Source: Sulfuricurvum sp. (lineage in GTDB: Bacteria; Campylobacterota; Campylobacteria; Campylobacterales; Sulfurimonadaceae). From it: a stretch of 64,000 nt of DNA. The notes under the pieces are model-generated. The model saw only the letters and a program-made list of their open reading frames with translations, ran no database searches and was not told where the DNA came from. Within the stretch, counting starts at the first letter, position 1. Every line of letters begins with the position of its first letter. Below, in pieces: positions 1 through 64,000 of this stretch. A program made the position numbers and the translations under genes. The stretch is taken from the NCBI GenBank assembly GCA_024637295.1, contig JAGXFL010000013.1, positions 1 to 64,000 of the forward strand. Direction: 5' to 3'.

Positions 1-77
1 ACGCCTTTTTGGCTGCGACATATCGCTCGGTAGTAATCGAAAAAGCGGTATGGGAAAATCTGATTAAAGAGAGCTGA
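1..77 (+). CDS. rplD: 50S ribosomal protein L4, C-terminal end (partial)
   Basis: The reading frame entering at base 3 gives the last 24 residues of a protein ending [16 protein letters not shown], then TGA at 75-77. This is typical of the L4 C-terminus, and L4 always precedes L23 in the S10 operon. The rest lies upstream of the window. L4 binds 23S rRNA and lines part of the exit tunnel. The identification rests on a short tail plus gene order. Confidence 0.85.
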
Positions 78-78
78 G

Positions 79-360
79 ATGGCAGATATTACTGATATCA
101 AATCAATTTTGCATACAGAGAAGACCCTTGGTCTTCAAGAATCGGGCGTAATCGTAGTTCAAACGTCTACACGTATGACTAAAAATGCTCTTAAAGAGGT
201 GTTCAGAGAGTACTTCGGAATTGTTCCGGCTCGTGTGAACTCTTTGAACCAAAGCGGTAAAGTTAAACGCTTCCGCGGGCTAGCTGGTAAACAAAATGAC
301 TTTAAAAAGTTTTATGTTAAATTACCAGATGGCGCACAAATCGATAGTTTGGCGGTGTAA
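79..360 (+). CDS. rplW: 50S ribosomal protein L23
   Basis: A 93-residue protein of normal L23 length, with the family's N-terminal helix region ([18 protein letters not shown]) and the basic loop near KVKRFRG. L23 sits at the peptide exit tunnel and is the docking site for trigger factor and SRP. The ATG lies one base after the rplD stop, and a GAGAG ribosome site is embedded in the end of rplD, so the two are probably translationally coupled. It is followed after 2 bases by rplB. Confidence 0.96.
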
Positions 361-362
361 TT

Positions 363-1202
363 ATGGCAATCAAAACCTATAAACCAACCACGCCGAGCCG
401 ACGTTTTATGACAAACGTTGACAACTCGGACATTACAGCAAAAGCTTCTGTTCGTTCATTGTTGACAAAGTTGACTGCACATGCAGGACGTAACAACAAC
501 GGTCGCATTACTTCTCGTCACAAAGAAGCGGGTGCTAAAAAGCTTTATCGTATTATTGATTTCAAACGTAATAAGTTTGGTATCGCAGGTACAGTAGCAG
601 CTATCGAGTACGATCCATATCGTAACTGTCGGATTGCTCTTATCAACTATGCAGATGGTGATAAGCGTTATATTCTTCAGCCTAAAGGTATGGTTGTCGG
701 TGATTCTGTAGCTTCTGCAGAAAGCGGTTTGGATATCAAATCGGGTAATGCTATGAAGTTGATGAACATCCCTGTGGGTACCACGGTTCATAATCTTGAG
801 CTTAAACCTGGTAAAGGCGGACAAATCGTTCGTTCAGCTGGAACTTCTGCTCAGATTATGGGACGTGAAGGCAAGTATGTATCTGTACGTCTTCCATCAA
901 GCGAAATGCGTTACGTTCTTGGTGAATGTATGGCGACAATCGGTATCGTTGGTAATGAAGAATACATTAACATCGTTATCGGAAAAGCTGGACGTACTCG
1001 TCATATGGGTATCCGTCCTCAAACACGTGGTTCTGCGATGAATCCTATCGATCACCCGCACGGTGGTGGTGAAGGTAAGACAAACTCAGGACGTCACCCG
1101 GTTACTCCATGGGGTAAACCGACTAAAGGTGCTAAAACACGTAAGAAGAAAGCAAGTGATAGACTTATTATTACTCGCCGTAAATCAAATCCGAAGAGGT
1201 AG
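363..1202 (+). CDS. rplB: 50S ribosomal protein L2
   Basis: A 279-residue protein of full L2 length. It has the highly conserved C-terminal segment [17 protein letters not shown], whose HPHGG histidine lies near the peptidyl-transferase centre, and a basic lysine/arginine tail ([16 protein letters not shown]). L2 helps 50S subunit association and peptide-bond formation. The gene begins 2 bases after rplW and is followed 3 bases later by rpsS, as in the standard S10 operon. Confidence 0.98.
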
Positions 1203-1205
1203 GGT

Positions 1206-1487
1206 ATGGCTAGATCAGTAAAAAAAGGGCCGTTCGTTGACGGACACCTTATGAAAAAAGTGATTGCTGCCAAAGAGACTAAGAGCAACAAGCCTATCAA
1301 GACATGGTCACGCCGTAGTGTGATCTTGCCTGATATGATCGGCTTGACGTTTACCGTCCATAATGGCCGTCAGTTTGTACCGGTTTTCGTAACAGAAAAC
1401 CACGTTGGTTACAAACTTGGTGAATTTTCACCAACACGTACGTTTAAGGGCCATAAAGGTTCTGTACAAAAGAAAATCGGGAAATAA
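1206..1487 (+). CDS. rpsS: 30S ribosomal protein S19
   Basis: A 93-residue protein starting [15 protein letters not shown], the S19 signature, with the conserved [14 protein letters not shown] and GHKLGEF-like segments. S19 sits in the 30S head and contacts S13 and the A-site finger. A GAGG site just upstream, inside the rplB end, fits the ATG at 1206. It lies between rplB and rplV, as in the normal S10 operon. Confidence 0.97.
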
Positions 1488-1496
1488 GGAAGAGAT

Positions 1497-1814
1497 ATGG
1501 CAAGAGCATTATTAAAATTCGTTCGCGTATCTCCGACTAAATCTCGTTTGATCGCTCGCGAAGTTCAAGGTATGAACGCTGAACTAGCATTAGCAGCATT
1601 GGAATTTACTCCAAATAAAGCGGCAAAAATCATTGCGAAAGTAATTGCATCTGCAGTTGCTAACAGCGGTATCGAAGCGGACGGTTGTATTGTTAAATCA
1701 TGCCGTGTAGATAATGGACCTGTGTTGAAGCGTATTATGCAACGTGCACGTGGAACAGCATCTGGAATCCGCAAACCGACTGCGCACATTTTGGTAGAAG
1801 TAGAGGGTAAATAA
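1497..1814 (+). CDS. rplV: 50S ribosomal protein L22
   Basis: A 105-residue protein with the L22 core ([18 protein letters not shown] near the N-terminus) and the tunnel-lining hairpin around residues 80-95 ([18 protein letters not shown]). L22 constricts the exit tunnel together with L4 and is a site of macrolide resistance mutations in other bacteria. A GGAAGAG ribosome site lies upstream. Only 2 bases separate it from rpsC. Confidence 0.97.
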
Positions 1815-1816
1815 TT

Positions 1817-2527
1817 ATGGGTCATAAAGTTAATCCTATCGGACTACGTCTTGGTATTAACCGCAACTGGGAATCTCGTTGGTTCCCTAACTTTAAAACA
1901 GCTGCGGTTTACCTTGGTGAAGACCATAAAATCCGTACTTTTTTGAAAAAAGAACTTTATTATGCAGGTGTGAGCAACATCGTAATCGAGCGTACTGCTA
2001 AGCGTTTACGTGTAACGATTATCGCTGCTCGTCCTGGTATCATCATCGGTAAAAAAGGTTCTGATATTGAGAAAATCAAAGATTCTCTTAATAAACTAAT
2101 CGGCAAGCCGGTTGCAATCAATATTAAAGAAGAGAAAAAAGCACAAGCTTCAGCACAACTCGTTGCTGAAAACGTTGCTACTCAACTTGAAAAACGTGTT
2201 GCTTTCCGTCGTGCGATGAAAAAAGTGATGCAAAATGCTCAGCGTGCTGGTGCAAAAGGTATCAAAATTTCGGTTGCCGGTCGTTTGAACGGTGCCGAGA
2301 TCGCTCGTACTGAATGGTATTTGGAGGGACGTGTTCCTCTTCATACGCTTCGTGCAAAAATCGATTATGGTTTTGCAGAAGCACACACTACTTACGGTGT
2401 AATCGGAATCAAGGTTCACATTTTCAAAGGTGAGGTACTCACTAAGGGAATTCAACCAGAAACTCTAGAACAAAAAGAAGAGGGTCGTGATGATAAAGCA
2501 CGTCGTCCTCGTCGAAAGGCTGACTAA
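1817..2527 (+). CDS. rpsC: 30S ribosomal protein S3
   Basis: A 236-residue protein starting [14 protein letters not shown]. It has a KH-type RNA-binding motif ([16 protein letters not shown], about residues 73-88) and the C-terminal S3 domain ([14 protein letters not shown], about 155-168). The tail is basic and acidic mixed ([16 protein letters not shown]). S3 forms the mRNA entry site with S4 and S5 and has mRNA helicase activity. Spacing is 2 bases on each side, so it is part of one transcript. Confidence 0.98.
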
Positions 2528-2529
2528 TC

Positions 2530-2955
2530 ATGTTGATGCCAAAACGAACGAAATATCGTAAGCAAATGAAGGGGCGTAACCGTGGTTACGCAACTGCTGG
2601 CAATAAGTTAGAATTCGGTTCAATCGGATTCAAAGCAACAGAAGCGGGACGTATTAACTCTCGTCAAATCGAAGCGGCTCGTATCTCAGCTACTCGTCAC
2701 ATTAAACGTACGGGTAAAATCTGGATTCGTGTTTTCCCTGCAAAACCTTTGACTGCCAAGCCACTTGAAGTGCGTATGGGTAAAGGTAAAGGTTCTGTGG
2801 ATCAATGGGTTATGAACATTAAGCCAGGCCGTATTATTTTTGAAATGGGTGGTGTCGAAGAGACTCTTGCTCGCGGTGCATTAGCACTTGCTATGGCAAA
2901 ACTTCCATTCAAAACAAAAATCGTTACTTTGGAGATGAGCAATGAATTATTCTGA
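2530..2955 (+). CDS. rplP: 50S ribosomal protein L16
   Basis: A 141-residue protein beginning [19 protein letters not shown], matching the usual L16 start MLxPKRTK, so the first ATG is preferred over the internal ATG two codons later. The central [12 protein letters not shown] segment is the family hallmark. L16 binds near the A-site tRNA elbow and 5S rRNA. Its last 14 bases overlap the start of rpmC, a sign of translational coupling. Confidence 0.97.
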
Positions 2956-3127
2956 TTTGAACGGAAAAACAGCTGCTGAACTACAAGGTATGCTCAAAGA
3001 GAAAAAAATTGAGATTTTTACTTTGAAAATTAAGCAAAAAATGATGCAATTGACTAACACAGGCGAACTTCGTACTGCGAAAAAAGACATTGCACGTATT
3101 AGCACCGCACTTAGTGCAGTGAAGTAA
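2942..3127 (+). CDS. rpmC: 50S ribosomal protein L29
   Basis: A 61-residue, mostly helical protein of L29 length, with the conserved pattern of an N-terminal helix ([18 protein letters not shown]) and a C-terminal helix (TKKDIARI-type, here [13 protein letters not shown]). L29 lies beside L23 at the exit tunnel. The start codon is inside the rplP end (14-base overlap), with a GGAGATGAGCA ribosome site in the rplP coding sequence. rpsQ follows 10 bases later. Confidence 0.94.
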
Positions 3128-3137
3128 GGGCGAAGCT

Positions 3138-3389
3138 ATGACACATAAACGTGAAATTCAAGGTATCGTTGTATCTATCGCAGGAAGCAAAACAGCAACT
3201 ATGGTTGTTGAGCGCCGCGTAATGCACCCACGTTACCACAAAACAGTAAAACGTTTTAAAAAATACATGATTCATGACGAAGCTAGCCAACTTAAAGTTG
3301 GTGATGAAGTCATCGCAATCGAGTGTCGTCCGATTTCTAAAAGTAAATCGTTCCGTCTTAAAACTCTTGTAAAAGGGGCTCTAGCATGA
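3138..3389 (+). CDS. rpsQ: 30S ribosomal protein S17
   Basis: An 83-residue OB-fold protein with the S17 motifs [28 protein letters not shown] and [30 protein letters not shown]17 binds the 5' domain of 16S rRNA early in 30S assembly. Its TGA overlaps the rplN ATG (ATGA, 3386-3389), so translation of the two is probably coupled. Confidence 0.97.
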
Positions 3390-3754
3390 TTCAAAGTTTT
3401 ACTCGTCTTGCAGTAGCAGACAACACTGGTGCGAAAGAGATCATGTGTATCAAAGTTCTTGGCGGTTCTAAGCGTCGTTATGCAACAGTAGGTGATGTTA
3501 TCATCGCTTCTGTTAAAAAAGCTACGCCAACCGGTAAAGTTAAAAAAGGTCAAGTTGTAACTGCAGTAGTTGTACGTACGAAAAAAGAGATTCACCGCGA
3601 AAACGGTTCTTTGATTCGTTTCGACGAAAATGCAGCGGTTATCCTTGATAAAAAACGTGAGCCAGTTGGAACACGTATTTTCGGACCAATCGGACGTGAA
3701 GTTCGTTATTCTGGTTTCATGAAAATCGTATCCCTTGCTCCAGAGGTTGTATGA
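3386..3754 (+). CDS. rplN: 50S ribosomal protein L14
   Basis: A 122-residue protein, the standard L14 length, starting [27 protein letters not shown] and containing [13 protein letters not shown] and the C-terminal GPIGREVR. L14 sits at the subunit interface, contacts helix 14 of 16S rRNA and is the target of the silencing factor RsfS. Its stop overlaps the rplX start (ATGA). Confidence 0.97.
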
Positions 3755-3984
3755 TGGCAAAATTTAATTTCAAAAAAGGCGACATTGTTGAAGTGATCGC
3801 CGGTGACGATAAAGGGACTAAAGCAGAATTGCTTCAAGTTATGCCTAAGAAAAACAAAGTAATCGTTAAGGGTGTTCGTGTTGCTAAAAAAGCGATCAAA
3901 CCTAGCGAGCAAAACCCACAAGGCGGATTCTTGAATAAAGAGATGCCGGTTGATGCATCTAATGTCCGCAAAGTGGAGGCGTAA
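3751..3984 (+). CDS. rplX: 50S ribosomal protein L24
   Basis: A 77-residue protein with the KOW motif near the N-terminus ([24 protein letters not shown]) and the following [18 protein letters not shown]. It is shorter than the roughly 104-residue Escherichia coli protein, which is usual for this phylum. L24 initiates 50S assembly. Two adjacent ATG codons (3751 and 3754) are possible starts. The first overlaps the rplN stop. Confidence 0.95.
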
Positions 3985-3986
3985 TC

Positions 3987-4532
3987 ATGGCACGTTTAAA
4001 AGATAAATATCTTGCACTTAAGCCTGAGCTTCAAACAGCTCTTGGTATTGCAAATGTTATGCAGCTTCCAAAACTTGAAAAAGTGATTATCTCAGTTGGT
4101 TGTGGTTTCGCAATGAAAGACAACAAATTGATCCAAAACATCCAAGATACAATCAGCAACATCGCTGGTCAACGTGCTGCAGTTGTTGTTGCGCGTAAAT
4201 CAGTTGCTGGTTTTAAAGTACGTGAAGGGATGCCAGTTGGTGTTAAAGTAACACTACGCGGTGCTCAAATGTACGATTTCATGGACAAATTGATTTCTGT
4301 ATCACTTCCTCGTATGAAAGACTTCCGTGGTATTCCACGTAACGGTTTTGACGGTCGCGGAAACTACAACTTCGGTCTTACCGAGCAGTTGATTTTCCCT
4401 GAAGTTGATTACGATTCAATTATGCAAATCCACGGGATGAATATCACTGTGGTAACATCTGCAACCGCTGACAAGGATGCTTTCAAGCTTCTTGAGATGA
4501 TTGGTATGCCGTTTGCAAAAGGAAGAGAATAA
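3987..4532 (+). CDS. rplE: 50S ribosomal protein L5
   Basis: A 181-residue protein of full L5 length, with conserved segments [14 protein letters not shown] (about 27-40), [23 protein letters not shown] and the C-terminal [18 protein letters not shown]5 binds 5S rRNA and contacts P-site tRNA. Its stop overlaps the rpsN ATG by one base (TAATG at 4530-4534). Confidence 0.97.
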
Positions 4533-4717
4533 TGGCTAAGAAGTCAATGATCGCTAAGCAACAACGTACACCGAAGTTTGCTGTTCGCGCGTATACTCGA
4601 TGTCAGATCTGTGGTCGTCCACACTCTGTTATCAGTGATTTTGGAATTTGTCGCGTATGCTTTCGTAAGATGGCAAACGAAGGGTTACTCCCAGGCGTTA
4701 GAAAGTCAAGCTGGTAA
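4532..4717 (+). CDS. rpsN: 30S ribosomal protein S14, zinc-binding (type Z)
   Basis: A 61-residue S14 of the short zinc-ribbon type. The four ligands Cys24, Cys27, Cys40 and Cys43 are all present (CQIC at 24-27 and CRVC at 40-43), followed by [18 protein letters not shown], the usual S14 end. Many bacteria carry a longer zinc-free form as an alternative, but none is visible here. It starts at the last base of rplE. A 40-base gap with a clear GGA site follows before rpsH. Confidence 0.96.
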
Positions 4718-4757
4718 TCCCAGTTCGATACTCCTAATAGTTAGATAAGGAAAATAA

Positions 4758-5150
4758 ATGATTAATGATCTAATCTCGGATTCGTTGACTCGTATCCGAA
4801 ACGCGGCTATGCGCCGTTTGGATTCAACAACTTTGATGCATTCAAAAGTTGTTGAAGCAGTTGTCGGCATTTTGGCTGACAAAGGTTACATTGAGAGCTA
4901 TAACGTTGTTGAAAACGGCGTTAAAAAAAGCATCAATGTTGTATTAAAATACGACAATGGTCGTACAGTTATTAACGAAGTAAAGCGTGTTTCTAAACCG
5001 GGACGTCGTGTTTACAAAGGTAAAGATGAACTGAAGCGTTTCAAAAACGGTTACGGTACTATTATTGTTAGTAGCTCAAGAGGGGTTCTTCCAAACGATA
5101 AAGCTTTCGAGCTTGGCGTTGGCGGCGAAGTCCTTTGTACGATTTGGTAA
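4758..5150 (+). CDS. rpsH: 30S ribosomal protein S8
   Basis: A 130-residue protein with the S8 pattern: [17 protein letters not shown] at the N-terminus, the central [15 protein letters not shown] and the C-terminal [32 protein letters not shown]8 binds helix 21 of 16S rRNA and, in E. coli, is the translational repressor of the spc operon. The AAGGAAA ribosome site at about 4747 fits the ATG at 4758. Confidence 0.97.
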
Positions 5151-5159
5151 GGGGATAAG

Positions 5160-5696
5160 ATGTCACGTATTGGAAAACTTCCTGTTTCTATCCCGGCTGA
5201 TGTAAAGGTATCTATTGATGGTGCTGTTATTAGCTTTGCAAAAGGTTCAGTAACACATACTCTTGATACAAAAGAGAACTGTAATTTTACATTCGAAGAT
5301 AACGTTTTGACGTTTGCTACTAAATCTGAAGGCCGTGCTGATCGTGCATTCTGGGGTACTTACCGTGCTTTGGCTGCTAATATTATCACTGGTTTAACTG
5401 CTGGTTACGAGAAAAAACTCGAAATCAATGGTGTTGGTTACCGTGCTGCTGTTGAAGGCGCTATTTTGAAACTGCAATTGGGTTTCAGCCATGATATTCT
5501 TTTTGATATCCCAGCTGGTCTTACAATCGCAGTAGAGAAAAACGTTATCAGCATCAAGGGTTCTGATAAGCAACAAGTTGGGCAAATTGCAGCTGTAATT
5601 CGTTCATTCCGTCCACCTGAGCCGTATAAAGGCAAAGGTGTTAAATATTCTGATGAGACTATCCTGCGTAAAGCCGGTAAGACATCTAAGAAATAA
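5160..5696 (+). CDS. rplF: 50S ribosomal protein L6
   Basis: A 178-residue protein with the two-fold repeated L6 structure. It starts [17 protein letters not shown] and carries the second-domain signature [10 protein letters not shown] and the C-terminal [26 protein letters not shown]6 sits near the sarcin-ricin loop and the factor-binding site. An AAGGGGATAAG site precedes the ATG. rplR follows after 11 bases. Confidence 0.97.
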
Positions 5697-5707
5697 GGGG
5701 CGATGAA

Positions 5708-6064
5708 ATGACAGCTAAAACACTCAAAAATAAATCGGCTAAGCGTCTCCAGCGCAAACGTCGTATTCGCTCTAAAATTTCAGGATGCGCGACTTTGCCA
5801 CGTATCTCAGTATTTCGCTCAAATCGCTATATCAGCGCACAAGCGATTAATGACGAAGCAGGAGTAACTCTTGCAAGCGTTCACTCAAAAACTTTGGGTC
5901 TCAAAGGTAATATCGAAGATGCTGCAAAAGCGGGCGCGGTATTCGCAAAAACCCTAAAAGACGCTGGAATCAATGAAGTTACGTTTGACCGTAACGGATT
6001 TGTATATCACGGTGTTGTAAAATCATTTGCCGAAGCACTTCGCGCCAATGAAATTAAGTTTTAA
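5708..6064 (+). CDS. rplR: 50S ribosomal protein L18
   Basis: A 118-residue protein of normal L18 length with a basic N-terminus (KRLQRKRRIRSKISG), the conserved RISVFRSNRYISAQAIND, and the C-terminal FDRNGFVYHGVVKSFAEALRANEIKF, close to the usual FDRxGxxYHGRV. L18 binds 5S rRNA with L5. It sits between rplF and rpsE as expected. Confidence 0.97.
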   Translation: MTAKTLKNKSAKRLQRKRRIRSKISGCATLPRISVFRSNRYISAQAINDEAGVTLASVHSKTLGLKGNIEDAAKAGAVFAKTLKDAGINEVTFDRNGFVYHGVVKSFAEALRANEIKF

Positions 6065-6074
6065 GGGCTGATGG

Positions 6075-6518
6075 ATGAATCCGATTAATAGAGAAGAATT
6101 TTCAGAATCGATCGTTAACATCGGTCGTGTAACAAAAGTTGTAAAAGGTGGACGTCGTTTCCGTTTTACTGCTCTTGTAGTTGTAGGTAACAAAAAAGGT
6201 ACTGTCGGCTATGGTGTAGGTAAAGCGAAAGAAGTTCCCGATGCTATTCGCAAAGCAGTTGATGAAGCGTTCAAAAATCTTACAGAAGTTAAGATCAAGG
6301 GCACTACTATCGCTCACGATATTGAAGTAAAATACAATGCAAGTCGTATTTTGCTTAAACCAGCATCTGAAGGTACGGGAGTTATCGCCGGTGGCGCTAC
6401 TCGTCCAGTACTTGAGCTTGCAGGGATCCAAGACATTCTTACGAAGTCATTGGGTTCAAACAATCCAAACACCGTGGTTCGTGCAACAATTGATGCGCTT
6501 TCACGTATCAAAGGATAA
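6075..6518 (+). CDS. rpsE: 30S ribosomal protein S5
   Basis: A 147-residue protein with the S5 double-stranded RNA-binding domain ([23 protein letters not shown], about 14-37) and the C-terminal S5 fold ([32 protein letters not shown]). S5 contributes to decoding fidelity with S4. The ATG at 6075 follows an AAGGG site. rplO starts 3 bases after its stop, with no rpmD (L30) gene in between. Confidence 0.97.
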
Positions 6519-6521
6519 GGT

Positions 6522-6920
6522 ATGTCACTCGAAAATTTAACTCCAGCCGAAGGTTCTACAAAGAACCGTAAGCGTATTGGACGTGGTCACGCAAGTGGTA
6601 CGGGTAAAACTGCGGGTAAAGGTCACAAAGGTCAAAAAGCTCGTGGAGGTTACAATGAAAAGCGTAACTTTGAGGGTGGACAACAACCTCTAGCTCGTCG
6701 TTTACCAAAAATCGGGTTTACATCACGTGTGATTAAACCGTATGTTATCAATGTTGAAAAAGCGAAAGAAGTAGCAGCGCTTACTGAAATCACAATGGAA
6801 ACAATTCGTAGCGTACACCGTTTGAAAAAATCGGTTGTAAAAGTTAAACTTGTTGGCGCTAGCGCTAAAGATTTAGCTAGCAAAATCAAAGACGAAAACG
6901 TTACAACAACTGGTATCTAA
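6522..6920 (+). CDS. rplO: 50S ribosomal protein L15
   Basis: A 132-residue protein with the glycine-rich basic N-terminus of L15 ([26 protein letters not shown]) and the following [17 protein letters not shown]. It is slightly shorter than the E. coli protein (about 144). L15 is a late 50S assembly protein. It abuts secY with no gap: its TAA ends at 6920 and the secY GTG starts at 6921. Confidence 0.97.
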
Positions 6921-8183
6921 GTGAACCAACAGCTTGTAAACAAGATCTTAATTACGATCGGTTTTCTTTTTGTCTTCCGGTTATTGGCATACGTGCCGGT
7001 ACCGGGTGTTGACACTGCCGTTATTGCTGCTTTTTTTGATACTCATAAAGCAGATGCGTTAGGTCTATTTAACATGTTCAGCGGAAATGCCGTAGAACGT
7101 CTCTCTATTATCTCACTTGGCATCATGCCTTACATCACCGCATCAATTATCATGGAACTTTTAGCAGCAACTTTTCCTACTTTGGCTCAGATGAAGAAAG
7201 AGCGTGATGGTATGGTTAAATACATGCAGATCATTCGTTATGCAACGATAGTTATCACAATTGTTCAAGCAATTGGTGTAAGCATTGGTTTAGAGCATAT
7301 GACTGGTAAAGATGGCAGCAGTGCTATTTTGGTTGATCACACTACCTTTATGGTATTGGCATGTGTTTCAATGCTTGCAGGTACGATGTTGATCATGTGG
7401 ATTGGTGAGCAAATTACCCAAAGTGGAATCGGTAACGGGGTCTCTTTGATTATTTTTGCAGGGATTGTTTCAGCCATTCCAAGTGCTGTTTCAAATGCAA
7501 TTACCATGGTTAATACGGGTGCGATGAGTTTTATATCGGTACTGGCAATTGTTGGCTTGGTTGTTGCGACGATTTTAGTCATTATCTATGTTGAATTGGG
7601 TGAACGTCGTATCCCAGTAACGTATGCGAAAAAGACTATGCTACAAAATCAAAACAAACGTGTAATGAACTATATTCCGGTAAAGGTAAATCTATCAGGG
7701 GTTATCCCGGTTATTTTTGCATCGGCTATTTTAATGTTCCCGGTTACAGTTTTATCAAGCAGTACTAATCCTGCTGTGCAGTCGATTGCAGATATATTGA
7801 ATCCAAGTCACTATTTCTTTAACTTTTTACAGTTTTTGTTTGTAGTGTTCTTTGCCTATTTTTATGCATCGATTGTATTCAATGCAAAAGACATCGCGGA
7901 TAATCTAAAACGCCAAGGCGGATTTATACCAGGCGTTCGCCCGGGTGAATCAACTAAAGAGTTCTTGAATGAAACGGCTAGCCGTTTGACGTTCAGTGGT
8001 GCTATTTATTTAGGACTGATTGCAACATTACCATGGGTTATCGTCAAAGCGATGGGTGTTCCATTTTACTTTGGTGGAACGGCGGTTTTGATCGTCGTTC
8101 AAGTTGCATTGGACACAATGCGACGTATTGAAGCACAAGTGTATATGAGCAAATACCAAACTCTTAGTGCGGTTGGCCTGTAA
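6921..8183 (+). CDS. secY: Preprotein translocase subunit SecY
   Basis: A 420-residue polytopic membrane protein with about ten hydrophobic helices, forming the channel of the Sec translocon with SecE and SecG. Family signatures include YVPVPGVDT in the first periplasmic region, GIMPYITASIIMELL, GERRIPVTYAKK in the cytoplasmic loop (about 227-238) and GGFIPGVRPGEST. The start is GTG, immediately after the rplO stop; the ribosome site must lie inside rplO. The last codons run into map. Position at the end of the spc block is standard. Confidence 0.98.
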   Translation: MNQQLVNKILITIGFLFVFRLLAYVPVPGVDTAVIAAFFDTHKADALGLFNMFSGNAVERLSIISLGIMPYITASIIMELLAATFPTLAQMKKERDGMVKYMQIIRYATIVITIVQAIGVSIGLEHMTGKDGSSAILVDHTTFMVLACVSMLAGTMLIMWIGEQITQSGIGNGVSLIIFAGIVSAIPSAVSNAITMVNTGAMSFISVLAIVGLVVATILVIIYVELGERRIPVTYAKKTMLQNQNKRVMNYIPVKVNLSGVIPVIFASAILMFPVTVLSSSTNPAVQSIADILNPSHYFFNFLQFLFVVFFAYFYASIVFNAKDIADNLKRQGGFIPGVRPGESTKEFLNETASRLTFSGAIYLGLIATLPWVIVKAMGVPFYFGGTAVLIVVQVALDTMRRIEAQVYMSKYQTLSAVGL

Positions 8184-8184
8184 A

Positions 8185-8943
8185 ATGGCCATTGCGCTTC
8201 GTAAAGCTGATGAAATAGCAAAACTGCGAACTGCTAACAAGATTGTTGGCGGTACGTTAGAATTGCTGGCTTCACACGCTAAAGTCGGAGTTTCTCTTAA
8301 AGAACTGGATGCAATGGGGGAGGAATATATCCGCTCGCAAGGCGCGCGACCTTCCTTTAAAGGTCTATACGGTTTTCCAAATGCCGTTTGTACCTCTCTT
8401 AATGAAGTTATCATTCATGGTATCCCTTCGGATTACATTCTTCAAGAAGGCGATGTAATCGGTTTTGATGTTGGAACAGAAAAAGAGGGTTATTTTGGCG
8501 ATGCAGCGATCTCAGTCGGTATCGGAAAGATTTCTGCTGTAGATGAAGCACTTATAGCGTGTTCGAAAGATACTTTGTATCATGCAATCGATATCATTCG
8601 TGATGGAATGCATTTTAAAGAACTTTCACAGGCGATGGAGAAATTTATTCTTTCACGCGGTTTCGTGCCGTTGAGAAATTTTTGTGGACATGGCATTGGT
8701 AAAAAGCCGCATGAAGAACCGGAAATCCCTAATTATTTGGATGCACCGAATGCAAAAGCGGGTCCGAAAATTAAGAATGGTATGGTTTTTTGTCTGGAAC
8801 CGATGATATGTCAAAAAGAAGGCGCTTCAAAGATTCTGGCCAATGGCTGGGATGTGGTAAGTACAGATGGGCTTAGAGGTTCTCATTACGAGCATACAGT
8901 TGCGATTATCAACGGTAGAGCTGAAATTTTATCCATTTCATAA
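8185..8943 (+). CDS. map: Methionine aminopeptidase, type I
   Basis: A 252-residue cytosolic metalloenzyme that removes the initiator methionine from nascent proteins. All five metal ligands of the pita-bread fold are visible: Asp95 (GFDVGT), Asp106 (FGDAA), His169 (CGHGIG), Glu205 (CLEPM) and Glu236 (YEHTV). A longer frame opens with GTG at 8167 inside secY, but the ATG at 8185, one base after the secY stop, gives the normal [11 protein letters not shown] start and family length. infA follows 11 bases later. Confidence 0.97.
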
Positions 8944-8954
8944 AGGAAATTTTT

Positions 8955-9173
8955 ATGGCAAAAGATGATGTCATCGAAGTAGACGGAAAGATTGTTGAGG
9001 CTCTACCAAACGCAACTTTTCGTGTTGAGTTGCCAAATGGGCACGTTATATTGTGTCACATTGCTGGTAAAATGCGTATGCATTACATCAAGATTTTACC
9101 GGGGGATACAGTGAAAATTGAATTAACCCCATACAGTCTTGATAAAGGGCGAATAACTTATCGCTACAAATAA
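8955..9173 (+). CDS. infA: Translation initiation factor IF-1
   Basis: A 72-residue OB-fold protein, the exact usual IF-1 length, starting [30 protein letters not shown] and ending with [28 protein letters not shown]-1 occupies the ribosomal A site during initiation. The AAGGAAATTTTT upstream provides the ribosome site. It is the last gene of the ribosomal block here: the rpmJ-rpsM-rpsK-rpsD-rpoA-rplQ set that follows infA in some relatives is not in this window. Confidence 0.98.
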
Positions 9174-9188
9174 TCCCTTTTGGGGATT
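9172..9188 (+). terminator. Weak hairpin at the infA stop codon
   Basis: AATCCC at 9172-9177 pairs with GGGATT at 9183-9188 around a 5-base loop, overlapping the infA TAA. There is no immediate T-run; a TTTTTTT tract lies 14 bases further on. It may end or attenuate the spc transcript before the Sel1-repeat gene, but the support is modest. Confidence 0.4.
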
Positions 9189-9229
9189 CTTGTCAATAAA
9201 CTTTTTTTGATAATTTAGGGAGCTAATGG

Positions 9230-9865
9230 ATGAAAAAAAGCTTATTTTGCATACTGTTATTATGTATTCAACTGTTAGCAGCTAATGATACAGAGTTATT
9301 TTGGAATACCTATACCGCCGCATTACGCGGTGACAAAGAAGCGCAGTTTCAAACAGGTGTCATGTTTGAACGTGGAATCGGAACGGATTTGAATCAATCA
9401 CAAGCTGCGAAATGGTATGAAAAAGCAGCAATGCAGGGTCATATGGATGCACAATACAATATGGGTATTATGTATGCTAGCGGACGCGGTGTAGAGCAAA
9501 ATGATCAATTCGCTATGATGTGGCTTGCTTCATCTGCAAAACAGGGCGATAAAGACTCTAGAAGGCTTTTATTAGCACTTATAGATGGAAAAATTACGTC
9601 AGATAATAGATCAGTCCCGAGTGAAAATATTTCCAATGAGCCAAATATTGCGATAAAGCCTATACGTATTGTGACCAAAGAAGATGCCTCTACGTGTTCT
9701 ATGGCGAATGAAAGTCAGTGTACTAAACTAATTGGAAAGCATGCGTTTACAAGCAAATCGAAGCAAGGGGACTATTATAAAATCAGTGGAATAATAGTAG
9801 ACCATAAGTGGCAAGAGGTCAAAGATGAGATATATGTTCAAATATCTATGGTAGAAATAAAGTAA
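9230..9865 (+). CDS. Exported Sel1-like repeat protein
   Basis: A 211-residue protein with an N-terminal signal peptide (MKKSLFCILLLCIQLLAAN, cleavage likely after LLAA). Two Sel1-like (TPR-related) repeats follow at about residues 35-70 and 71-106, recognisable by the xAxxxLGxxYxxGxGxxxd-A-xxWxxkAAxQG pattern (AQFQTGVMFERGIGTD; AQYNMGIMYASGRGVEQ). The rest, about 115-211, is not recognised and contains two cysteines (Cys-x7-Cys, CSMANESQC) before a basic stretch. Sel1 proteins are usually periplasmic scaffolds or interaction proteins; Helicobacter has many cysteine-rich ones. Specific function unknown. Confidence 0.8.
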   Translation: MKKSLFCILLLCIQLLAANDTELFWNTYTAALRGDKEAQFQTGVMFERGIGTDLNQSQAAKWYEKAAMQGHMDAQYNMGIMYASGRGVEQNDQFAMMWLASSAKQGDKDSRRLLLALIDGKITSDNRSVPSENISNEPNIAIKPIRIVTKEDASTCSMANESQCTKLIGKHAFTSKSKQGDYYKISGIIVDHKWQEVKDEIYVQISMVEIK

Positions 9866-9867
9866 GC

Positions 9868-9881
9868 GGGGAAAGTTCCCC
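9868..9881. terminator. Hairpin between converging genes
   Basis: GGGGA at 9868-9872 pairs with TCCCC at 9877-9881 (two more bases can pair with a tight loop), directly after the stop of the Sel1-repeat gene. An A/T-rich stretch follows on the + strand. It lies between two converging genes and could serve both strands. Confidence 0.5.
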
Positions 9882-9890
9882 TAAATAAAA

Positions 9891-10205
9891 TTATTTAATA
9901 TAGCTGCAGCAATAATCGCAGATTGTTTTTACCTTGAGATTAAAAGAGCTATTAGCCGGAACTTCAAAACTTTGAGGGCCATTGATAGTGATCCAAGCAT
10001 CTGATCCAGGAAGCTGTATATCCATCTCACCACTCATGATTTCCATGATTTCTTTATCCGCAGTACCAAAAGTATACTCACCAGGCAACATAATCCCAAG
10101 TGTCTTGTGACTTCCATCATCAAATCGAACCGTTCGACTGCTCACTTTTCCATCGAAATAGACACTTGCTTTTTTATCGACAGTAACATTTTTAAATTGT
10201 GACAT
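9891..10205 (-). CDS. ppnP: Pyrimidine/purine nucleoside phosphorylase (DUF1255, cupin)
   Basis: A small single-domain cupin of about 104 residues. It matches the PpnP (formerly YaiE, DUF1255) family by its start [28 protein letters not shown], the central [33 protein letters not shown] and the end [13 protein letters not shown]. PpnP phosphorolyses a range of nucleosides to base and ribose 1-phosphate. Two adjacent ATG codons are possible (first bases at 10208 and 10205). The second has better spacing from AGGAG and gives the usual MSQF start. The C-terminal CDYCCSYIK is cysteine rich. It is last in a minus-strand run with the 72-residue unknown and the CvfB-like gene. Confidence 0.88.
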
Positions 10206-10229
10206 CATGATCTCCTGATTTTTTGGGTG

Positions 10230-10448
10230 TTATTGTAACGGGTTAAGCTGTTGCTTGACTTTTTTAGGCAAGTGCGCAAAAGGAAAAGCGGTATCGGTTC
10301 GAACTTCGCCATTTTCAGTAATGGTGACTTCAAGAGCATTGGTATCGCGATTGTAGCTGACAAGATTGATGAGCTTATCGCCTTCTATATAGCTGATACG
10401 TCGTGCAACGAGATGTGTAAATGCAGTATGTTTAGGTCTATATCCCAT
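10230..10448 (-). CDS. Conserved-looking small protein, function unknown
   Basis: A 72-residue protein not recognised as any family. It is basic at the N-terminus (MGYRPKHTAFTHLVARR), has a central beta-rich stretch (KLINLVSYNRDTNALEVTITENGEVRTDTAFPF) and ends HLPKKVKQQLNPLQ. No signal peptide or membrane segment is visible. Its start overlaps the end of the CvfB-like gene by 11 bases and it is followed 21 bases later by ppnP, so it is likely co-translated and real. The coding sequence is free of stops over its full length in the operon frame order. Confidence 0.6.
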   Translation of the reverse strand: MGYRPKHTAFTHLVARRISYIEGDKLINLVSYNRDTNALEVTITENGEVRTDTAFPFAHLPKKVKQQLNPLQ

Positions 10449-11277
10449 AGATGCCGTTCTCCTTTATGGTTATTTTTTTGGTCTCATTTAATTCTGTCAA
10501 AGCAGCTTTAAAATTCTTTTTACTAAGGCCAAATGTCTTTTGGATCAGTTCGGCATCGCTTTTGTAATTGTATGGGAGCATCCCGCCATTCTTTTGAAGC
10601 AACTCATAGATTTTGGTCGCTGCATTACCGGCTTTGGCTTTTCCGATCATTTGCAATGAGAGGTCAAGCTTGCCGTCTTCACGACGTTGTTTTACAAAGC
10701 CATTTTTGATATCTCCGACACGCAATGTTTCAAAGATCTCATTAGTATAGAGCATCCCCTCATAGGAATTATCAACGATCGCCTTATAGCCCAGAGGGGT
10801 TTTTGCAATGATCATAAAAGAGACAGGTGTATTGGGATAAAAGGTTTTAGGTGCATCGATGAGGGCACTGCTTACTTTTTCTGTTCCCACAAGCCGATTG
10901 GTGCGCTCATCTAAGATGATACGGATGATACGCTTTTCGCCTACGCTAAAGGGGCGCTTTTGAAGTGCTTTTGGGACAAAGAGATCTTTAGGCAGCCCCC
11001 AGTTGACAAAAGCACCGATAGCACTGGTGTCGACTACTTCGACAAATGCGATCTCACCCAGCATCGCTTTTGGCGTTGCCGTAGTTGCGACAGGACGATC
11101 TTCGCTATCTGTATAGACAAAGACCTCAAGGGTATCGCCTATATGCATTGATTCAGTCACGTATTGGTTTGGTAAAAGGATATCGCTGTCATCCATACTT
11201 TTTAAAAAAAGTCCTGGGGTCGTATCGCGATCGATAACGAGAAGATTCATCTCCCCGATTTTTAGTGTTTCATTCAT
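10438..11277 (-). CDS. CvfB/YitL-like S1-type RNA-binding protein
   Basis: A 279-residue soluble protein built of tandem OB/S1-like domains with a C-terminal winged-helix part, the CvfB (YitL) architecture. Visible landmarks are VEVVDTSAIGAFVNWGLPKDLFVP (an S1-like domain at about residues 77-100), a second S1 segment GYKAIVDNSYEGMLYTNEIFETLRVGDIKNGFVKQRREDGKLDLSLQ (about 168-214) and a winged-helix tail (LLQKNGGMLPYNYKSDAELIQKTFGLSKKNFKAALTEL). CvfB binds RNA and affects virulence gene expression in Staphylococcus; its role here is unknown. It leads a three-gene minus-strand run. No ribosome site precedes the ATG, and a -10 box sits 7 bases upstream, suggesting a leaderless mRNA. Confidence 0.85.
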   Translation of the reverse strand: MNETLKIGEMNLLVIDRDTTPGLFLKSMDDSDILLPNQYVTESMHIGDTLEVFVYTDSEDRPVATTATPKAMLGEIAFVEVVDTSAIGAFVNWGLPKDLFVPKALQKRPFSVGEKRIIRIILDERTNRLVGTEKVSSALIDAPKTFYPNTPVSFMIIAKTPLGYKAIVDNSYEGMLYTNEIFETLRVGDIKNGFVKQRREDGKLDLSLQMIGKAKAGNAATKIYELLQKNGGMLPYNYKSDAELIQKTFGLSKKNFKAALTELNETKKITIKENGIYGI

Positions 11278-11280
11278 GGG

Positions 11281-11290
11281 TATAATTATA
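11281..11290. promoter_or_regulatory. Overlapping divergent -10 boxes
   Basis: The palindrome TATAATTATA holds a perfect TATAAT on each strand: 11281-11286 for the + strand short-chain dehydrogenase gene (start 11317) and 11290-11285 for the minus-strand CvfB-like gene (start 11277). The two promoters must compete for the same bases. On the minus side only 7 bases separate the box from the ATG. Confidence 0.65.
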
Positions 11291-11316
11291 GCTAAGATTC
11301 ACTTACCGGAGAGATA

Positions 11317-12069
11317 ATGCGCATTGTAATCACGGGAGCCAGCAGTGGTTTAGGTAAGCACTTGGCACTTGCCTATGCTTCAGGGGAAAACGAATTGGTA
11401 TTAATAGCGCGTCGGGAAGAAAAACTCGAAGAGGTCGCAGAACAATGCAGGCACCGTGGCTCTTGCGTACAGACTATTATGGCGGATGTCAATGATTTTG
11501 ATTTGATGAAAAAAATCGCAGGAGAGCTTGCACAAACAAGAATCGACCGCATTATTCTCAATGCAGGTATTTCCGTTGGACATACGGCAGGTGTAACGCC
11601 ATTTGGAGATTTTCATCGACTTTTTCAAACCAATTTTTTAAGCGTTCACGCACTTTTAGAACCGATAATTCCAAAGTTGATGGAACAAAAGTCAGGTGAG
11701 ATTGTTTTTATCTCATCACTAGCGTCACTTATGTCAATGCCAACATCCGTAGCCTATAGCAGCTCGAAGCGTGCACTTAATGCCTATGCTGAAGGGTTGA
11801 GATATCAGTTAAAACCTCACGGAATCGAGGTAATGACGATTTTGCCCGGATTTATCGACTCGGAAATGACACAAAAAAATAATTTTAAGATGCCATTTTT
11901 ACTTTCAACCGATGCAGGGGTACAGCGAATAATAAAAGCCATTAGGCAAAAAAAACGTTTTTACCCATTTCCCTTGAGATTTTACTTAATGATTAAAATG
12001 ACATTACTACTTCCGCAGTTCTTAAGAGATAGGATTGTAAACTTCACTAATTTTAAAAAGGGTGCATAA
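11317..12069 (+). CDS. Short-chain dehydrogenase/reductase
   Basis: A 250-residue classical SDR. It shows the TGASSGLG NAD(P)-binding motif at residues 6-13, the LNAGIS motif (about 81-86), the catalytic Ser-Tyr-Lys (serine in SSLASL; YSSSK at about 148-152) and a basic ARREEK after the second strand that favours NADP. Substrate unknown; the group includes sepiapterin-reductase-like and YqjQ-like enzymes. A GGAGAG ribosome site precedes the ATG. The molybdoenzyme gene follows 24 bases later, so co-transcription is likely but a shared pathway is not shown. Confidence 0.88.
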   Translation: MRIVITGASSGLGKHLALAYASGENELVLIARREEKLEEVAEQCRHRGSCVQTIMADVNDFDLMKKIAGELAQTRIDRIILNAGISVGHTAGVTPFGDFHRLFQTNFLSVHALLEPIIPKLMEQKSGEIVFISSLASLMSMPTSVAYSSSKRALNAYAEGLRYQLKPHGIEVMTILPGFIDSEMTQKNNFKMPFLLSTDAGVQRIIKAIRQKKRFYPFPLRFYLMIKMTLLLPQFLRDRIVNFTNFKKGA

Positions 12070-12093
12070 CCCGTACTATCAAGGAAATATCAT

Positions 12094-14169
12094 ATGATCA
12101 TTGACAGTGTTTGTACCTATTGTGGTGTGGGTTGTGATATTTCGGCAGAGGTTGAAGATAATAAGATCGTCAAAATTTTTGCAAAAGAAGAAGGAGTCGT
12201 CTCACAAGGAAGACTCTGTATAAAGGGAAAGCAGGGCTGGGATTTTGTCAGTCATGCAAAACGTCTTCGTACCGCGCGTGTTCGAAAATCATTTATAAAT
12301 GAGAATACAGCACTTTTTGCTGACCTTGACACCGACTATTTTGAGCCAGTCGACCATGATTTTTATGAGGTCAGTTATGAGAGTGCTTATGAAATAGCGG
12401 CACGAAAGCTCAAAGAGATTACCGATAAACACGGGTCACACTCTTTTGCTTCCATCGGAGGAGCGCGGACAAGCTGTGAGAGTTCATTTTTATTTCAGCA
12501 CTTTACTCGAAATGTTGTAGGTTCACCTCATGTGGATAACTGCGCACGTGTATGCCATTCCCCATCACTGAAGGGGATGCGTACCACGATAGGTGAGGGT
12601 GCGGCAACCAATCCGTTTGATGATATTTACGAAACAGAGTTTATGATCGTCATGGGATCTAACACGACTGAGGGTCATCCAATCGTTGCTAACCGTATGT
12701 TAGATGTTATCAAAGACAAAGGTATTGAACTGGCAGTTTTGGATGTACGTCGACTTCAGCTATCCAAATCTGCAACGCATCATTTGAGTATCCCATATGA
12801 AGCCAATCTTATGATGCTGAATATGATGGCGTATGTCATTATGTCCGAAGATTTGGTTAATGTAGAATTTATAGCAAGTCGTACAAAAGGGTATGAGGAA
12901 TATAAGCAAGCGATCTTGGATGATCCGTACGCCAATCCTGACTTTTTGTTGCAAATACCGGGATATGAATCGTTAGCACAAGAAATTCGTACAGTTGCTC
13001 GTAAATATGCTACCCGTAAAAGCCTCTTTTTTTGGGGTCTTGGGATTACAGAGCACCTGGATGGATCGTATGCCGTTATGGCGATTACCCATCTCGCATT
13101 GATCACGGGAAATATTGGAAAACGCGGTGCGGGGCTTATGCCTCTACGCGGTCAAAATAACGTGCAAGGTACATGTGATGTAGGGATGTTACCGTATTAC
13201 GCTCCCGATTATCAGCCTCCAAAAGAGGTCGGTATGATGACACCTGATTTGATTAATGCGATGATCGATGGCGGGATCAAAGCGGTGTTTAACATCGGTG
13301 AAGACATCGCCCATATCCACCCAAACCAGAATAAAATACATACAGCGCTTAAAAATCTCGATCTATTGATCGTCAATGAGCTCTTTGACAATGAGATTAC
13401 GAAATTTGCCGATATTATTTTTGGGGTGAAAAGCGCCTACGAAAAAACGGGCGTTTACGTCAACGCTGAGCGCAGACTTCACCTCTCGCAACCGTTGATT
13501 AATGTTGCGATGCCTGATGACTGGGAAGTGATCGCGGAGATTTCAAAACGTTACGGTACTGATTTTGGGTATAAAAGTTCCAAAGATGTCTGGAACGATG
13601 TTCGTGTCGCGGCACCCGTACGTTTTGGGGGAGCGAGTTACGAAAAACTCGAAGCCAATCGTTTGCGCGGTATGCAATGGCCGGTACAAGAGGAAGATAC
13701 CCCAGTTCTGCATCTGCATGACTTCCGTACCAAAGACGGGATAGGTTCATTTCGTTACAAGCAGTATGAACCTCGTGGTCAGGTAGAAGAGCTTTTGCGT
13801 GCTCCTACGCATGAGGGGTATTATCTCACTACGGGACGGGTTTTGGTACACTACAACAACGCTGCTCAAACCAACTCATGTGAAAAACTGAGTCGAAGCC
13901 ACAGTGAAGACACATTACTGGTCAGTGTTGATGATGAAGAATTTTTTGAATATAAAGATTACGTTGTTTTAAAAAGCCAATACGGGCTAAGTGCCCCTTT
14001 GCGCGTGAAAGTCAGCTCAACCGTAAAAAAAGGGACGCTTTTTACCACATTCCATCATGCTAAAAGCAAAATCAACTTTTTATTTGGAGATGAGGCGGAT
14101 GAACTGATCAAAACAGCACGTTTTAAATCAATCAAAGTGGATATCGTTAAACCCGACTATCTGGATTAA
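12094..14169 (+). CDS. Formate dehydrogenase-like molybdopterin oxidoreductase, cysteine type
   Basis: A 691-residue protein of the DMSO-reductase family. The N-terminal [4Fe-4S] ligands are Cys7, Cys10, Cys14 and Cys42. Cys154-His155 in RVCHSPS aligns with the selenocysteine/cysteine-histidine pair of formate dehydrogenases. Cofactor-binding stretches include GSNTTEGHPI, LITGNIGKRGAG, LRGQNNVQG and the C-terminal TTGRVLVHYN. No twin-arginine signal is present, so the enzyme should be cytoplasmic. No beta or gamma subunit and no fdhD lie nearby; it is a lone catalytic subunit, like FdhH. Function as formate dehydrogenase is likely but a related oxidoreductase is possible. Ribosome site AAGGAAA; yraN starts 2 bases after its stop. 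Confidence 0.85.
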   Translation: MIIDSVCTYCGVGCDISAEVEDNKIVKIFAKEEGVVSQGRLCIKGKQGWDFVSHAKRLRTARVRKSFINENTALFADLDTDYFEPVDHDFYEVSYESAYEIAARKLKEITDKHGSHSFASIGGARTSCESSFLFQHFTRNVVGSPHVDNCARVCHSPSLKGMRTTIGEGAATNPFDDIYETEFMIVMGSNTTEGHPIVANRMLDVIKDKGIELAVLDVRRLQLSKSATHHLSIPYEANLMMLNMMAYVIMSEDLVNVEFIASRTKGYEEYKQAILDDPYANPDFLLQIPGYESLAQEIRTVARKYATRKSLFFWGLGITEHLDGSYAVMAITHLALITGNIGKRGAGLMPLRGQNNVQGTCDVGMLPYYAPDYQPPKEVGMMTPDLINAMIDGGIKAVFNIGEDIAHIHPNQNKIHTALKNLDLLIVNELFDNEITKFADIIFGVKSAYEKTGVYVNAERRLHLSQPLINVAMPDDWEVIAEISKRYGTDFGYKSSKDVWNDVRVAAPVRFGGASYEKLEANRLRGMQWPVQEEDTPVLHLHDFRTKDGIGSFRYKQYEPRGQVEELLRAPTHEGYYLTTGRVLVHYNNAAQTNSCEKLSRSHSEDTLLVSVDDEEFFEYKDYVVLKSQYGLSAPLRVKVSSTVKKGTLFTTFHHAKSKINFLFGDEADELIKTARFKSIKVDIVKPDYLD

Positions 14170-14171
14170 GC

Positions 14172-14504
14172 ATGCATACTAAGGCAAGAGGAAATATTGC
14201 TGAAGATCGAGGGTGTGACTATCTAAGATCAAGCGGATGTCGTATTATTGACCGAAACATCTATAACCGCTTTGGGGAGATCGATATCATTGCGCTCAAA
14301 GAAAATGTTCTCCATTTCGTAGAAGTTAAAAGCGGTACGACCTATGAATCCGCAGTGAACAATATCACTCGAAGTAAGCTTCAAAAACTTAATCGCACTA
14401 TCCAAACCTATCTACAACAAAAAAAGCTTAACGGTGATTACTGTATCGATGCTCTCATCGTTTCGGATGAGGGAATTGAATGGATTGAGAACATCACTTT
14501 ATAG
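14172..14504 (+). CDS. YraN family (UPF0102) endonuclease-like protein
   Basis: A 110-residue protein with the UPF0102 pattern: GNIAEDRGCDYLRSSGCRIIDRNIYNRFGEIDIIALKENVLHFVEVKSG. The Glu-Asp-x-Glu-x-Lys arrangement (GEIDII, then FVEVKSG) is that of restriction-endonuclease-like nucleases. Exact role unsettled in any organism. In Helicobacter and Campylobacter, as I recall, this gene stands directly before trxA, and the same is true here (98-base gap). Confidence 0.9.
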   Translation: MHTKARGNIAEDRGCDYLRSSGCRIIDRNIYNRFGEIDIIALKENVLHFVEVKSGTTYESAVNNITRSKLQKLNRTIQTYLQQKKLNGDYCIDALIVSDEGIEWIENITL

Positions 14505-14563
14505 CAATAAGTTGAAAAAAATGATGCGATTTTACTAATAAGTAGTTTTAAAGAAAGGGGCGT

Positions 14564-14569
14564 TATAAT
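14564..14569 (+). promoter_or_regulatory. trxA promoter -10 box
   Basis: A perfect TATAAT lies 33 bases before the trxA ATG, in an A/T-rich stretch with no clear -35, as is usual for sigma-70 promoters in Campylobacterota. An AAGGA ribosome site follows at about 14593. Confidence 0.7.
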
Positions 14570-14601
14570 AGCCCAATATAAACCGAAATCAAGGAACTAC
14601 A

Positions 14602-14919
14602 ATGGGCAAATACGTTGAATTAACAGCATCAAATTTCGAAGAGATTACAAAAGAAGGCGTTGCGCTTGTAGACTTTTGGGCACCATGGTGTGGACCTTGT
14701 CGTATGATCGCTCCAGTTATCGAAGAATTGGCAAACGATTTTGAAGGTAAAGCAAATATCTGTAAAGTAAATACAGATGAAGAGCAAGATATCGCAGTTA
14801 AATATGGTATCCGTTCAATCCCTACAATCCTTTTCTTCAAAAACGGTGAAATGGTAGATCAAATGGTTGGAGCTGCTTCTAAGCAAGCATTCGCTGACAA
14901 AATTAACTCTCTTCTTTAA
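14602..14919 (+). CDS. trxA: Thioredoxin
   Basis: A 105-residue thioredoxin with the redox motif WCGPC (Cys30 and Cys33) in FWAPWCGPCRMIAPVIEEL and the cis-proline segment YGIRSIPTILFFKNGE. It reduces protein disulfides in the cytoplasm and is recycled by thioredoxin reductase. In relatives trxB follows directly; here it is 1.9 kb away, beyond an oppositely oriented gene. It has its own TATAAT box. Confidence 0.98.
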   Translation: MGKYVELTASNFEEITKEGVALVDFWAPWCGPCRMIAPVIEELANDFEGKANICKVNTDEEQDIAVKYGIRSIPTILFFKNGEMVDQMVGAASKQAFADKINSLL

Positions 14920-14921
14920 TA

Positions 14922-14942
14922 TTTCGACCCTTTTGGGTCAAA
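14922..14942 (+). terminator. Hairpin after trxA
   Basis: TTTCGACCC at 14922-14930 pairs with GGGTCAAA at 14935-14942, with one bulged C and a TTTT loop, directly behind the trxA stop. The following tract is T-rich only in part (TCTCTTCATTTC). It probably ends trxA transcription. Confidence 0.55.
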
Positions 14943-15000
14943 TCTCTTCATTTCATGAAAATATTTATATCATAAACTTCTTCAAAATCTGAGTTTTATT

Positions 15001-15026
15001 CCGTTCGCCCTGAGCCTGTCGAAGGG
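15001..15026. repeat. Dispersed-type palindromic repeat with core TTCGCCCTGAGCCTGTCGAA
   Basis: The core at 15004-15023 starts TTCG and ends CGAA, and is flanked by CCG and GGG. From memory this is the 'TTCGACA(A/G)GCTCAGGGCGAA' element, scattered in many unrelated bacterial genomes. It is markedly more GC-rich than its surroundings. It lies 4 bases beyond the stop of the HEPN-type gene, at the junction with the trxA region. Only one copy is visible in this window. Confidence 0.65.
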
Positions 15027-15030
15027 TATT

Positions 15031-16602
15031 TTATAAAGAATGGGTTACTTTTATGATTTGCTTTGATAACAATATTTTAAGGGAATGTCTAGCTTTAAAG
15101 CTATGCATACTCTCATTCAACTGTTTTATTAAGTCCTCTTTTTGTATCTTCAATTGGATATAACATATTATTGATAATCTACATATTTCTAAGATTTGAG
15201 TTGTTTGTTTTTTTGAAACTTCCTTTTTTACTTTGTCACCATGTGCATATTTACTTCTTATGCTATAACAGTTATTTATTTCTGCACGAACTCTATTACT
15301 AAGTGTCCTATCTTGCTTAGAATATATTAAATCAAAAAACAATGCTATGGATGTAGACAATCTAAAACCAAGTTCTCCATTATCTTTTATAAAAAGTGCT
15401 TCTAAACAACTTATTGCATAATATATAGAAGACTCATTGCTTTTACTTCGTAAGATTGCTGTTTGATATCGTTCAAGAGCTATTTCAATTTTATCTTTAT
15501 TTATTGACGACGAGTAAAATTGTATATTTGATACAATTTTTAACAATTCAATAATTTTTCTTGATTCTATCTGTTCACAATATTTTGGGTTTTGTTCAGT
15601 AAAGCCATATTGTGCATGAAAATCTGAGCCATCATTGATTCCACTGTATATGCTAGGGCTAATAAAGATAGAGTCAGGAATATCTATTTTAAAAAGTTTT
15701 TCACTAACTGAACAAACCGATGATAGAAATATACTTTGGCCAATATCAAATCGTTTTTTATATGCATCTTGATAACCTTCTTTAGGTTTGATTTTAGCTT
15801 TATATTCAACAATGACAGACTGTTTATATAAATCATGTCCTTTTACTTTACCAAAAGAATGAAAATTATTTTCTATCCGCTCCAGCATACCAATATCCGA
15901 TGTATCTGGATGCTTTATCGTATATATGTTGTCTACTATTAAAGGTTTTTCTCCTCCAATAAAACAACCGACAAGCACTATCGTACACGATACTTCATAT
16001 TCGCCATTATCTGTGAATTCTGTAATAAACTTATCTAAAATTTGTACGTTTGTTTTCTTTTGATAATTATCGGCTACATACATCGATAATGCGGTGAAAA
16101 TCTTTGTATGATGCTGAGTATAGCTTTCCTTGGTTTTTTTCAAAATATATGTTCTATGGTTAGATTTCAAGTCTTCTGGTACTATGTTTTCAGCTATGTT
16201 TGATGAGAATAAATCTACATATTCAGCCAAATTAATTCTTGAATTTATTTGACGTTCAAAATCTTCACGCATACCGTAATATTTTTTATGATTCCATCCA
16301 GTTTTTAATAAATTATCAAACATCTGCTTTTCTCTATAAAAACTTGTTAAATCAAATTTATTTTCAGAATTCATAATATTTCTTACAGAGTCAACTAACT
16401 CATTTAATGAGTTATATAAAGAATCATTGGTTTTTATTGAAAATATTTTTGGTTTTAATGTAGAAGTGTAATGAATAAATTTCCCATCAATATATAAGTC
16501 ATAACCATGTTTAATTTCTCCATCTACTATTACATATGGTTCATCTGGCGGACTATCACAAAGACCAATTATATAACCTTCTGGTGTTGCATATGTTTGC
16601 AT
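15031..16602 (-). CDS. Protein with C-terminal HEPN-type (Apea-like) domain
   Basis: A 523-residue soluble protein. The C-terminal part (about 340-480) looks like the Apea-like HEPN fold: an all-helical stretch with AISCLEALFIKDNGELGFRLSTSIALFF (about 396-423), then INNCYSIRSKYAHGD with Arg449-x4-His454, the HEPN ribonuclease motif. The N-terminal 340 residues are not recognised. HEPN proteins with a unique N-terminal domain, such as ApeA, act as abortive-infection or toxin RNases; such a role here is inference. The gene is visibly AT-richer than its neighbours, uses ATA and AGA codons freely, and is inserted against the strand between trxA and trxB. A TATAAT box and AAGAAGGGA ribosome site precede it, so it has its own promoter. 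Confidence 0.75.
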   Translation of the reverse strand: MQTYATPEGYIIGLCDSPPDEPYVIVDGEIKHGYDLYIDGKFIHYTSTLKPKIFSIKTNDSLYNSLNELVDSVRNIMNSENKFDLTSFYREKQMFDNLLKTGWNHKKYYGMREDFERQINSRINLAEYVDLFSSNIAENIVPEDLKSNHRTYILKKTKESYTQHHTKIFTALSMYVADNYQKKTNVQILDKFITEFTDNGEYEVSCTIVLVGCFIGGEKPLIVDNIYTIKHPDTSDIGMLERIENNFHSFGKVKGHDLYKQSVIVEYKAKIKPKEGYQDAYKKRFDIGQSIFLSSVCSVSEKLFKIDIPDSIFISPSIYSGINDGSDFHAQYGFTEQNPKYCEQIESRKIIELLKIVSNIQFYSSSINKDKIEIALERYQTAILRSKSNESSIYYAISCLEALFIKDNGELGFRLSTSIALFFDLIYSKQDRTLSNRVRAEINNCYSIRSKYAHGDKVKKEVSKKQTTQILEICRLSIICYIQLKIQKEDLIKQLNESMHSFKARHSLKILLSKQIIKVTHSL

Positions 16603-16622
16603 GAAAATCCCTTCTTTTTATA

Positions 16623-16628
16623 ATTATA
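16623..16628 (-). promoter_or_regulatory. -10 box of the HEPN-type gene
   Basis: Read on the minus strand this is TATAAT, 20 bases before the ATG of the HEPN-type gene, with an AAGAAGGGA ribosome site in between. An inverted repeat CTAAAA-ATA-TTTTAG lies just upstream, at 16632-16646, and could be an operator or a short hairpin. Confidence 0.55.
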
Positions 16629-16756
16629 CTGTCTAAAAATATTTTAGATGAGAATCAAGCAAGATACTTTCTTCGCAAGTCTAAAAGTTTTCTAAAATGA
16701 TTTGTTTCCTATTTCGCTTGTGGTAGCGTTTAACTGCAACAATGTACACTACGTAC

Positions 16757-16762
16757 TATAAG
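16757..16762 (+). promoter_or_regulatory. trxB promoter -10 box
   Basis: TATAAG lies 24 bases before the trxB ATG, followed by the ribosome site GAGGG at about 16776. A separate promoter is required because trxB is cut off from trxA by an oppositely oriented gene. Confidence 0.5.
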
Positions 16763-16786
16763 ATTTAAAAAATAGAGGGCAATAGT

Positions 16787-17734
16787 ATGTTGGATTGTGC
16801 AATCATTGGGGGAGGACCAGCAGGTCTAACTGCAGGTTTATATACGACACGTGGCGGATTGGATGATGTCATCATGTTTGAAAAAGGGATGCCGGGCGGT
16901 CAGATCACGATGAGTTCTGAGATAGAGAACTATCCGGGAGCTACGGCGCATAATCTTAGCGGAATGGATTTAATGCTTCCATGGCCTGAGCAGTGTCAGC
17001 GTTTTGGATTAAAGCATGAGATGTCCGAAGTGACACGTGTTTCTCGTAATGAGGATGGAACGTTTGTTATTCATAAATCGGATGGAAGCACGAATACGGC
17101 AAAAAGTGTAATCGTGGGTACGGGATCTACCCCTAAGCGTGCTGGATTTATTGGTGAAGATAAATACTTTGGTCGTGGCGTTAGTACGTGTGCGACGTGT
17201 GATGGTTTTTTCTATAAAGGCAAAGAAGTGGCCGTCATAGGTGGTGGTGATACAGCCCTTGAAGAGGCTTTATATTTGGCTAAAATCTGTTCAAAAGTGT
17301 ATTTGATTCACCGTCGTGAGACCTTTCGATCTGCTCCAAGTACCATCGAACGTGTAAAAAGCACAGCGAATATTGAGCTTGTACTTAATGCTTCTCCTGA
17401 AGAGGTTCTGGGTGATGCTATGGGTGTGACTGGAGTTCGTGTTGTGTTTAAAGACGGAACAAAGCGTCAAATCGATGCACCAGGGGTATTTGTCTTTATT
17501 GGAAATAACGTTAACAATCAAGTGCTTATCCAAGAAGACGGAAGTTTTTTGTGTGATGTGAATGATGCCGGCGAAGTTATTGTAGATATCAGTATGAAAA
17601 CGTCTGTTGCGGGATTATACGCGACAGGTGATATGCGTATTGCTGCACCAAAACAAGTAGTAAGTGCGGCTGGCGATGGTGCAGTAGCAGCTCTCCAAGC
17701 AATTTCATACGTAGATGAGATAAGCCACCACTAA
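16787..17734 (+). CDS. trxB: Thioredoxin reductase
   Basis: A 315-residue class I (low molecular weight) thioredoxin reductase. The FAD motif [10 protein letters not shown] is at residues 8-17, the active-site CATC at 135-138 (CATCDGFF), the NADPH-binding [10 protein letters not shown] at about 152-161 with HRRETFR after it, and the C-terminal FAD segment YATGDMR. It transfers electrons from NADPH to TrxA. It is separated from trxA by the HEPN-type gene. dapB follows 49 bases later. Confidence 0.97.
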
Positions 17735-17739
17735 ACGCT

Positions 17740-17759
17740 AAGGCGATACAATACGCCTT
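17740..17759 (+). terminator. Possible hairpin between trxB and dapB
   Basis: AAGGCG at 17740-17745 pairs with CGCCTT at 17754-17759 around an 8-base loop that includes TACAAT. It could be a weak terminator of trxB, or the TACAAT could be a -10 box for dapB; the sequence does not decide. Confidence 0.35.
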
Positions 17760-17783
17760 TACCATTGTGAACGGGAGATTACT

Positions 17784-18554
17784 ATGATTAGAGTAGGTGT
17801 ATTTGGAGCGGGTGGACGCGTCGGAAAATTGATTATTGATGACTTGCATCATGAAAGTGAGATTTCATTGGGTGCAGTCTATGTACGCGATGAGTTAAAC
17901 TTTTCGATTGATCCGGCTGTTTTAGTCACAAACGATATGGCTACTTTTCTCAAAAGTTCCGATGTTATCATCGATTTTTCACTACCGGAAGCGACACAGC
18001 TTTTACTGGAGAGCGCAATGGAACATCCCAAGCCGATTGTCATCGGTACAACGGGCTTGGATGCACATCAGATGAATTTAGTAAAAATGGCAAGCGAGTC
18101 GATGCCGGTTTTATATGCTACGAATATGTCTTTAGGAGTAGCACTTCTTAATAAGCTTGTGCACACGGCGGCAAAAACACTTGAAGGTTTCGATATCGAA
18201 ATCGTAGAACAGCACCATCGCCATAAAAAAGATGCTCCAAGCGGAACAGCATTGACATTGGCACACTCTGCGGCAACAGGACGCAATTTGGATTTAGATG
18301 CGGTTCGAGTCAGCGGACGTGATGGAAATATCGGTGAGCGAAGTAGCAATGAAATCGCGGTAATGGCACTGCGTGGAGGGGATATCGTCGGGCGTCATAC
18401 GGTCGGATTTTATAACGACGGTGAATTTGTGGAACTGCATCATACGGCAACGAGTAGAAATACCTTTTCTAAAGGGGCCATTCGTGCTGCTAAATGGTTG
18501 GTGGGCAAAGGGAACGGATTGTATAATATTGCAGATTGTTTGGAATTGGCTTAA
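17784..18554 (+). CDS. dapB: 4-hydroxy-tetrahydrodipicolinate reductase
   Basis: A 256-residue enzyme of the diaminopimelate/lysine pathway that reduces the DapA product with NAD(P)H. It has the N-terminal dinucleotide motif GVFGAGGRVGK (about 4-14), the GTTG loop, and the DapB signature EQHHRHKKDAPSGTAL with the catalytic histidine pair and lysine. The C-terminal ELHHTATSRNTFSKGAIRAAKWL closes the fold. GGGAGA precedes the ATG. purF follows 9 bases later. Confidence 0.97.
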   Translation: MIRVGVFGAGGRVGKLIIDDLHHESEISLGAVYVRDELNFSIDPAVLVTNDMATFLKSSDVIIDFSLPEATQLLLESAMEHPKPIVIGTTGLDAHQMNLVKMASESMPVLYATNMSLGVALLNKLVHTAAKTLEGFDIEIVEQHHRHKKDAPSGTALTLAHSAATGRNLDLDAVRVSGRDGNIGERSSNEIAVMALRGGDIVGRHTVGFYNDGEFVELHHTATSRNTFSKGAIRAAKWLVGKGNGLYNIADCLELA

Positions 18555-18563
18555 GGAGCAGGG

Positions 18564-19913
18564 ATGCGTAGTTTAAATGAAAAATGTGCGGTTATCGGAA
18601 TATTTGATCACGCCGAAGCCTCTAAGTTAGCCTATTTCTCGTTACATGCGATGCAACATCGCGGGCAGGAAGCAGCAGGAATAAGCACCAGTGACGGTGA
18701 AAAATTGTATACGATCAAAGATCGTGGATTGGTAACACAGGTCTTCGATACACATAAACTCAATACTCTCAAGGGGAATATGGCAATCGGACATACCCGT
18801 TATTCAACGGCAGGGGATGATTCTATTTTGGATGCACAGCCGGTATTCGCCCGTTATGATTTGGGCGAGATGTCGATCGTTCATAACGGTAACTTGACGA
18901 ATGCGAAAGAAGTACGCGATGCTCTGATCAAAAAAGGGGCGATTTTTCAAACCTTTATGGATACCGAGAATTTGATTCATTTGATTGCTAAAAGTGATCA
19001 GCTTCATTTGACGGATCGTATTATTGATGCGGTCAAAAAAATTGAGGGCGCTTATTCTTTAGTCTTTTTGAGCCGATCCAAAATGTTTGCGATGCGTGAC
19101 CGCTTTGGTTTTCGCCCATTGAGTCTAGGACGTGTCGGTGATGGGTACGTGGTTGCTTCTGAAACGTGTGCTTTTGATTTGATTGGTGCGGAGTTTATCC
19201 GCGATGTGGAACCGGGTGAATTACTTATTTTTGAAAAAGGCAAAGCTCCTCAATCAGTCAAAGTATATGAGCCTACACCTAAGCACTGTATTTTTGAATA
19301 CGTTTATTTCGCACGTCCTGATTCAAATGTCTATAATCAGAATGTGTATACCATGCGTAAAGCAATGGGTAAAGAATTGGCACTTGCACAACCCGTAGAA
19401 GCTGATATGGTTATTCCTGTCCCTGATGGGGGTGTTCCTGCGGCGATTGGTTATTCACAGGCGAGCGGTATCCCCTATGAGATGGCGATTATGCGTAATC
19501 ACTACATTGGACGTACGTTTATTGAGCCTACACAAGAGATGCGTGATTTAAAAGTTAAAATGAAACTTTCTCCGATTGAAAGTCTGATTAAAGGAAAGCG
19601 ATTGATCGTAGTGGACGACTCTATCGTGCGCGGTACGACCAGTCGCCGTATTGTACGTATGCTCAAAGAAGCAGGTGCTGCAGAAGTGCACATGCGTATT
19701 TCCAGTCCTCCGACAACTGATCCTTGTTTTTATGGGGTAGATACTCCTGACAAAGATAAGTTGATTGCATCGAATATGACAAATGAAGAGATTTGTGCTT
19801 TTATTGAAGCGGATTCATTGGCGTATTTGACGAACGATGCTTTGCTTCGTAGTGTCAATGCTAAAGATGATATGTATTGTACGGCGTGTTTTACCGGCAA
19901 CTATATCGTTTAA
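18564..19913 (+). CDS. purF: Amidophosphoribosyltransferase
   Basis: A 449-residue enzyme for the first step of purine synthesis: glutamine + PRPP to phosphoribosylamine. The propeptide MRSLNEK is followed by Cys8, the expected N-terminal nucleophile after processing. The glutaminase domain shows GHTRYST and HNGNLTNA. The phosphoribosyltransferase domain shows the PRPP loop VVDDSIVRGTT. The C-terminal cysteines (YCTACFTG and earlier DPCFYG) match the iron-sulfur ligands of the Bacillus type. GGAGCAGG upstream serves as ribosome site. It sits between dapB and the radical SAM gene. Confidence 0.97.
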   Translation: MRSLNEKCAVIGIFDHAEASKLAYFSLHAMQHRGQEAAGISTSDGEKLYTIKDRGLVTQVFDTHKLNTLKGNMAIGHTRYSTAGDDSILDAQPVFARYDLGEMSIVHNGNLTNAKEVRDALIKKGAIFQTFMDTENLIHLIAKSDQLHLTDRIIDAVKKIEGAYSLVFLSRSKMFAMRDRFGFRPLSLGRVGDGYVVASETCAFDLIGAEFIRDVEPGELLIFEKGKAPQSVKVYEPTPKHCIFEYVYFARPDSNVYNQNVYTMRKAMGKELALAQPVEADMVIPVPDGGVPAAIGYSQASGIPYEMAIMRNHYIGRTFIEPTQEMRDLKVKMKLSPIESLIKGKRLIVVDDSIVRGTTSRRIVRMLKEAGAAEVHMRISSPPTTDPCFYGVDTPDKDKLIASNMTNEEICAFIEADSLAYLTNDALLRSVNAKDDMYCTACFTGNYIV

Positions 19914-19922
19914 GAGTTGTCA

Positions 19923-20885
19923 ATGCGGGAACAGATTTTTACATTTGGACAGTATCTGAGTGAAAAATTTGGAACCAAAGTCTCCAAGGTCCCTGTCTCT
20001 ATTTCGGGATTTACGTGTCCCAATATCGATGGAACGGTTGCAAAAGGGGGATGTACCTTTTGTGAGAATGATTCCTTTAGTCCGAGTCTGGATAAAGTAA
20101 AGCCGTTAAAGGGCTTTTTTTTGAATCTGGAATCACAGGAAAATCCTCATTTAGAGCAACAGCTTCAACAGCTTGAATGGCAATTTAATGCCCTTTCCAA
20201 AAAACTTACTTTAGAAAACGAGACGCAAAAGTATTTGGTCTACTTTCAGAGCTTTACCAATACCTATGCTCCGCTAAGTACTCTAAAAGCCTTGTATGAA
20301 AAAGCATTAATGTTCGATAATGTGGTGGGATTAAGCATTGGAACACGTTCGGACAGTATAAGTGATGAGACATTTGAGTACTTGGGTGAGCTATCTAAGC
20401 AGACTGAGATATGGATTGAATTTGGTATTCAATCCATTTTTGATGAAACGCTGATCAAAATCAATCGTGGACATGACAGCCAAAATGTCAAAGCTGCGGT
20501 GATAAAAGCAAAAAAGCATGGATTAAACGTGTGTGGCCATTTGATATTTGGTCTTCCTGGCGAAGATAGAGAGATGATGCTGCAAACGGCGTATGCAGCC
20601 TATGATTTGGGGATTGATTCCGTGAAGTACCATCCTTTGTATGTCGTGAAGCGAACGGCATTAGCCAATGAGTACTCAAGAGGGGAATTTACCCCTATTG
20701 ACGAAGAATTGTATTTGGATGTGCTGAGTGAAGCTCTCAAAGCCAAACCGTCACACGTAAGCGTTCAGCGTATAAGTGCCGGTATTGATGATGAGTCGTT
20801 GATCGCGCCCCAGTGGTGCAGAGATAAAAATAAGCAATTTCGCGTTATCAATCAAGCGCTTAAGCGCATAGGACTCAAATATTAG
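19923..20885 (+). CDS. Radical SAM protein, YhcC/TIGR01212 type
   Basis: A 320-residue radical SAM protein. The cluster ligands are Cys32, Cys44 and Cys47, a Cys-x11-Cys-x2-Cys spacing typical of the YhcC (TIGR01212) and Elp3-like families. Other landmarks are YFQSFTNTYAP, GLSIGTRSDSIS, WIEFGIQS and NVCGHLIFGLPGE. The substrate of this family is not established. A TTG at 19917 could extend the frame by two codons, but the ATG at 19923 is better spaced from AAGAG. Its end overlaps the end of the converging DUF2393-like gene by 4 bases. Confidence 0.88.
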   Translation: MREQIFTFGQYLSEKFGTKVSKVPVSISGFTCPNIDGTVAKGGCTFCENDSFSPSLDKVKPLKGFFLNLESQENPHLEQQLQQLEWQFNALSKKLTLENETQKYLVYFQSFTNTYAPLSTLKALYEKALMFDNVVGLSIGTRSDSISDETFEYLGELSKQTEIWIEFGIQSIFDETLIKINRGHDSQNVKAAVIKAKKHGLNVCGHLIFGLPGEDREMMLQTAYAAYDLGIDSVKYHPLYVVKRTALANEYSRGEFTPIDEELYLDVLSEALKAKPSHVSVQRISAGIDDESLIAPQWCRDKNKQFRVINQALKRIGLKY

Positions 20886-21448
20886 TGTACGATAAGCCGC
20901 TCTTCGCTGGTGTAGCCGCTAAAATATGAGGGGTAGCGTATGGATACCGCAAACTGTTTTCCCTCACCAGCCTTTAGCTCTTTAGCCAATGTTTTACGAA
21001 TGGTATACGAGGTCGGTTTTGCATCGTTTTTGTATCCAAAAAGTTTTCGGATATCCACATCATTATAATAATCTTTGAATGCGGTTGACTGATACGATGA
21101 TCGCCCTTGTTTTTTTAACCCTTTATCAAATATTTTTATTTCAATTTCAACTTCACCAACATCATAGCTACCGCCATTACGCACTGTGCCTGTATAGATA
21201 ATCGATTCGGTGGAGAGAAAACGGTGATCTTGTAGATTCTGTAAAAGAATCTTTTTAGTATAACTGTTAATGCTCATAATGGTGAGAATAAGAATGATCA
21301 GTGCAACAACACAGTAAACGGTAATGAAAGAGCTTTTTTGCGGAAGATCTTTTTGTTTGAGGGTATAGACGATAGCAAGTGCTAGTAAAGCCGCTATGAT
21401 AATAAAGTCTAAATAGTGCCAAATGGTATATGAAGTAGTCATCTGCAT
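20882..21448 (-). CDS. DUF2393-like membrane protein, second of a pair
   Basis: A 188-residue protein with two N-terminal membrane helices (about 10-28 and 40-60: FIIIAALLALAIVYTL; FITVYCVVALIILILTIMS) and a large domain, probably extracytoplasmic, that reads as beta-rich (GTVRNGGSYDVGEVEIEIKIFD). This fits the DUF2393 family found mainly in Campylobacterota; function unknown. Its start overlaps the end of the preceding paralogue by 10 bases. The assignment to DUF2393 is from pattern memory, not a search. Confidence 0.65.
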   Translation of the reverse strand: MQMTTSYTIWHYLDFIIIAALLALAIVYTLKQKDLPQKSSFITVYCVVALIILILTIMSINSYTKKILLQNLQDHRFLSTESIIYTGTVRNGGSYDVGEVEIEIKIFDKGLKKQGRSSYQSTAFKDYYNDVDIRKLFGYKNDAKPTSYTIRKTLAKELKAGEGKQFAVSIRYPSYFSGYTSEERLIVH

Positions 21449-21954
21449 AGTCCTAGTACCGTTACGCTGTGGCGTTTGGTGTAATGAAATGGTTGGAGAA
21501 GAAGTTTAAATGTTTTAGACTCATTGGGTTTAATAGGTCCGTTAATCGTGATAGTCTGGCGGCGAAATGGAAGATAAGGATAAAGTTTATTGAGCGGTTT
21601 GATCTCAGAAATCTTGGATACACCAACGAATAGAGTGCATTCTTTGAATGTTTGTTTGGAGGTGTTGTTGATGTCCCCTTGGAGCAACAGCGCATTCGTG
21701 TATGTGAGGTCTTTAACGGTTGTGAGTTTAACGGAATATTTAAACACGATGGCATGAAGCGCTATATAACCGCCAATAGGGGCTGTTAATAAGGTAATAA
21801 AGGCTAACAAAACCAAAGAAATTGCAAGATTTTGCTTATGTCGAAGCAGTATTGATAAGATAAGTAAAAATAAGAAGAAAAAGAGGATGCCTCCAAACAG
21901 GAGGTAATCATAAAGAGTTAAAGTATGTAAAAAGTCGATAATGCGTGTTCTCAT
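21439..21954 (-). CDS. DUF2393-like membrane protein, first of a pair
   Basis: A 171-residue protein with the same plan as its downstream neighbour: two membrane helices (YLLFGGILFFFLFLLILSILL at about 18-38; SLVLLAFITLLTAPIGGYIAL at about 46-66), then a beta-rich domain (LLQGDINNTSKQTFKECTLFVGVSK). It is probably an ancient paralogue. Its ATG overlaps the hisIE stop (ATGA), so it is translated with hisIE although no link to histidine synthesis is evident. Confidence 0.65.
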   Translation of the reverse strand: MRTRIIDFLHTLTLYDYLLFGGILFFFLFLLILSILLRHKQNLAISLVLLAFITLLTAPIGGYIALHAIVFKYSVKLTTVKDLTYTNALLLQGDINNTSKQTFKECTLFVGVSKISEIKPLNKLYPYLPFRRQTITINGPIKPNESKTFKLLLQPFHYTKRHSVTVLGLCR

Positions 21955-22625
21955 TTGATCCTGGCGTTCTTCTCCACGATACCGCTCATCCCGAATCGAC
22001 GGGAAAGCTCTTGTTTAATGCGATCGGGAGAAATATTTTTATGTCCCAATGCGACTAGGACATGATAGACTAGATCGGCACATTCATAAATAATTTCAGC
22101 TTCATCGTTGTCTTTAACGGCAAACGAAAATTCGCCTGCTTCTTCAACCACTTTTTTTAAGATGGCATTATCACCTTTACTTAAAAGTTTGGCAGTCCAG
22201 GACGTTTGGGGATCGGCATTTTTACGCGCAAGGATCGTATGGTAGAGTTCATCAATGATCCCATACGTAGATGCTGTATCGATTTGGGGTTCACTAACGC
22301 TTTTGCCTGACTCGATATCGGTAAAAAAGCACGATTTTCGTCCAGTATGGCATGCGACTCCCTCTTGACGTACGATGATAAGAAGGGTATCGTTATCGCA
22401 ATCGAGCAAAAAACGTTCAACATGCTGTAGATGACCGCTACTTTCACCCTTTTTCCATAGACGCTGTTTTGAACGTGAAAAGTAGTGTGCGATTTTTGTG
22501 GATAGTGAGATTTCAAGCGCTTCACGGTTCATATAGGCCATCATAAGCACTTCAAGTGTGGTCGAATCTTGGACGATAACAGGAATAAGTTCGGACTTTG
22601 ACCAATCAATTTGATTTAGGTTCAT
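21951..22625 (-). CDS. hisIE: Bifunctional phosphoribosyl-AMP cyclohydrolase / phosphoribosyl-ATP pyrophosphatase
   Basis: A 224-residue fusion catalysing steps 2 and 3 of histidine synthesis. The N-terminal HisI domain (about 1-115) has the zinc/active-site segments LLDCDNDTLLI and VACHTGRKSCFF. The C-terminal HisE domain (about 130-215) has the MazG-like KKVVEEAGEFSFAVKDNDEAEIIYECADLVYHVLVAL. Fusion of the two is common in bacteria. It starts 3 bases after the SPFH gene stop and overlaps the DUF2393-like gene. Confidence 0.96.
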   Translation of the reverse strand: MNLNQIDWSKSELIPVIVQDSTTLEVLMMAYMNREALEISLSTKIAHYFSRSKQRLWKKGESSGHLQHVERFLLDCDNDTLLIIVRQEGVACHTGRKSCFFTDIESGKSVSEPQIDTASTYGIIDELYHTILARKNADPQTSWTAKLLSKGDNAILKKVVEEAGEFSFAVKDNDEAEIIYECADLVYHVLVALGHKNISPDRIKQELSRRFGMSGIVEKNARIK

Positions 22626-22628
22626 GAG

Positions 22629-23669
22629 TTATTTGCCTGTCGAACTTATTTTTTGAGAATCACCTGACTTGGTATCAAGCCAGATATTAGGTGTTGATCC
22701 TCCAGGGGTAAGAAAAATCTTCGCGTCTTTATTTTCCTTGAGTGCGTCGTTGAACTTACCTTGTACTTTGATCTGCTCTAGTTTTAGCAATCCGGGAGTC
22801 AGTGATTGTCCTACGAGATGATTTGCTTTTGCCTGAGCTTGCGCTTCAATAGTCAGTGCATTTGCTGTCCCTTGTGCTTCTGTCTCTTTTTTAAATGCTT
22901 CTTGTTTTGCTCGTTCTACATCTTGCTGCGCTTTTTCAACTTCTTGTTTGGCAACTTGTACACGCTCGATTTGATCTTTTACTTTTTGAGGAAGACCGAT
23001 TTCGCGTAATTGAATGGATTCAAGATTGGCAGGGCCATTTTTTTGACGATTGATATTGCTGCGAATGCCTGCTTCAATTTTTAAAGCGATAGCGTTGCGC
23101 ATGATCGGTAGTGTCTCTGCATCGTATTGACCGATAACATTACGAACAACATCACGTGCAACAGGGTCGATGATTTTGTCTTCCCAGCTAAAGCCCCAGT
23201 TCGCAACAGTCTTGGCTGCGACTTCTGCATTGAGACGATATTGGACAGTAATATCGATAGATACCGGCAACCCTCGTTTATCCAATACAGTAATAGCCGG
23301 TTTTAGCAATATTCCATCACCGGTAGTAGAGGCACGATCTACTTTATCGGCATAATTGATGATACGAACTTTGGTGTCAACCAGATATACGGTTTGGATA
23401 ATCGGGATTAAGAAATGGAGACCCGGTAGAAGAGCACGCTCCTCATATTTCCCGTTGGTAGAGAGAATACCACGTTCACCTTCGGTAATGATAACAAACG
23501 GTTTGGCTAATATGAGCAATAAAACGATTCCTGCTATGAGCCAAAAAGTTCCTGCTTTTTGACCATTCATATTGAAATCGAATTTTGGCATTTTTGGCCC
23601 TTGGGAATCACTTTTTTTCTGATTCTCATTTTTTTTCTTTTGAAAATAGTCGTTCATATCACTTGCCAT
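22629..23669 (-). CDS. SPFH/Band 7 membrane protein, HflK-like
   Basis: A 346-residue protein. A charged, glutamine-rich N-terminus is followed by one membrane helix (about 40-60: FWLIAGIVLLLILAKPFVII), an SPFH/Band 7 domain (GERGILSTNGKYEERALLPGLHFLIPIIQTV, then VQYRLNAEVA) and a coiled coil rich in Glu, Lys and Gln (KQEVEKAQQDVERAKQEAFKKETEAQ, about 236-262). It ends in a proline/serine tail. Such proteins form membrane-bound cages and often modulate FtsH-type proteases; HflK/HflC and prohibitin are the nearest named groups. No hflC partner is adjacent. It lies between ilvE and hisIE in one tight minus-strand run. Confidence 0.85.
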   Translation of the reverse strand: MASDMNDYFQKKKNENQKKSDSQGPKMPKFDFNMNGQKAGTFWLIAGIVLLLILAKPFVIITEGERGILSTNGKYEERALLPGLHFLIPIIQTVYLVDTKVRIINYADKVDRASTTGDGILLKPAITVLDKRGLPVSIDITVQYRLNAEVAAKTVANWGFSWEDKIIDPVARDVVRNVIGQYDAETLPIMRNAIALKIEAGIRSNINRQKNGPANLESIQLREIGLPQKVKDQIERVQVAKQEVEKAQQDVERAKQEAFKKETEAQGTANALTIEAQAQAKANHLVGQSLTPGLLKLEQIKVQGKFNDALKENKDAKIFLTPGGSTPNIWLDTKSGDSQKISSTGK

Positions 23670-23678
23670 GAGATGCCT

Positions 23679-24599
23679 TTAGTTGATGTAAGTTAAATAG
23701 TGATCGTAGTGGGGATTACGGCCGTGTACGATATCAAAATAAGCGCTTTGAATTTTTTCAGTCACAGGCCCACGTCCACCTGCACCCAAAATACGGGCAT
23801 CGACGTCACGAATTGGTGTGATCTCGGCAGCAGTTCCTGTAAGGAAAGCTTCGTCAGCTGTATAAATCTCTTCACGGCTGATACGGCGTCGTACGACTTT
23901 GATTCCCATATTTGTTGCCATCTCAATAACGGTTTTTTGAGTGATGGATGCAAGTGAATTATCGTTTGGAGGTGTAATAAGCTCATCTCCTTTGATCATA
24001 AAAAAGGATGCCCCGCTAGCTTCAGCAACGTATCCTTCATCATCTAATAATAGAGCTTCGTCATATCCTGCTTCAACCGCTTCAAATTTTGCCATCTGAG
24101 AGTTGAGGTAATTACCGACAGCTTTGGCTTTCCCCATATTAGATTTATTGTTTGGACGGCTGAAAGAAGAGATTTTAAGACGAATGCCGCGTCTCATCCC
24201 TTCTTCACCCAAATAGGCACCCCATTCCCATGCAGCAACAGAAACCTCTACCGGTGCCTCTTTATGATAGACCCCCATAACGCCATAGCCTAGATAAACG
24301 ATAGGACGAAGATAGACATTCTCAGCGGTAAAGTCATTTGCGCGAAGAAGTTCGATTTGTGCTTTGTTAAGCTCCTCAACTGTATAGGGAACCGTAATCA
24401 GGGTCATTTTAGCCGATTCGATCAATCTTTTTGTATGATCATCCAGACGAAAGATTGCGTAACCTTTAGAGGTTTTATAGGCTTTTGTCCCTTCGATAGC
24501 ACCATTTCCATAGTGAAGAGTATGTGACAAGACGTGAATCTTCGCGTCATTCCAAGGTACTAGTTTTCCGTTCATCCAAATAAATTTGGCTTCATTCAT
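23679..24599 (-). CDS. ilvE: Branched-chain amino acid aminotransferase
   Basis: A 306-residue fold-type IV PLP enzyme making valine, leucine and isoleucine from their keto acids. It has the family's start FIWMNGKLVPWNDAKIHVLSHTLHYGNGAIEGTKAY, then YLRPIVYLGYG, SNYL-like NYLNSQMAK, DEGYVAEASGASFFM and FLTGTAAEITPIRDVD. A longer frame begins at 24662, but the ATG at 24599 gives the normal start and follows GGAGAAACCCCT. It is the first gene of a run with the SPFH gene, hisIE and two DUF2393-like genes. Confidence 0.96.
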   Translation of the reverse strand: MNEAKFIWMNGKLVPWNDAKIHVLSHTLHYGNGAIEGTKAYKTSKGYAIFRLDDHTKRLIESAKMTLITVPYTVEELNKAQIELLRANDFTAENVYLRPIVYLGYGVMGVYHKEAPVEVSVAAWEWGAYLGEEGMRRGIRLKISSFSRPNNKSNMGKAKAVGNYLNSQMAKFEAVEAGYDEALLLDDEGYVAEASGASFFMIKGDELITPPNDNSLASITQKTVIEMATNMGIKVVRRRISREEIYTADEAFLTGTAAEITPIRDVDARILGAGGRGPVTEKIQSAYFDIVHGRNPHYDHYLTYIN

Positions 24600-24681
24600 A
24601 GGGGTTTCTCCATAGAAATAATAATTAAAGTAGGTGATTTTAGCGCAGATGGTATTTAACATTGATTAAGGAGATGAAGAC

Positions 24682-24698
24682 TCCCCTTAGAAAGGGGA
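24682..24698 (-). terminator. Hairpin downstream of the globin gene
   Basis: TCCCCTT at 24682-24688 pairs with AAGGGGA at 24692-24698 around a 3-base loop. It lies 12 bases past the globin stop on the minus strand and before ilvE. The trailing tract on the minus strand is only partly T-rich. Confidence 0.55.
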
Positions 24699-24709
24699 TT
24701 AAAGAAGCT

Positions 24710-25156
24710 TTAGAAGGTAGGTGTATTGACCATCCATAGTGAGAAAATATCCAAGTAATCCCAAAAAGATTGAATGTATTGTGGATTGACACCCTCTTGT
24801 TCCAGCACCGGAAGAAGTTGAGCATAAAATTCGAGCCAGCGTCGTCTTGCCGCTGCATCAATACGGAATGGGGCATGACGTCCTACCATACGAGGCTCAC
24901 CACGAGATTGATTAAAATAATCAGGTCCACCGCAGATTTGGATCAAGAAATCGGCAGCATGTTTCTTTGCAGCTGCAAAGTCCTCTTCATCGTTGATTGG
25001 AAAGAGAAATGAGATGTCACTGGTACGAATCAACTCATAGTGATCGTCGACCAATTTTCGCATACGTTCTTCTCCAGCTTCAAATAAAAATCCTGGATGA
25101 GGTTTGGTAACTGGGGGTCTTACACCCAAAACACCTTCGGTAATTGTTAAATTCAT
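24710..25156 (-). CDS. Truncated haemoglobin-like protein (group II type)
   Basis: A 148-residue globin-fold protein. The stretch FLIQICGGPDYFNQSRGEPRMVGRHAPFRIDAAARRRWLEFY resembles the E-F region of group II truncated globins, with His94 in RHAPF as the likely proximal haem ligand and the GGP motif before it. It is longer at the N-terminus than the minimal 120-130 residue trHb. Such proteins handle oxygen or nitric oxide; the role here is unproven. It has its own AGGA site and is transcribed divergently from the aldehyde dehydrogenase gene, with 92 bases between. Confidence 0.8.
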   Translation of the reverse strand: MNLTITEGVLGVRPPVTKPHPGFLFEAGEERMRKLVDDHYELIRTSDISFLFPINDEEDFAAAKKHAADFLIQICGGPDYFNQSRGEPRMVGRHAPFRIDAAARRRWLEFYAQLLPVLEQEGVNPQYIQSFWDYLDIFSLWMVNTPTF

Positions 25157-25212
25157 GTGAGTGTCCTATCGATAATATAAAAGTATTCTATCTCCTTTTA
25201 GGTGATGATTTG

Positions 25213-25218
25213 TATAAT
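25213..25218 (+). promoter_or_regulatory. Aldehyde dehydrogenase promoter -10 box
   Basis: A perfect TATAAT lies 31 bases before the ATG at 25249, followed by a TAGGAG ribosome site. Confidence 0.65.
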
Positions 25219-25248
25219 TGAAACATAATTTACTCTAGGAGTTGACAG

Positions 25249-26664
25249 ATGGACGCACATGTATGGATGGGATCGCTTGAAATCAAGGGAGAAAACTATT
25301 CTGAGCGTTTGTCTCCTTATGATGGACGAGTCGCATCCCGTACCGCTATTTGCAGTGCCGTAGATGCTAAAAAAGCGCTTTCGATTGCTCAAAGTGCGGC
25401 AAAAATTGCTAAAAAAACGCCATTACACCAACGATGCGCATGGTTGCTGGATGTTGCATCAAAGCTTCGGGAACAACGTGAAGAATTTGCAAAAGTCTTG
25501 TGTGACGAGGTTGGGAAACCACTGACTTATGCACGTATCGAAGTAGATCGCTGTATCGAAACGATTACCCTCTCAGCTGAGACGATGCGTACAATGCACG
25601 GTGAGAGCATCAATACAGATGCTATGCCAAGTGGACGCAAGGCACTCTCTTTTTGGCGGCGTGAAGCGTGCGGAGTGGTTGTGGCAATTACCCCTTTTAA
25701 TTTTCCGCTTAATCTTGTCGCGCACAAATTAGCGCCTGCACTGGTCGCTGGAAATACGGTCGTGCTAAAACCGACACCTGAAGCGCCTTTGTGTGCGTAT
25801 AAATTGGTGAAGCTATTTATTGAAAGTTCTTTTGCGGTTAAAGATGCATTGAGTCTTGTATATGGAGATGCAGAGGTAGGCAGTGCTCTTGTTAGCAGTG
25901 AGATTCCTCGTGTCATCAGTTTTACAGGGTCGGTTCCCGTAGGTGCTATTATCACCAAAAGTGCTGGGATTAAAAAAGTGAGTTTGGAACTTGGCGGTAA
26001 TGCGGCAACGTATATTGATGAGAGTGCTGATTTGGACTATGCAGCATCACGATGTGCTATAGGGGCTTTTGTTAATTCTGGGCAAGTGTGTATTTCACTA
26101 CAGCGTATTTATGTCAATGCTAAAATTTATGATGAGTTCGCTGTTAAAATGGCGGAAGAAACAAAAAAACTGGTAGTGGGTTCCCCATATGATGAGAAAA
26201 CGTTTTTGGGGCCGCTTATTGATGATGATGCGGTTACTCGCGCTATGAGTTGGGTTCACAGCGCAATTGATGAAGGAGCTCGTGCTCTCACGCCTCCACA
26301 TAGTGCTGGACGCTTGTTTTATCCCTGTGTCATGGCAGATGTCACAGAATCGATGAAGATTGTGTGTGAAGAGGTATTTGCTCCAATCGTGAGTTTGGTT
26401 AAGGTAAATACTTTGGAAGAAGCGATCGATAAAATGAATAATTCACCGTACGGATTGCAGTTTTCGATTTTTACCAATAATTTGGCACATGCTTCTCAAG
26501 CGATTGAAGAGTTAGATGCAGGGGGAATAGTGGTTAATGATATGCCAACCTTGCGTTTTGATATACAACCTTATGGTGGAGTCAAATTAAGCGGGGTAGG
26601 TCGTGAAGGTCCTCGTTTTGCTATTGAAGAGATGACCGAAATCAAATCAATTGTAATTTTATAA
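25249..26664 (+). CDS. NAD(P)-dependent aldehyde dehydrogenase
   Basis: A 471-residue member of the aldehyde dehydrogenase superfamily. The Rossmann-fold entrance is ITPFNFPLNLVAHKLAPALVAGNTVVLKPTPEAP (about 147-180). The general base Glu247 is in LELGGN and the nucleophile Cys281 in NSGQVCISLQRIYV. EEVFAPIV and YGGVKLSGVGREGP near the end complete the fold. The nearest groups are lactaldehyde and succinate-semialdehyde dehydrogenases; the substrate cannot be told from the sequence. bcp follows 12 bases later on the same strand. Confidence 0.9.
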   Translation: MDAHVWMGSLEIKGENYSERLSPYDGRVASRTAICSAVDAKKALSIAQSAAKIAKKTPLHQRCAWLLDVASKLREQREEFAKVLCDEVGKPLTYARIEVDRCIETITLSAETMRTMHGESINTDAMPSGRKALSFWRREACGVVVAITPFNFPLNLVAHKLAPALVAGNTVVLKPTPEAPLCAYKLVKLFIESSFAVKDALSLVYGDAEVGSALVSSEIPRVISFTGSVPVGAIITKSAGIKKVSLELGGNAATYIDESADLDYAASRCAIGAFVNSGQVCISLQRIYVNAKIYDEFAVKMAEETKKLVVGSPYDEKTFLGPLIDDDAVTRAMSWVHSAIDEGARALTPPHSAGRLFYPCVMADVTESMKIVCEEVFAPIVSLVKVNTLEEAIDKMNNSPYGLQFSIFTNNLAHASQAIEELDAGGIVVNDMPTLRFDIQPYGGVKLSGVGREGPRFAIEEMTEIKSIVIL

Positions 26665-26676
26665 AAAGGAAAGAGT

Positions 26677-27144
26677 ATGTTAGAACTAGAAAGTATTGCC
26701 CCCGATTTTTGTTTGAGTAATCAAGATGATGTAGAGATATGTTTGCGCGATTTGCGTGGAAAATGGATTATATTGTATTTTTATCCCAAAGACTCCACTC
26801 CCGGTTGTACGACTGAAGCGTGTGAGTTTACGGCAGCTATGGACGAATATGATGATATGGGTGCGATAATTTTAGGTGTCAGCGCGGATAGCACAAAAGC
26901 GCATCGTAATTTTATAGAGAAGCAGAATTTGGGCATTACCCTTTTGAGCGATCCAACGACGTCAATGATGCAAGCCTATGGTGTGTGGGCGATGAAAAAA
27001 AACTATGGGGAAGAATATATGGGAATTGTCCGTTCAACGTATATTATTGATCCAAAAGGGGTCGTAAAAGCAGTTTGGACAAATGTTAAAGTAAAAGATC
27101 ATGTGGCAAAAGTAAAAGAAGAGTTGATAAAGCTGCAAGTGTAA
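26677..27144 (+). CDS. bcp: Thiol peroxidase of the Bcp/PrxQ type
   Basis: A 155-residue peroxiredoxin with the peroxidatic Cys44 and resolving Cys49 in STPGCTTEACEF, typical of atypical two-cysteine Bcp proteins, and the downstream GVSADSTKAHRNFIEK and VRSTYIIDPKG. It reduces hydrogen and organic peroxides, drawing electrons from thioredoxin. AAAGGAAAG precedes the ATG. It lies just behind the aldehyde dehydrogenase gene and ends at a strong hairpin. Confidence 0.95.
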   Translation: MLELESIAPDFCLSNQDDVEICLRDLRGKWIILYFYPKDSTPGCTTEACEFTAAMDEYDDMGAIILGVSADSTKAHRNFIEKQNLGITLLSDPTTSMMQAYGVWAMKKNYGEEYMGIVRSTYIIDPKGVVKAVWTNVKVKDHVAKVKEELIKLQV

Positions 27145-27166
27145 TATTCCCGCAGTAGCGGGAATA
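27145..27166. terminator. Strong bidirectional hairpin
   Basis: TATTCCCGC at 27145-27153 pairs perfectly with GCGGGAATA at 27158-27166 around AGTA. It sits directly after the bcp stop and 3 bases before the end of the converging outer-membrane protein gene, so it can stop transcription from both sides. Confidence 0.8.
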
Positions 27167-27168
27167 GA

Positions 27169-28743
27169 TTAAAATTTATAACGGATATAGGCACGAATAT
27201 CTTGTGATTTGTCAATAGTACTTCCTGCATTACCCATAGTGCTAGAAATAGCAGTCGATGTACCTGAAGTACTTCCAAAGAATCCATTACTACCACTAAA
27301 ATCATAGTCAATGTACGTATAACGTAGCTGGAAAGAGAGTATGTCCTTGACTAGCGGCTCTGTAAAATAAAGCTCGTAAGCATTACCACGTGCAGCAATT
27401 TTTGACCCGATTAAAGTATCTTCACCATAGGTGATCGGACGCCAGTATTGTGAACCATGGTTAAATTCAGCACCCCATCGTCCTTCCTCGCTGATAAGGG
27501 ATGGAAATTGTGTGCCGATCCAGTAGCTGTAACCTGTTTTACTATCGTATGGATTTGAGCCACCAAGCATTCCTCCATTACCGTTAGTGTAAGGGTCTGT
27601 TTTAGACATCGCACCGCTTATAAAAATAAGTGAGTCATCTAAAAAGTCACTCCAGTCGTTACCGATACCATTCACCATAGCAAAGGCAGTTGCTGTGGTA
27701 AGTCCACCCACTGTTTTCATGCCTGCTGAAGGGTTTGTCGGGTCAACATTATCGATCAAATTATTGGCATAGGTATATTGCATGCCGACAGAATACTGTT
27801 TGTCATCGTAAGGGACGATGATAATTCCAGCCATGTCAATGTTATTTACAGTGGTGTTTTGATCACTGTATGGAGCAGAACTAAAGCGTGGTTCAGCTGA
27901 GCTCATGCCGCGACCGGCACAGAGTTTGAAGTATGAACCTGGAAGACCAGTAACCCCTTCCATTCCAAACTTAGCACTAGCACCATCAAATTCAACATTG
28001 ATAGTATGCGCTAGTGGTGAAGAAGCTTGATCTCCATCACGTAGGTTAATAAGATGTCCTTCAGTCGATGGGCGGCGACCGACACTGATCGTCCATGGGA
28101 TATCTGTTCCTAAAAACTCGTCATCTTGGTAATAGAAATAAGCTGATCGTAGGCGGAGTGTATCGTCATAAGCACTTTCACCGCTTACCCAGTCAAATCC
28201 ATCGTTAGCATTACTGGCATTTTGCGCAGCACGATGGCCAAAAGTTTTGTTATAAGCAAGCTGTCCGGTGAAGCTGAGATGTTTAGTAGCCGCATAGTTC
28301 ATCCCTAGCCACAAACGGTTAGTGAAGAGTGCGTCATTACTCACTTTTGATCCATCTGCCATTTTGTAGCTGATATTATCAGCGGTTGTACGGAAATCGA
28401 CATCCCATTTAATGGCATTACCATTGGTTTTTTTGTTAAGGGTACTGAGCTGATCTTGAATATCTTCAAACTGTTCAGAAATACTTTTTTCATCATTCTT
28501 AGTAATAGCCACTTTAGCTTTACTTGATGTTGTTTTTACCGGTTCTTCGTCATCATCTTCAACGATTGCTTTTTTGATAGCAACGGGTACTGTCTTTTCA
28601 GCTTTCATAGCTGCTATTTCTGCTTTGAGTGCATTCATCTCTTTTTCCATAGCTTCAAAGCGCTCCAACATCGTCCCCTCAGCCATAACCGTAGTTGACA
28701 TAAGAGCCGCTGCAATAACGGAACCTAAAAATCGATGCTTCAT
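27169..28743 (-). CDS. DUF3373-like outer-membrane beta-barrel protein
   Basis: A 524-residue exported protein with a signal peptide (MKHRFLGSVIAAALMSTTVMAEG, cleavage after VMA). Coiled-coil segments follow (about 27-50, MLERFEAMEKEMNALKAEIAAMKAEK, and about 88-104, SISEQFEDIQDQLSTLN), then a long barrel-like region rich in aromatic alternation. The C-terminus is AYIRYKF, an outer-membrane signature. It fits the DUF3373 family of Campylobacterota, thought to be porin-like. A coiled coil before the barrel suggests trimeric contact or peptidoglycan anchoring. GAGGAG precedes the ATG. Transported solute unknown. Confidence 0.75.
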   Translation of the reverse strand: MKHRFLGSVIAAALMSTTVMAEGTMLERFEAMEKEMNALKAEIAAMKAEKTVPVAIKKAIVEDDDEEPVKTTSSKAKVAITKNDEKSISEQFEDIQDQLSTLNKKTNGNAIKWDVDFRTTADNISYKMADGSKVSNDALFTNRLWLGMNYAATKHLSFTGQLAYNKTFGHRAAQNASNANDGFDWVSGESAYDDTLRLRSAYFYYQDDEFLGTDIPWTISVGRRPSTEGHLINLRDGDQASSPLAHTINVEFDGASAKFGMEGVTGLPGSYFKLCAGRGMSSAEPRFSSAPYSDQNTTVNNIDMAGIIIVPYDDKQYSVGMQYTYANNLIDNVDPTNPSAGMKTVGGLTTATAFAMVNGIGNDWSDFLDDSLIFISGAMSKTDPYTNGNGGMLGGSNPYDSKTGYSYWIGTQFPSLISEEGRWGAEFNHGSQYWRPITYGEDTLIGSKIAARGNAYELYFTEPLVKDILSFQLRYTYIDYDFSGSNGFFGSTSGTSTAISSTMGNAGSTIDKSQDIRAYIRYKF

Positions 28744-28908
28744 TCTAACTCCTCAAGATTTTCAATATTTGGTGTAACAACGTTTACTATTGTGCGATGA
28801 TATTAGCAAAAATAATATAAAAAGAGTTTAAAAATAACAAAAAATGATGAATTTATCGTTGCAAGTTGGTGATTTATAAACAAAAGACTAAATAAAGAGT
28901 ATCTTGAG

Positions 28909-28914
28909 TATAAT
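28909..28914 (+). promoter_or_regulatory. rpsB-tsf promoter -10 box
   Basis: A perfect TATAAT lies 157 bases before the rpsB ATG. Transcription would start near 28921, leaving a long leader of about 150 bases. The 328-base gap from 28744 to 29071 holds, besides this leader, only A/T-rich upstream sequence for the divergent outer-membrane protein gene; no small gene is evident in it. Confidence 0.7.
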
Positions 28915-28973
28915 TCGCCCGATTTTCTCTCCACTAATATAGTCGCGTGAAAAAATTCGCAAGCGAATCTAAA

Positions 28974-29042
28974 ATTTGTTTTCGTGCATCCGGTGTCTCA
29001 TCGGCTCTGTTAGCAGAATCGCCCAAGTAAACGAAAAGCAAA
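28974..29042 (+). ncRNA. Structured leader RNA upstream of rpsB (candidate S2 autoregulatory leader)
   Basis: The leader can fold into a closed multi-branch structure. The outer stem pairs TTTTCGT (28979-28985) with ACGAAAA (29031-29037), extended by TTTG/CAAA across one bulged G. Inside are two hairpins: CCGGTG/CATCGG with a TCT loop (28990-29004, one G-T pair) and TCTG/CAGA with a TTAG loop (about 29006-29017). A separate hairpin, ATTCGC-AA-GCGAAT, lies before it at about 28955-28968. In E. coli, S2 represses its own operon through the leader; a similar role here is inference. Confidence 0.5.
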
Positions 29043-29071
29043 ATATTTTTATTATATGAAGGAGTCTTTTC

Positions 29072-29842
29072 ATGGTAACTATGAAAGATTTATTGGAGTG
29101 CGGTGTTCACTTCGGTCACCAAACACGTCGTTGGAATCCAAAAATGAAGAAATACATTTTTGGCGTTCGTAAGAATATCTATATTATTGATCTTCAAAAA
29201 ACATTGCGTTTTTTCCGTGCTGCGTATCAGCAAGTACTTGATGCAGCTGCTGAGGGTCAAACAGTTCTTTTTGTAGGAACAAAGAAGCAAGCACGTGTTG
29301 CAGTTCGTGATGCGGCAATCGCATGTGGCATGCCATATGTTGACAATCGCTGGTTGGGTGGAATGTTGACAAACTTCCCAACAATCCAAAAATCAATCCG
29401 TAAACTTGATATTATCGAAGAGATGCAAGCAAACGGTCAAATGAACCTTTTGACTAAAAAAGAAGCGTTGATGATGAATCGTCAAAAAGAGAAGCTAATT
29501 GCTTATCTTGGTGGTATCCGTCAAATGAAAACGTTGCCTGACATGATGTTCGTTGTTGATGCAGTTAAAGAGCACATTGCCGTTCAAGAAGCCCGTAATC
29601 TTGGTATTCGTATTGTTGCACCTTTGGATACTAACTGTGATCCAGACGTGATTGACATCCCAATCCCTGGAAATGATGATGCGATCCGTTCAATTCAACT
29701 TTTCTGTAAAGAAATGGCAGAAGCGATCAACGAAGGTAAAGCACTTCGTAACAGTGGAAGCGATGAAGTAGTAGCTGAAGAAGCATCTGCAGAAGAAGTT
29801 TTTGAAGCAGCGGCATCTGAAGAAGTAGCAGAGGAAGCATAA
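29072..29842 (+). CDS. rpsB: 30S ribosomal protein S2
   Basis: A 256-residue protein with the S2 signatures [28 protein letters not shown] and [17 protein letters not shown], then [12 protein letters not shown] and [49 protein letters not shown]. The C-terminal tail is acidic and alanine rich ([27 protein letters not shown]), longer than in E. coli. S2 binds the 30S platform late in assembly. AAGGAG precedes the ATG. tsf follows 2 bases after its stop. Confidence 0.98.
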
Positions 29843-29844
29843 TC

Positions 29845-30912
29845 ATGGCAGAAGTAACAGCAGCTATGGTAAAAGACCTTCGTGCGGCGACTGATGCGCC
29901 CATGATGGATTGTAAAAAAGCACTCACTGAGTGTGATGGCGATATCGAAAAAGCAAAAGAGTTTTTGCGTGATCGTGGTATGGCACAAACGGCTAAGAAG
30001 GCAGATCGTGTTGCTGCTGAGGGACTTTTGGGTCTTAAAGTTTCTGAAACATTTACTTCTGCTTCTTTGGTAGAAATCAACTCTGAAACCGATTTCGTTG
30101 CTAAAAATGACGGTTTTATCGCTCTAGTCGGTAATACTGCAGCGCATGTATTTACATCAGGTGTAAGCAGTATCGAAGAGTTGAATGAAACATCATATGA
30201 GACAGGTACATTCTCTGAATACTTTACGGCACAAGTAGCACGTATCGGTGAAAAAATTGTAACGCGTCGTTTTGTTACACTTAATGCTAGTGCAACTGGA
30301 TGTGTTAACGGTTACGTTCACTCAAATGGCCGTGTCGGTGTTTTGGTAGCAGTTAATTGTGACAGCGCTAAAACGGCTGAGTTGATTGCTCCAATGATCA
30401 AGAACATTGCGATGCACGCTGCAGCTATGAAGCCGACAACGTTAAGTTATCAAGATTTCGATGCTAAATTTGTTGAAGAAGAGACAATTGGCCGTATCGA
30501 AGCAATCAAAACTGAAAATGAAGAGCTTGCACGTTTGAAGAAGCCTCTTAAAAATGTTCCTCAGTACATCTCAATGAGTCAATTGACTCCGGATGTAATG
30601 GCAGCTGCAGAAGAAGCGATTAAAGCCAAGTTGTTAGCGGATGGAAAACCTGAAAAGATTTGGGCAAACATCATCCCTGGGCAATTGGCTCGTTTTGTTG
30701 CAGACAATACGACTTTGGATAAAGAACTTGCTTTGTTGGATCAAAACTACGTTATGGATGATTCTATGACAGTAGCACAAGCACTTACTAAAGAAGCAGC
30801 CGCTCACGGCGGTACAGCCACAATCGTCGAATTCGTTAAATATGAAGTCGGTGAAGGTATCGAAAAACAAGTCAATGATTTTGCTGCAGAAGTTGCTGCA
30901 CAGATGTCATAA
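29845..30912 (+). CDS. tsf: Translation elongation factor Ts
   Basis: A 355-residue nucleotide exchange factor for EF-Tu. It shows the N-terminal UBA-like domain ([37 protein letters not shown]), the conserved AAEGLLG and [16 protein letters not shown] (about 73-90), and a C-terminal second core half ending FAAEVAAQ. The length is greater than E. coli's 283 residues, with an added segment at about 200-250, as is common in Campylobacterota. Partnership with rpsB is standard. A perfect 12-bp hairpin follows. Confidence 0.98.
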
Positions 30913-30914
30913 CT

Positions 30915-30941
30915 CTAAAAAAGCGAATTTCGCTTTTTTAG
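30915..30941 (+). terminator. Strong terminator of rpsB-tsf
   Basis: CTAAAAAAGCGA at 30915-30926 pairs perfectly with TCGCTTTTTTAG at 30930-30941 around ATT. The run of six T in the right arm acts as the U-tract. It lies 2 bases past the tsf stop. Confidence 0.85.
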
Positions 30942-30966
30942 CCCCTCTTTTTAACCTCTTTTTCTC

Positions 30967-30972
30967 TATAAT
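30967..30972 (+). promoter_or_regulatory. -10 box directly before the LolD-like gene
   Basis: A perfect TATAAT ends 6 bases before the ATG at 30979. Transcription would start at or next to the A of ATG, and no purine-rich ribosome site is present in the pyrimidine-rich stretch upstream. This is the layout of a leaderless mRNA. Confidence 0.6.
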
Positions 30973-30978
30973 TCTCAC

Positions 30979-31623
30979 ATGAATCTTTTAAAAGCAACCT
31001 CATTATCACATACCTTTGATTATCCGTTATTTCATAATATTGCCTTAGAGCTTGATGCTCAAGAATCGATGGCGATTATCGGCGTTAGCGGTAGTGGTAA
31101 ATCAACATTAATGCATATTTTATCTTCTATGCTTATCCCTAATGAAGGGAGCGTCGAGCTCTTTGGCCGTAATATTTATGATTTGAGTGAAAAAGAGTTG
31201 GTGCAACTACGTCGATATGATTTAGGTTTAATATATCAAAGCCACTATCTTTTTAAAGGTTTTAGCGGTTATGAAAATCTTGAAGTGGCCGCTTTGATGG
31301 CAAATCAAACGATTGATAATACCTTGTTGGTCTCTTTGGGAATTGATACGGTATGCCATCAAAAAGTGACCGAACTTTCAGGAGGACAACAGCAACGCGT
31401 CTCAATTGCACGGGTTTTATCTAAAAAACCGAGATTGATTTTTGCCGATGAACCGACAGGAAATCTTGACCATACTACGGCGCAGGAAGTGATGAATATA
31501 TTTTTCGATTATTTGAAAAAGCAGGATGCCGGAATGATTTTAGTGACTCATGATGAAGCACTAGCACTGCAATGCGATTATGTATATCAGATGCATGACG
31601 GTGTATTGACCAAGGTAAAATAA
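30979..31623 (+). CDS. ABC transporter ATP-binding protein, LolD/FtsE-like
   Basis: A 214-residue ATPase with Walker [10 protein letters not shown] (residues 35-43), signature [15 protein letters not shown] (about 135-149), Walker [13 protein letters not shown] and the switch histidine VTHDE. Best resemblance is to LolD/MacB/FtsE-type ATPases, which work with a separate membrane subunit; none is adjacent. In Campylobacter, as I recall, the same gene also stands between tsf and fliR. fliR begins 4 bases after its stop. The transcript may be leaderless. Confidence 0.88.
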
Positions 31624-31627
31624 AAAC

Positions 31628-32392
31628 ATGGAGTGGGCAGAACTTTTTAGCGAAGGTCGAACAGCTGCATTTATTTTGTTATTTGTCCGTTTTAGCTCAT
31701 TATTCATGGCTGTCCCTATTTTTTCACATGCCAATATCCCAATGTCGTTAAAGGCTGCGATGGCATTCTTTTTTACGGTTGTTTTTTTTGATTCATTGCC
31801 AAATTTACAAATACCATTAGATGCATTGACTCTGACGGTTGCAATATTGGGAGAGATGCTGTTTGGCCTTGCGGTAGGGATAATCTTACAATTGGCTTAT
31901 CATGCAATTACGTTTGCAGGTGGGCAGATCTCCTTTATGATGGGGTTTTCTTTGGCATCGGCGATTGATCCACAGTCTGGTATCTCTATGCCGATTGTCA
32001 GCCAATTTTTAGCACTTGTTGCCTTAATGATCTTATTGGCATTGGATTTGCATCATTGGATTATATTGCTGGCTTCTGCATCCATCGCAACGGTTCCATT
32101 GGGTGGTTTTATGGTTACGCCTGAATTGTTCCGTTATATTATGCACGCCATGATGAATATGTTTGTGGTAGGATTTATGATTGCATTTCCGATAACGGCA
32201 TTGACTATGCTGGCGGATGTTATTTTTGGTATGTTGATGAAAACAATGCCGCAATTTAACTTACTTGTCATTGGTATGCCCATTAAAATAGGAGTGGCAT
32301 TTTTGGTCTTGATGGCAACACTCTCTGCCACAATGATGATTGTCTCATCCCAGATGCAAAGTGCGTACAATTTTTTGGAAAAATTACTCTAA
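31628..32392 (+). CDS. fliR: Flagellar export apparatus protein FliR
   Basis: A 254-residue inner-membrane protein with about six hydrophobic helices, of normal FliR length. Landmarks are FVRFSSLFMAVPIFSHANIPMSLKAAMAFFFT at the N-terminus, the conserved GEMLFGLAVGIILQLAYHAITFAGGQISFMMGFSLASAIDPQSG, and the C-terminal IGMPIKIGVAF. FliR is part of the FliPQR core of the flagellar type III export gate. It is coupled to the LolD-like gene and its last 9 bases overlap the converging PLD-like gene. Confidence 0.95.
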   Translation: MEWAELFSEGRTAAFILLFVRFSSLFMAVPIFSHANIPMSLKAAMAFFFTVVFFDSLPNLQIPLDALTLTVAILGEMLFGLAVGIILQLAYHAITFAGGQISFMMGFSLASAIDPQSGISMPIVSQFLALVALMILLALDLHHWIILLASASIATVPLGGFMVTPELFRYIMHAMMNMFVVGFMIAFPITALTMLADVIFGMLMKTMPQFNLLVIGMPIKIGVAFLVLMATLSATMMIVSSQMQSAYNFLEKLL

Positions 32393-32866
32393 ATAGGGAA
32401 CAGAGCGTTTTTTTAAGAGGTTGATATGTTTTTGCAGTGGGAGGATTAGTGAACTTTCATCGCTACACCATATATTTGATATGGTACCCATCAAATTTTT
32501 TTCATCCAACTCATCGGGTATATGGCAAATATGGGTGCTATCGATAAGAATAACAGTATCTGTAATGCTATGTGTGGTATTACGGTAAAGAAGAACATTT
32601 CGATATGCAACGAAACGCAGAGGATCATTCTTAAGATTGTTGGCAATGATGGATAGATGAACACCGTGAGAAAGTGCCTGAAAAATGCTTTTATTTAATG
32701 AGGGATAATGCATCGATGCCGTGAGAATTACAATCTCTTTTTGACTCTTCTTGAGTAGTGATTGAAGATGATGATTAAAATGGCTCCCTTCATCCGGGAG
32801 TAAAAATGGGAAAATGTTAGCATTTGCAATGGTTATTGTTAAAAGTAGGGCTATTAGTTTTATCAT
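32384..32866 (-). CDS. Exported phospholipase D-like protein lacking the HKD motif
   Basis: A 160-residue protein with a signal peptide (MIKLIALLLTITIANA). The segment LLKKSQKEIVILTASMHYPSLNKSIFQALSHGVHLSIIANN (about 40-80) resembles the N-terminal half of small PLD-family nucleases (NucT/Nuc type). The expected HxKxxxxD catalytic motif is not seen; the matching region reads DTVILIDSTHICHIPDE, lacking the HxK. It may be a degenerate or structural relative. The gene overlaps fliR tail to tail by 9 bases. Confidence 0.6.
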   Translation of the reverse strand: MIKLIALLLTITIANANIFPFLLPDEGSHFNHHLQSLLKKSQKEIVILTASMHYPSLNKSIFQALSHGVHLSIIANNLKNDPLRFVAYRNVLLYRNTTHSITDTVILIDSTHICHIPDELDEKNLMGTISNIWCSDESSLILPLQKHINLLKKRSVPYLE

Positions 32867-32943
32867 TTTATTTATTTTTAGTTACAATCATATCATGTAG
32901 TGCACAGTGATGCAATAGTAAAGCAAGAGAGGTTTGGCGTATT

Positions 32944-34449
32944 ATGAAAATTTTGTTGTTGAATGATAATCCGGTTGTACGCAAACTAGTAGCGTTGAGT
33001 GCGCAAAAAACAAAAGATGATTTGAGTGTTATTTGGTCTGTGGATGAAGTTGAAGATGATGCTTACGACTTATTGATTGTTGATGATGCGCATTACAGCG
33101 ATGAGTCAATGGATGCCTTGAGGGAAAAGATAACGTATAAAACGTCATTATTGATGGCTACGCGTGGAAATGCGATACCTAATGGATTTGACAAAATTAT
33201 TAATAAGCCTTTTTTGCCGACTGATTTGGTTGATCTGTTTGCTAAAATTGATAATGATCTTGCCTCATCGACACAGGAAGTACCAGCTCAAACAGCCAAC
33301 GCCATCGTATTGGATGATTCGGCTGAAAAAGGTTTTTCAGAAGGTTTTGATATTACCAATTTGGATGATGATTTAAATTTGGATGATTTTGATATTGAAG
33401 ATGATGATAGTGCTATGGCTGTAAAAACAAATGTGCTGGATCACGAAGAGGTGCAAGAGTTGCAAGATCTTCTGGACGATACAGATGGTTTGGAGCTTGA
33501 TGATGAGTTATTGCTGGATGGTTTAGAATTGGATGATGAAATGACCGATTTAAATGATTCCAAGGACGATGATTTTTTAAATGCACTTGAAGATGAAGGT
33601 CCATCCGGAAGTATAGAAAGTGCGATGGATGATACGATGGATGAATTTGATTTTGATGAAGATCTTTTAGCGCATGAAGAGGAAGCTGAAAAACCGGTAG
33701 AAGAAGCTCTTGATGATGAAGAGATATTGGGATCATTGGACGATTTACTGGAACTTGACAATGAATCAGAAGCGGTGACAGAAGTAAACACTGCAATGGA
33801 TGAAGAACTGGATGATTTGATGGGCTTTGATGAGGAGACGTCGGATGATGAAGATTCTATGATTGAACAAGAAACAGCAATGTCTGAAGAAGAAGTGGTT
33901 AGCGCTGATGAATTGGACGATCTGGACGCACTGATGCTGGACAGCTTATCCGACATGGATGAAGAAGATGAGGCATTAAGTGATGATGAATTCGGTGAGC
34001 TGGAACAGCAGATTCAAGAAGCTGTGGAAGATTTGGGAATTGAGGATCTAACACAAGGATTTGATGAAGCTGAATTGGGTGATTTAAGTGGGCTTGGTGA
34101 TCTAGATGGATTAAGCGAAAGAGAGATCAAGCTAGCAATCGGGGAAGAGGTCGATGAGGAAGAGACTGATATACGTATCGGACATGGCGGGGATCATTCA
34201 TCGTTGGATGCAGAAGCACTTAGTGAAGCTATGGAAAAGCCATCTGAAATCGAAGTAGATGATTTGGATACCATGGAGCTCGATGCGCAGATGGGACAGA
34301 GCCCATCATTGCAAGAACATAATGGAACACCGGCTGAGGGGATAGATGCTCTTCAAGCACTTCTTAAAGCTCTTTCCAATCAAGAAGTATCCAAAACATT
34401 AAAAGGGCTTAGCATTAACATTAATATCAATTTTGGAAATGAAAAGTGA
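32944..34449 (+). CDS. Highly acidic protein with degenerate receiver-like N-terminus
   Basis: A 501-residue protein in three parts. Residues 1-110 resemble a response-regulator receiver: MKILLLNDNPVVRKLV, then YDLLIVDDAH (aspartates at about 47-48) and INKPFLPTDLVDLF, where the usual Lys-Pro is kept. Residues about 140-440 are a low-complexity chain of Asp, Glu, Leu and Met with recurrent DDLxxLD-type motifs. The C-terminus (LQALLKALSNQEVSKTLKGLSININ) looks conserved. From memory, Campylobacter has a 'highly acidic protein' gene at this same place between fliR and gmk. Function unknown. Its TGA overlaps the gmk GTG (GTGA). Confidence 0.8.
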   Translation: MKILLLNDNPVVRKLVALSAQKTKDDLSVIWSVDEVEDDAYDLLIVDDAHYSDESMDALREKITYKTSLLMATRGNAIPNGFDKIINKPFLPTDLVDLFAKIDNDLASSTQEVPAQTANAIVLDDSAEKGFSEGFDITNLDDDLNLDDFDIEDDDSAMAVKTNVLDHEEVQELQDLLDDTDGLELDDELLLDGLELDDEMTDLNDSKDDDFLNALEDEGPSGSIESAMDDTMDEFDFDEDLLAHEEEAEKPVEEALDDEEILGSLDDLLELDNESEAVTEVNTAMDEELDDLMGFDEETSDDEDSMIEQETAMSEEEVVSADELDDLDALMLDSLSDMDEEDEALSDDEFGELEQQIQEAVEDLGIEDLTQGFDEAELGDLSGLGDLDGLSEREIKLAIGEEVDEEETDIRIGHGGDHSSLDAEALSEAMEKPSEIEVDDLDTMELDAQMGQSPSLQEHNGTPAEGIDALQALLKALSNQEVSKTLKGLSINININFGNEK

Positions 34450-35069
34450 ATCGAAAAAGTGGTGCCGTTTTAGTTTTATCGGGACCTAGCGGTGCCGGAA
34501 AAAGTTCTTTGATCAATAAAATCATACACGATATCGGCCCTACTTATTTTTCGATTTCTACGACAACGCGCCCGATGCGTGAGGGTGAGGTTGATGGAGT
34601 TCATTATCACTTTGTAACCGAAGAGGTGTTTGCTCAAGAGATAGAAGCAGAAATGTTTTTGGAATATGCGGTCGTTCATGGGAACCATTACGGCACCTCT
34701 TTGGGACCTGTTAAAAAAGCACTTAAAGAGGGAAAACTCGTTATCTTTGATATTGATGTTCAAGGCAATGATGCAGTGCAAAGCAGATTAGGGGACATCA
34801 CAACCTCTGTATTTATTACAACGCCGACACTCAAAGAGCTCAAAGAACGATTAGTGAGCCGTTCAACAGACAGTGCCGAGGTTATTGCAAATCGTTTAGA
34901 GATGGCAAAACGTGAAGTGCAGCGTATCAGTGAATACGATTATTTGATTGTTAATGATGATTTGGATGAAGCGGCAGAGGTGTTGGTCTCGGTTGCAAAA
35001 GCGGCACGTATGAAAATTCCAACGTTGCATATCAATGAATTTATTCAAATGTGGGAAGCTAAGGCTTAA
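34446..35069 (+). CDS. gmk: Guanylate kinase
   Basis: A 207-residue cytosolic enzyme converting GMP to GDP with ATP. It has the P-loop GPSGAGKSS (about 13-21), the GMP-binding STTTRPMREGEVDGVHYHFV and EYAVVHGNHYGTS, and IFDIDVQGNDAV for magnesium/nucleotide contact. The start is GTG, overlapping the stop of the acidic protein gene. tatA follows after 75 bases. Confidence 0.97.
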   Translation: MNRKSGAVLVLSGPSGAGKSSLINKIIHDIGPTYFSISTTTRPMREGEVDGVHYHFVTEEVFAQEIEAEMFLEYAVVHGNHYGTSLGPVKKALKEGKLVIFDIDVQGNDAVQSRLGDITTSVFITTPTLKELKERLVSRSTDSAEVIANRLEMAKREVQRISEYDYLIVNDDLDEAAEVLVSVAKAARMKIPTLHINEFIQMWEAKA

Positions 35070-35144
35070 CTCTATTATAAGGACGATTACAGCAATGAGC
35101 CGTTATACTATCCCATTAAATTTCTTAGAGAAGGATGTCTGAAT

Positions 35145-35393
35145 ATGGCAATGCCTAGTGGATCAGAATTACTGTTAATTTTCGGAATAGTTGTGTTGCT
35201 TTTCGGTGCGAAAAAAATCCCCGATCTAGCTAAAAGCATTGGCCAAGGGATCCGTGGATTCAAAAAAGAGATGAAAGATGATGAGGGTGCACCCCCGACA
35301 ACGACCAGTGTGACTCCTGAAACACCAAAACAAGTGGAAAACGTCACTACAGTTAATGCAGAGCCTGCTCAAGAAACTACCAAGCAAGCGTAA
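35145..35393 (+). CDS. tatA: Twin-arginine translocase subunit TatA
   Basis: An 82-residue protein with the TatA plan: a short periplasmic N-terminus, a membrane helix (ELLLIFGIVVLLFGAKKIPDLA, about 7-28) with the FGxxKxPxL hinge, an amphipathic helix (KSIGQGIRGFKKEMKDDEG) and a hydrophilic, threonine/glutamine-rich tail. TatA oligomers form the pore for folded proteins. AAGGATG upstream is the ribosome site. tatB and tatC are not in the window. argS begins 3 bases after the stop. Confidence 0.95.
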   Translation: MAMPSGSELLLIFGIVVLLFGAKKIPDLAKSIGQGIRGFKKEMKDDEGAPPTTTSVTPETPKQVENVTTVNAEPAQETTKQA

Positions 35394-35396
35394 ATC

Positions 35397-36977
35397 TTGA
35401 AGCAAAAAGTAGCTGCGTTTTTACGCGATAAATTAAACTACGATGTAATCCTCGAAAAGCCAAGAGATCGTTCTTTTGGCCATTTCGCCACTCCTATCGC
35501 TTTTTCACTCGCAAAAGAACTAAGACAATCCCCTATGGCTATTGCCCAAGAAATTGCTTCTTCATTTGGTGATGATGCTATTTTTACGGCTGTAGAGTCA
35601 GTTAAAGGATACATCAATTTTCGTCTTTCTGAAACATTTTTGGATGAGTATGCCACATGGGCACTGTCTCACGGTGAGCAGTTTGGCAGCGGGAATAAAA
35701 CGGGATCAATTCTTTTAGAATTCGTGAGTGCCAATCCGACAGGGCCACTTCATATTGGGCATGCACGTGGTGCTGTTTATGGCGATACGATGTTACGTTT
35801 GGGTCGGCATTTAGGATACGATATAACGGCAGAATATTACGTTAATGATGCGGGAAATCAAATTGATTTACTTGGGGTATCCTTGCAGCTTGAAGGGCGT
35901 AGTTCTCTGTTAGGAGAAAGCGTTGAGTGGCCGGAGAAATACTATCGCGGTGAGTATCTGAGTGATTTGGCGAAAGAAGTAGTCGTTGAATTTGGCGAGG
36001 CTGCACTACGTGATGAGAGCCGACAAAAAGAGTTGGCACTTTGGGCAAAAGATAAGATATTGGCGCTTATCGTAGAAGATTTGGCGAACGTCAAAGTCCA
36101 TTTTGATACCTTTGTCGGCGAGGCCTCATTATATGATGAATGGGATCGCGTTATGGCGAAAATGGGCGAGAGTGTTTACCTCAATGAAGCTAAAACCTTT
36201 ATCAAATCTTCACAATTTGGAGATGACCATGACCGTGTAGTGGTACGTGAGGATGGACGACCAACGTATCTTGCTGGGGATATCATTTACCATAACCAAA
36301 AATTTGAGCGAGGATTTGATCATTACATCAATATTTGGGGTGCTGATCATCACGGTTATATCGCCCGCGTGAATGCTGCGATTAATTTCTTAGGATATAA
36401 CTCAGATAAACTTGAAGTATTGCTTTCTCAGATGGTAAGCCTGCTCAAAGATGGTGAGCCGTTTAAAATGTCAAAGCGTGCCGGAACGGTGATCCTTATG
36501 AGCGATGTTGTTGAAGAGATCGGCTCGGATGCACTGCGTTTTATGTTTGCTTCCAAAAAATGTGACACAGCTTTGGAATTTGACATCGAAGAACTTAAGC
36601 GTCAAGACAGTTCAAATCCTGTTTATTACGTACAATACGCCCATGCACGTATCCAAACCCTGATCGCGAAAAGTGAAATAGGACTGGATTCTATCATGGC
36701 AGCTAAATTGCATGGATTAAGTGCAGATGCGGATGGATTGTTGTTTGAAGCGTTGTTGTTGCCGGAAATCATCGACGATGCTTTTGAATCACGTCAGGCA
36801 CAAAAGCTTCCTGATTATCTCAAAGCATTGGCAGCGAAACTGCATAAATTTTATTATGATACAAAAATTATAGGTAACGAAGACGAAGCGAAGCTTTTAA
36901 AGCTCCTTCTCGTCGTTGCCCTTTCTCTCAAAACTGGGTTTTCTCTTCTAGGAATCGAAGCCAAAGATCGAATGTAA
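35397..36977 (+). CDS. argS: Arginyl-tRNA synthetase
   Basis: A 526-residue class I synthetase. The N-terminal Add-1 domain (LEKPRDRSFGHFATPIAFSLAKELRQSP) precedes the HIGH-type motif HIGHARGAVYGD (about 119-130, in EFVSANPTGPLHIGHARG). GADHHGYIARVNAA and the KMSKR-type motif FKMSKRAGTVI (about 358-368) follow, and the DALR anticodon domain lies at about 400-526. Start codon is TTG at 35397, 3 bases after the tatA stop. Its last codons form the left arm of a terminator hairpin. Confidence 0.96.
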   Translation: MKQKVAAFLRDKLNYDVILEKPRDRSFGHFATPIAFSLAKELRQSPMAIAQEIASSFGDDAIFTAVESVKGYINFRLSETFLDEYATWALSHGEQFGSGNKTGSILLEFVSANPTGPLHIGHARGAVYGDTMLRLGRHLGYDITAEYYVNDAGNQIDLLGVSLQLEGRSSLLGESVEWPEKYYRGEYLSDLAKEVVVEFGEAALRDESRQKELALWAKDKILALIVEDLANVKVHFDTFVGEASLYDEWDRVMAKMGESVYLNEAKTFIKSSQFGDDHDRVVVREDGRPTYLAGDIIYHNQKFERGFDHYINIWGADHHGYIARVNAAINFLGYNSDKLEVLLSQMVSLLKDGEPFKMSKRAGTVILMSDVVEEIGSDALRFMFASKKCDTALEFDIEELKRQDSSNPVYYVQYAHARIQTLIAKSEIGLDSIMAAKLHGLSADADGLLFEALLLPEIIDDAFESRQAQKLPDYLKALAAKLHKFYYDTKIIGNEDEAKLLKLLLVVALSLKTGFSLLGIEAKDRM

Positions 36978-36987
36978 TTCGATCTTT
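36963..36987. terminator. Terminator hairpin overlapping the argS stop codon
   Basis: AAAGATCGAAT at 36963-36973 pairs perfectly with ATTCGATCTTT at 36977-36987 around GTA. The left arm is coding sequence for the last argS residues and the stop TAA is at 36975-36977. The short flagellin gene converges from the other side, ending at 36999, so the hairpin can serve both strands. Confidence 0.75.
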
Positions 36988-36998
36988 ACTTAACCTCA

Positions 36999-37697
36999 TT
37001 ACCCCAATAAACGTCCAATTGATTCACGTAAAAACTGTGTTTGATGTGCTGATGCCAGTACAGATGCATCAAGAATCTGATTGCTGCTTTGAAAATCACT
37101 GATTGATTTGGTCATATCGGTATCTGCTATTTGACTTTTTGCTGCAGATGTTTGTGTGATCTGCTCTAGTAATGTATTGGCATGACTGATATAGTTATTG
37201 GCAGCGGCACCAACATCACTTTGTGCTGAGGATAAAGTATCCATATACGACGAAATCGCATCTTGATTGCTAAGTGTAAGATTTTTTGGGGAGACACTGC
37301 TATCCAATAGTGGTTTTTCATTGTACGACGTTGTATTGACAATGTTTTGCATGGATGTTTGAGTGCGTTGAAACTCAGCTTGAAGTGCTTGTTGGTCGGA
37401 ACTGTTGAGAATCGCACTGTTGCTGCGAACGCTGAGGTCACTAAGCTTTTGAGCTTGCTCAGAGAGGCGTGAGAGTGCTCCATCGGCAATTTGTGTCATC
37501 CCTATAGCGTCATTGGTATTCATAAACTCTTGAGAGAAACTACCGATTTGATTTTGCATCTGCGAAGCAATGCTGCGTGCTGCGCTGTCTTCCATACTAA
37601 GTTGAATTCCAGCTGCAATTTTGTCCAGAGCTTTATCTCTCTTCGTACTTTGTTCATTCATTGACGGAAGAGCTTGATATTGCGTATTGAGTTTCAT
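36999..37697 (-). CDS. Short flagellin-like protein (FlaC type)
   Basis: A 232-residue protein with flagellin-type ends only. The N-terminal helix region KALDKIAAGIQLSMEDSAARSIASQMQNQIGSFSQ and the following AIGMTQIADGALSRLSEQAQKLSDLSVRS match the D0/D1 domain. The C-terminal SSNQILDASVLASAHQTQFLRESIGRLLG matches the terminal D0 helix. The variable D2/D3 domain of structural flagellins is missing. This is the layout of Campylobacter FlaC, a flagellin-like protein secreted through the flagellar apparatus. Whether it builds filament here is unknown. A sigma-54-like promoter lies upstream. Confidence 0.82.
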   Translation of the reverse strand: MKLNTQYQALPSMNEQSTKRDKALDKIAAGIQLSMEDSAARSIASQMQNQIGSFSQEFMNTNDAIGMTQIADGALSRLSEQAQKLSDLSVRSNSAILNSSDQQALQAEFQRTQTSMQNIVNTTSYNEKPLLDSSVSPKNLTLSNQDAISSYMDTLSSAQSDVGAAANNYISHANTLLEQITQTSAAKSQIADTDMTKSISDFQSSNQILDASVLASAHQTQFLRESIGRLLG

Positions 37698-37731
37698 GAT
37701 AACTCCTTTTTGGATATATCTATAATGTTAT

Positions 37732-37747
37732 AGCATATCACGTTCCC
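37732..37747 (-). promoter_or_regulatory. Candidate sigma-54 (RpoN) promoter of the short flagellin gene
   Basis: Read on the minus strand, GGGAAC-N5-ATGCT shows the invariant GG and GC pairs separated by 10 bases and 7 of 11 matches to TGGCAC-N5-TTGCT. The GC is about 36 bases before the ATG, which gives a short leader with an AAGGAG site. RpoN control of middle or late flagellar genes is usual in this phylum. Confidence 0.5.
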
Positions 37748-37772
37748 TTTTAAGATTTTATAAGTCCTTAGG

Positions 37773-37778
37773 TATAAT
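37773..37778 (+). promoter_or_regulatory. aguB promoter -10 box
   Basis: A perfect TATAAT lies 27 bases before the ATG at 37805, with AGGAG at about 37794 as ribosome site. Confidence 0.65.
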
Positions 37779-37804
37779 TTGTTTAAGAACAGCAGGAGTT
37801 TGGC

Positions 37805-38656
37805 ATGGTCAAAGTAGCAGCAATACAGATGAAGATGTGCGCCGATAAAGAGGCAAATGTACTTAAAGCAGAAGCAATGGTACGAGAAGCTGCAAAAAAC
37901 GGTGCATGTATTGTATTAATCCCTGAATTATTTGAGGGATACTATTTTTGCAAAGATATGGATAAAAAGTATTTTACTTGGGCACAGGAGTGTGATAGGC
38001 ATCCGATGATTGAACGCTTTAGTGTATTAGCAAAAGAACTCGGAGTTGTTTTGCCATTGAGCTATTTTGAGAAAGCAGGTGAGCACTATTTTAATTCTCT
38101 AGTGATGATTGATGCGGATGGGACGGTAATGGAGAATTACCGTAAAACCCATATCCCTGATGGTCCTGGATATGAGGAGAAGTTTTATTTTGAACCCGGG
38201 GATACAGGGTTTAAAGTATGGGAAACAAAATACGGCAATGTCGGTGTGGGCATTTGCTGGGATCAGTGGTTCCCAGAAACGGCACGCTGTTTGACCCTCA
38301 TGGGGGCGGATATGATTTTTTATCCTACTGCGATTGGCAGTGAGCCTGAAATCGGCGTAGACTCCGCGTCACATTGGCAGCGAGTTCAAATGGGGCACAG
38401 TGCTGCCAATATAATTCCAGTCATTGCTGCAAACCGCATTGGAGAAGAAGTAGGTGAAAGCTGTACTCTGACATTTTACGGCAGCTCATTTATCACCGAT
38501 CATACAGGACAAAAGGTAGCGGAAGCTTCGAGAGATAAAGAAGAGATTTTGTACAGCGAATTTAATGTAATAGCTAATCGTGAGCATCGTCATTATTGGG
38601 GGTTAATCCGTGACCGCCGCCCCGAGTGTTACGGCAAAATCGTAGAAAACAAATAA
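37805..38656 (+). CDS. aguB: N-carbamoylputrescine amidase
   Basis: A 283-residue nitrilase-superfamily amidohydrolase. The catalytic triad is Glu41 (IPELFEGYYF), Lys114 (YRKTHIPDGPGY) and Cys151 (GVGICWDQWFPE). YFCKDMDKK after the first glutamate, and the GPGY and EKFYFEPGDTGF stretches, are typical of AguB, which makes putrescine from N-carbamoylputrescine. The partner agmatine deiminase gene is not in this window. No signal peptide is present, so the enzyme should be cytosolic. Confidence 0.93.
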   Translation: MVKVAAIQMKMCADKEANVLKAEAMVREAAKNGACIVLIPELFEGYYFCKDMDKKYFTWAQECDRHPMIERFSVLAKELGVVLPLSYFEKAGEHYFNSLVMIDADGTVMENYRKTHIPDGPGYEEKFYFEPGDTGFKVWETKYGNVGVGICWDQWFPETARCLTLMGADMIFYPTAIGSEPEIGVDSASHWQRVQMGHSAANIIPVIAANRIGEEVGESCTLTFYGSSFITDHTGQKVAEASRDKEEILYSEFNVIANREHRHYWGLIRDRRPECYGKIVENK

Positions 38657-38674
38657 GCGGAATACTTTTTGCTT
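38655..38674 (+). terminator. Weak hairpin after aguB
   Basis: AAGCGGAA at 38655-38662 can pair with TTTTGCTT at 38667-38674, with two G-T pairs, overlapping the aguB stop. T-rich sequence lies in and after the right arm. Moderately convincing. Confidence 0.4.
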
Positions 38675-38708
38675 TTATTGTGTAAATAATCTGACAGCGG
38701 GGGCATCC

Positions 38709-39497
38709 GTGAGAGTAGTTTTACGTAACAATGCTATCTTCGTTCAAGGTGGGTCAAAAACCCTTGAAGAGCCGTGGATGGAAGAGTTTTTTGATCATCA
38801 CATACACAATACGCTTTTTTTAGATAATGGGGTGTTGGTACTAAACAATGAAGGCTCTTCAGAGAAAAAAGAAGAATTTCTCGATACCTTGAGCGATTGC
38901 TATACAACGGCTAATGACCTTGCAAATCCTTTTTACCGTCGCTCATTGCGTAAATGCCGCAGCGCTGCTGTGCGCATTGAGATGCCATATCGAGCAGCTG
39001 AAAAAGTTGATATCGAACTGTTCGCGTTTGGTCCTAATCGTGTCAAATTGACTTTTCTAACACCCAATCGATGGATCATGCGCTATTTGAAGCAGCAGCT
39101 ATCTTCCTTGGTTACCACCCATACCTCTAACCAAATTTACATTGATGTCAGCAGTATCGCGTCCAAAGCCCGTTTGGAAAAAGCACTTAATCGCCGTGAA
39201 GTACTCCATTATGTTATTAATTATAAGTATGATGAAGAGTTTATGAGCAAGTTATATGGAAATTACAAAGGGTGGGGACACAGTAACGATGAGATCGATA
39301 AGATGATTCGCTATCATGCAATTTTTGATCTTCCTGTGGGCAGCAAGCTCGAAGATTTGAAAAAACGGTATCGCCAGCTTGCGAAGCGGTATCATCCTGA
39401 TCGTGTCAATACAAAAAGCCCTGAGATTATCAATAAATATACGGAAAAATTCAAGCTGTTACAAGAAGCTTACGGTGCATTGCAGGCGGCTGGCTGA
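38709..39497 (+). CDS. Protein with C-terminal J domain
   Basis: A 262-residue soluble protein whose last 65 residues are a J domain: YHAIFDLPVGSKLEDLKKRYRQLAKRYHPDRVN, with HPD at 229-231. The first 190 residues are not recognised; they contain an alpha/beta stretch with basic patches. The J domain should stimulate a DnaK-type Hsp70, the N-terminus presumably binding a specific client. This layout (unknown N-terminus, J at the C-terminus) differs from DnaJ and CbpA. Start is GTG at 38709 behind a strong GGGGG site. Confidence 0.82.
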   Translation: MRVVLRNNAIFVQGGSKTLEEPWMEEFFDHHIHNTLFLDNGVLVLNNEGSSEKKEEFLDTLSDCYTTANDLANPFYRRSLRKCRSAAVRIEMPYRAAEKVDIELFAFGPNRVKLTFLTPNRWIMRYLKQQLSSLVTTHTSNQIYIDVSSIASKARLEKALNRREVLHYVINYKYDEEFMSKLYGNYKGWGHSNDEIDKMIRYHAIFDLPVGSKLEDLKKRYRQLAKRYHPDRVNTKSPEIINKYTEKFKLLQEAYGALQAAG

Positions 39498-39513
39498 TTT
39501 AACCATTGTCAGC

Positions 39514-40779
39514 TTACAGTTCACTTCCCCATTTTAAAGCATCACAACCATACTTATCACGAATCAGGCGGCTTTGTTCATCGAATGCTCTGGCCTTTGC
39601 GTCTTTTTCATAGTCTATAAGCGAGAGCGTTTTACGTGAGTGGACGCTAAATGCTGATGCGCTTATACCCAGATGGGTGATTTCATCGTTAGTATGAAGA
39701 TCAGTTTTTGCAAAAAGTTCACGGCACAGTTGACGAAATCGGTTTTCGTTGAAGAGTCTGGATTCGCTAAGGGCACTATGGGCTCTTGGATGATGAAGAT
39801 AATGAATCGAGAGGGTAAATGTTGTTGGATAGACTTCGAGTTTTGTGATGGCATAGGCCAAATGGCGCGAGAGAATAGAGACACGTCGGCGTATCTCATC
39901 TCGATTGGACACTGGATCAAAGGTCCGTGAAATACCGATCGATTTGCGGGGAGGGTTGGGCGTGAGTTCTCCTAGATCATGACCTAAAACACGTTGATAG
40001 AGTACTTGAGCATAAGGTCCCCACGAAAAGACAAGACTCTTGGCGCGTAAAAAATCTCCTAATGTTTTGAGATGGTACTGTTGACATCGACGCTGCATGC
40101 TCGATCCGATTCCCGGGAACTTTTCGACATTTAAAGCAGAGACAAAGGGGAGGACTTCATCGTCCAGTATCGTCTTGCATCCGAAAGGTTTGGCTTTTTC
40201 AGTAGCCAATTTAGCGATGTGTTTGGATCTTGCAGCACCGATAGAAACCGGAAGATTGAGAGTGCGTTTGATGGCATGGCGAAGATGATCGATAAATTCC
40301 GGGATATCTTCATCACTGATCCAGCCTGATAAATCTCCGTAAAACTCATCGATGCTTGCCTGTTCTATGAGTGGTATGTGCTCTTGTAAGAATTGATGCA
40401 ATGCGTGAGATAGACGATGATACAGCTGCATATCAGGACCTTTTATAATAAGGCTCGGACAGCGTATCAGCGCTTCACGAATCGTCATCCCGGTATTGAT
40501 ACCATAGGCACGTGCTTCGTAGCTTGCTGTTGTCAAAATTCCCCGTACCCGTCCATCTGCATCGATGAATTGTCCCAGATCGTCACCCGCGTAACGATGA
40601 AAAAAGCTCCCTACAAATGAACCGCTATTATTGAGTAACAGTTCTTGATTCGATTTTTCATGTGAAAAAATATACGGGTCTCCTCTGCCGCCGATCCCAA
40701 CCGCTTTTCCAATTAGGCTGGGGTCAATAGTACGTTGTGCGGATACAAAAAAGCAATCCAGATCAATGTGTATTTTCAT
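39514..40779 (-). CDS. Y-family DNA polymerase (DinB/Pol IV-like)
   Basis: A 421-residue translesion polymerase. The catalytic carboxylates are in MKIHIDLDCFF (Asp6, Asp8) and QASIDEFYGDL, with ASYEARAYG for nucleotide binding, then KLATEKAKPFG and the helix-hairpin-helix FPGIGSSMQRR. Between the first strand (GKAVGIGG) and TTASYEARAYG, about residues 33-80, there is a long insert (with SHEKSNQELLLNNSGSFVGS) not seen in E. coli Pol IV. No ribosome site precedes the ATG, and a -10-like box is only 6 bases away. It is divergent from the aldo/keto reductase gene. Confidence 0.9.
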   Translation of the reverse strand: MKIHIDLDCFFVSAQRTIDPSLIGKAVGIGGRGDPYIFSHEKSNQELLLNNSGSFVGSFFHRYAGDDLGQFIDADGRVRGILTTASYEARAYGINTGMTIREALIRCPSLIIKGPDMQLYHRLSHALHQFLQEHIPLIEQASIDEFYGDLSGWISDEDIPEFIDHLRHAIKRTLNLPVSIGAARSKHIAKLATEKAKPFGCKTILDDEVLPFVSALNVEKFPGIGSSMQRRCQQYHLKTLGDFLRAKSLVFSWGPYAQVLYQRVLGHDLGELTPNPPRKSIGISRTFDPVSNRDEIRRRVSILSRHLAYAITKLEVYPTTFTLSIHYLHHPRAHSALSESRLFNENRFRQLCRELFAKTDLHTNDEITHLGISASAFSVHSRKTLSLIDYEKDAKARAFDEQSRLIRDKYGCDALKWGSEL

Positions 40780-40785
40780 AAGGGA

Positions 40786-40791
40786 AGTATA
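40786..40791 (-). promoter_or_regulatory. -10-like box directly before the Y-family polymerase gene
   Basis: Read on the minus strand this is TATACT, with 6 pyrimidine-rich bases (TCCCTT) before the ATG. No Shine-Dalgarno sequence is present. The arrangement suggests a leaderless transcript. Confidence 0.5.
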
Positions 40792-40831
40792 AAGTGATTT
40801 ATAGTCTAAGAGACAAAATATGGCAATTCGC

Positions 40832-40837
40832 TACAAT
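40832..40837 (+). promoter_or_regulatory. Aldo/keto reductase promoter -10 box
   Basis: TACAAT lies 27 bases before the ATG at 40864, followed by GGGAGA as ribosome site. Confidence 0.5.
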
Positions 40838-40863
40838 ATGGCAAAAAGTTGGGAGAAATCCAA

Positions 40864-41880
40864 ATGGAATACCGCTACATTGGACGCACGGGACTACGTG
40901 TATCGCCGATTTGTATGGGAACGATGACTTTTGGCTCTCAATGTGATGAAAAAGCCGCTTTTGCCATTATGGACAAAGCTTATGATCGTGGTGTTAATTT
41001 CTTTGATACGGCGGAGCTGTATCCGGTTCCACCTGAGGAAAAGTTGGCAGGATTGACCGAAGAGATGGTTGGGCGATGGCTGAAGAGTAAACCGCGTGAC
41101 AGTGTGATTTTGGCTACCAAAGTCGCAGGGGCAGCTTCCGGATGGTTTGTACCGCCGATTCGTCATGGCTTTACAGCATGTGATCGGTTTCATATCGAAC
41201 GTGCGGTGGAAGGTTCTTTAAAACGACTTGGTACCGATTACATTGATCTGTATCAGATGCACTGGCCCGATACGATCGTTCCCATCGAAGAGACGATGAG
41301 GGCTATGGATGCGCTGATTCAAAGCGGAAAAGTGCGTTATATCGGTACATCAAACGATACGGCTCGCGGGACGATGAAATCGCTGATGGTGTCAAAGTAC
41401 GAAAAACTGGCTCGATTTGAGTCGATTCAAAATAACTTTTCACTCCTTAATCGCCGTGACTTAACGGAGATAGGTGCACTGTGCCGTGAAGAAAAAATCT
41501 CATTGCTTCCGTATTCACCATTGGGTGGTGGAGTCTTGAGCGGTAAATACAATCAAGCCACAAGCAGTCAAGGGCGCTTTAGTGATTATGTAAACTCTAG
41601 CAATAAGCGTCAACGTCTAATGGCAGCACGTTTTCTCAATGACAAGACCTTGGCTTCGACACAAGAATATTTGCGTATTGCTTCACAGCATGGACTTGAT
41701 CCTGTTACGATGGCGATTGCATGGAGTAAGCAGTTTGATTTTGTGGCTTCGACGATTATCGGCGCGACTACACCTGAACAGCTAGATGCTTCTTTGGCTG
41801 CCATGAATGTAACGTTGAGCACTGAAGTGCTCAAAGAGTTGGACGCGGTGCATGCAAAAATACTTTACCCGATGGGGTAA
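40864..41880 (+). CDS. Aldo/keto reductase
   Basis: A 338-residue TIM-barrel oxidoreductase of the aldo/keto reductase superfamily, closest to Tas/YghZ-like members. The catalytic tetrad is visible: Asp48 (FFDTAELY), Tyr53, Lys86 (LATKVAG) and His133 (QMHWPD). NADP-binding segments follow (YIGTSNDTARG, LLPYSPLGGGVLSGKY, STIIGATTPEQL). The substrate is not known. A TTG at 40849 could give five more residues, but the ATG at 40864 follows GGGAGA at good spacing and gives MEYRYIGRTGLRVSP. Confidence 0.92.
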   Translation: MEYRYIGRTGLRVSPICMGTMTFGSQCDEKAAFAIMDKAYDRGVNFFDTAELYPVPPEEKLAGLTEEMVGRWLKSKPRDSVILATKVAGAASGWFVPPIRHGFTACDRFHIERAVEGSLKRLGTDYIDLYQMHWPDTIVPIEETMRAMDALIQSGKVRYIGTSNDTARGTMKSLMVSKYEKLARFESIQNNFSLLNRRDLTEIGALCREEKISLLPYSPLGGGVLSGKYNQATSSQGRFSDYVNSSNKRQRLMAARFLNDKTLASTQEYLRIASQHGLDPVTMAIAWSKQFDFVASTIIGATTPEQLDASLAAMNVTLSTEVLKELDAVHAKILYPMG

Positions 41881-41898
41881 TAGGAACAAGGAGCAAAA

Positions 41899-42675
41899 AT
41901 GAAAAAATTGGCAATCGGAATGTTATTGATGGGTGGTGTATTGTGTGCACAGTCATCAATATGGAATGTTTCTTATAGCGGATTAAAGATGGATTATCGG
42001 GAGTATAATAGAGTGGACGCTATACTTGATAGTGAAAAAAGTGACTCATTGGGTATCGGTGGCCTTGAAACCTCTTTGGAAACGACATTGTCAACACGAG
42101 GGACATCCCGTACATCTGTTGTGATGAGTTATTTAATGATGCAAGGCGAGACTCAATATGTTGGCTCTATCCTTGGCAGTGGTAATCCGTATGGTTCACT
42201 AGTGAGCAAAACACAAAATACGATTTATCAACCCGAAATGTATCTAAAGCAATCTTGGATTGATTCTAACAGTGAACTGTATATGGGGCTTGGAGGCGGT
42301 TACCGATTTTGGGAACGAGAGCTTTCTGCTACTCAAATCGAAGATTACGAATGGTATTACTGGAAAGCAAATGTCGGAGCAGTGTATAATTTGCGTAATA
42401 ACGTCAGTATTGGGGCAGAGGCGAGCTATACCAAAGCTTTTTCTCCTAAAATGACTTCTTCTAACCCCGCATTGGTATTTACGCTTCACAATGTTTACAG
42501 CTATGGATTAAGTATCCCAATTGTCTATAAGGTCAATGACAAAATTGGATTACGGTTTGAAAGTCGATTCGAGCAGATTAATATCGATGACTCGGATGCT
42601 AATAGCGGGTATTATGAGCCTCGTAGTACGACCAAAAATATTTATACAAAGTTTGGGGTAGATTTTCACTTTTAA
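41899..42675 (+). CDS. Exported outer-membrane beta-barrel-like protein
   Basis: A 258-residue protein with a signal peptide (MKKLAIGMLLMGGVLCA, cleavage after VLCA). The mature part is rich in alternating polar/aromatic strands (LYMGLGGGYRFWEREL; SIGAEASYTKAF) and ends YTKFGVDFHF, with a terminal phenylalanine expected of barrel proteins recognised by the BAM complex. Family not recognised. Only 18 bases after the aldo/keto reductase stop, with AAGGAG, and 15 bases before the lipoprotein gene, so these probably form one transcript. Confidence 0.75.
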   Translation: MKKLAIGMLLMGGVLCAQSSIWNVSYSGLKMDYREYNRVDAILDSEKSDSLGIGGLETSLETTLSTRGTSRTSVVMSYLMMQGETQYVGSILGSGNPYGSLVSKTQNTIYQPEMYLKQSWIDSNSELYMGLGGGYRFWERELSATQIEDYEWYYWKANVGAVYNLRNNVSIGAEASYTKAFSPKMTSSNPALVFTLHNVYSYGLSIPIVYKVNDKIGLRFESRFEQINIDDSDANSGYYEPRSTTKNIYTKFGVDFHF

Positions 42676-42690
42676 CAAGCAGGATAAAAA

Positions 42691-43182
42691 ATGAAGTATT
42701 TATGGGCTAGTATCCTCATCCTTTTTATGGGGGGATGTTCTACAAAGCATTATTCGATCAGCAGTCCCAAAGTCATTACGATCAAAAGCCCTAAGCTCAA
42801 ATTTTCCGATACCGGATACATACGCTATGAAGCAGATGCTGTTGAGGTAGAGCTTTTCACGGCAGGCATAGCGGTAGAGAAAATCTCGATCGATGATAAA
42901 GTATGTGTGAGTGCGGGGTGCATGAGCGAAGAGGCGTTTGTCAAAGAATATTTGTATGAAAAATATCCGGTTGACACGATGCGCCGTATTTTGCAAGGGG
43001 AACCGATTTTTGGCGGAAAGGGTAAAGATGAAACGTGTGGCGGAGCCCTTTTTCAGTTTATTCGAGATGATGACATGGACATCATGTATCGGCGCAAGGG
43101 GAGTGAAATCTTTTTCAAAGATCGTCTCAATGGCTTGATGATAAAAATTAATGAACTAGAGGATACGAATGAAACTAAGTGA
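42691..43182 (+). CDS. Putative lipoprotein
   Basis: A 163-residue protein with a lipoprotein signal peptide ending in the lipobox LFMGGC, with Cys16 the likely lipidated residue. The mature part has a Cys-x4-Cys pair (CVSAGC), a third cysteine (DETCGG) and many charged residues; no family is recognised. It overlaps the downstream aminotransferase gene by 14 bases, and the outer-membrane barrel gene lies just upstream, which hints at a shared envelope function. Confidence 0.78.
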   Translation: MKYLWASILILFMGGCSTKHYSISSPKVITIKSPKLKFSDTGYIRYEADAVEVELFTAGIAVEKISIDDKVCVSAGCMSEEAFVKEYLYEKYPVDTMRRILQGEPIFGGKGKDETCGGALFQFIRDDDMDIMYRRKGSEIFFKDRLNGLMIKINELEDTNETK

Positions 43183-44317
43183 TCGAAGCTTGAGTATTGC
43201 CCAATCTGAAATTCGTTCCATGACCAAAGCGTGCAATGCGCTTGGGGGGATCAATATGGCGCAGGGGGTCTGTGACTTGGAAGTGCCTCGTGTGGTGATT
43301 GAGGGAGCAAAGCGGGCGATGGAGGCTGGGGTGAACATTTACACACCTACTGAAGGGTTACCAGTCTTGCGTGAAGCGATTGCAGCAAAGATGAAACGGT
43401 TTTATGACGTGGATATTTCTTCTGATCACGTATTGGTGAGTGATGGGGCAACAGGGGCTTTTTATACCGCGTGTATGGCACTGCTCAATGAAGGTGATGA
43501 GGTGATACTGTTTGAACCGTATTATGGCTATCATCGCTCGACGCTTAGTTCTATGGGAGCAGTTCCTACGTTTGTGCGTCTTGAATCACCGCATTGGGTA
43601 TTGGATATAAACGTACTTGAAGCCGTAGTGACACCAAAAACGCGAGCAATGGTGATCTGTAATCCCGCCAATCCCAGTGGAAAAGTATTTACCAAAGAGG
43701 AGTTGGAGCAAATTGGAGCATTTGCACAAGAACATGACTTGATTGTGTTCGCCGATGAGATGTATGAGCATTTTTTGTATGAGGGGGCGGTGCATATTCC
43801 GGCGATGTCGATAGAGAGTTTAAAAGATCGCTGTGTAACACTGTCCGGCTTTTCTAAAGTGTTTAGTATTACGGGATGGCGTTTGGGCTATGCGATCGCA
43901 CCTGTAGAGGTGATTGAAGCGATGGCGCAGTTTAATGATCTCATCTATGTCTGTGCATCGGCACCCTTACAAATGGGTGCAGCAGAGGGTCTTGAAAAAC
44001 TAGGGGATGATTATTATAGAGAGCTTTCATCCGTCCATCAGATGAAGCGCGATCTTTTTTGCGATGCCCTTCGTGATGCGGGATTGAATCCCAGCGTTCC
44101 AAGCGGCGCGTATTATGTGATGACCGACATCAGCGGTATCGCAGGTGCGGATGATTTTGAGAAAGTGATGACTATTTTAGAGAAAACAGGAGTGGCGGCA
44201 GTACCGGGGCGTGCTTTTTATCACGACGATGGAGGCAAAAACATGGCGCGCTTTTGCTATTCTAAACCGCTTGAGGTACTTGAAGATGCAGCAGCGCGTA
44301 TACGTAAGTTGTGTTAA
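43169..44317 (+). CDS. PLP-dependent aminotransferase, class I
   Basis: A 382-residue fold-type I aminotransferase. The PLP-binding lysine is Lys230 in LSGFSKVFSITGWRLGY; the NPANPSGKVF and FADEMYEHF segments bind substrate and cofactor. Sequence style (AQGVCDLEVP, then TPTEGLPVLREAIAAKM) is that of the aspartate/methionine-type group; the exact amino donor is uncertain. The ATG at 43169 sits inside the lipoprotein gene end. Confidence 0.9.
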   Translation: MKLSDRSLSIAQSEIRSMTKACNALGGINMAQGVCDLEVPRVVIEGAKRAMEAGVNIYTPTEGLPVLREAIAAKMKRFYDVDISSDHVLVSDGATGAFYTACMALLNEGDEVILFEPYYGYHRSTLSSMGAVPTFVRLESPHWVLDINVLEAVVTPKTRAMVICNPANPSGKVFTKEELEQIGAFAQEHDLIVFADEMYEHFLYEGAVHIPAMSIESLKDRCVTLSGFSKVFSITGWRLGYAIAPVEVIEAMAQFNDLIYVCASAPLQMGAAEGLEKLGDDYYRELSSVHQMKRDLFCDALRDAGLNPSVPSGAYYVMTDISGIAGADDFEKVMTILEKTGVAAVPGRAFYHDDGGKNMARFCYSKPLEVLEDAAARIRKLC

Positions 44318-44346
44318 AATAGCGCAATTGAAAATAGGAAACCATT

Positions 44347-45198
44347 ATGTCTAAATTTGTTGGCGCGCATGTATCTGCTAGCGGTGGAGTCTTTAACGCT
44401 CCTCTCAATGCGATGAATATCGGGGCAAAAGCGTTTGCCCTTTTTACCAAAAACCAAAAACAGTGGGCTGCGAAACCGTTGGAGGATGAGACAATCGGAT
44501 TGTTCAAAGACAATCTGGCCAAAAGCGGTATCTTGCCGTGTCATATTTTGCCTCACGATTCGTATTTGATCAATCTCGGTCATCCCGAAGAGGAGAAGCG
44601 CGAGAAATCGTTGGAAGCATTTATCGATGAGTTGCAGCGATGTTCACAGTTGGGGTTGGACCGTTTGAACTTTCATCCGGGAAGCCATCTCAAACAAATC
44701 ACCGAAGAAGAGTGTATCGACCGCATCGCCATGAGCATGAACTATGCGATCAAAGTGACTGAGGGGGTAAACCTCACGATAGAGAACACAGCAGGTCAGG
44801 GGAGCAATTTGGGGTGGAAGTTTGAACACATTGCTGCTATCATTGATCGTATTGAAGATAAGTCTCGTGTAGGGGTGTGTATTGACACATGCCATATGTT
44901 TACGGCAGGATACGACATACGTACGCGTGAAAATTACGATGCAACGTGGGCAGAGTTTGATCGTATTATCGGATTTCAGTACTTGCGAGGGATGCACATC
45001 AACGATTCGAAGCCTGATTTGGGAAGCCATGTGGATCGTCATGATTCACTGGGTAAAGGTAAAATCGGGCTTGATGCGTTTGGATTTTTGATGAATGATT
45101 CTCGAATGGACAATATTCCACTCGTGTTGGAAACCATTGACGAGACGATTTGGGCACAAGAGATAGAACTATTGTACAGTATGCAACACAATAATTAA
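44347..45198 (+). CDS. nfo: Endonuclease IV (AP endonuclease)
   Basis: A 283-residue TIM-barrel enzyme that cuts DNA 5' to abasic sites in base excision repair. The N-terminus [19 protein letters not shown] is the family signature. Zinc-ligand segments are [37 protein letters not shown] and [32 protein letters not shown] is the ribosome site. The AAA+ ATPase gene follows 8 bases after its stop. Confidence 0.97.
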
Positions 45199-45206
45199 GG
45201 ATTTTA

Positions 45207-46943
45207 TTGAAATATTTAATTGATTTTTTAGAGAACCCATCCATTGAGCAATCTGAGATTTTTGCACAATTAAAATGTACCGTTGAGGAAGGGAAAGTCC
45301 TCCAACTCTTAACCCGTAAGTTTTTGCAGTCCCAAGAGGATGTTGTCGTAGCCGAATTGCTTCAAGAGCTGTACGGTCCCGATGATTATTCGTATCTAAG
45401 CCATTTTGGGGAAGTTAAAACTCTTCTGGAATTGGGATGGATTACCCATCACTCTTTTACCCCGATCAAAATGAGCGAGCTCTCTCAGTTGGAGTTGTTC
45501 AACACTCCTATCGCATTAACCACGATTTTTATGAAGCTGCTCGAAGAGGGCTCTTTGGAGATGACGCTTCCTGAGATCAAACCGTATGCGGATCATTTGG
45601 AGTATCTGCAAGATCAGTTCTTCCGCATCGAACTGTACCAAAAAATGTCCATTATCCGCAACAACGGGAACGAACATTCATTAGGGATCAACCGTATCCA
45701 AAGCAAGCTCGATTTACTCGAAAAGCGTATTGAAGAGCGGATCGCCCAAACCTCTCAGGATGTCGTATTGGACCGTTTTTTCAAGCAAAAGAAGCTGGAA
45801 CCCAAAGAGCAGGTGATTTTTTTGGCGTTACTCAAAGAGGAATACAGCTCGACCGAGGGAAATTTACGCGAGATGAATACCCTCATCGATCTGATCAGTT
45901 TTGATGATTATGAGCGGATTAAAAACCGTGCATTGCTCGAGGACGGATCACGTCTGATAAATGATGATGTGATTGATTATGAGGAGATGCTCAACCCTTT
46001 TGGCGGAATCAGCCGTGCGTTTTACATTGTCGATGAGGTGCTTCAATCGATCATGCACCCTCAAAAAAAGAAAAAAGCACGTAAACTAAAACTCGATATG
46101 CTGATCAAAGAGCAAGAAATCTTCGAACTCATCGAGCCTACCACGTCATTAGAAAATGTGGTACTCAATCCGGCAACGGATAAAACGCTTCAAAATTTGA
46201 TGCATCAGCTGGATCGTGAAGTTGTCGCGAAATTGCACGAATGGGGAATCAAAGATAAAAAAGCGGGAATCGATGCACGGATTATCTTTTACGGTCCTCC
46301 GGGTACGGGTAAAACCCTCACTGCTCATTCTCTCTCACGCTCATTAAAGCGGCAGGTTTTGAGTTTTGACTGTTCCAAAATCCTCTCGATGTATGTGGGG
46401 GAGTCTGAAAAAAATGTCCGTAAAATATTTGACACTTATGCTGATTTGACAAAGCAAACCAAAACAGAACCGATCCTTTTGCTCAACGAGGCGGATCAGT
46501 TTCTCTCATCACGTTCACAAGGTTCAGGTACATCAGCAGATCAAATGCACAATCAAATGCAAAATATCTTTTTAGAACAGATTGAAAAGTTTCAGGGGAT
46601 ACTGATCGCGACGACCAATCTGCTAGAAAATATCGATCAGGCATTTTCACGCCGATTTAACTACAAGATTGAGTTCAAAAAACCGGATAAGGCACAACGT
46701 CTCAAGTTATGGAAAATGATGCTACCCAAAAATGCACCGTATGAAGAAGGGTTTGAGATTGAAAAACTTTCATCCTACCCATTGACAGGCGGACAAATCA
46801 ATCTTGTTGTTAAAAATACGGCCTATACTGTGGCTACACGTAAAGAACCAAGCTTTCGTTTGGAAGATTTTGTTAATGAAATTGACAAAGAACGCCAAGG
46901 AAATTTTGACACCGAAAAATCAATGGGCTTTTTAAATAATTAA
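45207..46943 (+). CDS. AAA+ ATPase of unknown function
   Basis: A 578-residue protein. Residues 1-340 are mostly helical and not recognised. The AAA+ module follows: Walker A GPPGTGKT at 363-370, pore-loop-like SMYVGES at about 394-400, Walker B ILLLNEAD with Asn427 in place of the usual aspartate and Glu428 kept, sensor 1 ATTN at 468-471 and the arginine-finger region SRRF. The layout resembles ATPases that unfold or remodel partner proteins. The start codon is TTG at 45207, with TAAGG upstream; an ATG is not available nearby. Confidence 0.82.
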   Translation: MKYLIDFLENPSIEQSEIFAQLKCTVEEGKVLQLLTRKFLQSQEDVVVAELLQELYGPDDYSYLSHFGEVKTLLELGWITHHSFTPIKMSELSQLELFNTPIALTTIFMKLLEEGSLEMTLPEIKPYADHLEYLQDQFFRIELYQKMSIIRNNGNEHSLGINRIQSKLDLLEKRIEERIAQTSQDVVLDRFFKQKKLEPKEQVIFLALLKEEYSSTEGNLREMNTLIDLISFDDYERIKNRALLEDGSRLINDDVIDYEEMLNPFGGISRAFYIVDEVLQSIMHPQKKKKARKLKLDMLIKEQEIFELIEPTTSLENVVLNPATDKTLQNLMHQLDREVVAKLHEWGIKDKKAGIDARIIFYGPPGTGKTLTAHSLSRSLKRQVLSFDCSKILSMYVGESEKNVRKIFDTYADLTKQTKTEPILLLNEADQFLSSRSQGSGTSADQMHNQMQNIFLEQIEKFQGILIATTNLLENIDQAFSRRFNYKIEFKKPDKAQRLKLWKMMLPKNAPYEEGFEIEKLSSYPLTGGQINLVVKNTAYTVATRKEPSFRLEDFVNEIDKERQGNFDTEKSMGFLNN

Positions 46944-46968
46944 GAGTGATATCTTCGACTCTTAATTA
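46937..46968 (+). terminator. Hairpin at the AAA+ gene stop
   Basis: TAATTAAGAGT at 46937-46947 pairs perfectly with ACTCTTAATTA at 46958-46968 around a 10-base loop; the stop codon is in the left arm. The region behind lacks a clean T-run. It separates the AAA+ gene from the nuo operon. Confidence 0.6.
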
Positions 46969-47068
46969 ACTTCTATATCTCCTTAAAATCATTCATTAGA
47001 TTCAGATAGCAATATAAAATAAATTGTTGTTACTAAAAATTACACTTGGGATGAAACACCGCTGTGTA

Positions 47069-47114
47069 GGTGTTTACAAAAGTAACACCACATTGCAATT
47101 GCTTACGTTGTAAG
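47069..47114 (+). promoter_or_regulatory. Two inverted repeats upstream of the nuo operon (possible operator)
   Basis: GGTGTTTAC-AAAA-GTAACACC (47069-47089, one bulged T) and CTTAC-GTT-GTAAG (47102-47114) share the half-site TTAC/GTAA. They lie 24-70 bases ahead of the candidate -10 box. The pattern resembles binding sites of Crp/Fnr-type regulators such as NssR, but the regulator is unknown. Confidence 0.45.
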
Positions 47115-47137
47115 GGATGATTTAACTCTCTTTTTGT

Positions 47138-47143
47138 TATAGT
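47138..47143 (+). promoter_or_regulatory. nuo operon promoter -10 box
   Basis: TATAGT (in GTTATAGTG) lies 88 bases before the nuoA ATG, giving a leader of about 80 bases. Two short hairpins can form in the leader, including AATGAG/CTCATT near 47180. Confidence 0.5.
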
Positions 47144-47231
47144 GCAACAACTGTTTTTATAAAAAAAGCAGTGTCGGATAATGAGTATGTCTCATTGTTG
47201 GGCATTGCATCAACCATGAAAAGGTAGAACT

Positions 47232-47621
47232 ATGGAACATTACAACGTCGCAAATCCTTATTTTGGGGTATTTGTACTGTTTGTTATCACGTTTGGAGCA
47301 TTTTATGCGACAACAGTATTGGCACGCTTGGCGAGCCGCGCATTAGCGGCTAAAGATACAGAAAAATTGAAACTTTCGCCGTATGAGTGTGGTCCAGAGG
47401 TTACTCGCCAGCCAAACCGAATCTCGACGCAGTTTTATCTCTTTGCGCTTTTGTTTTTGCTGTTTGATGTGGAGATCGTCTTTATGTTCCCATGGGCAAT
47501 TGACTTTAAGCTGTTGGGTTGGTTTGGTTTCTTTGAGATGATGACGTTCATCTTATTGTTAGCAATCGGTTTTGTTTATGCATGGAAAAAAGGAGCACTC
47601 GAATGGCACAACATCAAGTAA
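47232..47621 (+). CDS. nuoA: Complex I subunit NuoA
   Basis: A 129-residue protein with three membrane helices, one at the N-terminus and two in the C-terminal half, and the family signature [43 protein letters not shown] between and within them. NuoA is in the membrane arm next to the quinone site. Its last 19 bases overlap the nuoB start, so translation is coupled. It is the first gene of the operon, about 80 bases after the likely transcription start. Confidence 0.97.
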
Positions 47622-48112
47622 ATTATTTAAAAGACGGCGGTCTTCCCGTCGCTTTGACTACGATTGATAAAGTCGTAAACTGGGGTCGTTCAAATTCGAT
47701 TTGGGCATTAACATACGGTTTGGCATGCTGCGGTATCGAGATGATGGCATCGGGTGCGTCACGTTATGACTTTGACCGTTTTGGTACGATCTTCCGTGCG
47801 TCTCCTCGTCAAGCAGAACTTATGGTCGTTGCAGGAACATTGACAAAAAAACACGCAGAGTTCATTCGCCGTTTGTACGATCAAATGACAGAACCTAAGT
47901 GGGTTATCTCTATGGGATCATGTGCCAACACCGGTGGTATGTTTAATACATACGCAACTGTTCAAGGGGTTGACCGTGTTATTCCGGTGGATCTTTATCT
48001 TCCAGGTTGTGCACCTCGTCCTGAGACATTACAGTATGCGGTAATGATGCTACAGCAAAAAATTCGTAAAGAGAGTGCTTCACGGGCACAAAAACCAAAA
48101 AGGTTGATGTAA
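47603..48112 (+). CDS. nuoB: Complex I subunit NuoB
   Basis: A 169-residue subunit holding cluster N2. Ligands are Cys42, Cys43 ([10 protein letters not shown]), Cys107 (GSCANTGG) and Cys136 (PGCAPRPE), the unusual tandem-cysteine set. The frame is open further upstream to 47582, but the ATG at 47603 gives the normal start [10 protein letters not shown]. It overlaps nuoA by 19 bases and the nuoC start by one. Confidence 0.97.
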
Positions 48113-48918
48113 TGAGAGCCTATACTCCTAAAGACGACGTACAAAAAAAATCGTATTACACTGATCGCTTTTGGGTTGCTCCACAAGTTGCTAAATCAGA
48201 AGTAAGCGACGATGCCGTTTTTGCAGCCGATTTGGCAGCGATCAAAGCCAAATTTGATGTTTTGGATGCCTATATCCAAGTAGAGCAAATGGTAGTTGTT
48301 ATTAATGCCAATGATAATTATTCGGTTCTTGAGTTTTTAAAAAATGAGTGTGAATACACGCAACTATCAGAGATGAGTGCGATCGATTGGTTGGCAACTG
48401 AGGGAAAATTTGAGATTTTCTATCAAATGTTGAGTATGGCTAAGCGCAAGCGTGTGCGTATCAAATGCAAAATTGATGAAAAAGAAGCGATCCAAAGTGT
48501 TGAGAAACTTTTCCGTAGTGCTGACTGGTCAGAGCGTGAGATGTACGATATGTTTGGGGTTGTTGTTAATAATCACCCATTCATGAAACGCATTTTAATG
48601 CCGGAAGATTGGGAAGGTTTCCCATTACGTAAAACCTATCCTCTTCAAGGGGATGAATTTGCGGCATGGTATGAAGTCGATAAGATCTTCGGAAAAGAAG
48701 CCAGAGAGATCATAGGGCCTGAGAATCGTGATCCTGCACGTATTGATAGATATGATACGCAGCGTTTCTCTAGATTGGGACATGAAGTGCCATTTGGGAC
48801 AGACATCAGCCAGGGTGAACCGGACACTCCTCTTGTGTATCAAGAGAAAGAGGGTGTATTCATGGTTGAAAAATTTGATGCAGAGAAATCCGTTGTGATC
48901 TCTGATCGTCAGCGTTAA
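48112..48918 (+). CDS. nuoC: Complex I subunit NuoC
   Basis: A 268-residue subunit of the peripheral arm with the NuoC signature [44 protein letters not shown]. The N-terminal half is the usual variable part, and the C-terminal extension (about 190-268, including GFDxGT-like [14 protein letters not shown]) is longer than the core. NuoC is not fused to NuoD here, unlike in E. coli. It overlaps nuoB by one base. Confidence 0.96.
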
Positions 48919-48928
48919 GGAGTCGTGA

Positions 48929-50155
48929 ATGCAACAATCCAATCGTCTTAGACCGTTTTTTGAAAACATTACCTTTGATCGTGAAGATAATGAACTCGTT
49001 CTCAACTTCGGCCCTCAGCACCCATCAGCACACGGGCAGTTACGCCTTATGTTGCATTTGCAACAAGAGCAGATCACGAAAGCGCATCCGGATATCGGAT
49101 ATCTTCACCGTGGTATGGAGAAGATGGCAGAGAACATGATTTACAATGAGTTCATGCCAACAACGGACCGTATGGACTATATCGCTTCAAGCTCGAATAA
49201 CTATGGTTTCGCCCTTGCTGTTGAAAAATTGATCGGGCTTGATGTCCCACGTCGTGCAAAAGTCATCCGTATGCTTCTGTTGGAAGTGAACCGTTTGATG
49301 TCTCACCTTTTCTGGTTGGCTACAACAGCACTGGATATTGGTGCGATGACCGTCTTTTTGTATGCTTTCCGTGAGCGTGAGTATTTGATGGATCTTGTAG
49401 AGGATTATTGTGGTGCACGTTTGACCCATGCAGCGATCCGTATCGGTGGAGTTCCATTGGACTTACCGGATAACTTTATGGCTGATTTACGTAAATTTTT
49501 GGATAAATTACCGGAAAACATCAAAGACTACGAAGACTTGTTGGATAAGAATCGTGTTTGGTTGATGCGTATGGAGAACGTGGGTGTTATCTCCAAAGAG
49601 ATGGCATTGAGCTGGGGATGTTCAGGAATCATGCTACGTGCATCTGGCGTCGAGTGGGATATCCGTAAAGAAGAGCCGTATGAATTGTACGATGAAGTAG
49701 AGTTTAATGTTCCTGTTTCGGACAAGGGTGACAACTACGCTCGATATAAACTTTATATGGCAGAGATGCGTGAATCCGCGAAAATTTTGTATCAAGTCAT
49801 CGATATGTATGAGGGGACATCGACTGAATTGATGGCACATGCTCCGCAATACATTTCTGCCCCTAAATTGGACATCATGACGCAAAACTATGCATTGATG
49901 CAGCACTTTGTACTCGTTACACAAGGGATGCGTCCACCAGTGGGTGAAGTATACATTCCGACAGAATCTCCTAAAGGAGAACTTGGATATTACATCAATA
50001 GCCAAGGCGGACCGTACCCATACCGTTTAAAATTACGTGCTCCATCGTTTTGGCATACCGGAATTTTGACTGACTTGTTGCCTGGTCACTATATACCAGA
50101 CGTAGTATCTATCATCGGGACGACCAATATCGTCTTCGGTGAAGTTGACCGTTAA
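48929..50155 (+). CDS. nuoD: Complex I subunit NuoD
   Basis: A 408-residue subunit of the quinone site. Signatures are [74 protein letters not shown], and the C-terminal [49 protein letters not shown] lies before the ATG. Order nuoC-nuoD as usual. Confidence 0.98.
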
Positions 50156-50166
50156 GAAGGACGCTT

Positions 50167-50397
50167 ATGAAACGTTACGATTTACGTCACCTTAAAGGTG
50201 ATTTTTATGACCGCATGGGTGAAATTATGCAATCCGAAACATCAACCAAGGAAGTGTTGATCTTTTTATTCGAGATTGGTGATTTTACACCGATTCAAAA
50301 GAGTGCCGACTTGGTTAAAGCCAAAGGATATGAGCTAATGAATTCGCTGAAGTTTAATGAAGCGGACTGGACCATAGCGGTCAAACATAAGGAATAG
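50167..50397 (+). CDS. Small protein at the NuoE position (HP1264-like)
   Basis: A 76-residue soluble protein with no cysteine, so it cannot carry the [2Fe-2S] cluster of a true NuoE. Sequence: MKRYDLRHLKGDFYDRMGEIMQ..., a compact mixed fold ending WTIAVKHKE. From memory, Helicobacter pylori (HP1264) and Campylobacter have a small unknown gene of this size at exactly this place, followed by a larger unknown in place of nuoF. It is probably a specialised subunit of the reduced input module. GAAGGACGC upstream is the ribosome site. The flavoprotein gene starts 2 bases after its stop. Confidence 0.8.
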   Translation: MKRYDLRHLKGDFYDRMGEIMQSETSTKEVLIFLFEIGDFTPIQKSADLVKAKGYELMNSLKFNEADWTIAVKHKE

Positions 50398-50399
50398 TT

Positions 50400-52436
50400 G
50401 TGAGCAAAGTCTATTTTTCCACATGGCGCGGGGAGCAGATCAATAACATCGGCAAACCCGAAGAAGAGTGGGAAGTATCTGCTTATAATCTCCCTGCAGA
50501 TTATAATGAGCATGCCCATTCCAAAGCATTTATCGGGTGGGATGGTTTAGCACTGTTCAATCCCGATGTCGATGTGGTTCGTCTAGCTACTGAGTATGCA
50601 GCACAATATCAAGTCTATTCCGAAGCATGCGGACGTTGTGCACCAGGGCGATGGGGTGGACGTATTTTGTATGATCTGTTAGATAAAATTGCTCGAGGTG
50701 AGGGTGCCGTATCCGATATGGACCATCTCAAAGAAGTTTCAAAAACGATGCAGGAAACCTCAAAATGTGAGATAGGGAAAACGGTTCCTACTCCATTGCT
50801 GGATCTGATGCACCATTTTGAAGCGGAATTTATGGATTGTATCAACAACCAAAAAGCGTCCAAGCATTATCACATGGAAGATACGAACTATATCGCCAAG
50901 ATCACCGCACCATGTATGGATGCATGTCCGGCGCATGTTGACATTCCGGCGTATATTGAGGGTGTCCGTGATTTACGTTTTGATGATTCATTGATGGCGA
51001 CACGTCAGACAATGCCTTTGGCACATACATGCGGACGTGTTTGTCCACATCCTTGTGAGACAGAATGTCGTCGTACCAATCTTGATGAGCCAATCTCGAT
51101 TATGGAACTCAAACGTTTAGGTGCGGATTATGAAACGGATCATGGATTTGGGTTCTTTCACCCAAGTGAGCAAAAACCGTTAAATGGTAAAAAAGTGGCA
51201 GTTATTGGTTCAGGTCCTGCAGGATTAACAGGTGCGTACTATATGGCGCTGGACGGTATTGAGGTAGATGTCTATGAAGAGCTTCCGGTTCTTGGCGGTG
51301 AAGTCGCTGTTGGTGTACCTGAATATCGCATGCCCATTGATCGATACAATCAAGACATCGAAGCGGTACGTGATTTGGGCGTTAAGTTTATTACTAACAC
51401 ACGTGTTAGTGCAGATATGATGCGCCAATTTGAAGCCGATTATGACGGGATTTTGGTAGCGACGGGTACACGTATTTCTAAAAAAGTCTATTGTGAAAAC
51501 GAACGTGCCGATATCCAAGGATATTGGGGAGCAATTGATTTCCTCGATAAAGTCAATTTGGAAGTAAAATACGGCATTATGGTTCCTGAAGCGGATCAAA
51601 AGAAGCACATGCTTACCAGTGATTTTGTTGATTTGACAGGAAAAACAGTAGTGTGTGTCGGTGGTGGATTTACCTCGATGGACGTTGTGCGTTGTTCTAT
51701 TCGTGCGAATGCAAAAAAAGTAGTCATGATCTATCGTCGTGATGAAAAGACGATCATTAATAACACGACGTATGAAGAGTATCACGAAGCGGTCGAAGAG
51801 GGTGTTGAATTTATTTTTCACTCGGCGGTTGCTGAGATGCGCGATGAAAATAATGTCTTGAAGTCACTGTTGATCGATATGTTTGAACTGGTTCCTGATC
51901 CAAGTGGCGGACGTCCGACATTGGAAAAAATCGAGGGTGCGTCATTTGAAATGGAGTGTGATTATCTCATCCCAGCTGTTTCTCAAAGTGCTGACTTGAA
52001 ATTAATTCCTGAAGAATGGGAGATTGAACGTACCTCATGGGGCACGATCAAAACAAACGGTAAAGATTACATGACTTCACGCAAAGGGATCTTTGCGGCA
52101 GGTGACTGTGAATACGGGCCGATGACCATTGTCAATGCGGTTGGTCAAGCCAAACGTGCTTCATCGGTTATGTCGCGTTATGTGCAAGAGGGTACGATCA
52201 CATTAAAAGACGATGAGATTATGGAAGATCACTTGCGCAAGCTCAAAGTGTACGATAAAAAAGAAAAAGTGACAGGATGGCTGCCGGGTCTTCCAAGAGA
52301 GCACAGTGAGGTTCTCACGGTGGATGAGCGCAAGTACAACAACAAAGAAGTGAAATACGGCTTTACGCAAGAGCAAGCAATTTCTGAGGCAGAGCGCTGT
52401 ATGCGTTGTTATTACATTGCGATGGTCGCACATTAA
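50400..52436 (+). CDS. NuoF-like iron-sulfur domain fused to a GltD-like flavoprotein
   Basis: A 678-residue protein in the nuoF position. Residues 60-140 resemble the C-terminal [4Fe-4S] domain of NuoF: SEACGRCAPGR with Cys77, Cys80 and Gly83 where the third ligand should be, then Cys123 in KCEIG. From about 165 onwards it resembles GltD, the small subunit of glutamate synthase: cysteines 172, 176, 211, 215, 219 and 223 (CGRVCPHPCETEC), FAD-binding VIGSGPAGLTGAYY (268-281), GGEVAVGVPEYRMP, the NAD(P)-binding VCVGGGFTSMD and the C-terminal AAGDCEYGP. It should oxidise NAD(P)H or another donor and pass electrons to NuoG. The start is GTG. Confidence 0.85.
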   Translation: MSKVYFSTWRGEQINNIGKPEEEWEVSAYNLPADYNEHAHSKAFIGWDGLALFNPDVDVVRLATEYAAQYQVYSEACGRCAPGRWGGRILYDLLDKIARGEGAVSDMDHLKEVSKTMQETSKCEIGKTVPTPLLDLMHHFEAEFMDCINNQKASKHYHMEDTNYIAKITAPCMDACPAHVDIPAYIEGVRDLRFDDSLMATRQTMPLAHTCGRVCPHPCETECRRTNLDEPISIMELKRLGADYETDHGFGFFHPSEQKPLNGKKVAVIGSGPAGLTGAYYMALDGIEVDVYEELPVLGGEVAVGVPEYRMPIDRYNQDIEAVRDLGVKFITNTRVSADMMRQFEADYDGILVATGTRISKKVYCENERADIQGYWGAIDFLDKVNLEVKYGIMVPEADQKKHMLTSDFVDLTGKTVVCVGGGFTSMDVVRCSIRANAKKVVMIYRRDEKTIINNTTYEEYHEAVEEGVEFIFHSAVAEMRDENNVLKSLLIDMFELVPDPSGGRPTLEKIEGASFEMECDYLIPAVSQSADLKLIPEEWEIERTSWGTIKTNGKDYMTSRKGIFAAGDCEYGPMTIVNAVGQAKRASSVMSRYVQEGTITLKDDEIMEDHLRKLKVYDKKEKVTGWLPGLPREHSEVLTVDERKYNNKEVKYGFTQEQAISEAERCMRCYYIAMVAH

Positions 52437-52445
52437 GGGGGATGG

Positions 52446-54695
52446 ATGATTAACTTTATAATAAACAACCAACCCGTATCTGCGGCAAAAGGGGAAACCA
52501 TTCTCCAAGCAGCACGCAAAGCGGGATTCTACATTCCAACGATGTGCTATTTGGAAAAAACGAAGCCGTGTGCGTCATGCCGTTTATGTGTGGTTGAAGC
52601 CAATACAACCGATGGTCTTATCTTAAGTTGTCAAACGCCACCAACTGAGGGTCTGGAAGTTACGCTTGACTCTGATCGATTACAGCTGGAACGCACTAAT
52701 ATCATGCGCATGTACGATGTCAATCACCCATTAGAATGCGGTGTCTGTGATAAGTCCGGTGCCTGTGATCTTCAGAACAAAACATTAGAATTCAACATTG
52801 ACAAGCAGCACTTTACAGCAAAAGAGCAGCCGCGTAAAATTGAGCATTGGGGATTGATCAATTATGATCCCTCTTTGTGTATCTTGTGTGAAAAGTGTGT
52901 CCATGTATGTAATGAGATCATCGGGGACGACGCCATAACATTACAGTTCGGTGGTTATAAGTCTGCTGTTATTCCTAAAAACAATGATAAATTGGATTGT
53001 ACATTCTGCGGAGAGTGTATTGCAGTTTGCCCTGTTGGCGCATTGGTTAGCTCTGATTTTCAATATAAAGCGAACTCATGGGAACTAACACCTGTTCCTG
53101 CGGCATGTGCACACTGTTCGGCTGGATGTTCGCTGACGTATGAAGTTAAACACACATCCATCGCAACCGGTGATGAAGAGCGTATTTATCGTGTGACGAA
53201 CAATTTCGAATACGCTACCCTTTGCGGTGCCGGACGATTTGGATTCGATTTTGATGTGCAGGGACAAAAAGAGCCAGAAGTATTTGAAAAAGCAGTGTCA
53301 GCACTTCAAGATGCGAAAGCCATCCGTTTTAGCTCAATAATCACCAATGAAGAAGCTATGATACTCCAACGCTTAAAAGAGAAATTGGGGATCAAACTTT
53401 TCAATGAAGAAGCGAGAGCGTATCAATCCTTTATGAATGCATATGGATCTATCAGTGGAAAATCAACCTTCAGCGGCACGTTGGATGCAATCGCTCAAAG
53501 TGATGCGATTATCATTCTGGGTGGACGTATCACAACGGATAACCCTGGTGTTCGATATGCGATGACTACAGCGGCACGTCATAACGGTGCCAAAATTATC
53601 TACATGCACCCGCTTGAAGATGCTTTATTGCAAAACACAGTGACACAGTTTATAAAATATGAAGCGGGCGCTGAAGAGGGTGTGATGGCAATGTTGGCCA
53701 AAACTCTTTTGTCGGATGCTGATCTTAGTGATGAATTTAGATCATTTTTTAATGAATTGGATGAAGGTTATTTGTGCGCCGAAAGCAATGTCGGTGATGA
53801 AGAATTTGCCCGTATTGAAAAATCATTACGTCGTACTAAACGCAAAACATTGGTTATCGGTTCGGATGTATTGAATCACAACCGTGCGCAAAACATTGCC
53901 CGTTTGGCTGCGCTTGTCGAAACGTATACTGACTTTTCTTTGATCGTTATCCCTCAAAACGTTAATACGGTAGGGGTTTCACTGATCTGTGATTTGGATC
54001 GCGATGAAGAGATCGAAAGTGTTGTCGGTTATAACGCTAAGGGAGATTTTGTAATTGCCTCATCGATTGGCAGTGATCTCGTAGTGCCTGCGTTAAACAG
54101 TCAAGAGGGGACGTTTGTCAGTATGAATCATCAGCTGTTACCAACCAATGTTGCAATAGCTTTTAAAGGGTACTGCTTGAATGATCTTGGCAATGCTCTT
54201 GGATTACGTATGGTCAACACCATTGATTACACCCAACAGCTTCCAAAAGAAAAAGGGTTTAATGCAACAGCATTTGATCATCTTGGAAATTTTTACGGTT
54301 CATTGGGTGAAGACAACAGAGGCTATCTGTTAGAGACACAAGATGTCGATGCGAATGGCAAGCTTGAGAGTGTAGAATCATTACCGGAATTTAATGGTAC
54401 GGTTATTTATCGCTGCAATCCGGTGAACCAGTTTAATAGTTATACAGCACGTACCGCTCAGCTTGAACGTGACAGTGCACTTCGCGGTTCAGCGCAATTT
54501 GCTGCAGCTGCACGTATTAGTGATGGCGATACAGTAGAGATCCAATCCAACGGATCGATCGAAGTGCGAACTTTTGTGCTGGACAATACGCTGAAGGGAA
54601 CTATCGCATTATCTCCGACATTTGACACTGAGTTTGGAGTGATAAATGAGAGTTACCGCTTTGAGAAAATTAAAATTGTGAGGGTGGGTAGTTGA
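52446..54695 (+). CDS. nuoG: Complex I subunit NuoG, first copy
   Basis: A 749-residue protein with all the NuoG iron-sulfur sites: [2Fe-2S] N1b (Cys34, Cys45, Cys48, Cys62), His-Cys3 cluster (His94, Cys98, Cys101, Cys107), two ferredoxin-type clusters (Cys145, 148, 151, 155; Cys185, 188, 191, 195) and N7-type (Cys221, 224, 228, 260). The molybdopterin-like domain, without catalytic cysteine, follows to the C-terminus. The double ferredoxin region is extra relative to the E. coli protein. It starts 9 bases after the flavoprotein stop. Confidence 0.93.
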   Translation: MINFIINNQPVSAAKGETILQAARKAGFYIPTMCYLEKTKPCASCRLCVVEANTTDGLILSCQTPPTEGLEVTLDSDRLQLERTNIMRMYDVNHPLECGVCDKSGACDLQNKTLEFNIDKQHFTAKEQPRKIEHWGLINYDPSLCILCEKCVHVCNEIIGDDAITLQFGGYKSAVIPKNNDKLDCTFCGECIAVCPVGALVSSDFQYKANSWELTPVPAACAHCSAGCSLTYEVKHTSIATGDEERIYRVTNNFEYATLCGAGRFGFDFDVQGQKEPEVFEKAVSALQDAKAIRFSSIITNEEAMILQRLKEKLGIKLFNEEARAYQSFMNAYGSISGKSTFSGTLDAIAQSDAIIILGGRITTDNPGVRYAMTTAARHNGAKIIYMHPLEDALLQNTVTQFIKYEAGAEEGVMAMLAKTLLSDADLSDEFRSFFNELDEGYLCAESNVGDEEFARIEKSLRRTKRKTLVIGSDVLNHNRAQNIARLAALVETYTDFSLIVIPQNVNTVGVSLICDLDRDEEIESVVGYNAKGDFVIASSIGSDLVVPALNSQEGTFVSMNHQLLPTNVAIAFKGYCLNDLGNALGLRMVNTIDYTQQLPKEKGFNATAFDHLGNFYGSLGEDNRGYLLETQDVDANGKLESVESLPEFNGTVIYRCNPVNQFNSYTARTAQLERDSALRGSAQFAAAARISDGDTVEIQSNGSIEVRTFVLDNTLKGTIALSPTFDTEFGVINESYRFEKIKIVRVGS

Positions 54696-54698
54696 ATC

Positions 54699-57185
54699 AT
54701 GAATGAAATAACGATAACCATAGACGGGAAATCGGTTCAGACGCAAGAGGGTGAATTTATTCTTAATGCGGCACGCTCGAATGGCATTTTTATCCCTGCC
54801 ATTTGTTATTTGACACGCTGTTCTCCAACCTTGGCATGTCGTATATGTTTGGTGGAAGCGGACGGAAAACAAGTCTATGCGTGTAATGCAAAAGCAAAAG
54901 ATGGGATGAGTATTGTAACGAGCACATCAACCATCGAAGATGAAAAGCGTGCAATCATGGAGGTTTATGATGTAAACCATCCATTGGAGTGCGGTGTATG
55001 TGACCAATCAGGAGAGTGTGAGTTGCAAAACTATACACTCGAAATGGGAGTAGACTCACAAACGTATTCGATAGCGGATACGCATAAACCAGCACAAGAT
55101 TGGGGTTTGATCCATTATGACCCTGCTTTATGTATTATGTGTGAGCGCTGTATAACCGTATGTAAAGACATGATCGGTGATGGGGCCCTCTCAACGGTTG
55201 CCCGCGGTGGCGATGCGATTGAAGCAGCATTCAAGGAAACAATGCCAAAAGATGCCTATGCGATGTGGAATAAGCTCAATAAATCATTGATCGCACCTAA
55301 TGCAGGGGATACCCTTGACTGTACCAATTGCGGTGAGTGTACCTCGGTTTGTCCAGTAGGAGCATTGGTCAGTAGTGATTATCAATACAGTGCTAATGCT
55401 TGGGAGCATACACAGATTCCGGCAACATGTGCACACTGCAGTGCAGGATGCCAAATCAGTTACGATATCAAACACACAAGCATTACTGATCCGGAAGATA
55501 AAATCTATCGGGTCAAAAATGAGTGGAACTACGTGTCACTTTGTGGTGCTGGACGCTATGGATACGATTTCCAAAACAGTGATGTCCAAAAAGACGCTGT
55601 AAAGTTTGATGCTGCAGTTGCCGCATTTAAAAAAGCAGATACGATCAGTTTCACATCGACTATTACGAATGAAGAAGCGATGATCTTACAACGCTTAAAA
55701 GAAAAATTCGGTTACCGTTTGATCAATGAAGAAGCACGGGTATTTAAAGCATTTTTAAATTCATACAGTACCATTAGCGGTCAATCACTTTACAGCGGTA
55801 ACTTAAAAGAAGTACATGAGAGTGATTTCGTGGTTTCCATCGGAAGCGCACTGAAAACGGACAATCCAAATGCCCGTTTTGCCATGAACAATGCCATCAC
55901 GATGAACAAAGGGGCAGGCCTTTATTTTCACCCGATTAACGATCCTGTTATCAATGACATGTCCAAAAATGTGACGCAGTTCAATCATGCGGCGATGATG
56001 GAAGAAGCGGCATTGTATTTGATGCTTGATTTATTTGGGGATAAATCGGCGATGCCATCGGAAGTAGTGAGTTATTTGGCAACGTTCCATTCGACAAAAA
56101 TGGTCACCATCGAAGAGACGATCGATGAAAAAGTGACCGAAACCGTTGTCAAAAAAGTCCTCAACGAAGAAACTGGTATTGAAGAAGAGGTGAGCGAAGA
56201 GGTCACAAAAACGGTCAAGAAAAAAGTATCTAAAGAAGTAGAAGTGGACACTAACCGTCTTTATGAACTTTTGAATGCACCGGAAGGTTTTGCTGATACC
56301 TTGACCAAATATTTAGCCAAAAAAGAAAAATTTGCATTGATGGTCGGTCCTGATCTGTACAGCCACCCAAATTCCATCAATTGTGCCCGTTTGGTTGCGT
56401 TGATCGAAAAATACACAGCCTTCAATGTAACCATGATTCCCAATCTGTCGAATACATTGGGAACAGCATTGATCTGTGATCTAGACGCGACTGCCGGAAG
56501 CTATACAATTGGATATAATACAGCAGGAAATTTCACATTGAGTGCCCTGGGCAACGGTGATTTGGATATGCCGGCACTTAATCAGCAAGAGGGAACGTTA
56601 ACCAGTATTGATAAGAGGGTTAACCCTACGAATGTCGCGGTAGGATTTGGCGGGTATACGCTCAACGATATTGCGAATGCACTTGGGTTTAATGAGAGAT
56701 TAACAGTGAACTATACGAAACAACTTCCAGTAAATGCTGGATTTAAAGCCGTAGAGTTTGATACATTGCCAAATCACTATACGAATGCGGGTGAAGAGAT
56801 GCGCGGTTATGTACTTACCACTTCAAGCGTTAGTATAAATGGTGATGAAAGTGTTAGTAGATTTGATGAATCGGCTGCGATGAGAAAGGGGATTGTGTAT
56901 TTAGCAAACCCAGTTTTACAGTTTACGCCATTTACGGCCAAAGCACATCAGCTTAAAGAGTCAGGCGGGCTATATGCATCGGCTGCCTTCATGAGTGCAA
57001 ATGGTGTAAATGAAGGGGATCGTGTCCGTGTGAAAACGGATAAGGGCGAGATCGTTGTGAATGTGATCGCTGATGGAAAAATTGATGGTGAGATTCCATA
57101 TCTTCCAACATTTGACACACAAATAAATTCTAGTACATTGTTTAACGGCTACCGTTTTGCAACTGTATCAATTCAAAAGGTGTAA
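54699..57185 (+). CDS. nuoG: Complex I subunit NuoG, second copy
   Basis: An 828-residue paralogue of the preceding gene with the same cluster set: Cys36, 47, 50, 62; His94, Cys98, 101, 107; Cys145, 148, 151, 155; Cys208, 211, 214, 218; Cys244, 247, 251, 282. An insert at about 165-205 separates the ferredoxin halves. A Lys/Glu/Val-rich insert at about 467-517 is made of an imperfect repeat (DEKVTETVVKKV and SEEVTKTVKKKV). Both copies are intact and share NEEAMILQRLKEK. It begins 3 bases after the first copy; nuoH follows 2 bases later. Confidence 0.93.
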   Translation: MNEITITIDGKSVQTQEGEFILNAARSNGIFIPAICYLTRCSPTLACRICLVEADGKQVYACNAKAKDGMSIVTSTSTIEDEKRAIMEVYDVNHPLECGVCDQSGECELQNYTLEMGVDSQTYSIADTHKPAQDWGLIHYDPALCIMCERCITVCKDMIGDGALSTVARGGDAIEAAFKETMPKDAYAMWNKLNKSLIAPNAGDTLDCTNCGECTSVCPVGALVSSDYQYSANAWEHTQIPATCAHCSAGCQISYDIKHTSITDPEDKIYRVKNEWNYVSLCGAGRYGYDFQNSDVQKDAVKFDAAVAAFKKADTISFTSTITNEEAMILQRLKEKFGYRLINEEARVFKAFLNSYSTISGQSLYSGNLKEVHESDFVVSIGSALKTDNPNARFAMNNAITMNKGAGLYFHPINDPVINDMSKNVTQFNHAAMMEEAALYLMLDLFGDKSAMPSEVVSYLATFHSTKMVTIEETIDEKVTETVVKKVLNEETGIEEEVSEEVTKTVKKKVSKEVEVDTNRLYELLNAPEGFADTLTKYLAKKEKFALMVGPDLYSHPNSINCARLVALIEKYTAFNVTMIPNLSNTLGTALICDLDATAGSYTIGYNTAGNFTLSALGNGDLDMPALNQQEGTLTSIDKRVNPTNVAVGFGGYTLNDIANALGFNERLTVNYTKQLPVNAGFKAVEFDTLPNHYTNAGEEMRGYVLTTSSVSINGDESVSRFDESAAMRKGIVYLANPVLQFTPFTAKAHQLKESGGLYASAAFMSANGVNEGDRVRVKTDKGEIVVNVIADGKIDGEIPYLPTFDTQINSSTLFNGYRFATVSIQKV

Positions 57186-57187
57186 GC

Positions 57188-58192
57188 ATGGATGTAGCAT
57201 TTATCATCGAAACAATTGTCAAAATTGTTGTGATCTTATTGGTTTTCTCAGCCCTTGCAGGTTTCGGGACCTATTTTGAACGTAAAGTTCTTGCATTTAT
57301 GCAACGTCGTTTGGGGCCGATGCATGTTGGTCCATACGGGTTGTTGCAAGTAGCGGCCGATGGGATAAAACTTTTTACCAAAGAAGATATTATTCCTCAA
57401 AATGTTGTAAAGCCGATCTTTAAATTAGCACCGGTAATTACGGCTGCTACTGCGTTTATGGCTGCAGCTGCAATTCCATTTTGGCCTGAATTTACTGCTT
57501 TTGGATATAAAGTACATCCAATTGTAGCTGATGTCAATGTCGGTATATTGTATGTCATGGCGGTCATGGCGATTGGTCTTTACGGTCCATTGCTTGGTGG
57601 TATGGCATCGGCGAATAAGTTTTCCTTGATCTCAGCTGCTCGTAGTGCGGCCGTATTTATTTCGTATGAGGTCATAACAGGACTTGCACTTTTAGCCCCA
57701 TTGATGATGGTGGGGTCACTCTCGTTGATTGATATAAACAATTATCAAACTGGTGGAATTAGCAATTGGATTGCTGTTTCTCAACCAGTTGCATTTATTT
57801 TATTTTGGATTGCCGCATTTGCAGAGACAGGGCGTACACCGTTTCACCTTGTAGCAAATGACCATGAAATCATCGACGGGTTTGGTACGGAGTACTCAGG
57901 AATGAGATGGGGTCTTTTCTTCATCGGTGAGTATGCCAATATGTTCTTTATATCATTTGTTATGGCGATCATCTTTTTAGGTGGTTACGGTGACGGTTCG
58001 ATTGCGGGAGCATTGCAATTGCTACTCAAAGTCGCTTTCTTTTTCTTCTTTTTCCTTTGGACAAGAGCAGCATGGCCGGATATTCGACCTGACCAGTTGA
58101 TGTGGTTGTGCTGGAAAGTGTTGATGCCGATCGCTGTCGTCAATGTCGTAATAACTGGTGTTGTTATTTTGATTAAACAAGGGGGCATGTAA
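57188..58192 (+). CDS. nuoH: Complex I subunit NuoH
   Basis: A 334-residue membrane subunit with about eight helices that forms part of the quinone tunnel. Signatures: [42 protein letters not shown], then [42 protein letters not shown]. The AND in the second segment stands where many have PEAESEL. The nuoI start overlaps its last base. Confidence 0.97.
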
Positions 58193-58812
58193 TGCACGTA
58201 GAGCCGTTTACAGACCGTAACGTAAGTGAGCAAAGCGCTTATTACTATGTTGATATTGAAAACTATCCGGTAACCGGATGGGACAAATTTAAACAAGTGG
58301 TGAAGCGTTCCATTAAAGGGGAACTTTTTGTGGGCCTATGGGTTGTCATGCGAGAGCTGATCAAATTTGATATCCACACTGTGCAATATCCGAAAGAAAA
58401 ATTGCCAATCGGTCCACGTTATCGTGCAGTGCATAAGCTATTGCGTTTGTGGGAATCTGGATTTGAGCGTTGTATCGGATGCGGATTGTGTGAAAAGATC
58501 TGTATCTCAGATTGTATTCGTATGGATACACGCATCGATGAGAATAGTCGTAAAGAAGTGACTGAGTACAGCATTAACCTTGGACGTTGTATTTTCTGCG
58601 GATATTGTGCAGAAGTGTGTCCTGAATTAGCAATTGTACACGGTGACCGTTATGAAAATGCATCCGAACAGCGTGCTCACTTTGTTATCAAAGACGATAT
58701 GCTCACTCCACTTGACTTTTTAACTTCTGGACAACAAAAAGAGTATCCAGGTTTTGGTGCAATAACCCCACATGAGGACGAGCGTGTTGCAAAAACACCG
58801 CTCGCCTATTAA
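58192..58812 (+). CDS. nuoI: Complex I subunit NuoI
   Basis: A 206-residue peripheral-arm subunit with two [4Fe-4S] clusters (N6a and N6b). Ligands are Cys94, Cys97, Cys100 and Cys104 ([12 protein letters not shown]; a further Cys at 108 is nearby) and Cys133, Cys136, Cys139 and Cys143 ([14 protein letters not shown]). The C-terminus carries about 50 residues beyond the core. It overlaps nuoH by one base. Confidence 0.97.
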
Positions 58813-58822
58813 GGAGATATGA

Positions 58823-59410
58823 ATGTTTGAAGCAATTGCTTTTTATCTGTTTGCGGCATTGACTATTGCTATGTTTACCATTACCGTGATGACATCACAG
58901 GCGTTGTATGCATTAACAGCGATGGCGGCTGGGATGATTTTCATCTCGGCATTTTTCTTTATTCTCGGGGCTGATTTCCTTGGTGTCATTCAGATCATTG
59001 TTTATACGGGTGCGGTTATGGCATTGTATGCGTTTGGTATGATGTTTTTTGATACAACACGTACTGTCGTTGAAAAACGGGACAATCCAAGAGTGATTTT
59101 CATTCTGGGAGTATTGGCAGCTACGTTGGTTGTCTTTATATTGGTTTCACCGATTATTTCAACACACATAGAAGCAAATTATCCAATAAATGCAGCTATG
59201 GGTAATTCGGAAACGATCGGATTGATTTTGTTTACAAAGTTCTTGGTTCCGTTTGAGATTGCTGCCGTAATGCTTTTGGTTGCCATGATTGCAGGTATTG
59301 TTTTGGCCGGTAAGAAGATGGACAAATCATTGACGTTGATGGCAGAAGAGGAAATTGCACTTATGAGTGCAACACAAGCTAAGCCAGAGACAGAAGAAGG
59401 AGCACACTAA
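58823..59410 (+). CDS. nuoJ: Complex I subunit NuoJ
   Basis: A 195-residue membrane subunit with about five helices (IAFYLFAALTIAMFTITVM; ALTAMAAGMIFISAFFFILGADFLGVIQIIVYTGAVMALYAFGMMFF; VIFILGVLAATLVVFILVS and FLVPFEIAAVMLLVAMIAGIVLA). The stretch QIIVYTGAVMALYAF is a NuoJ hallmark (pi-bulge region). The C-terminus is charged. AAGGAGA is the ribosome site. It overlaps the nuoK start by one base. Confidence 0.95.
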   Translation: MFEAIAFYLFAALTIAMFTITVMTSQALYALTAMAAGMIFISAFFFILGADFLGVIQIIVYTGAVMALYAFGMMFFDTTRTVVEKRDNPRVIFILGVLAATLVVFILVSPIISTHIEANYPINAAMGNSETIGLILFTKFLVPFEIAAVMLLVAMIAGIVLAGKKMDKSLTLMAEEEIALMSATQAKPETEEGAH

Positions 59411-59715
59411 TGGAAATAACATTAGCTCACTACCTGGTATTGTCAGGTGTACTGTTTTCGATTGGTCTAATTGGGGTAATGCGTCGTAAAAATTTGCTGA
59501 TGCTTTTCTTTGCAACGGAAATATTGCTTAACGCAACCAATATTGGTTTTGCGGCAATCGCTCATTATCACGGTGACTTGACGGGGCAGATGTTCGCATT
59601 TTTTGTGATTGCGATTGCTGCATCTGAAGTTGCAGTCGGACTTGGATTGTTGATTGTATGGTATAAACGTACCGGTAAGATCGACCTAGATATTATGACA
59701 TCGATGCGAGGATAA
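59410..59715 (+). CDS. nuoK: Complex I subunit NuoK
   Basis: A 101-residue membrane subunit with three helices, of standard NuoK length. It has LSGVLFSIGLIGVMRRKNLLMLFFATEILLNATNIGF with the two glutamates of proton pathways (Glu in ATEILLN, and one in ASEVAVGLGLLIVWYKR). nuoL follows 3 bases later. Confidence 0.96.
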   Translation: MEITLAHYLVLSGVLFSIGLIGVMRRKNLLMLFFATEILLNATNIGFAAIAHYHGDLTGQMFAFFVIAIAASEVAVGLGLLIVWYKRTGKIDLDIMTSMRG

Positions 59716-59718
59716 ACA

Positions 59719-61608
59719 ATGGAAATTTATTTATACATCGCACTTTTTGCGCCACTGGCAGGTTCTTTGTTCTCTGCACTATTTGGTGCATCACCAAAGA
59801 CGAGCGTGACAGGAATCGTTGCCTCTGGATTATTATTTATTTCATTTGTAAGCAGTGCTATATTGCTCAATTACGTCATGATGGGTCATACGGTTCATGT
59901 TGAGATGATGACGTGGATCGCGGCTGGGGATCTTTACATACCATTTGGGTTTGTTGTGGATCAAGTGAGTGTCGTTATGATGATGGTTGTCAGTGTCGTA
60001 TCAACCGTTGTTCATATCTATTCTGTCGGTTACATGGATCATGACAAAGGGTTTAATCGCTTTTTCTCATACTTAAGTGCATTCGTGTTCTCGATGATGG
60101 TATTGGTTATGAGTGATAATTTCCTGGGCCTGTTTATCGGATGGGAAGGGGTTGGTCTTTGTTCGTGGCTTTTGATCGGTTTTTGGTATCACAAAGAATC
60201 GGCTACATGGGCTGCTAATGAAGCATTCATTATGAACCGTATTGCAGACTTGGCAATGTTGATCGGTATTTTTATTGTTTATTGGAACATCGGTTCGTTG
60301 CAGTACGACGTTGTCTTTTCTCAAATCGCTAATCTCCCTATGCCGATTATCACTTGGATCGGGATTTTCCTCTTTATTGGAGCGATGGGTAAATCGGCAC
60401 AATTTCCGTTACATACATGGCTTGCCGATGCGATGGAAGGCCCAACGCCTGTTTCAGCTTTGATCCATGCGGCTACCATGGTAACTGCAGGGGTTTATTT
60501 GGTCGTTCGTGCGAATCCGATTTATTCTTTGATTCCTGAGGTGGGTACGGTTATCGCGTCACTAGGTGCATTTGTCGCAATGTTTGCGGCAACTATGGCA
60601 TTGGTCAATCGTGACATGAAGCGTATCATTGCGTACTCTACTTTGTCACAATTGGGTTATATGTTTGTAGCAGCAGGCCTTGGTGCTTACTGGGTCGCAT
60701 TGTTCCATCTTATGGCGCATGCATTTTTCAAAGCGTTGCTTTTCCTAGGTGCAGGTAACGTTATGCACGCAATGCATGATGAATTGGATCCATTTAAAAT
60801 GGGTGGGTTGAAAAAACCGATGAAATGGACATGGATTCTTATGACACTGGCTTCGGTTGCATTGGCGGGTATCTATCCATTGGCTGGATTCTTTTCAAAA
60901 GATCTTATTTTGGAAGTTGCGTTTGTAGAACAGCATTATGTCTTGTATACGGTTTTATTGTTAACTGCAGGTTTGACCGCATTTTACTCATTCCGTCTTG
61001 TGGCGTTGATTTTCAATGGAGATGAAAGACATCTTGAACACGGTATTCACCCTCATGAAGCGTATAACTTCATGTTGTATGCAATGGCCCCGTTAGGTCT
61101 ATTGGCAGTCATCGCGGGTATGGTGTTTAAAACTCCGTATTATGAAATGGTGACACACCTTTTACCGGCACTTGAATACCATATTCATAACCATACGACA
61201 TTTTGGATTATGACGATTGGCACGCAGTTGTTTGTTATTGCAGCGATTGCCTATGCGTACAAAAAGTACGCTAAAGCGGTCAAAGTAGATAAAAAAGTGG
61301 AATCTGGCTTTTTCTATCAACTGCTTTATAACCAATATTACATTCCTAAACTCTATGATGAGTTGTTTTCGAAGCCGTACCGTGAGCTCTCAAGAATAGC
61401 TTGGAAACAAATTGATCTTAAAATCGTTGATGCAACGGTTGACGGAATCGCGAATGTCATCTATCGTACAGGTGAAAAAACACATACCATGCAAAACGGT
61501 AACTTATCTAGCATGTTGCGCTGGATGGTTATTGGTTTAGTGGTTTTATTGGTACTAGCTGTCGCATTTACTGTTGGATATAACGCAGTAACTATGCGGG
61601 CGATGTAA
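59719..61608 (+). CDS. nuoL: Complex I subunit NuoL
   Basis: A 629-residue antiporter-like proton-pumping subunit with about sixteen membrane helices and a long C-terminal lateral helix. Signatures: SYLSAFVFSMMVLVMSDNFLGLFIGWEGVGLCSWLLIGFWY, AMGKSAQFPLHTWLADAMEGPTPVSALIHAATMVTAGVYL, LVNRDMKRIIAYSTLSQLGYMFVAAGLG and FHLMAHAFFKALLFLGAG. The last third (about 500-629) holds the lateral helix. It precedes nuoM by a few bases. Confidence 0.97.
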   Translation: MEIYLYIALFAPLAGSLFSALFGASPKTSVTGIVASGLLFISFVSSAILLNYVMMGHTVHVEMMTWIAAGDLYIPFGFVVDQVSVVMMMVVSVVSTVVHIYSVGYMDHDKGFNRFFSYLSAFVFSMMVLVMSDNFLGLFIGWEGVGLCSWLLIGFWYHKESATWAANEAFIMNRIADLAMLIGIFIVYWNIGSLQYDVVFSQIANLPMPIITWIGIFLFIGAMGKSAQFPLHTWLADAMEGPTPVSALIHAATMVTAGVYLVVRANPIYSLIPEVGTVIASLGAFVAMFAATMALVNRDMKRIIAYSTLSQLGYMFVAAGLGAYWVALFHLMAHAFFKALLFLGAGNVMHAMHDELDPFKMGGLKKPMKWTWILMTLASVALAGIYPLAGFFSKDLILEVAFVEQHYVLYTVLLLTAGLTAFYSFRLVALIFNGDERHLEHGIHPHEAYNFMLYAMAPLGLLAVIAGMVFKTPYYEMVTHLLPALEYHIHNHTTFWIMTIGTQLFVIAAIAYAYKKYAKAVKVDKKVESGFFYQLLYNQYYIPKLYDELFSKPYRELSRIAWKQIDLKIVDATVDGIANVIYRTGEKTHTMQNGNLSSMLRWMVIGLVVLLVLAVAFTVGYNAVTMRAM

Positions 61609-61618
61609 GGAGCTGTTG

Positions 61619-63166
61619 ATGCAAGAACACATTTTATCGATCTTAATTTTCTTCCCGGCATTGGCTGCAATGCTCGGATTTGTTGTTCACAAAGACAGCG
61701 CGCGAGCTTATGGTATCACGGTTGCTGCTATTGAATTTTTTCTCTCTTTGTGGTTGTGGAATCTATATGATCCTATGACATCAGGGATGCAGTTTATGGA
61801 GCAAGCTCCGCTTGTTGCTGCATTCGGGATCAATTATCTCGTAGGTATTGATGGTATTTCATTGTTTATTATCATTTTGTCTACGTTTTTCACGATGATT
61901 GGTATCGCTTCACTCACAGAAACGCGCCGTGTCAAAGACCTTATTATCACATTACTCTTTTTAGAGATGACTATGGTAGGAGTATTTGCGGCACTTGACG
62001 CAATCGTTTTCTATGTTTTCTGGGAACTTTCTTTGATTCCAATGCTGTATATTATCGGTGCATGGGGCGGACCGCTTCGTATTTACGCATCGATCAAGTT
62101 TTTCTTGTATACCTTTACAGGTTCATTGGTAATGTTGGTTGGTATGTTGTTTATGGCGTATTTCTACTATCAAGCTACAGGTCAATGGAGTTTTTCATTG
62201 TTAGAGTGGTATCGATTGATCTTGCCGCTTAATTTCCAACTTTGGCTATTTGCGGCTTTCTTTATCGGTTTTGCGATCAAGGTGCCGATGTTTCCATTCC
62301 ACACATGGTTACCGTATGCACACGGACAAGCTCCAACAATCGGTTCTGTCATCCTTGCGGCTATTTTGCTTAAAATGGGAACGTATGCGTTTGTCCGTTT
62401 TTCATTGCCATTGTTTCCGGATGCATCCGTGTTTTTCATGTTCCCGATTGCGATATTAGCCATTATTATGATTATCTATACTGCGATGGTAGCTTACGCA
62501 CAAGAAGATATCAAACAAGTAGTAGCTTACAGTTCGGTATCGCATATGGGTGTTATCGTTCTTGGTACGTTTGCCCTTAACGTTGAAGGTATCAGTGGAT
62601 CGATTTTCTTGATGATCGCGCACGGGGTTGTATCAGGCGCACTGTTCTTGCTGGTTGGTGTCATCTACGACCGTCGTCACACGAAACTGATGTCTGAATT
62701 TGGAGGACTTGCTTCGGTAATGCCTCGTTATGCAACGATTTTTGGGATCATGATGATGGCATCGGTAGGTTTGCCGTTAACCATCAATTTTGTGGGTGAA
62801 TTTTTAAGTCTTCTTGGATTTTACAAGCAGTCACATGCATTTACACTTGTGGCAGGGACAGCGATTATCGTAGGAGCTATTTATATGCTAAGTGCGTATA
62901 AAAAAATGTTTTTCGGCAATGTTACCAAAGATGAGAATAAACATCTCAAAGATGTGAATATGACAGAGCTATTGGCATTAGTACCGTTAGTGGTGATTAC
63001 GGTTTGGCTAGGGGTTTATCCAAAACCACTGCTAGAACCTATTAGTCATAGCGTTGAACCAATTGTTCAATTAATGCATGACAAAGCACAAACAGCAGAA
63101 GCGCAAGCACGTATCCCAAATCTGGCTAATCCAGAAGCTATGAATTCACAAGAGGAGACACGCTAA
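61619..63166 (+). CDS. nuoM: Complex I subunit NuoM
   Basis: A 515-residue antiporter-like proton-pumping membrane subunit. It has [95 protein letters not shown] and [25 protein letters not shown] one codon upstream (61616) could serve, but the ATG at 61619 is well spaced from AAGGAG. The nuoN ATG overlaps its stop by one base (TAATG). Confidence 0.96.
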
Positions 63167-64000
63167 TGTTAGAGCCCATCCATATTTCTCTAGCGTCACT
63201 GAATATTGCGACATTAGCTCCAATGATTGTTGCTATTGTCGGTGCACTGACAATTTTATGTATTGACTTGATTAAGGGAGGGCTTCACAAGTCTCTCTAT
63301 GTCATGGTAAGTTTGCTATTTTTAATGATAGATTTGGGACTTATTGTTGATTTTGGTAATTTATTTATTCAAAACGGTTCTGTTTCCGGTATGTTTAATA
63401 TGATGCTTATTGACGGTCTTGCTATCTTAGGGCAGATTATTATTGTTGCAGGTTCGATGTTGTTTATACCATTGGCATTAACTTCAAAGCGTTTCCATGA
63501 ATACAACTATCCGGAGTATTTTTCTCTATTCTTATTTATGATCGCAGGCTTCCAGTTTATGGTTGCTACGGACAATCTCATTATGATTTTTGTAGGGCTT
63601 GAAACGGCATCTTTGGCTTTATACGCCCTTATTGCGTTACATAACCGATCAAAATCATTTGAAGCGGCTGTCAAGTATTTTACTATGGGGGCATTGGCCG
63701 CAGGCTTTTATGCATTCGGTTCAATGATCTTGTATGCCATTACAGGTTCAATCGAAATCAATCAGATCGCAGCTGTACTTGGGGCAGATCACTATGCTAA
63801 TATCGGATATGTTCTTTTGGCCATTTCCTTTTTATTAGCAGCGTTTGGATTTAAACTTTCAATGGTCCCTTTTCATACATGGACACCGGATGTTTATGAA
63901 GGGTCAAGCGCTGCAATGGCAGGATACATGTCCATCGTTCCAAAGATCGCAGGTTTTATCGTATCAATGCGTTTGTTTGAATTTTTGGTTCACAGCGGCG
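63166..64000 (+). CDS. nuoN: Complex I subunit NuoN (partial, runs off the end)
   Basis: The frame opens at ATG 63166 ([21 protein letters not shown]) and stays open to the end of the window, about 278 codons. It is a polytopic membrane protein with the NuoN segments [52 protein letters not shown] and [22 protein letters not shown]. NuoN is the third antiporter-like subunit. Ribosome site AGAGGAG lies inside the end of nuoM. The C-terminal part lies beyond the window. Confidence 0.95.

Follow-up and report, generated by a model that had tools for sequence, protein, structure and literature searches.

A tandem pair of NuoG subunits in the complex I operon of Sulfuricurvum and the likely origin of the Helicobacter and Campylobacter "NuoF"

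Complex I is usually described as possessing one NuoG and one NADH module. The operon considered here encodes two NuoGs in succession, which raises the question of how two such subunits are used and from which partner they receive electrons. The stretch analyzed (the window) comprises 64,000 nucleotides of Sulfuricurvum sp. (assembly GCA_024637295.1, contig JAGXFL010000013.1, positions 1 to 64,000, forward strand). Its nuo operon has the order A-B-C-D-[E-like]-[F]-G1-G2-H-I-J-K-L-M, and the order A-B-C-D-E-F-G1-G2-H-I-J-K-L-M is conserved across many families. The protein at the NuoF position is referred to as F, and the two NuoGs as G1 and G2. The genes are the following:

47232..47621, forward strand: nuoA
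47582..48112, forward strand: nuoB (open reading frame; the real start is possibly more internal)
48112..48918, forward strand: nuoC
48929..50155, forward strand: nuoD, the sole NuoD of the genome
50167..50397, forward strand: small subunit at the NuoE position (PF16514), a relative of HP1264 (PDB 2lxr)
50400..52436, forward strand: F, an N3-like domain (PF10589) fused to Fer4_20 and a GltD/NfnB/SfrB-like FAD-NAD(P)H domain
52446..54695, forward strand: NuoG1 (G1), 749 aa, with N1b, His-Cys3, two ferredoxin-type [4Fe-4S] sites, N7, and a molybdopterin-oxidoreductase-like scaffold
54699..57185, forward strand: NuoG2 (G2), 828 aa, cluster set as in G1
57188..58192, forward strand: nuoH
58192..58812, forward strand: nuoI (clusters N6a/N6b)
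58823..59410, forward strand: nuoJ
59410..59715, forward strand: nuoK
59719..61608, forward strand: nuoL
61616..63166, forward strand: nuoM

In the whole genome, PF10588 (the His-Cys3 domain of NuoG) has two matches, namely G1 and G2, NuoD is encoded once, and neither PF01512 (classical NuoF FMN domain) nor PF01257 (NuoE) is found. Hence, the organism has one complex I, and both NuoGs lie in its operon. An AAA+ ATPase with a winged-helix domain is encoded just 5' of nuoA on the same strand (45207-46943), as it is upstream of nuoA in 60 sampled loci of many families; its candidacy as a complex-I-specific factor was rejected, since it is also present in a genome without NuoD (G060).

Integrity and age of the two NuoG copies

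The first-pass annotation had described two complete tandem NuoGs with all visible cluster ligands, common motifs, and differing lengths and inserts, and this description holds. Both are full open reading frames separated by 3 nt, and they score 890.6 bits (G1) and 1178.2 bits (G2) against the Campylobacterota NuoG model NF006305 (cut-off 591). Both contain the PF13510 and PF10588 domains, an N4-type ferredoxin domain, and a molybdopterin-oxidoreductase-like C-terminal scaffold, the last two recognized by sequence and model in G1 and by sequence in G2. The ligands are complete in both copies: N1b (C34/C45/C48/C62 in G1; C36/C47/C50/C62 in G2), His-Cys3 (H94/C98/C101/C107 in either), two ferredoxin-type sites (C145/C148/C151/C155 and C185/C188/C191/C195 in G1; C145-C155 and C208-C218 in G2), and N7 (C221/C224/C228/C260 in G1; C244/C247/C251/C282 in G2).

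The fold and the N1b/N5/N4/N7 ligand pattern are those of canonical NuoG (Thermus Nqo3, E. coli NuoG), and the window operon differs in encoding two NuoGs instead of the one per canonical complex. The G1 model (pLDDT 86.2) aligns with Thermus Nqo3 (4hea_3) over 644 residues (Z 25.4, 3.4 A) and with formate dehydrogenase alpha subunits at Z about 27. The second ferredoxin-type site is lacking in E. coli NuoG and present in that of Rhizobium.

No variation was seen at N1b, His-Cys3, and C145/C148/C151/C195 in any of the 77 G1 sequences, nor at any ligand other than those of N7 (C145/C148/C151 and C218 included) in the 107 G2 sequences. All ligands of the second ferredoxin-type site are present in 69/77 G1s and in every G2; each N7 ligand is retained in 74-77 of the 77 G1s, but N7 is kept in 72 of 107 G2s. 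In canonical complex I, the through-wire is N1b-N4-N5, so the never-lost ligands of G1 correspond to the through-wire set, as would fit a relay. A separate observation is the loss of the second ferredoxin-type cluster from G1 in several lineages (loci L058, L060, L061, L063-L066, and L115); in the lineages of one family (f7), G1 is also without N7, and the N1b, His-Cys3, and N4-type ligands are retained.

Overall identity between G1 and G2 is 44%, and motifs such as NEEAMILQRLKEK occur in both. They differ in length (749 vs. 828 aa) and at fixed positions along their entire length. G1 carries a specific scaffold motif, LDEGYLCAESNVGDEE. Most G2s possess an insert rich in E, K, V, and T (about 60 aa in the window) at the place where G1 and the shorter protein S, described below, have a conserved acidic motif. 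Of 14 positions conserved only in G1, 13 are in the scaffold half, as judged from columns of G1, G2, and canonical NuoG with few and distant outgroups. Together with the acidic motif, these positions would fit a specialized docking role of the G1 scaffold.

Phylogeny, by which the duplication was to be dated, resolves G1 and G2 as two clades with many families in each. The outgroup of the rooted tree consisted of formate dehydrogenase, laterally acquired conventional NuoGs, and sequences from E. coli, Rhizobium, and Komagataeibacter. In it, G1 forms one clade (92) and G2 another (98, starred), each with members from many of the sampled families; fast-evolving rows were excluded, and single nodes are of limited trust given the "quick" method and the long outgroup branches. 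This tree superseded a first, unrooted one, in which the G1 of locus L116 sat on a very long branch and G2 was paraphyletic. Since each clade spans many families, the duplication is older than the split of those families. Purifying selection on both copies of the window genome is strong, with dN/dS values of 0.043 (G1) and 0.041 (G2) in comparison with a close relative.

These results bear on the simplest explanation of a tandem pair, i.e., a recent duplicate without a role of its own. The sequence and motifs common to G1 and G2 speak for such redundancy, which is nevertheless refuted by the age of the duplication and by the selection on both copies, and disagrees with a loss pattern tied to F (see below); it is hardly tenable. 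Two loci deserve separate mention. In L116 (genome G156, family f14, the Helicobacter-containing family), F, G1, and G2 are all present and all fast-evolving; thus, F and G1 were probably present near the base of this family. In L100, the NuoG directly after F resembles a G1/G2 hybrid (750 bits as G1, 850 bits as G2), pointing to gene conversion or to misassembly of the two copies.

The subunits at the NuoE and NuoF positions and the probable joint loss of F and the G1 Fe-S domain

A pair of NuoGs had been thought to fit the absence of NuoE and NuoF. The classical domains are indeed missing genome-wide, but both places are filled (50167-50397 and 50400-52436), so simple absence was rejected; and the supposed fit is reversed, since full-length G1 accompanies F and is not seen without it. 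The protein at the NuoE position matches PF16514 and PDB 2lxr, i.e., HP1264 of H. pylori, for which FMN binding has been reported (PMC6269979). It contains no thioredoxin-like [2Fe-2S] NuoE domain (PF01257), and it is present in operons with F and in operons without it.

F starts with a domain resembling the C-terminal N3 domain of NuoF (PF10589), followed by a part akin to the GltD/NfnB/SfrB-like FAD-NAD(P)H oxidoreductases; the FMN/NADH-binding 51-kDa domain (PF01512) was not found in it. The N3-like site (residues 77-123) has C77, C80, and C123 only, the third Cys being Gly in 78 of 78 sequences, so that F lacks the four Cys of the N3 [4Fe-4S] site of NuoF. As this site is one canonical Cys short in all sequences, its cluster and the step from F to G1 are uncertain; judging by the residues present, a cluster at this place, if any, must be unusual. 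The assignment of the remainder to the GltD/NfnB/SfrB-like proteins follows from Fer4_20 and the pyridine-nucleotide-disulphide FAD/NAD(P) folds. F aligns with 9bov_A over 500 residues (E 2e-78), and its best PDB alignments are with the GltD domains of the GltD-NuoG fusion subunits of Stn/NfnABC transhydrogenases. The GltD-family relatives and the conserved YRR motif suggest NADPH, and not NADH, as the substrate of F.

Among solved structures, those nearest to the GltD part of F belong to the StnABC/NfnABC transhydrogenases (PDB 8oh5, 9bov, 9n5u), in which StnC combines a GltD-like and a NuoG-like part. In StnABC, electrons from NADPH and FAD of the GltD-like domain pass through the GltD clusters to the NuoG-like clusters, and an inactive molybdopterin-like domain joins the StnC subunits (PMC10482914). 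Electron delivery from F to a NuoG would thus have a solved precedent in StnC. In the window, F and G1 are separate genes, and the acceptor would be a second NuoG within complex I; StnA (NuoE-like) and StnB (NuoF/HydB-like), which make up the Stn-type bifurcating module, have no counterpart in the genome as far as PF01257 and PF01512 can reveal them.

The sampled loci represent most families of Campylobacterales carrying a Campylobacterota-type nuo operon, and the counts refer to 111 loci with a readable E-to-H interval (L048 and L073 were read by hand). F, G1, and G2 occur together in 75 (in three of these one NuoG is split into two frames), a shorter protein (S) accompanies G2 in 32, and G2 stands with neither in 4. 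In none of the 111 does F or full-length G1 occur without the other. Of the 36 loci devoid of F, 32 retain S, a protein of 235-483 aa, in the corresponding place. G2 is retained in every examined nuo operon of the Campylobacterota type. Many of the loci are closely related, so the number of events matters more than that of loci: on the NuoBCDHILM tree, the F+G1 state changes 6 times, and at least 5 of the changes are forced by starred branches. These changes are read as losses for three reasons: families with S are nested inside groups with F and G1, a 483-aa intermediate (L088) starts at G1 residue 274, and the Helicobacter-like L121 and L122 are without even S. Thus, some five or six joint losses of F and the Fe-S domain of G1 appear to have taken place. 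An obligatory bridge from G1 through N7 of G2 was considered and rejected, as the N7 ligands of this copy are missing in 8 of the 75 genomes still carrying G1 and F.

The co-occurrence of F and G1 also brings to mind a separate soluble NADPH-dependent oxidoreductase merely co-transcribed with nuo. Its model is SfrAB, the soluble two-subunit Fe(III) reductase of Geobacter, in which a GltD-like subunit (SfrB) stands beside a NuoG-like one (SfrA) (PMC7483475); the likeness is one of description. Unlike SfrAB, F and G1 are embedded in the nuo operon; in all examined operons that are intact, the pair follows nuoD/E and precedes nuoG2. Classical subunits for NADH entry into complex I are, moreover, missing from the genome, and a summary given in PMC4178425 links the remnant found in place of G1 to electron entry into Campylobacter complex I. 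This reading is, accordingly, very improbable.

The Helicobacter and Campylobacter "NuoF" as a remnant of G1

The Campylobacterota-type complex I known from C. jejuni, H. pylori, and Sulfurospirillum multivorans (epsilon-Nuo, with nuoXY for nuoEF; PMC6682613, PMC4585668) has the same operon order as the window and likewise possesses the PF16514 subunit at the NuoE position and NuoG2. Its NuoF-position protein is homologous to G1 of the window. The two differ in that the window encodes a full-length, cluster-bearing G1 along with F, whereas the known host-associated epsilon-Nuo has only the G1 scaffold and relies on flavodoxin/ferredoxin.

This homology rests on several lines of evidence. S matches the G1 profile with E 5e-73 over G1 columns 299-756, as against 0.27 for F, and has the signature LDxGYxSAExNxGEEE in common with G1. 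Taken separately, Campylobacter-like S matches G1 with E 9e-33 and G2 with 1.5e-8, and Helicobacter-like S matches G1 with E 4e-28 and G2 far more weakly; S gave no match to control profiles with shuffled or reversed columns. The product of the Campylobacter/Helicobacter "nuoF" locus has no Pfam match, homology to NuoF was not detected in it, and hhalign against F (NuoF N3 domain only) returned E 0.06-0.7. In the AlphaFold model of a Campylobacter-like S (pLDDT 88.6), 235 of 238 residues can be aligned with molybdopterin oxidoreductases (Z up to 18.2), and the Foldseek matches of the model include Thermus Nqo3. By profile and predicted fold, S is the G1 scaffold minus the Fe-S domain.

The NuoE-position protein of locus L090 is identical to HP1264 at 75 of 76 residues, so that L090 is H. 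pylori or very near to it and its S corresponds to the HP1265 locus, annotated as "NADH-ubiquinone oxidoreductase chain F" (PMC3561388). The C. jejuni equivalent, by position, is Cj1574c. As summarized from Weerakoon and Olson (2008) in PMC4178425, Cj1574c and Cj1575c stand in for NuoF and NuoE and mediate electron transfer from flavodoxin to complex I. What was not expected from the known Campylobacterota complex I is that the Helicobacter/Campylobacter "NuoF" is the scaffold of the first NuoG. The open literature searched contained no report of a tandem NuoG, or of NuoF/NuoY as a NuoG relic. An origin is thus offered for the unexplained NuoF-position subunit of H. pylori and C. jejuni, the standing "NuoF" annotation is corrected, and the change of the electron donor of complex I becomes directly testable.

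Proposed wiring of the input end

At the outset, the NuoG pair had been read either as part of one extended electron wire or as a set of alternative input modules. Comparison across loci favors the first of these uses and speaks against the second. The single complex I of the genome, the persistence of the G1 scaffold beside G2 even where the Fe-S domain is gone, and the place of the remnant locus Cj1574c in Campylobacter electron entry, as outlined in PMC4178425, all argue for one wire. Hence, G1 and G2 are probably (with a probability of roughly 0.6) co-assembled permanently in one complex I and wired in series. G2 alone suffices where G1 is without clusters, which makes it the most likely electron donor to NuoI; the clusters of G1 exist only along with F, and so most likely serve F.

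In the window organism, the co-assembly of G1 and G2, their order, the NADPH substrate, and the direction of flow would then be as follows. Hydride from a pyridine nucleotide, probably NADPH, would reduce FAD in the GltD-like domain of F, from where electrons would pass via the Fe-S clusters of F to those of G1 (N1b, ferredoxin-type, His-Cys3). G1, an ancient duplicate on the input side of G2 and the bearer of F, would hand them over to G2, acting as an ordinary NuoG, and further to NuoI, NuoB, and menaquinone. During autotrophic growth, the path may be reversed, producing NADPH. The molybdopterin-fold half of G1 would anchor the input module on the complex, and in lineages switching to flavodoxin/ferredoxin, F and the Fe-S domain of G1 would be lost jointly, leaving the scaffold as NuoF/NuoY (Cj1574c, HP1265).

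In the alternative-module reading, G1 (with F) and G2 share a single NuoI site, and conditions decide which of them a given complex contains. Being complete NuoGs, both could in principle occupy NuoI. However, 32 loci keep a cluster-less G1 scaffold together with G2, so the scaffold cannot replace G2, and, according to the account in PMC4178425, the G1-scaffold locus is implicated in Campylobacter electron entry. Only 3 nt separate the two genes, which belong to one operon, and the fixed differences over the full length, as well as the concentration of G1-only positions in the scaffold half, also go against interchangeable copies. This makes the reading improbable.

Somewhat better placed, if still unlikely, is a branched arrangement within the same complex, where F and G1 form a bifurcating or confurcating side module (e.g., for NADPH plus flavodoxin/ferredoxin) and G2 is a second, independent entry. 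It draws on the relatedness of F to the GltD-like NfnB, StnC, and SfrB, on the ability of G2 to take electrons alone in lineages without F, such as the Campylobacter enzyme as summarized in PMC4178425, on the NuoE-position subunit (with reported FMN binding in H. pylori) being kept in both operon types, and on the retention of the side clusters (second ferredoxin-type and N7) in most G1s and G2s. Yet the genome has neither StnA/B-like or HydB-like proteins nor a classical NuoE/NuoF FMN subunit, StnC itself has lost bifurcation (PMC10482914), and the clusters never lost from G1 are limited to the through-wire set, fitting a relay.

If the serial arrangement is the preferred one for the window, complex I in much of Campylobacterales would have an input end newly assembled from an NADPH-dehydrogenase-like subunit and a second NuoG. 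Extending this to the ancestor is more tentative, and the odds are put at even that the ancestral Campylobacterales complex I had two serial NuoGs fed by a GltD-like NADPH dehydrogenase, in a chain of as many as about 16 Fe-S clusters. Repeated loss of F and of the first NuoG's Fe-S domain would then have given rise to the flavodoxin-driven Helicobacter/Campylobacter form, in which the scaffold of that NuoG persists as an electron-donor dock misnamed NuoF.

S is also encountered outside the operon. In two genera of one family (f9, g14 and g69), the Campylobacterota-type nuo operon is gone, and a lone S adjoins the AAA+ ATPase in at least 9 species (L127:9607-10377; also L133, L134, L135, L136, and L142-L145). 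Its dN/dS of 0.11-0.58 indicates that selection is relaxed yet still purifying. Genome G008 (locus L137) encodes a conventional NuoEFG-type complex I elsewhere; the conventional complex I of L132 and L137, whose NuoF measures about 410 aa and whose NuoG is short (460-485 aa), was apparently acquired separately.
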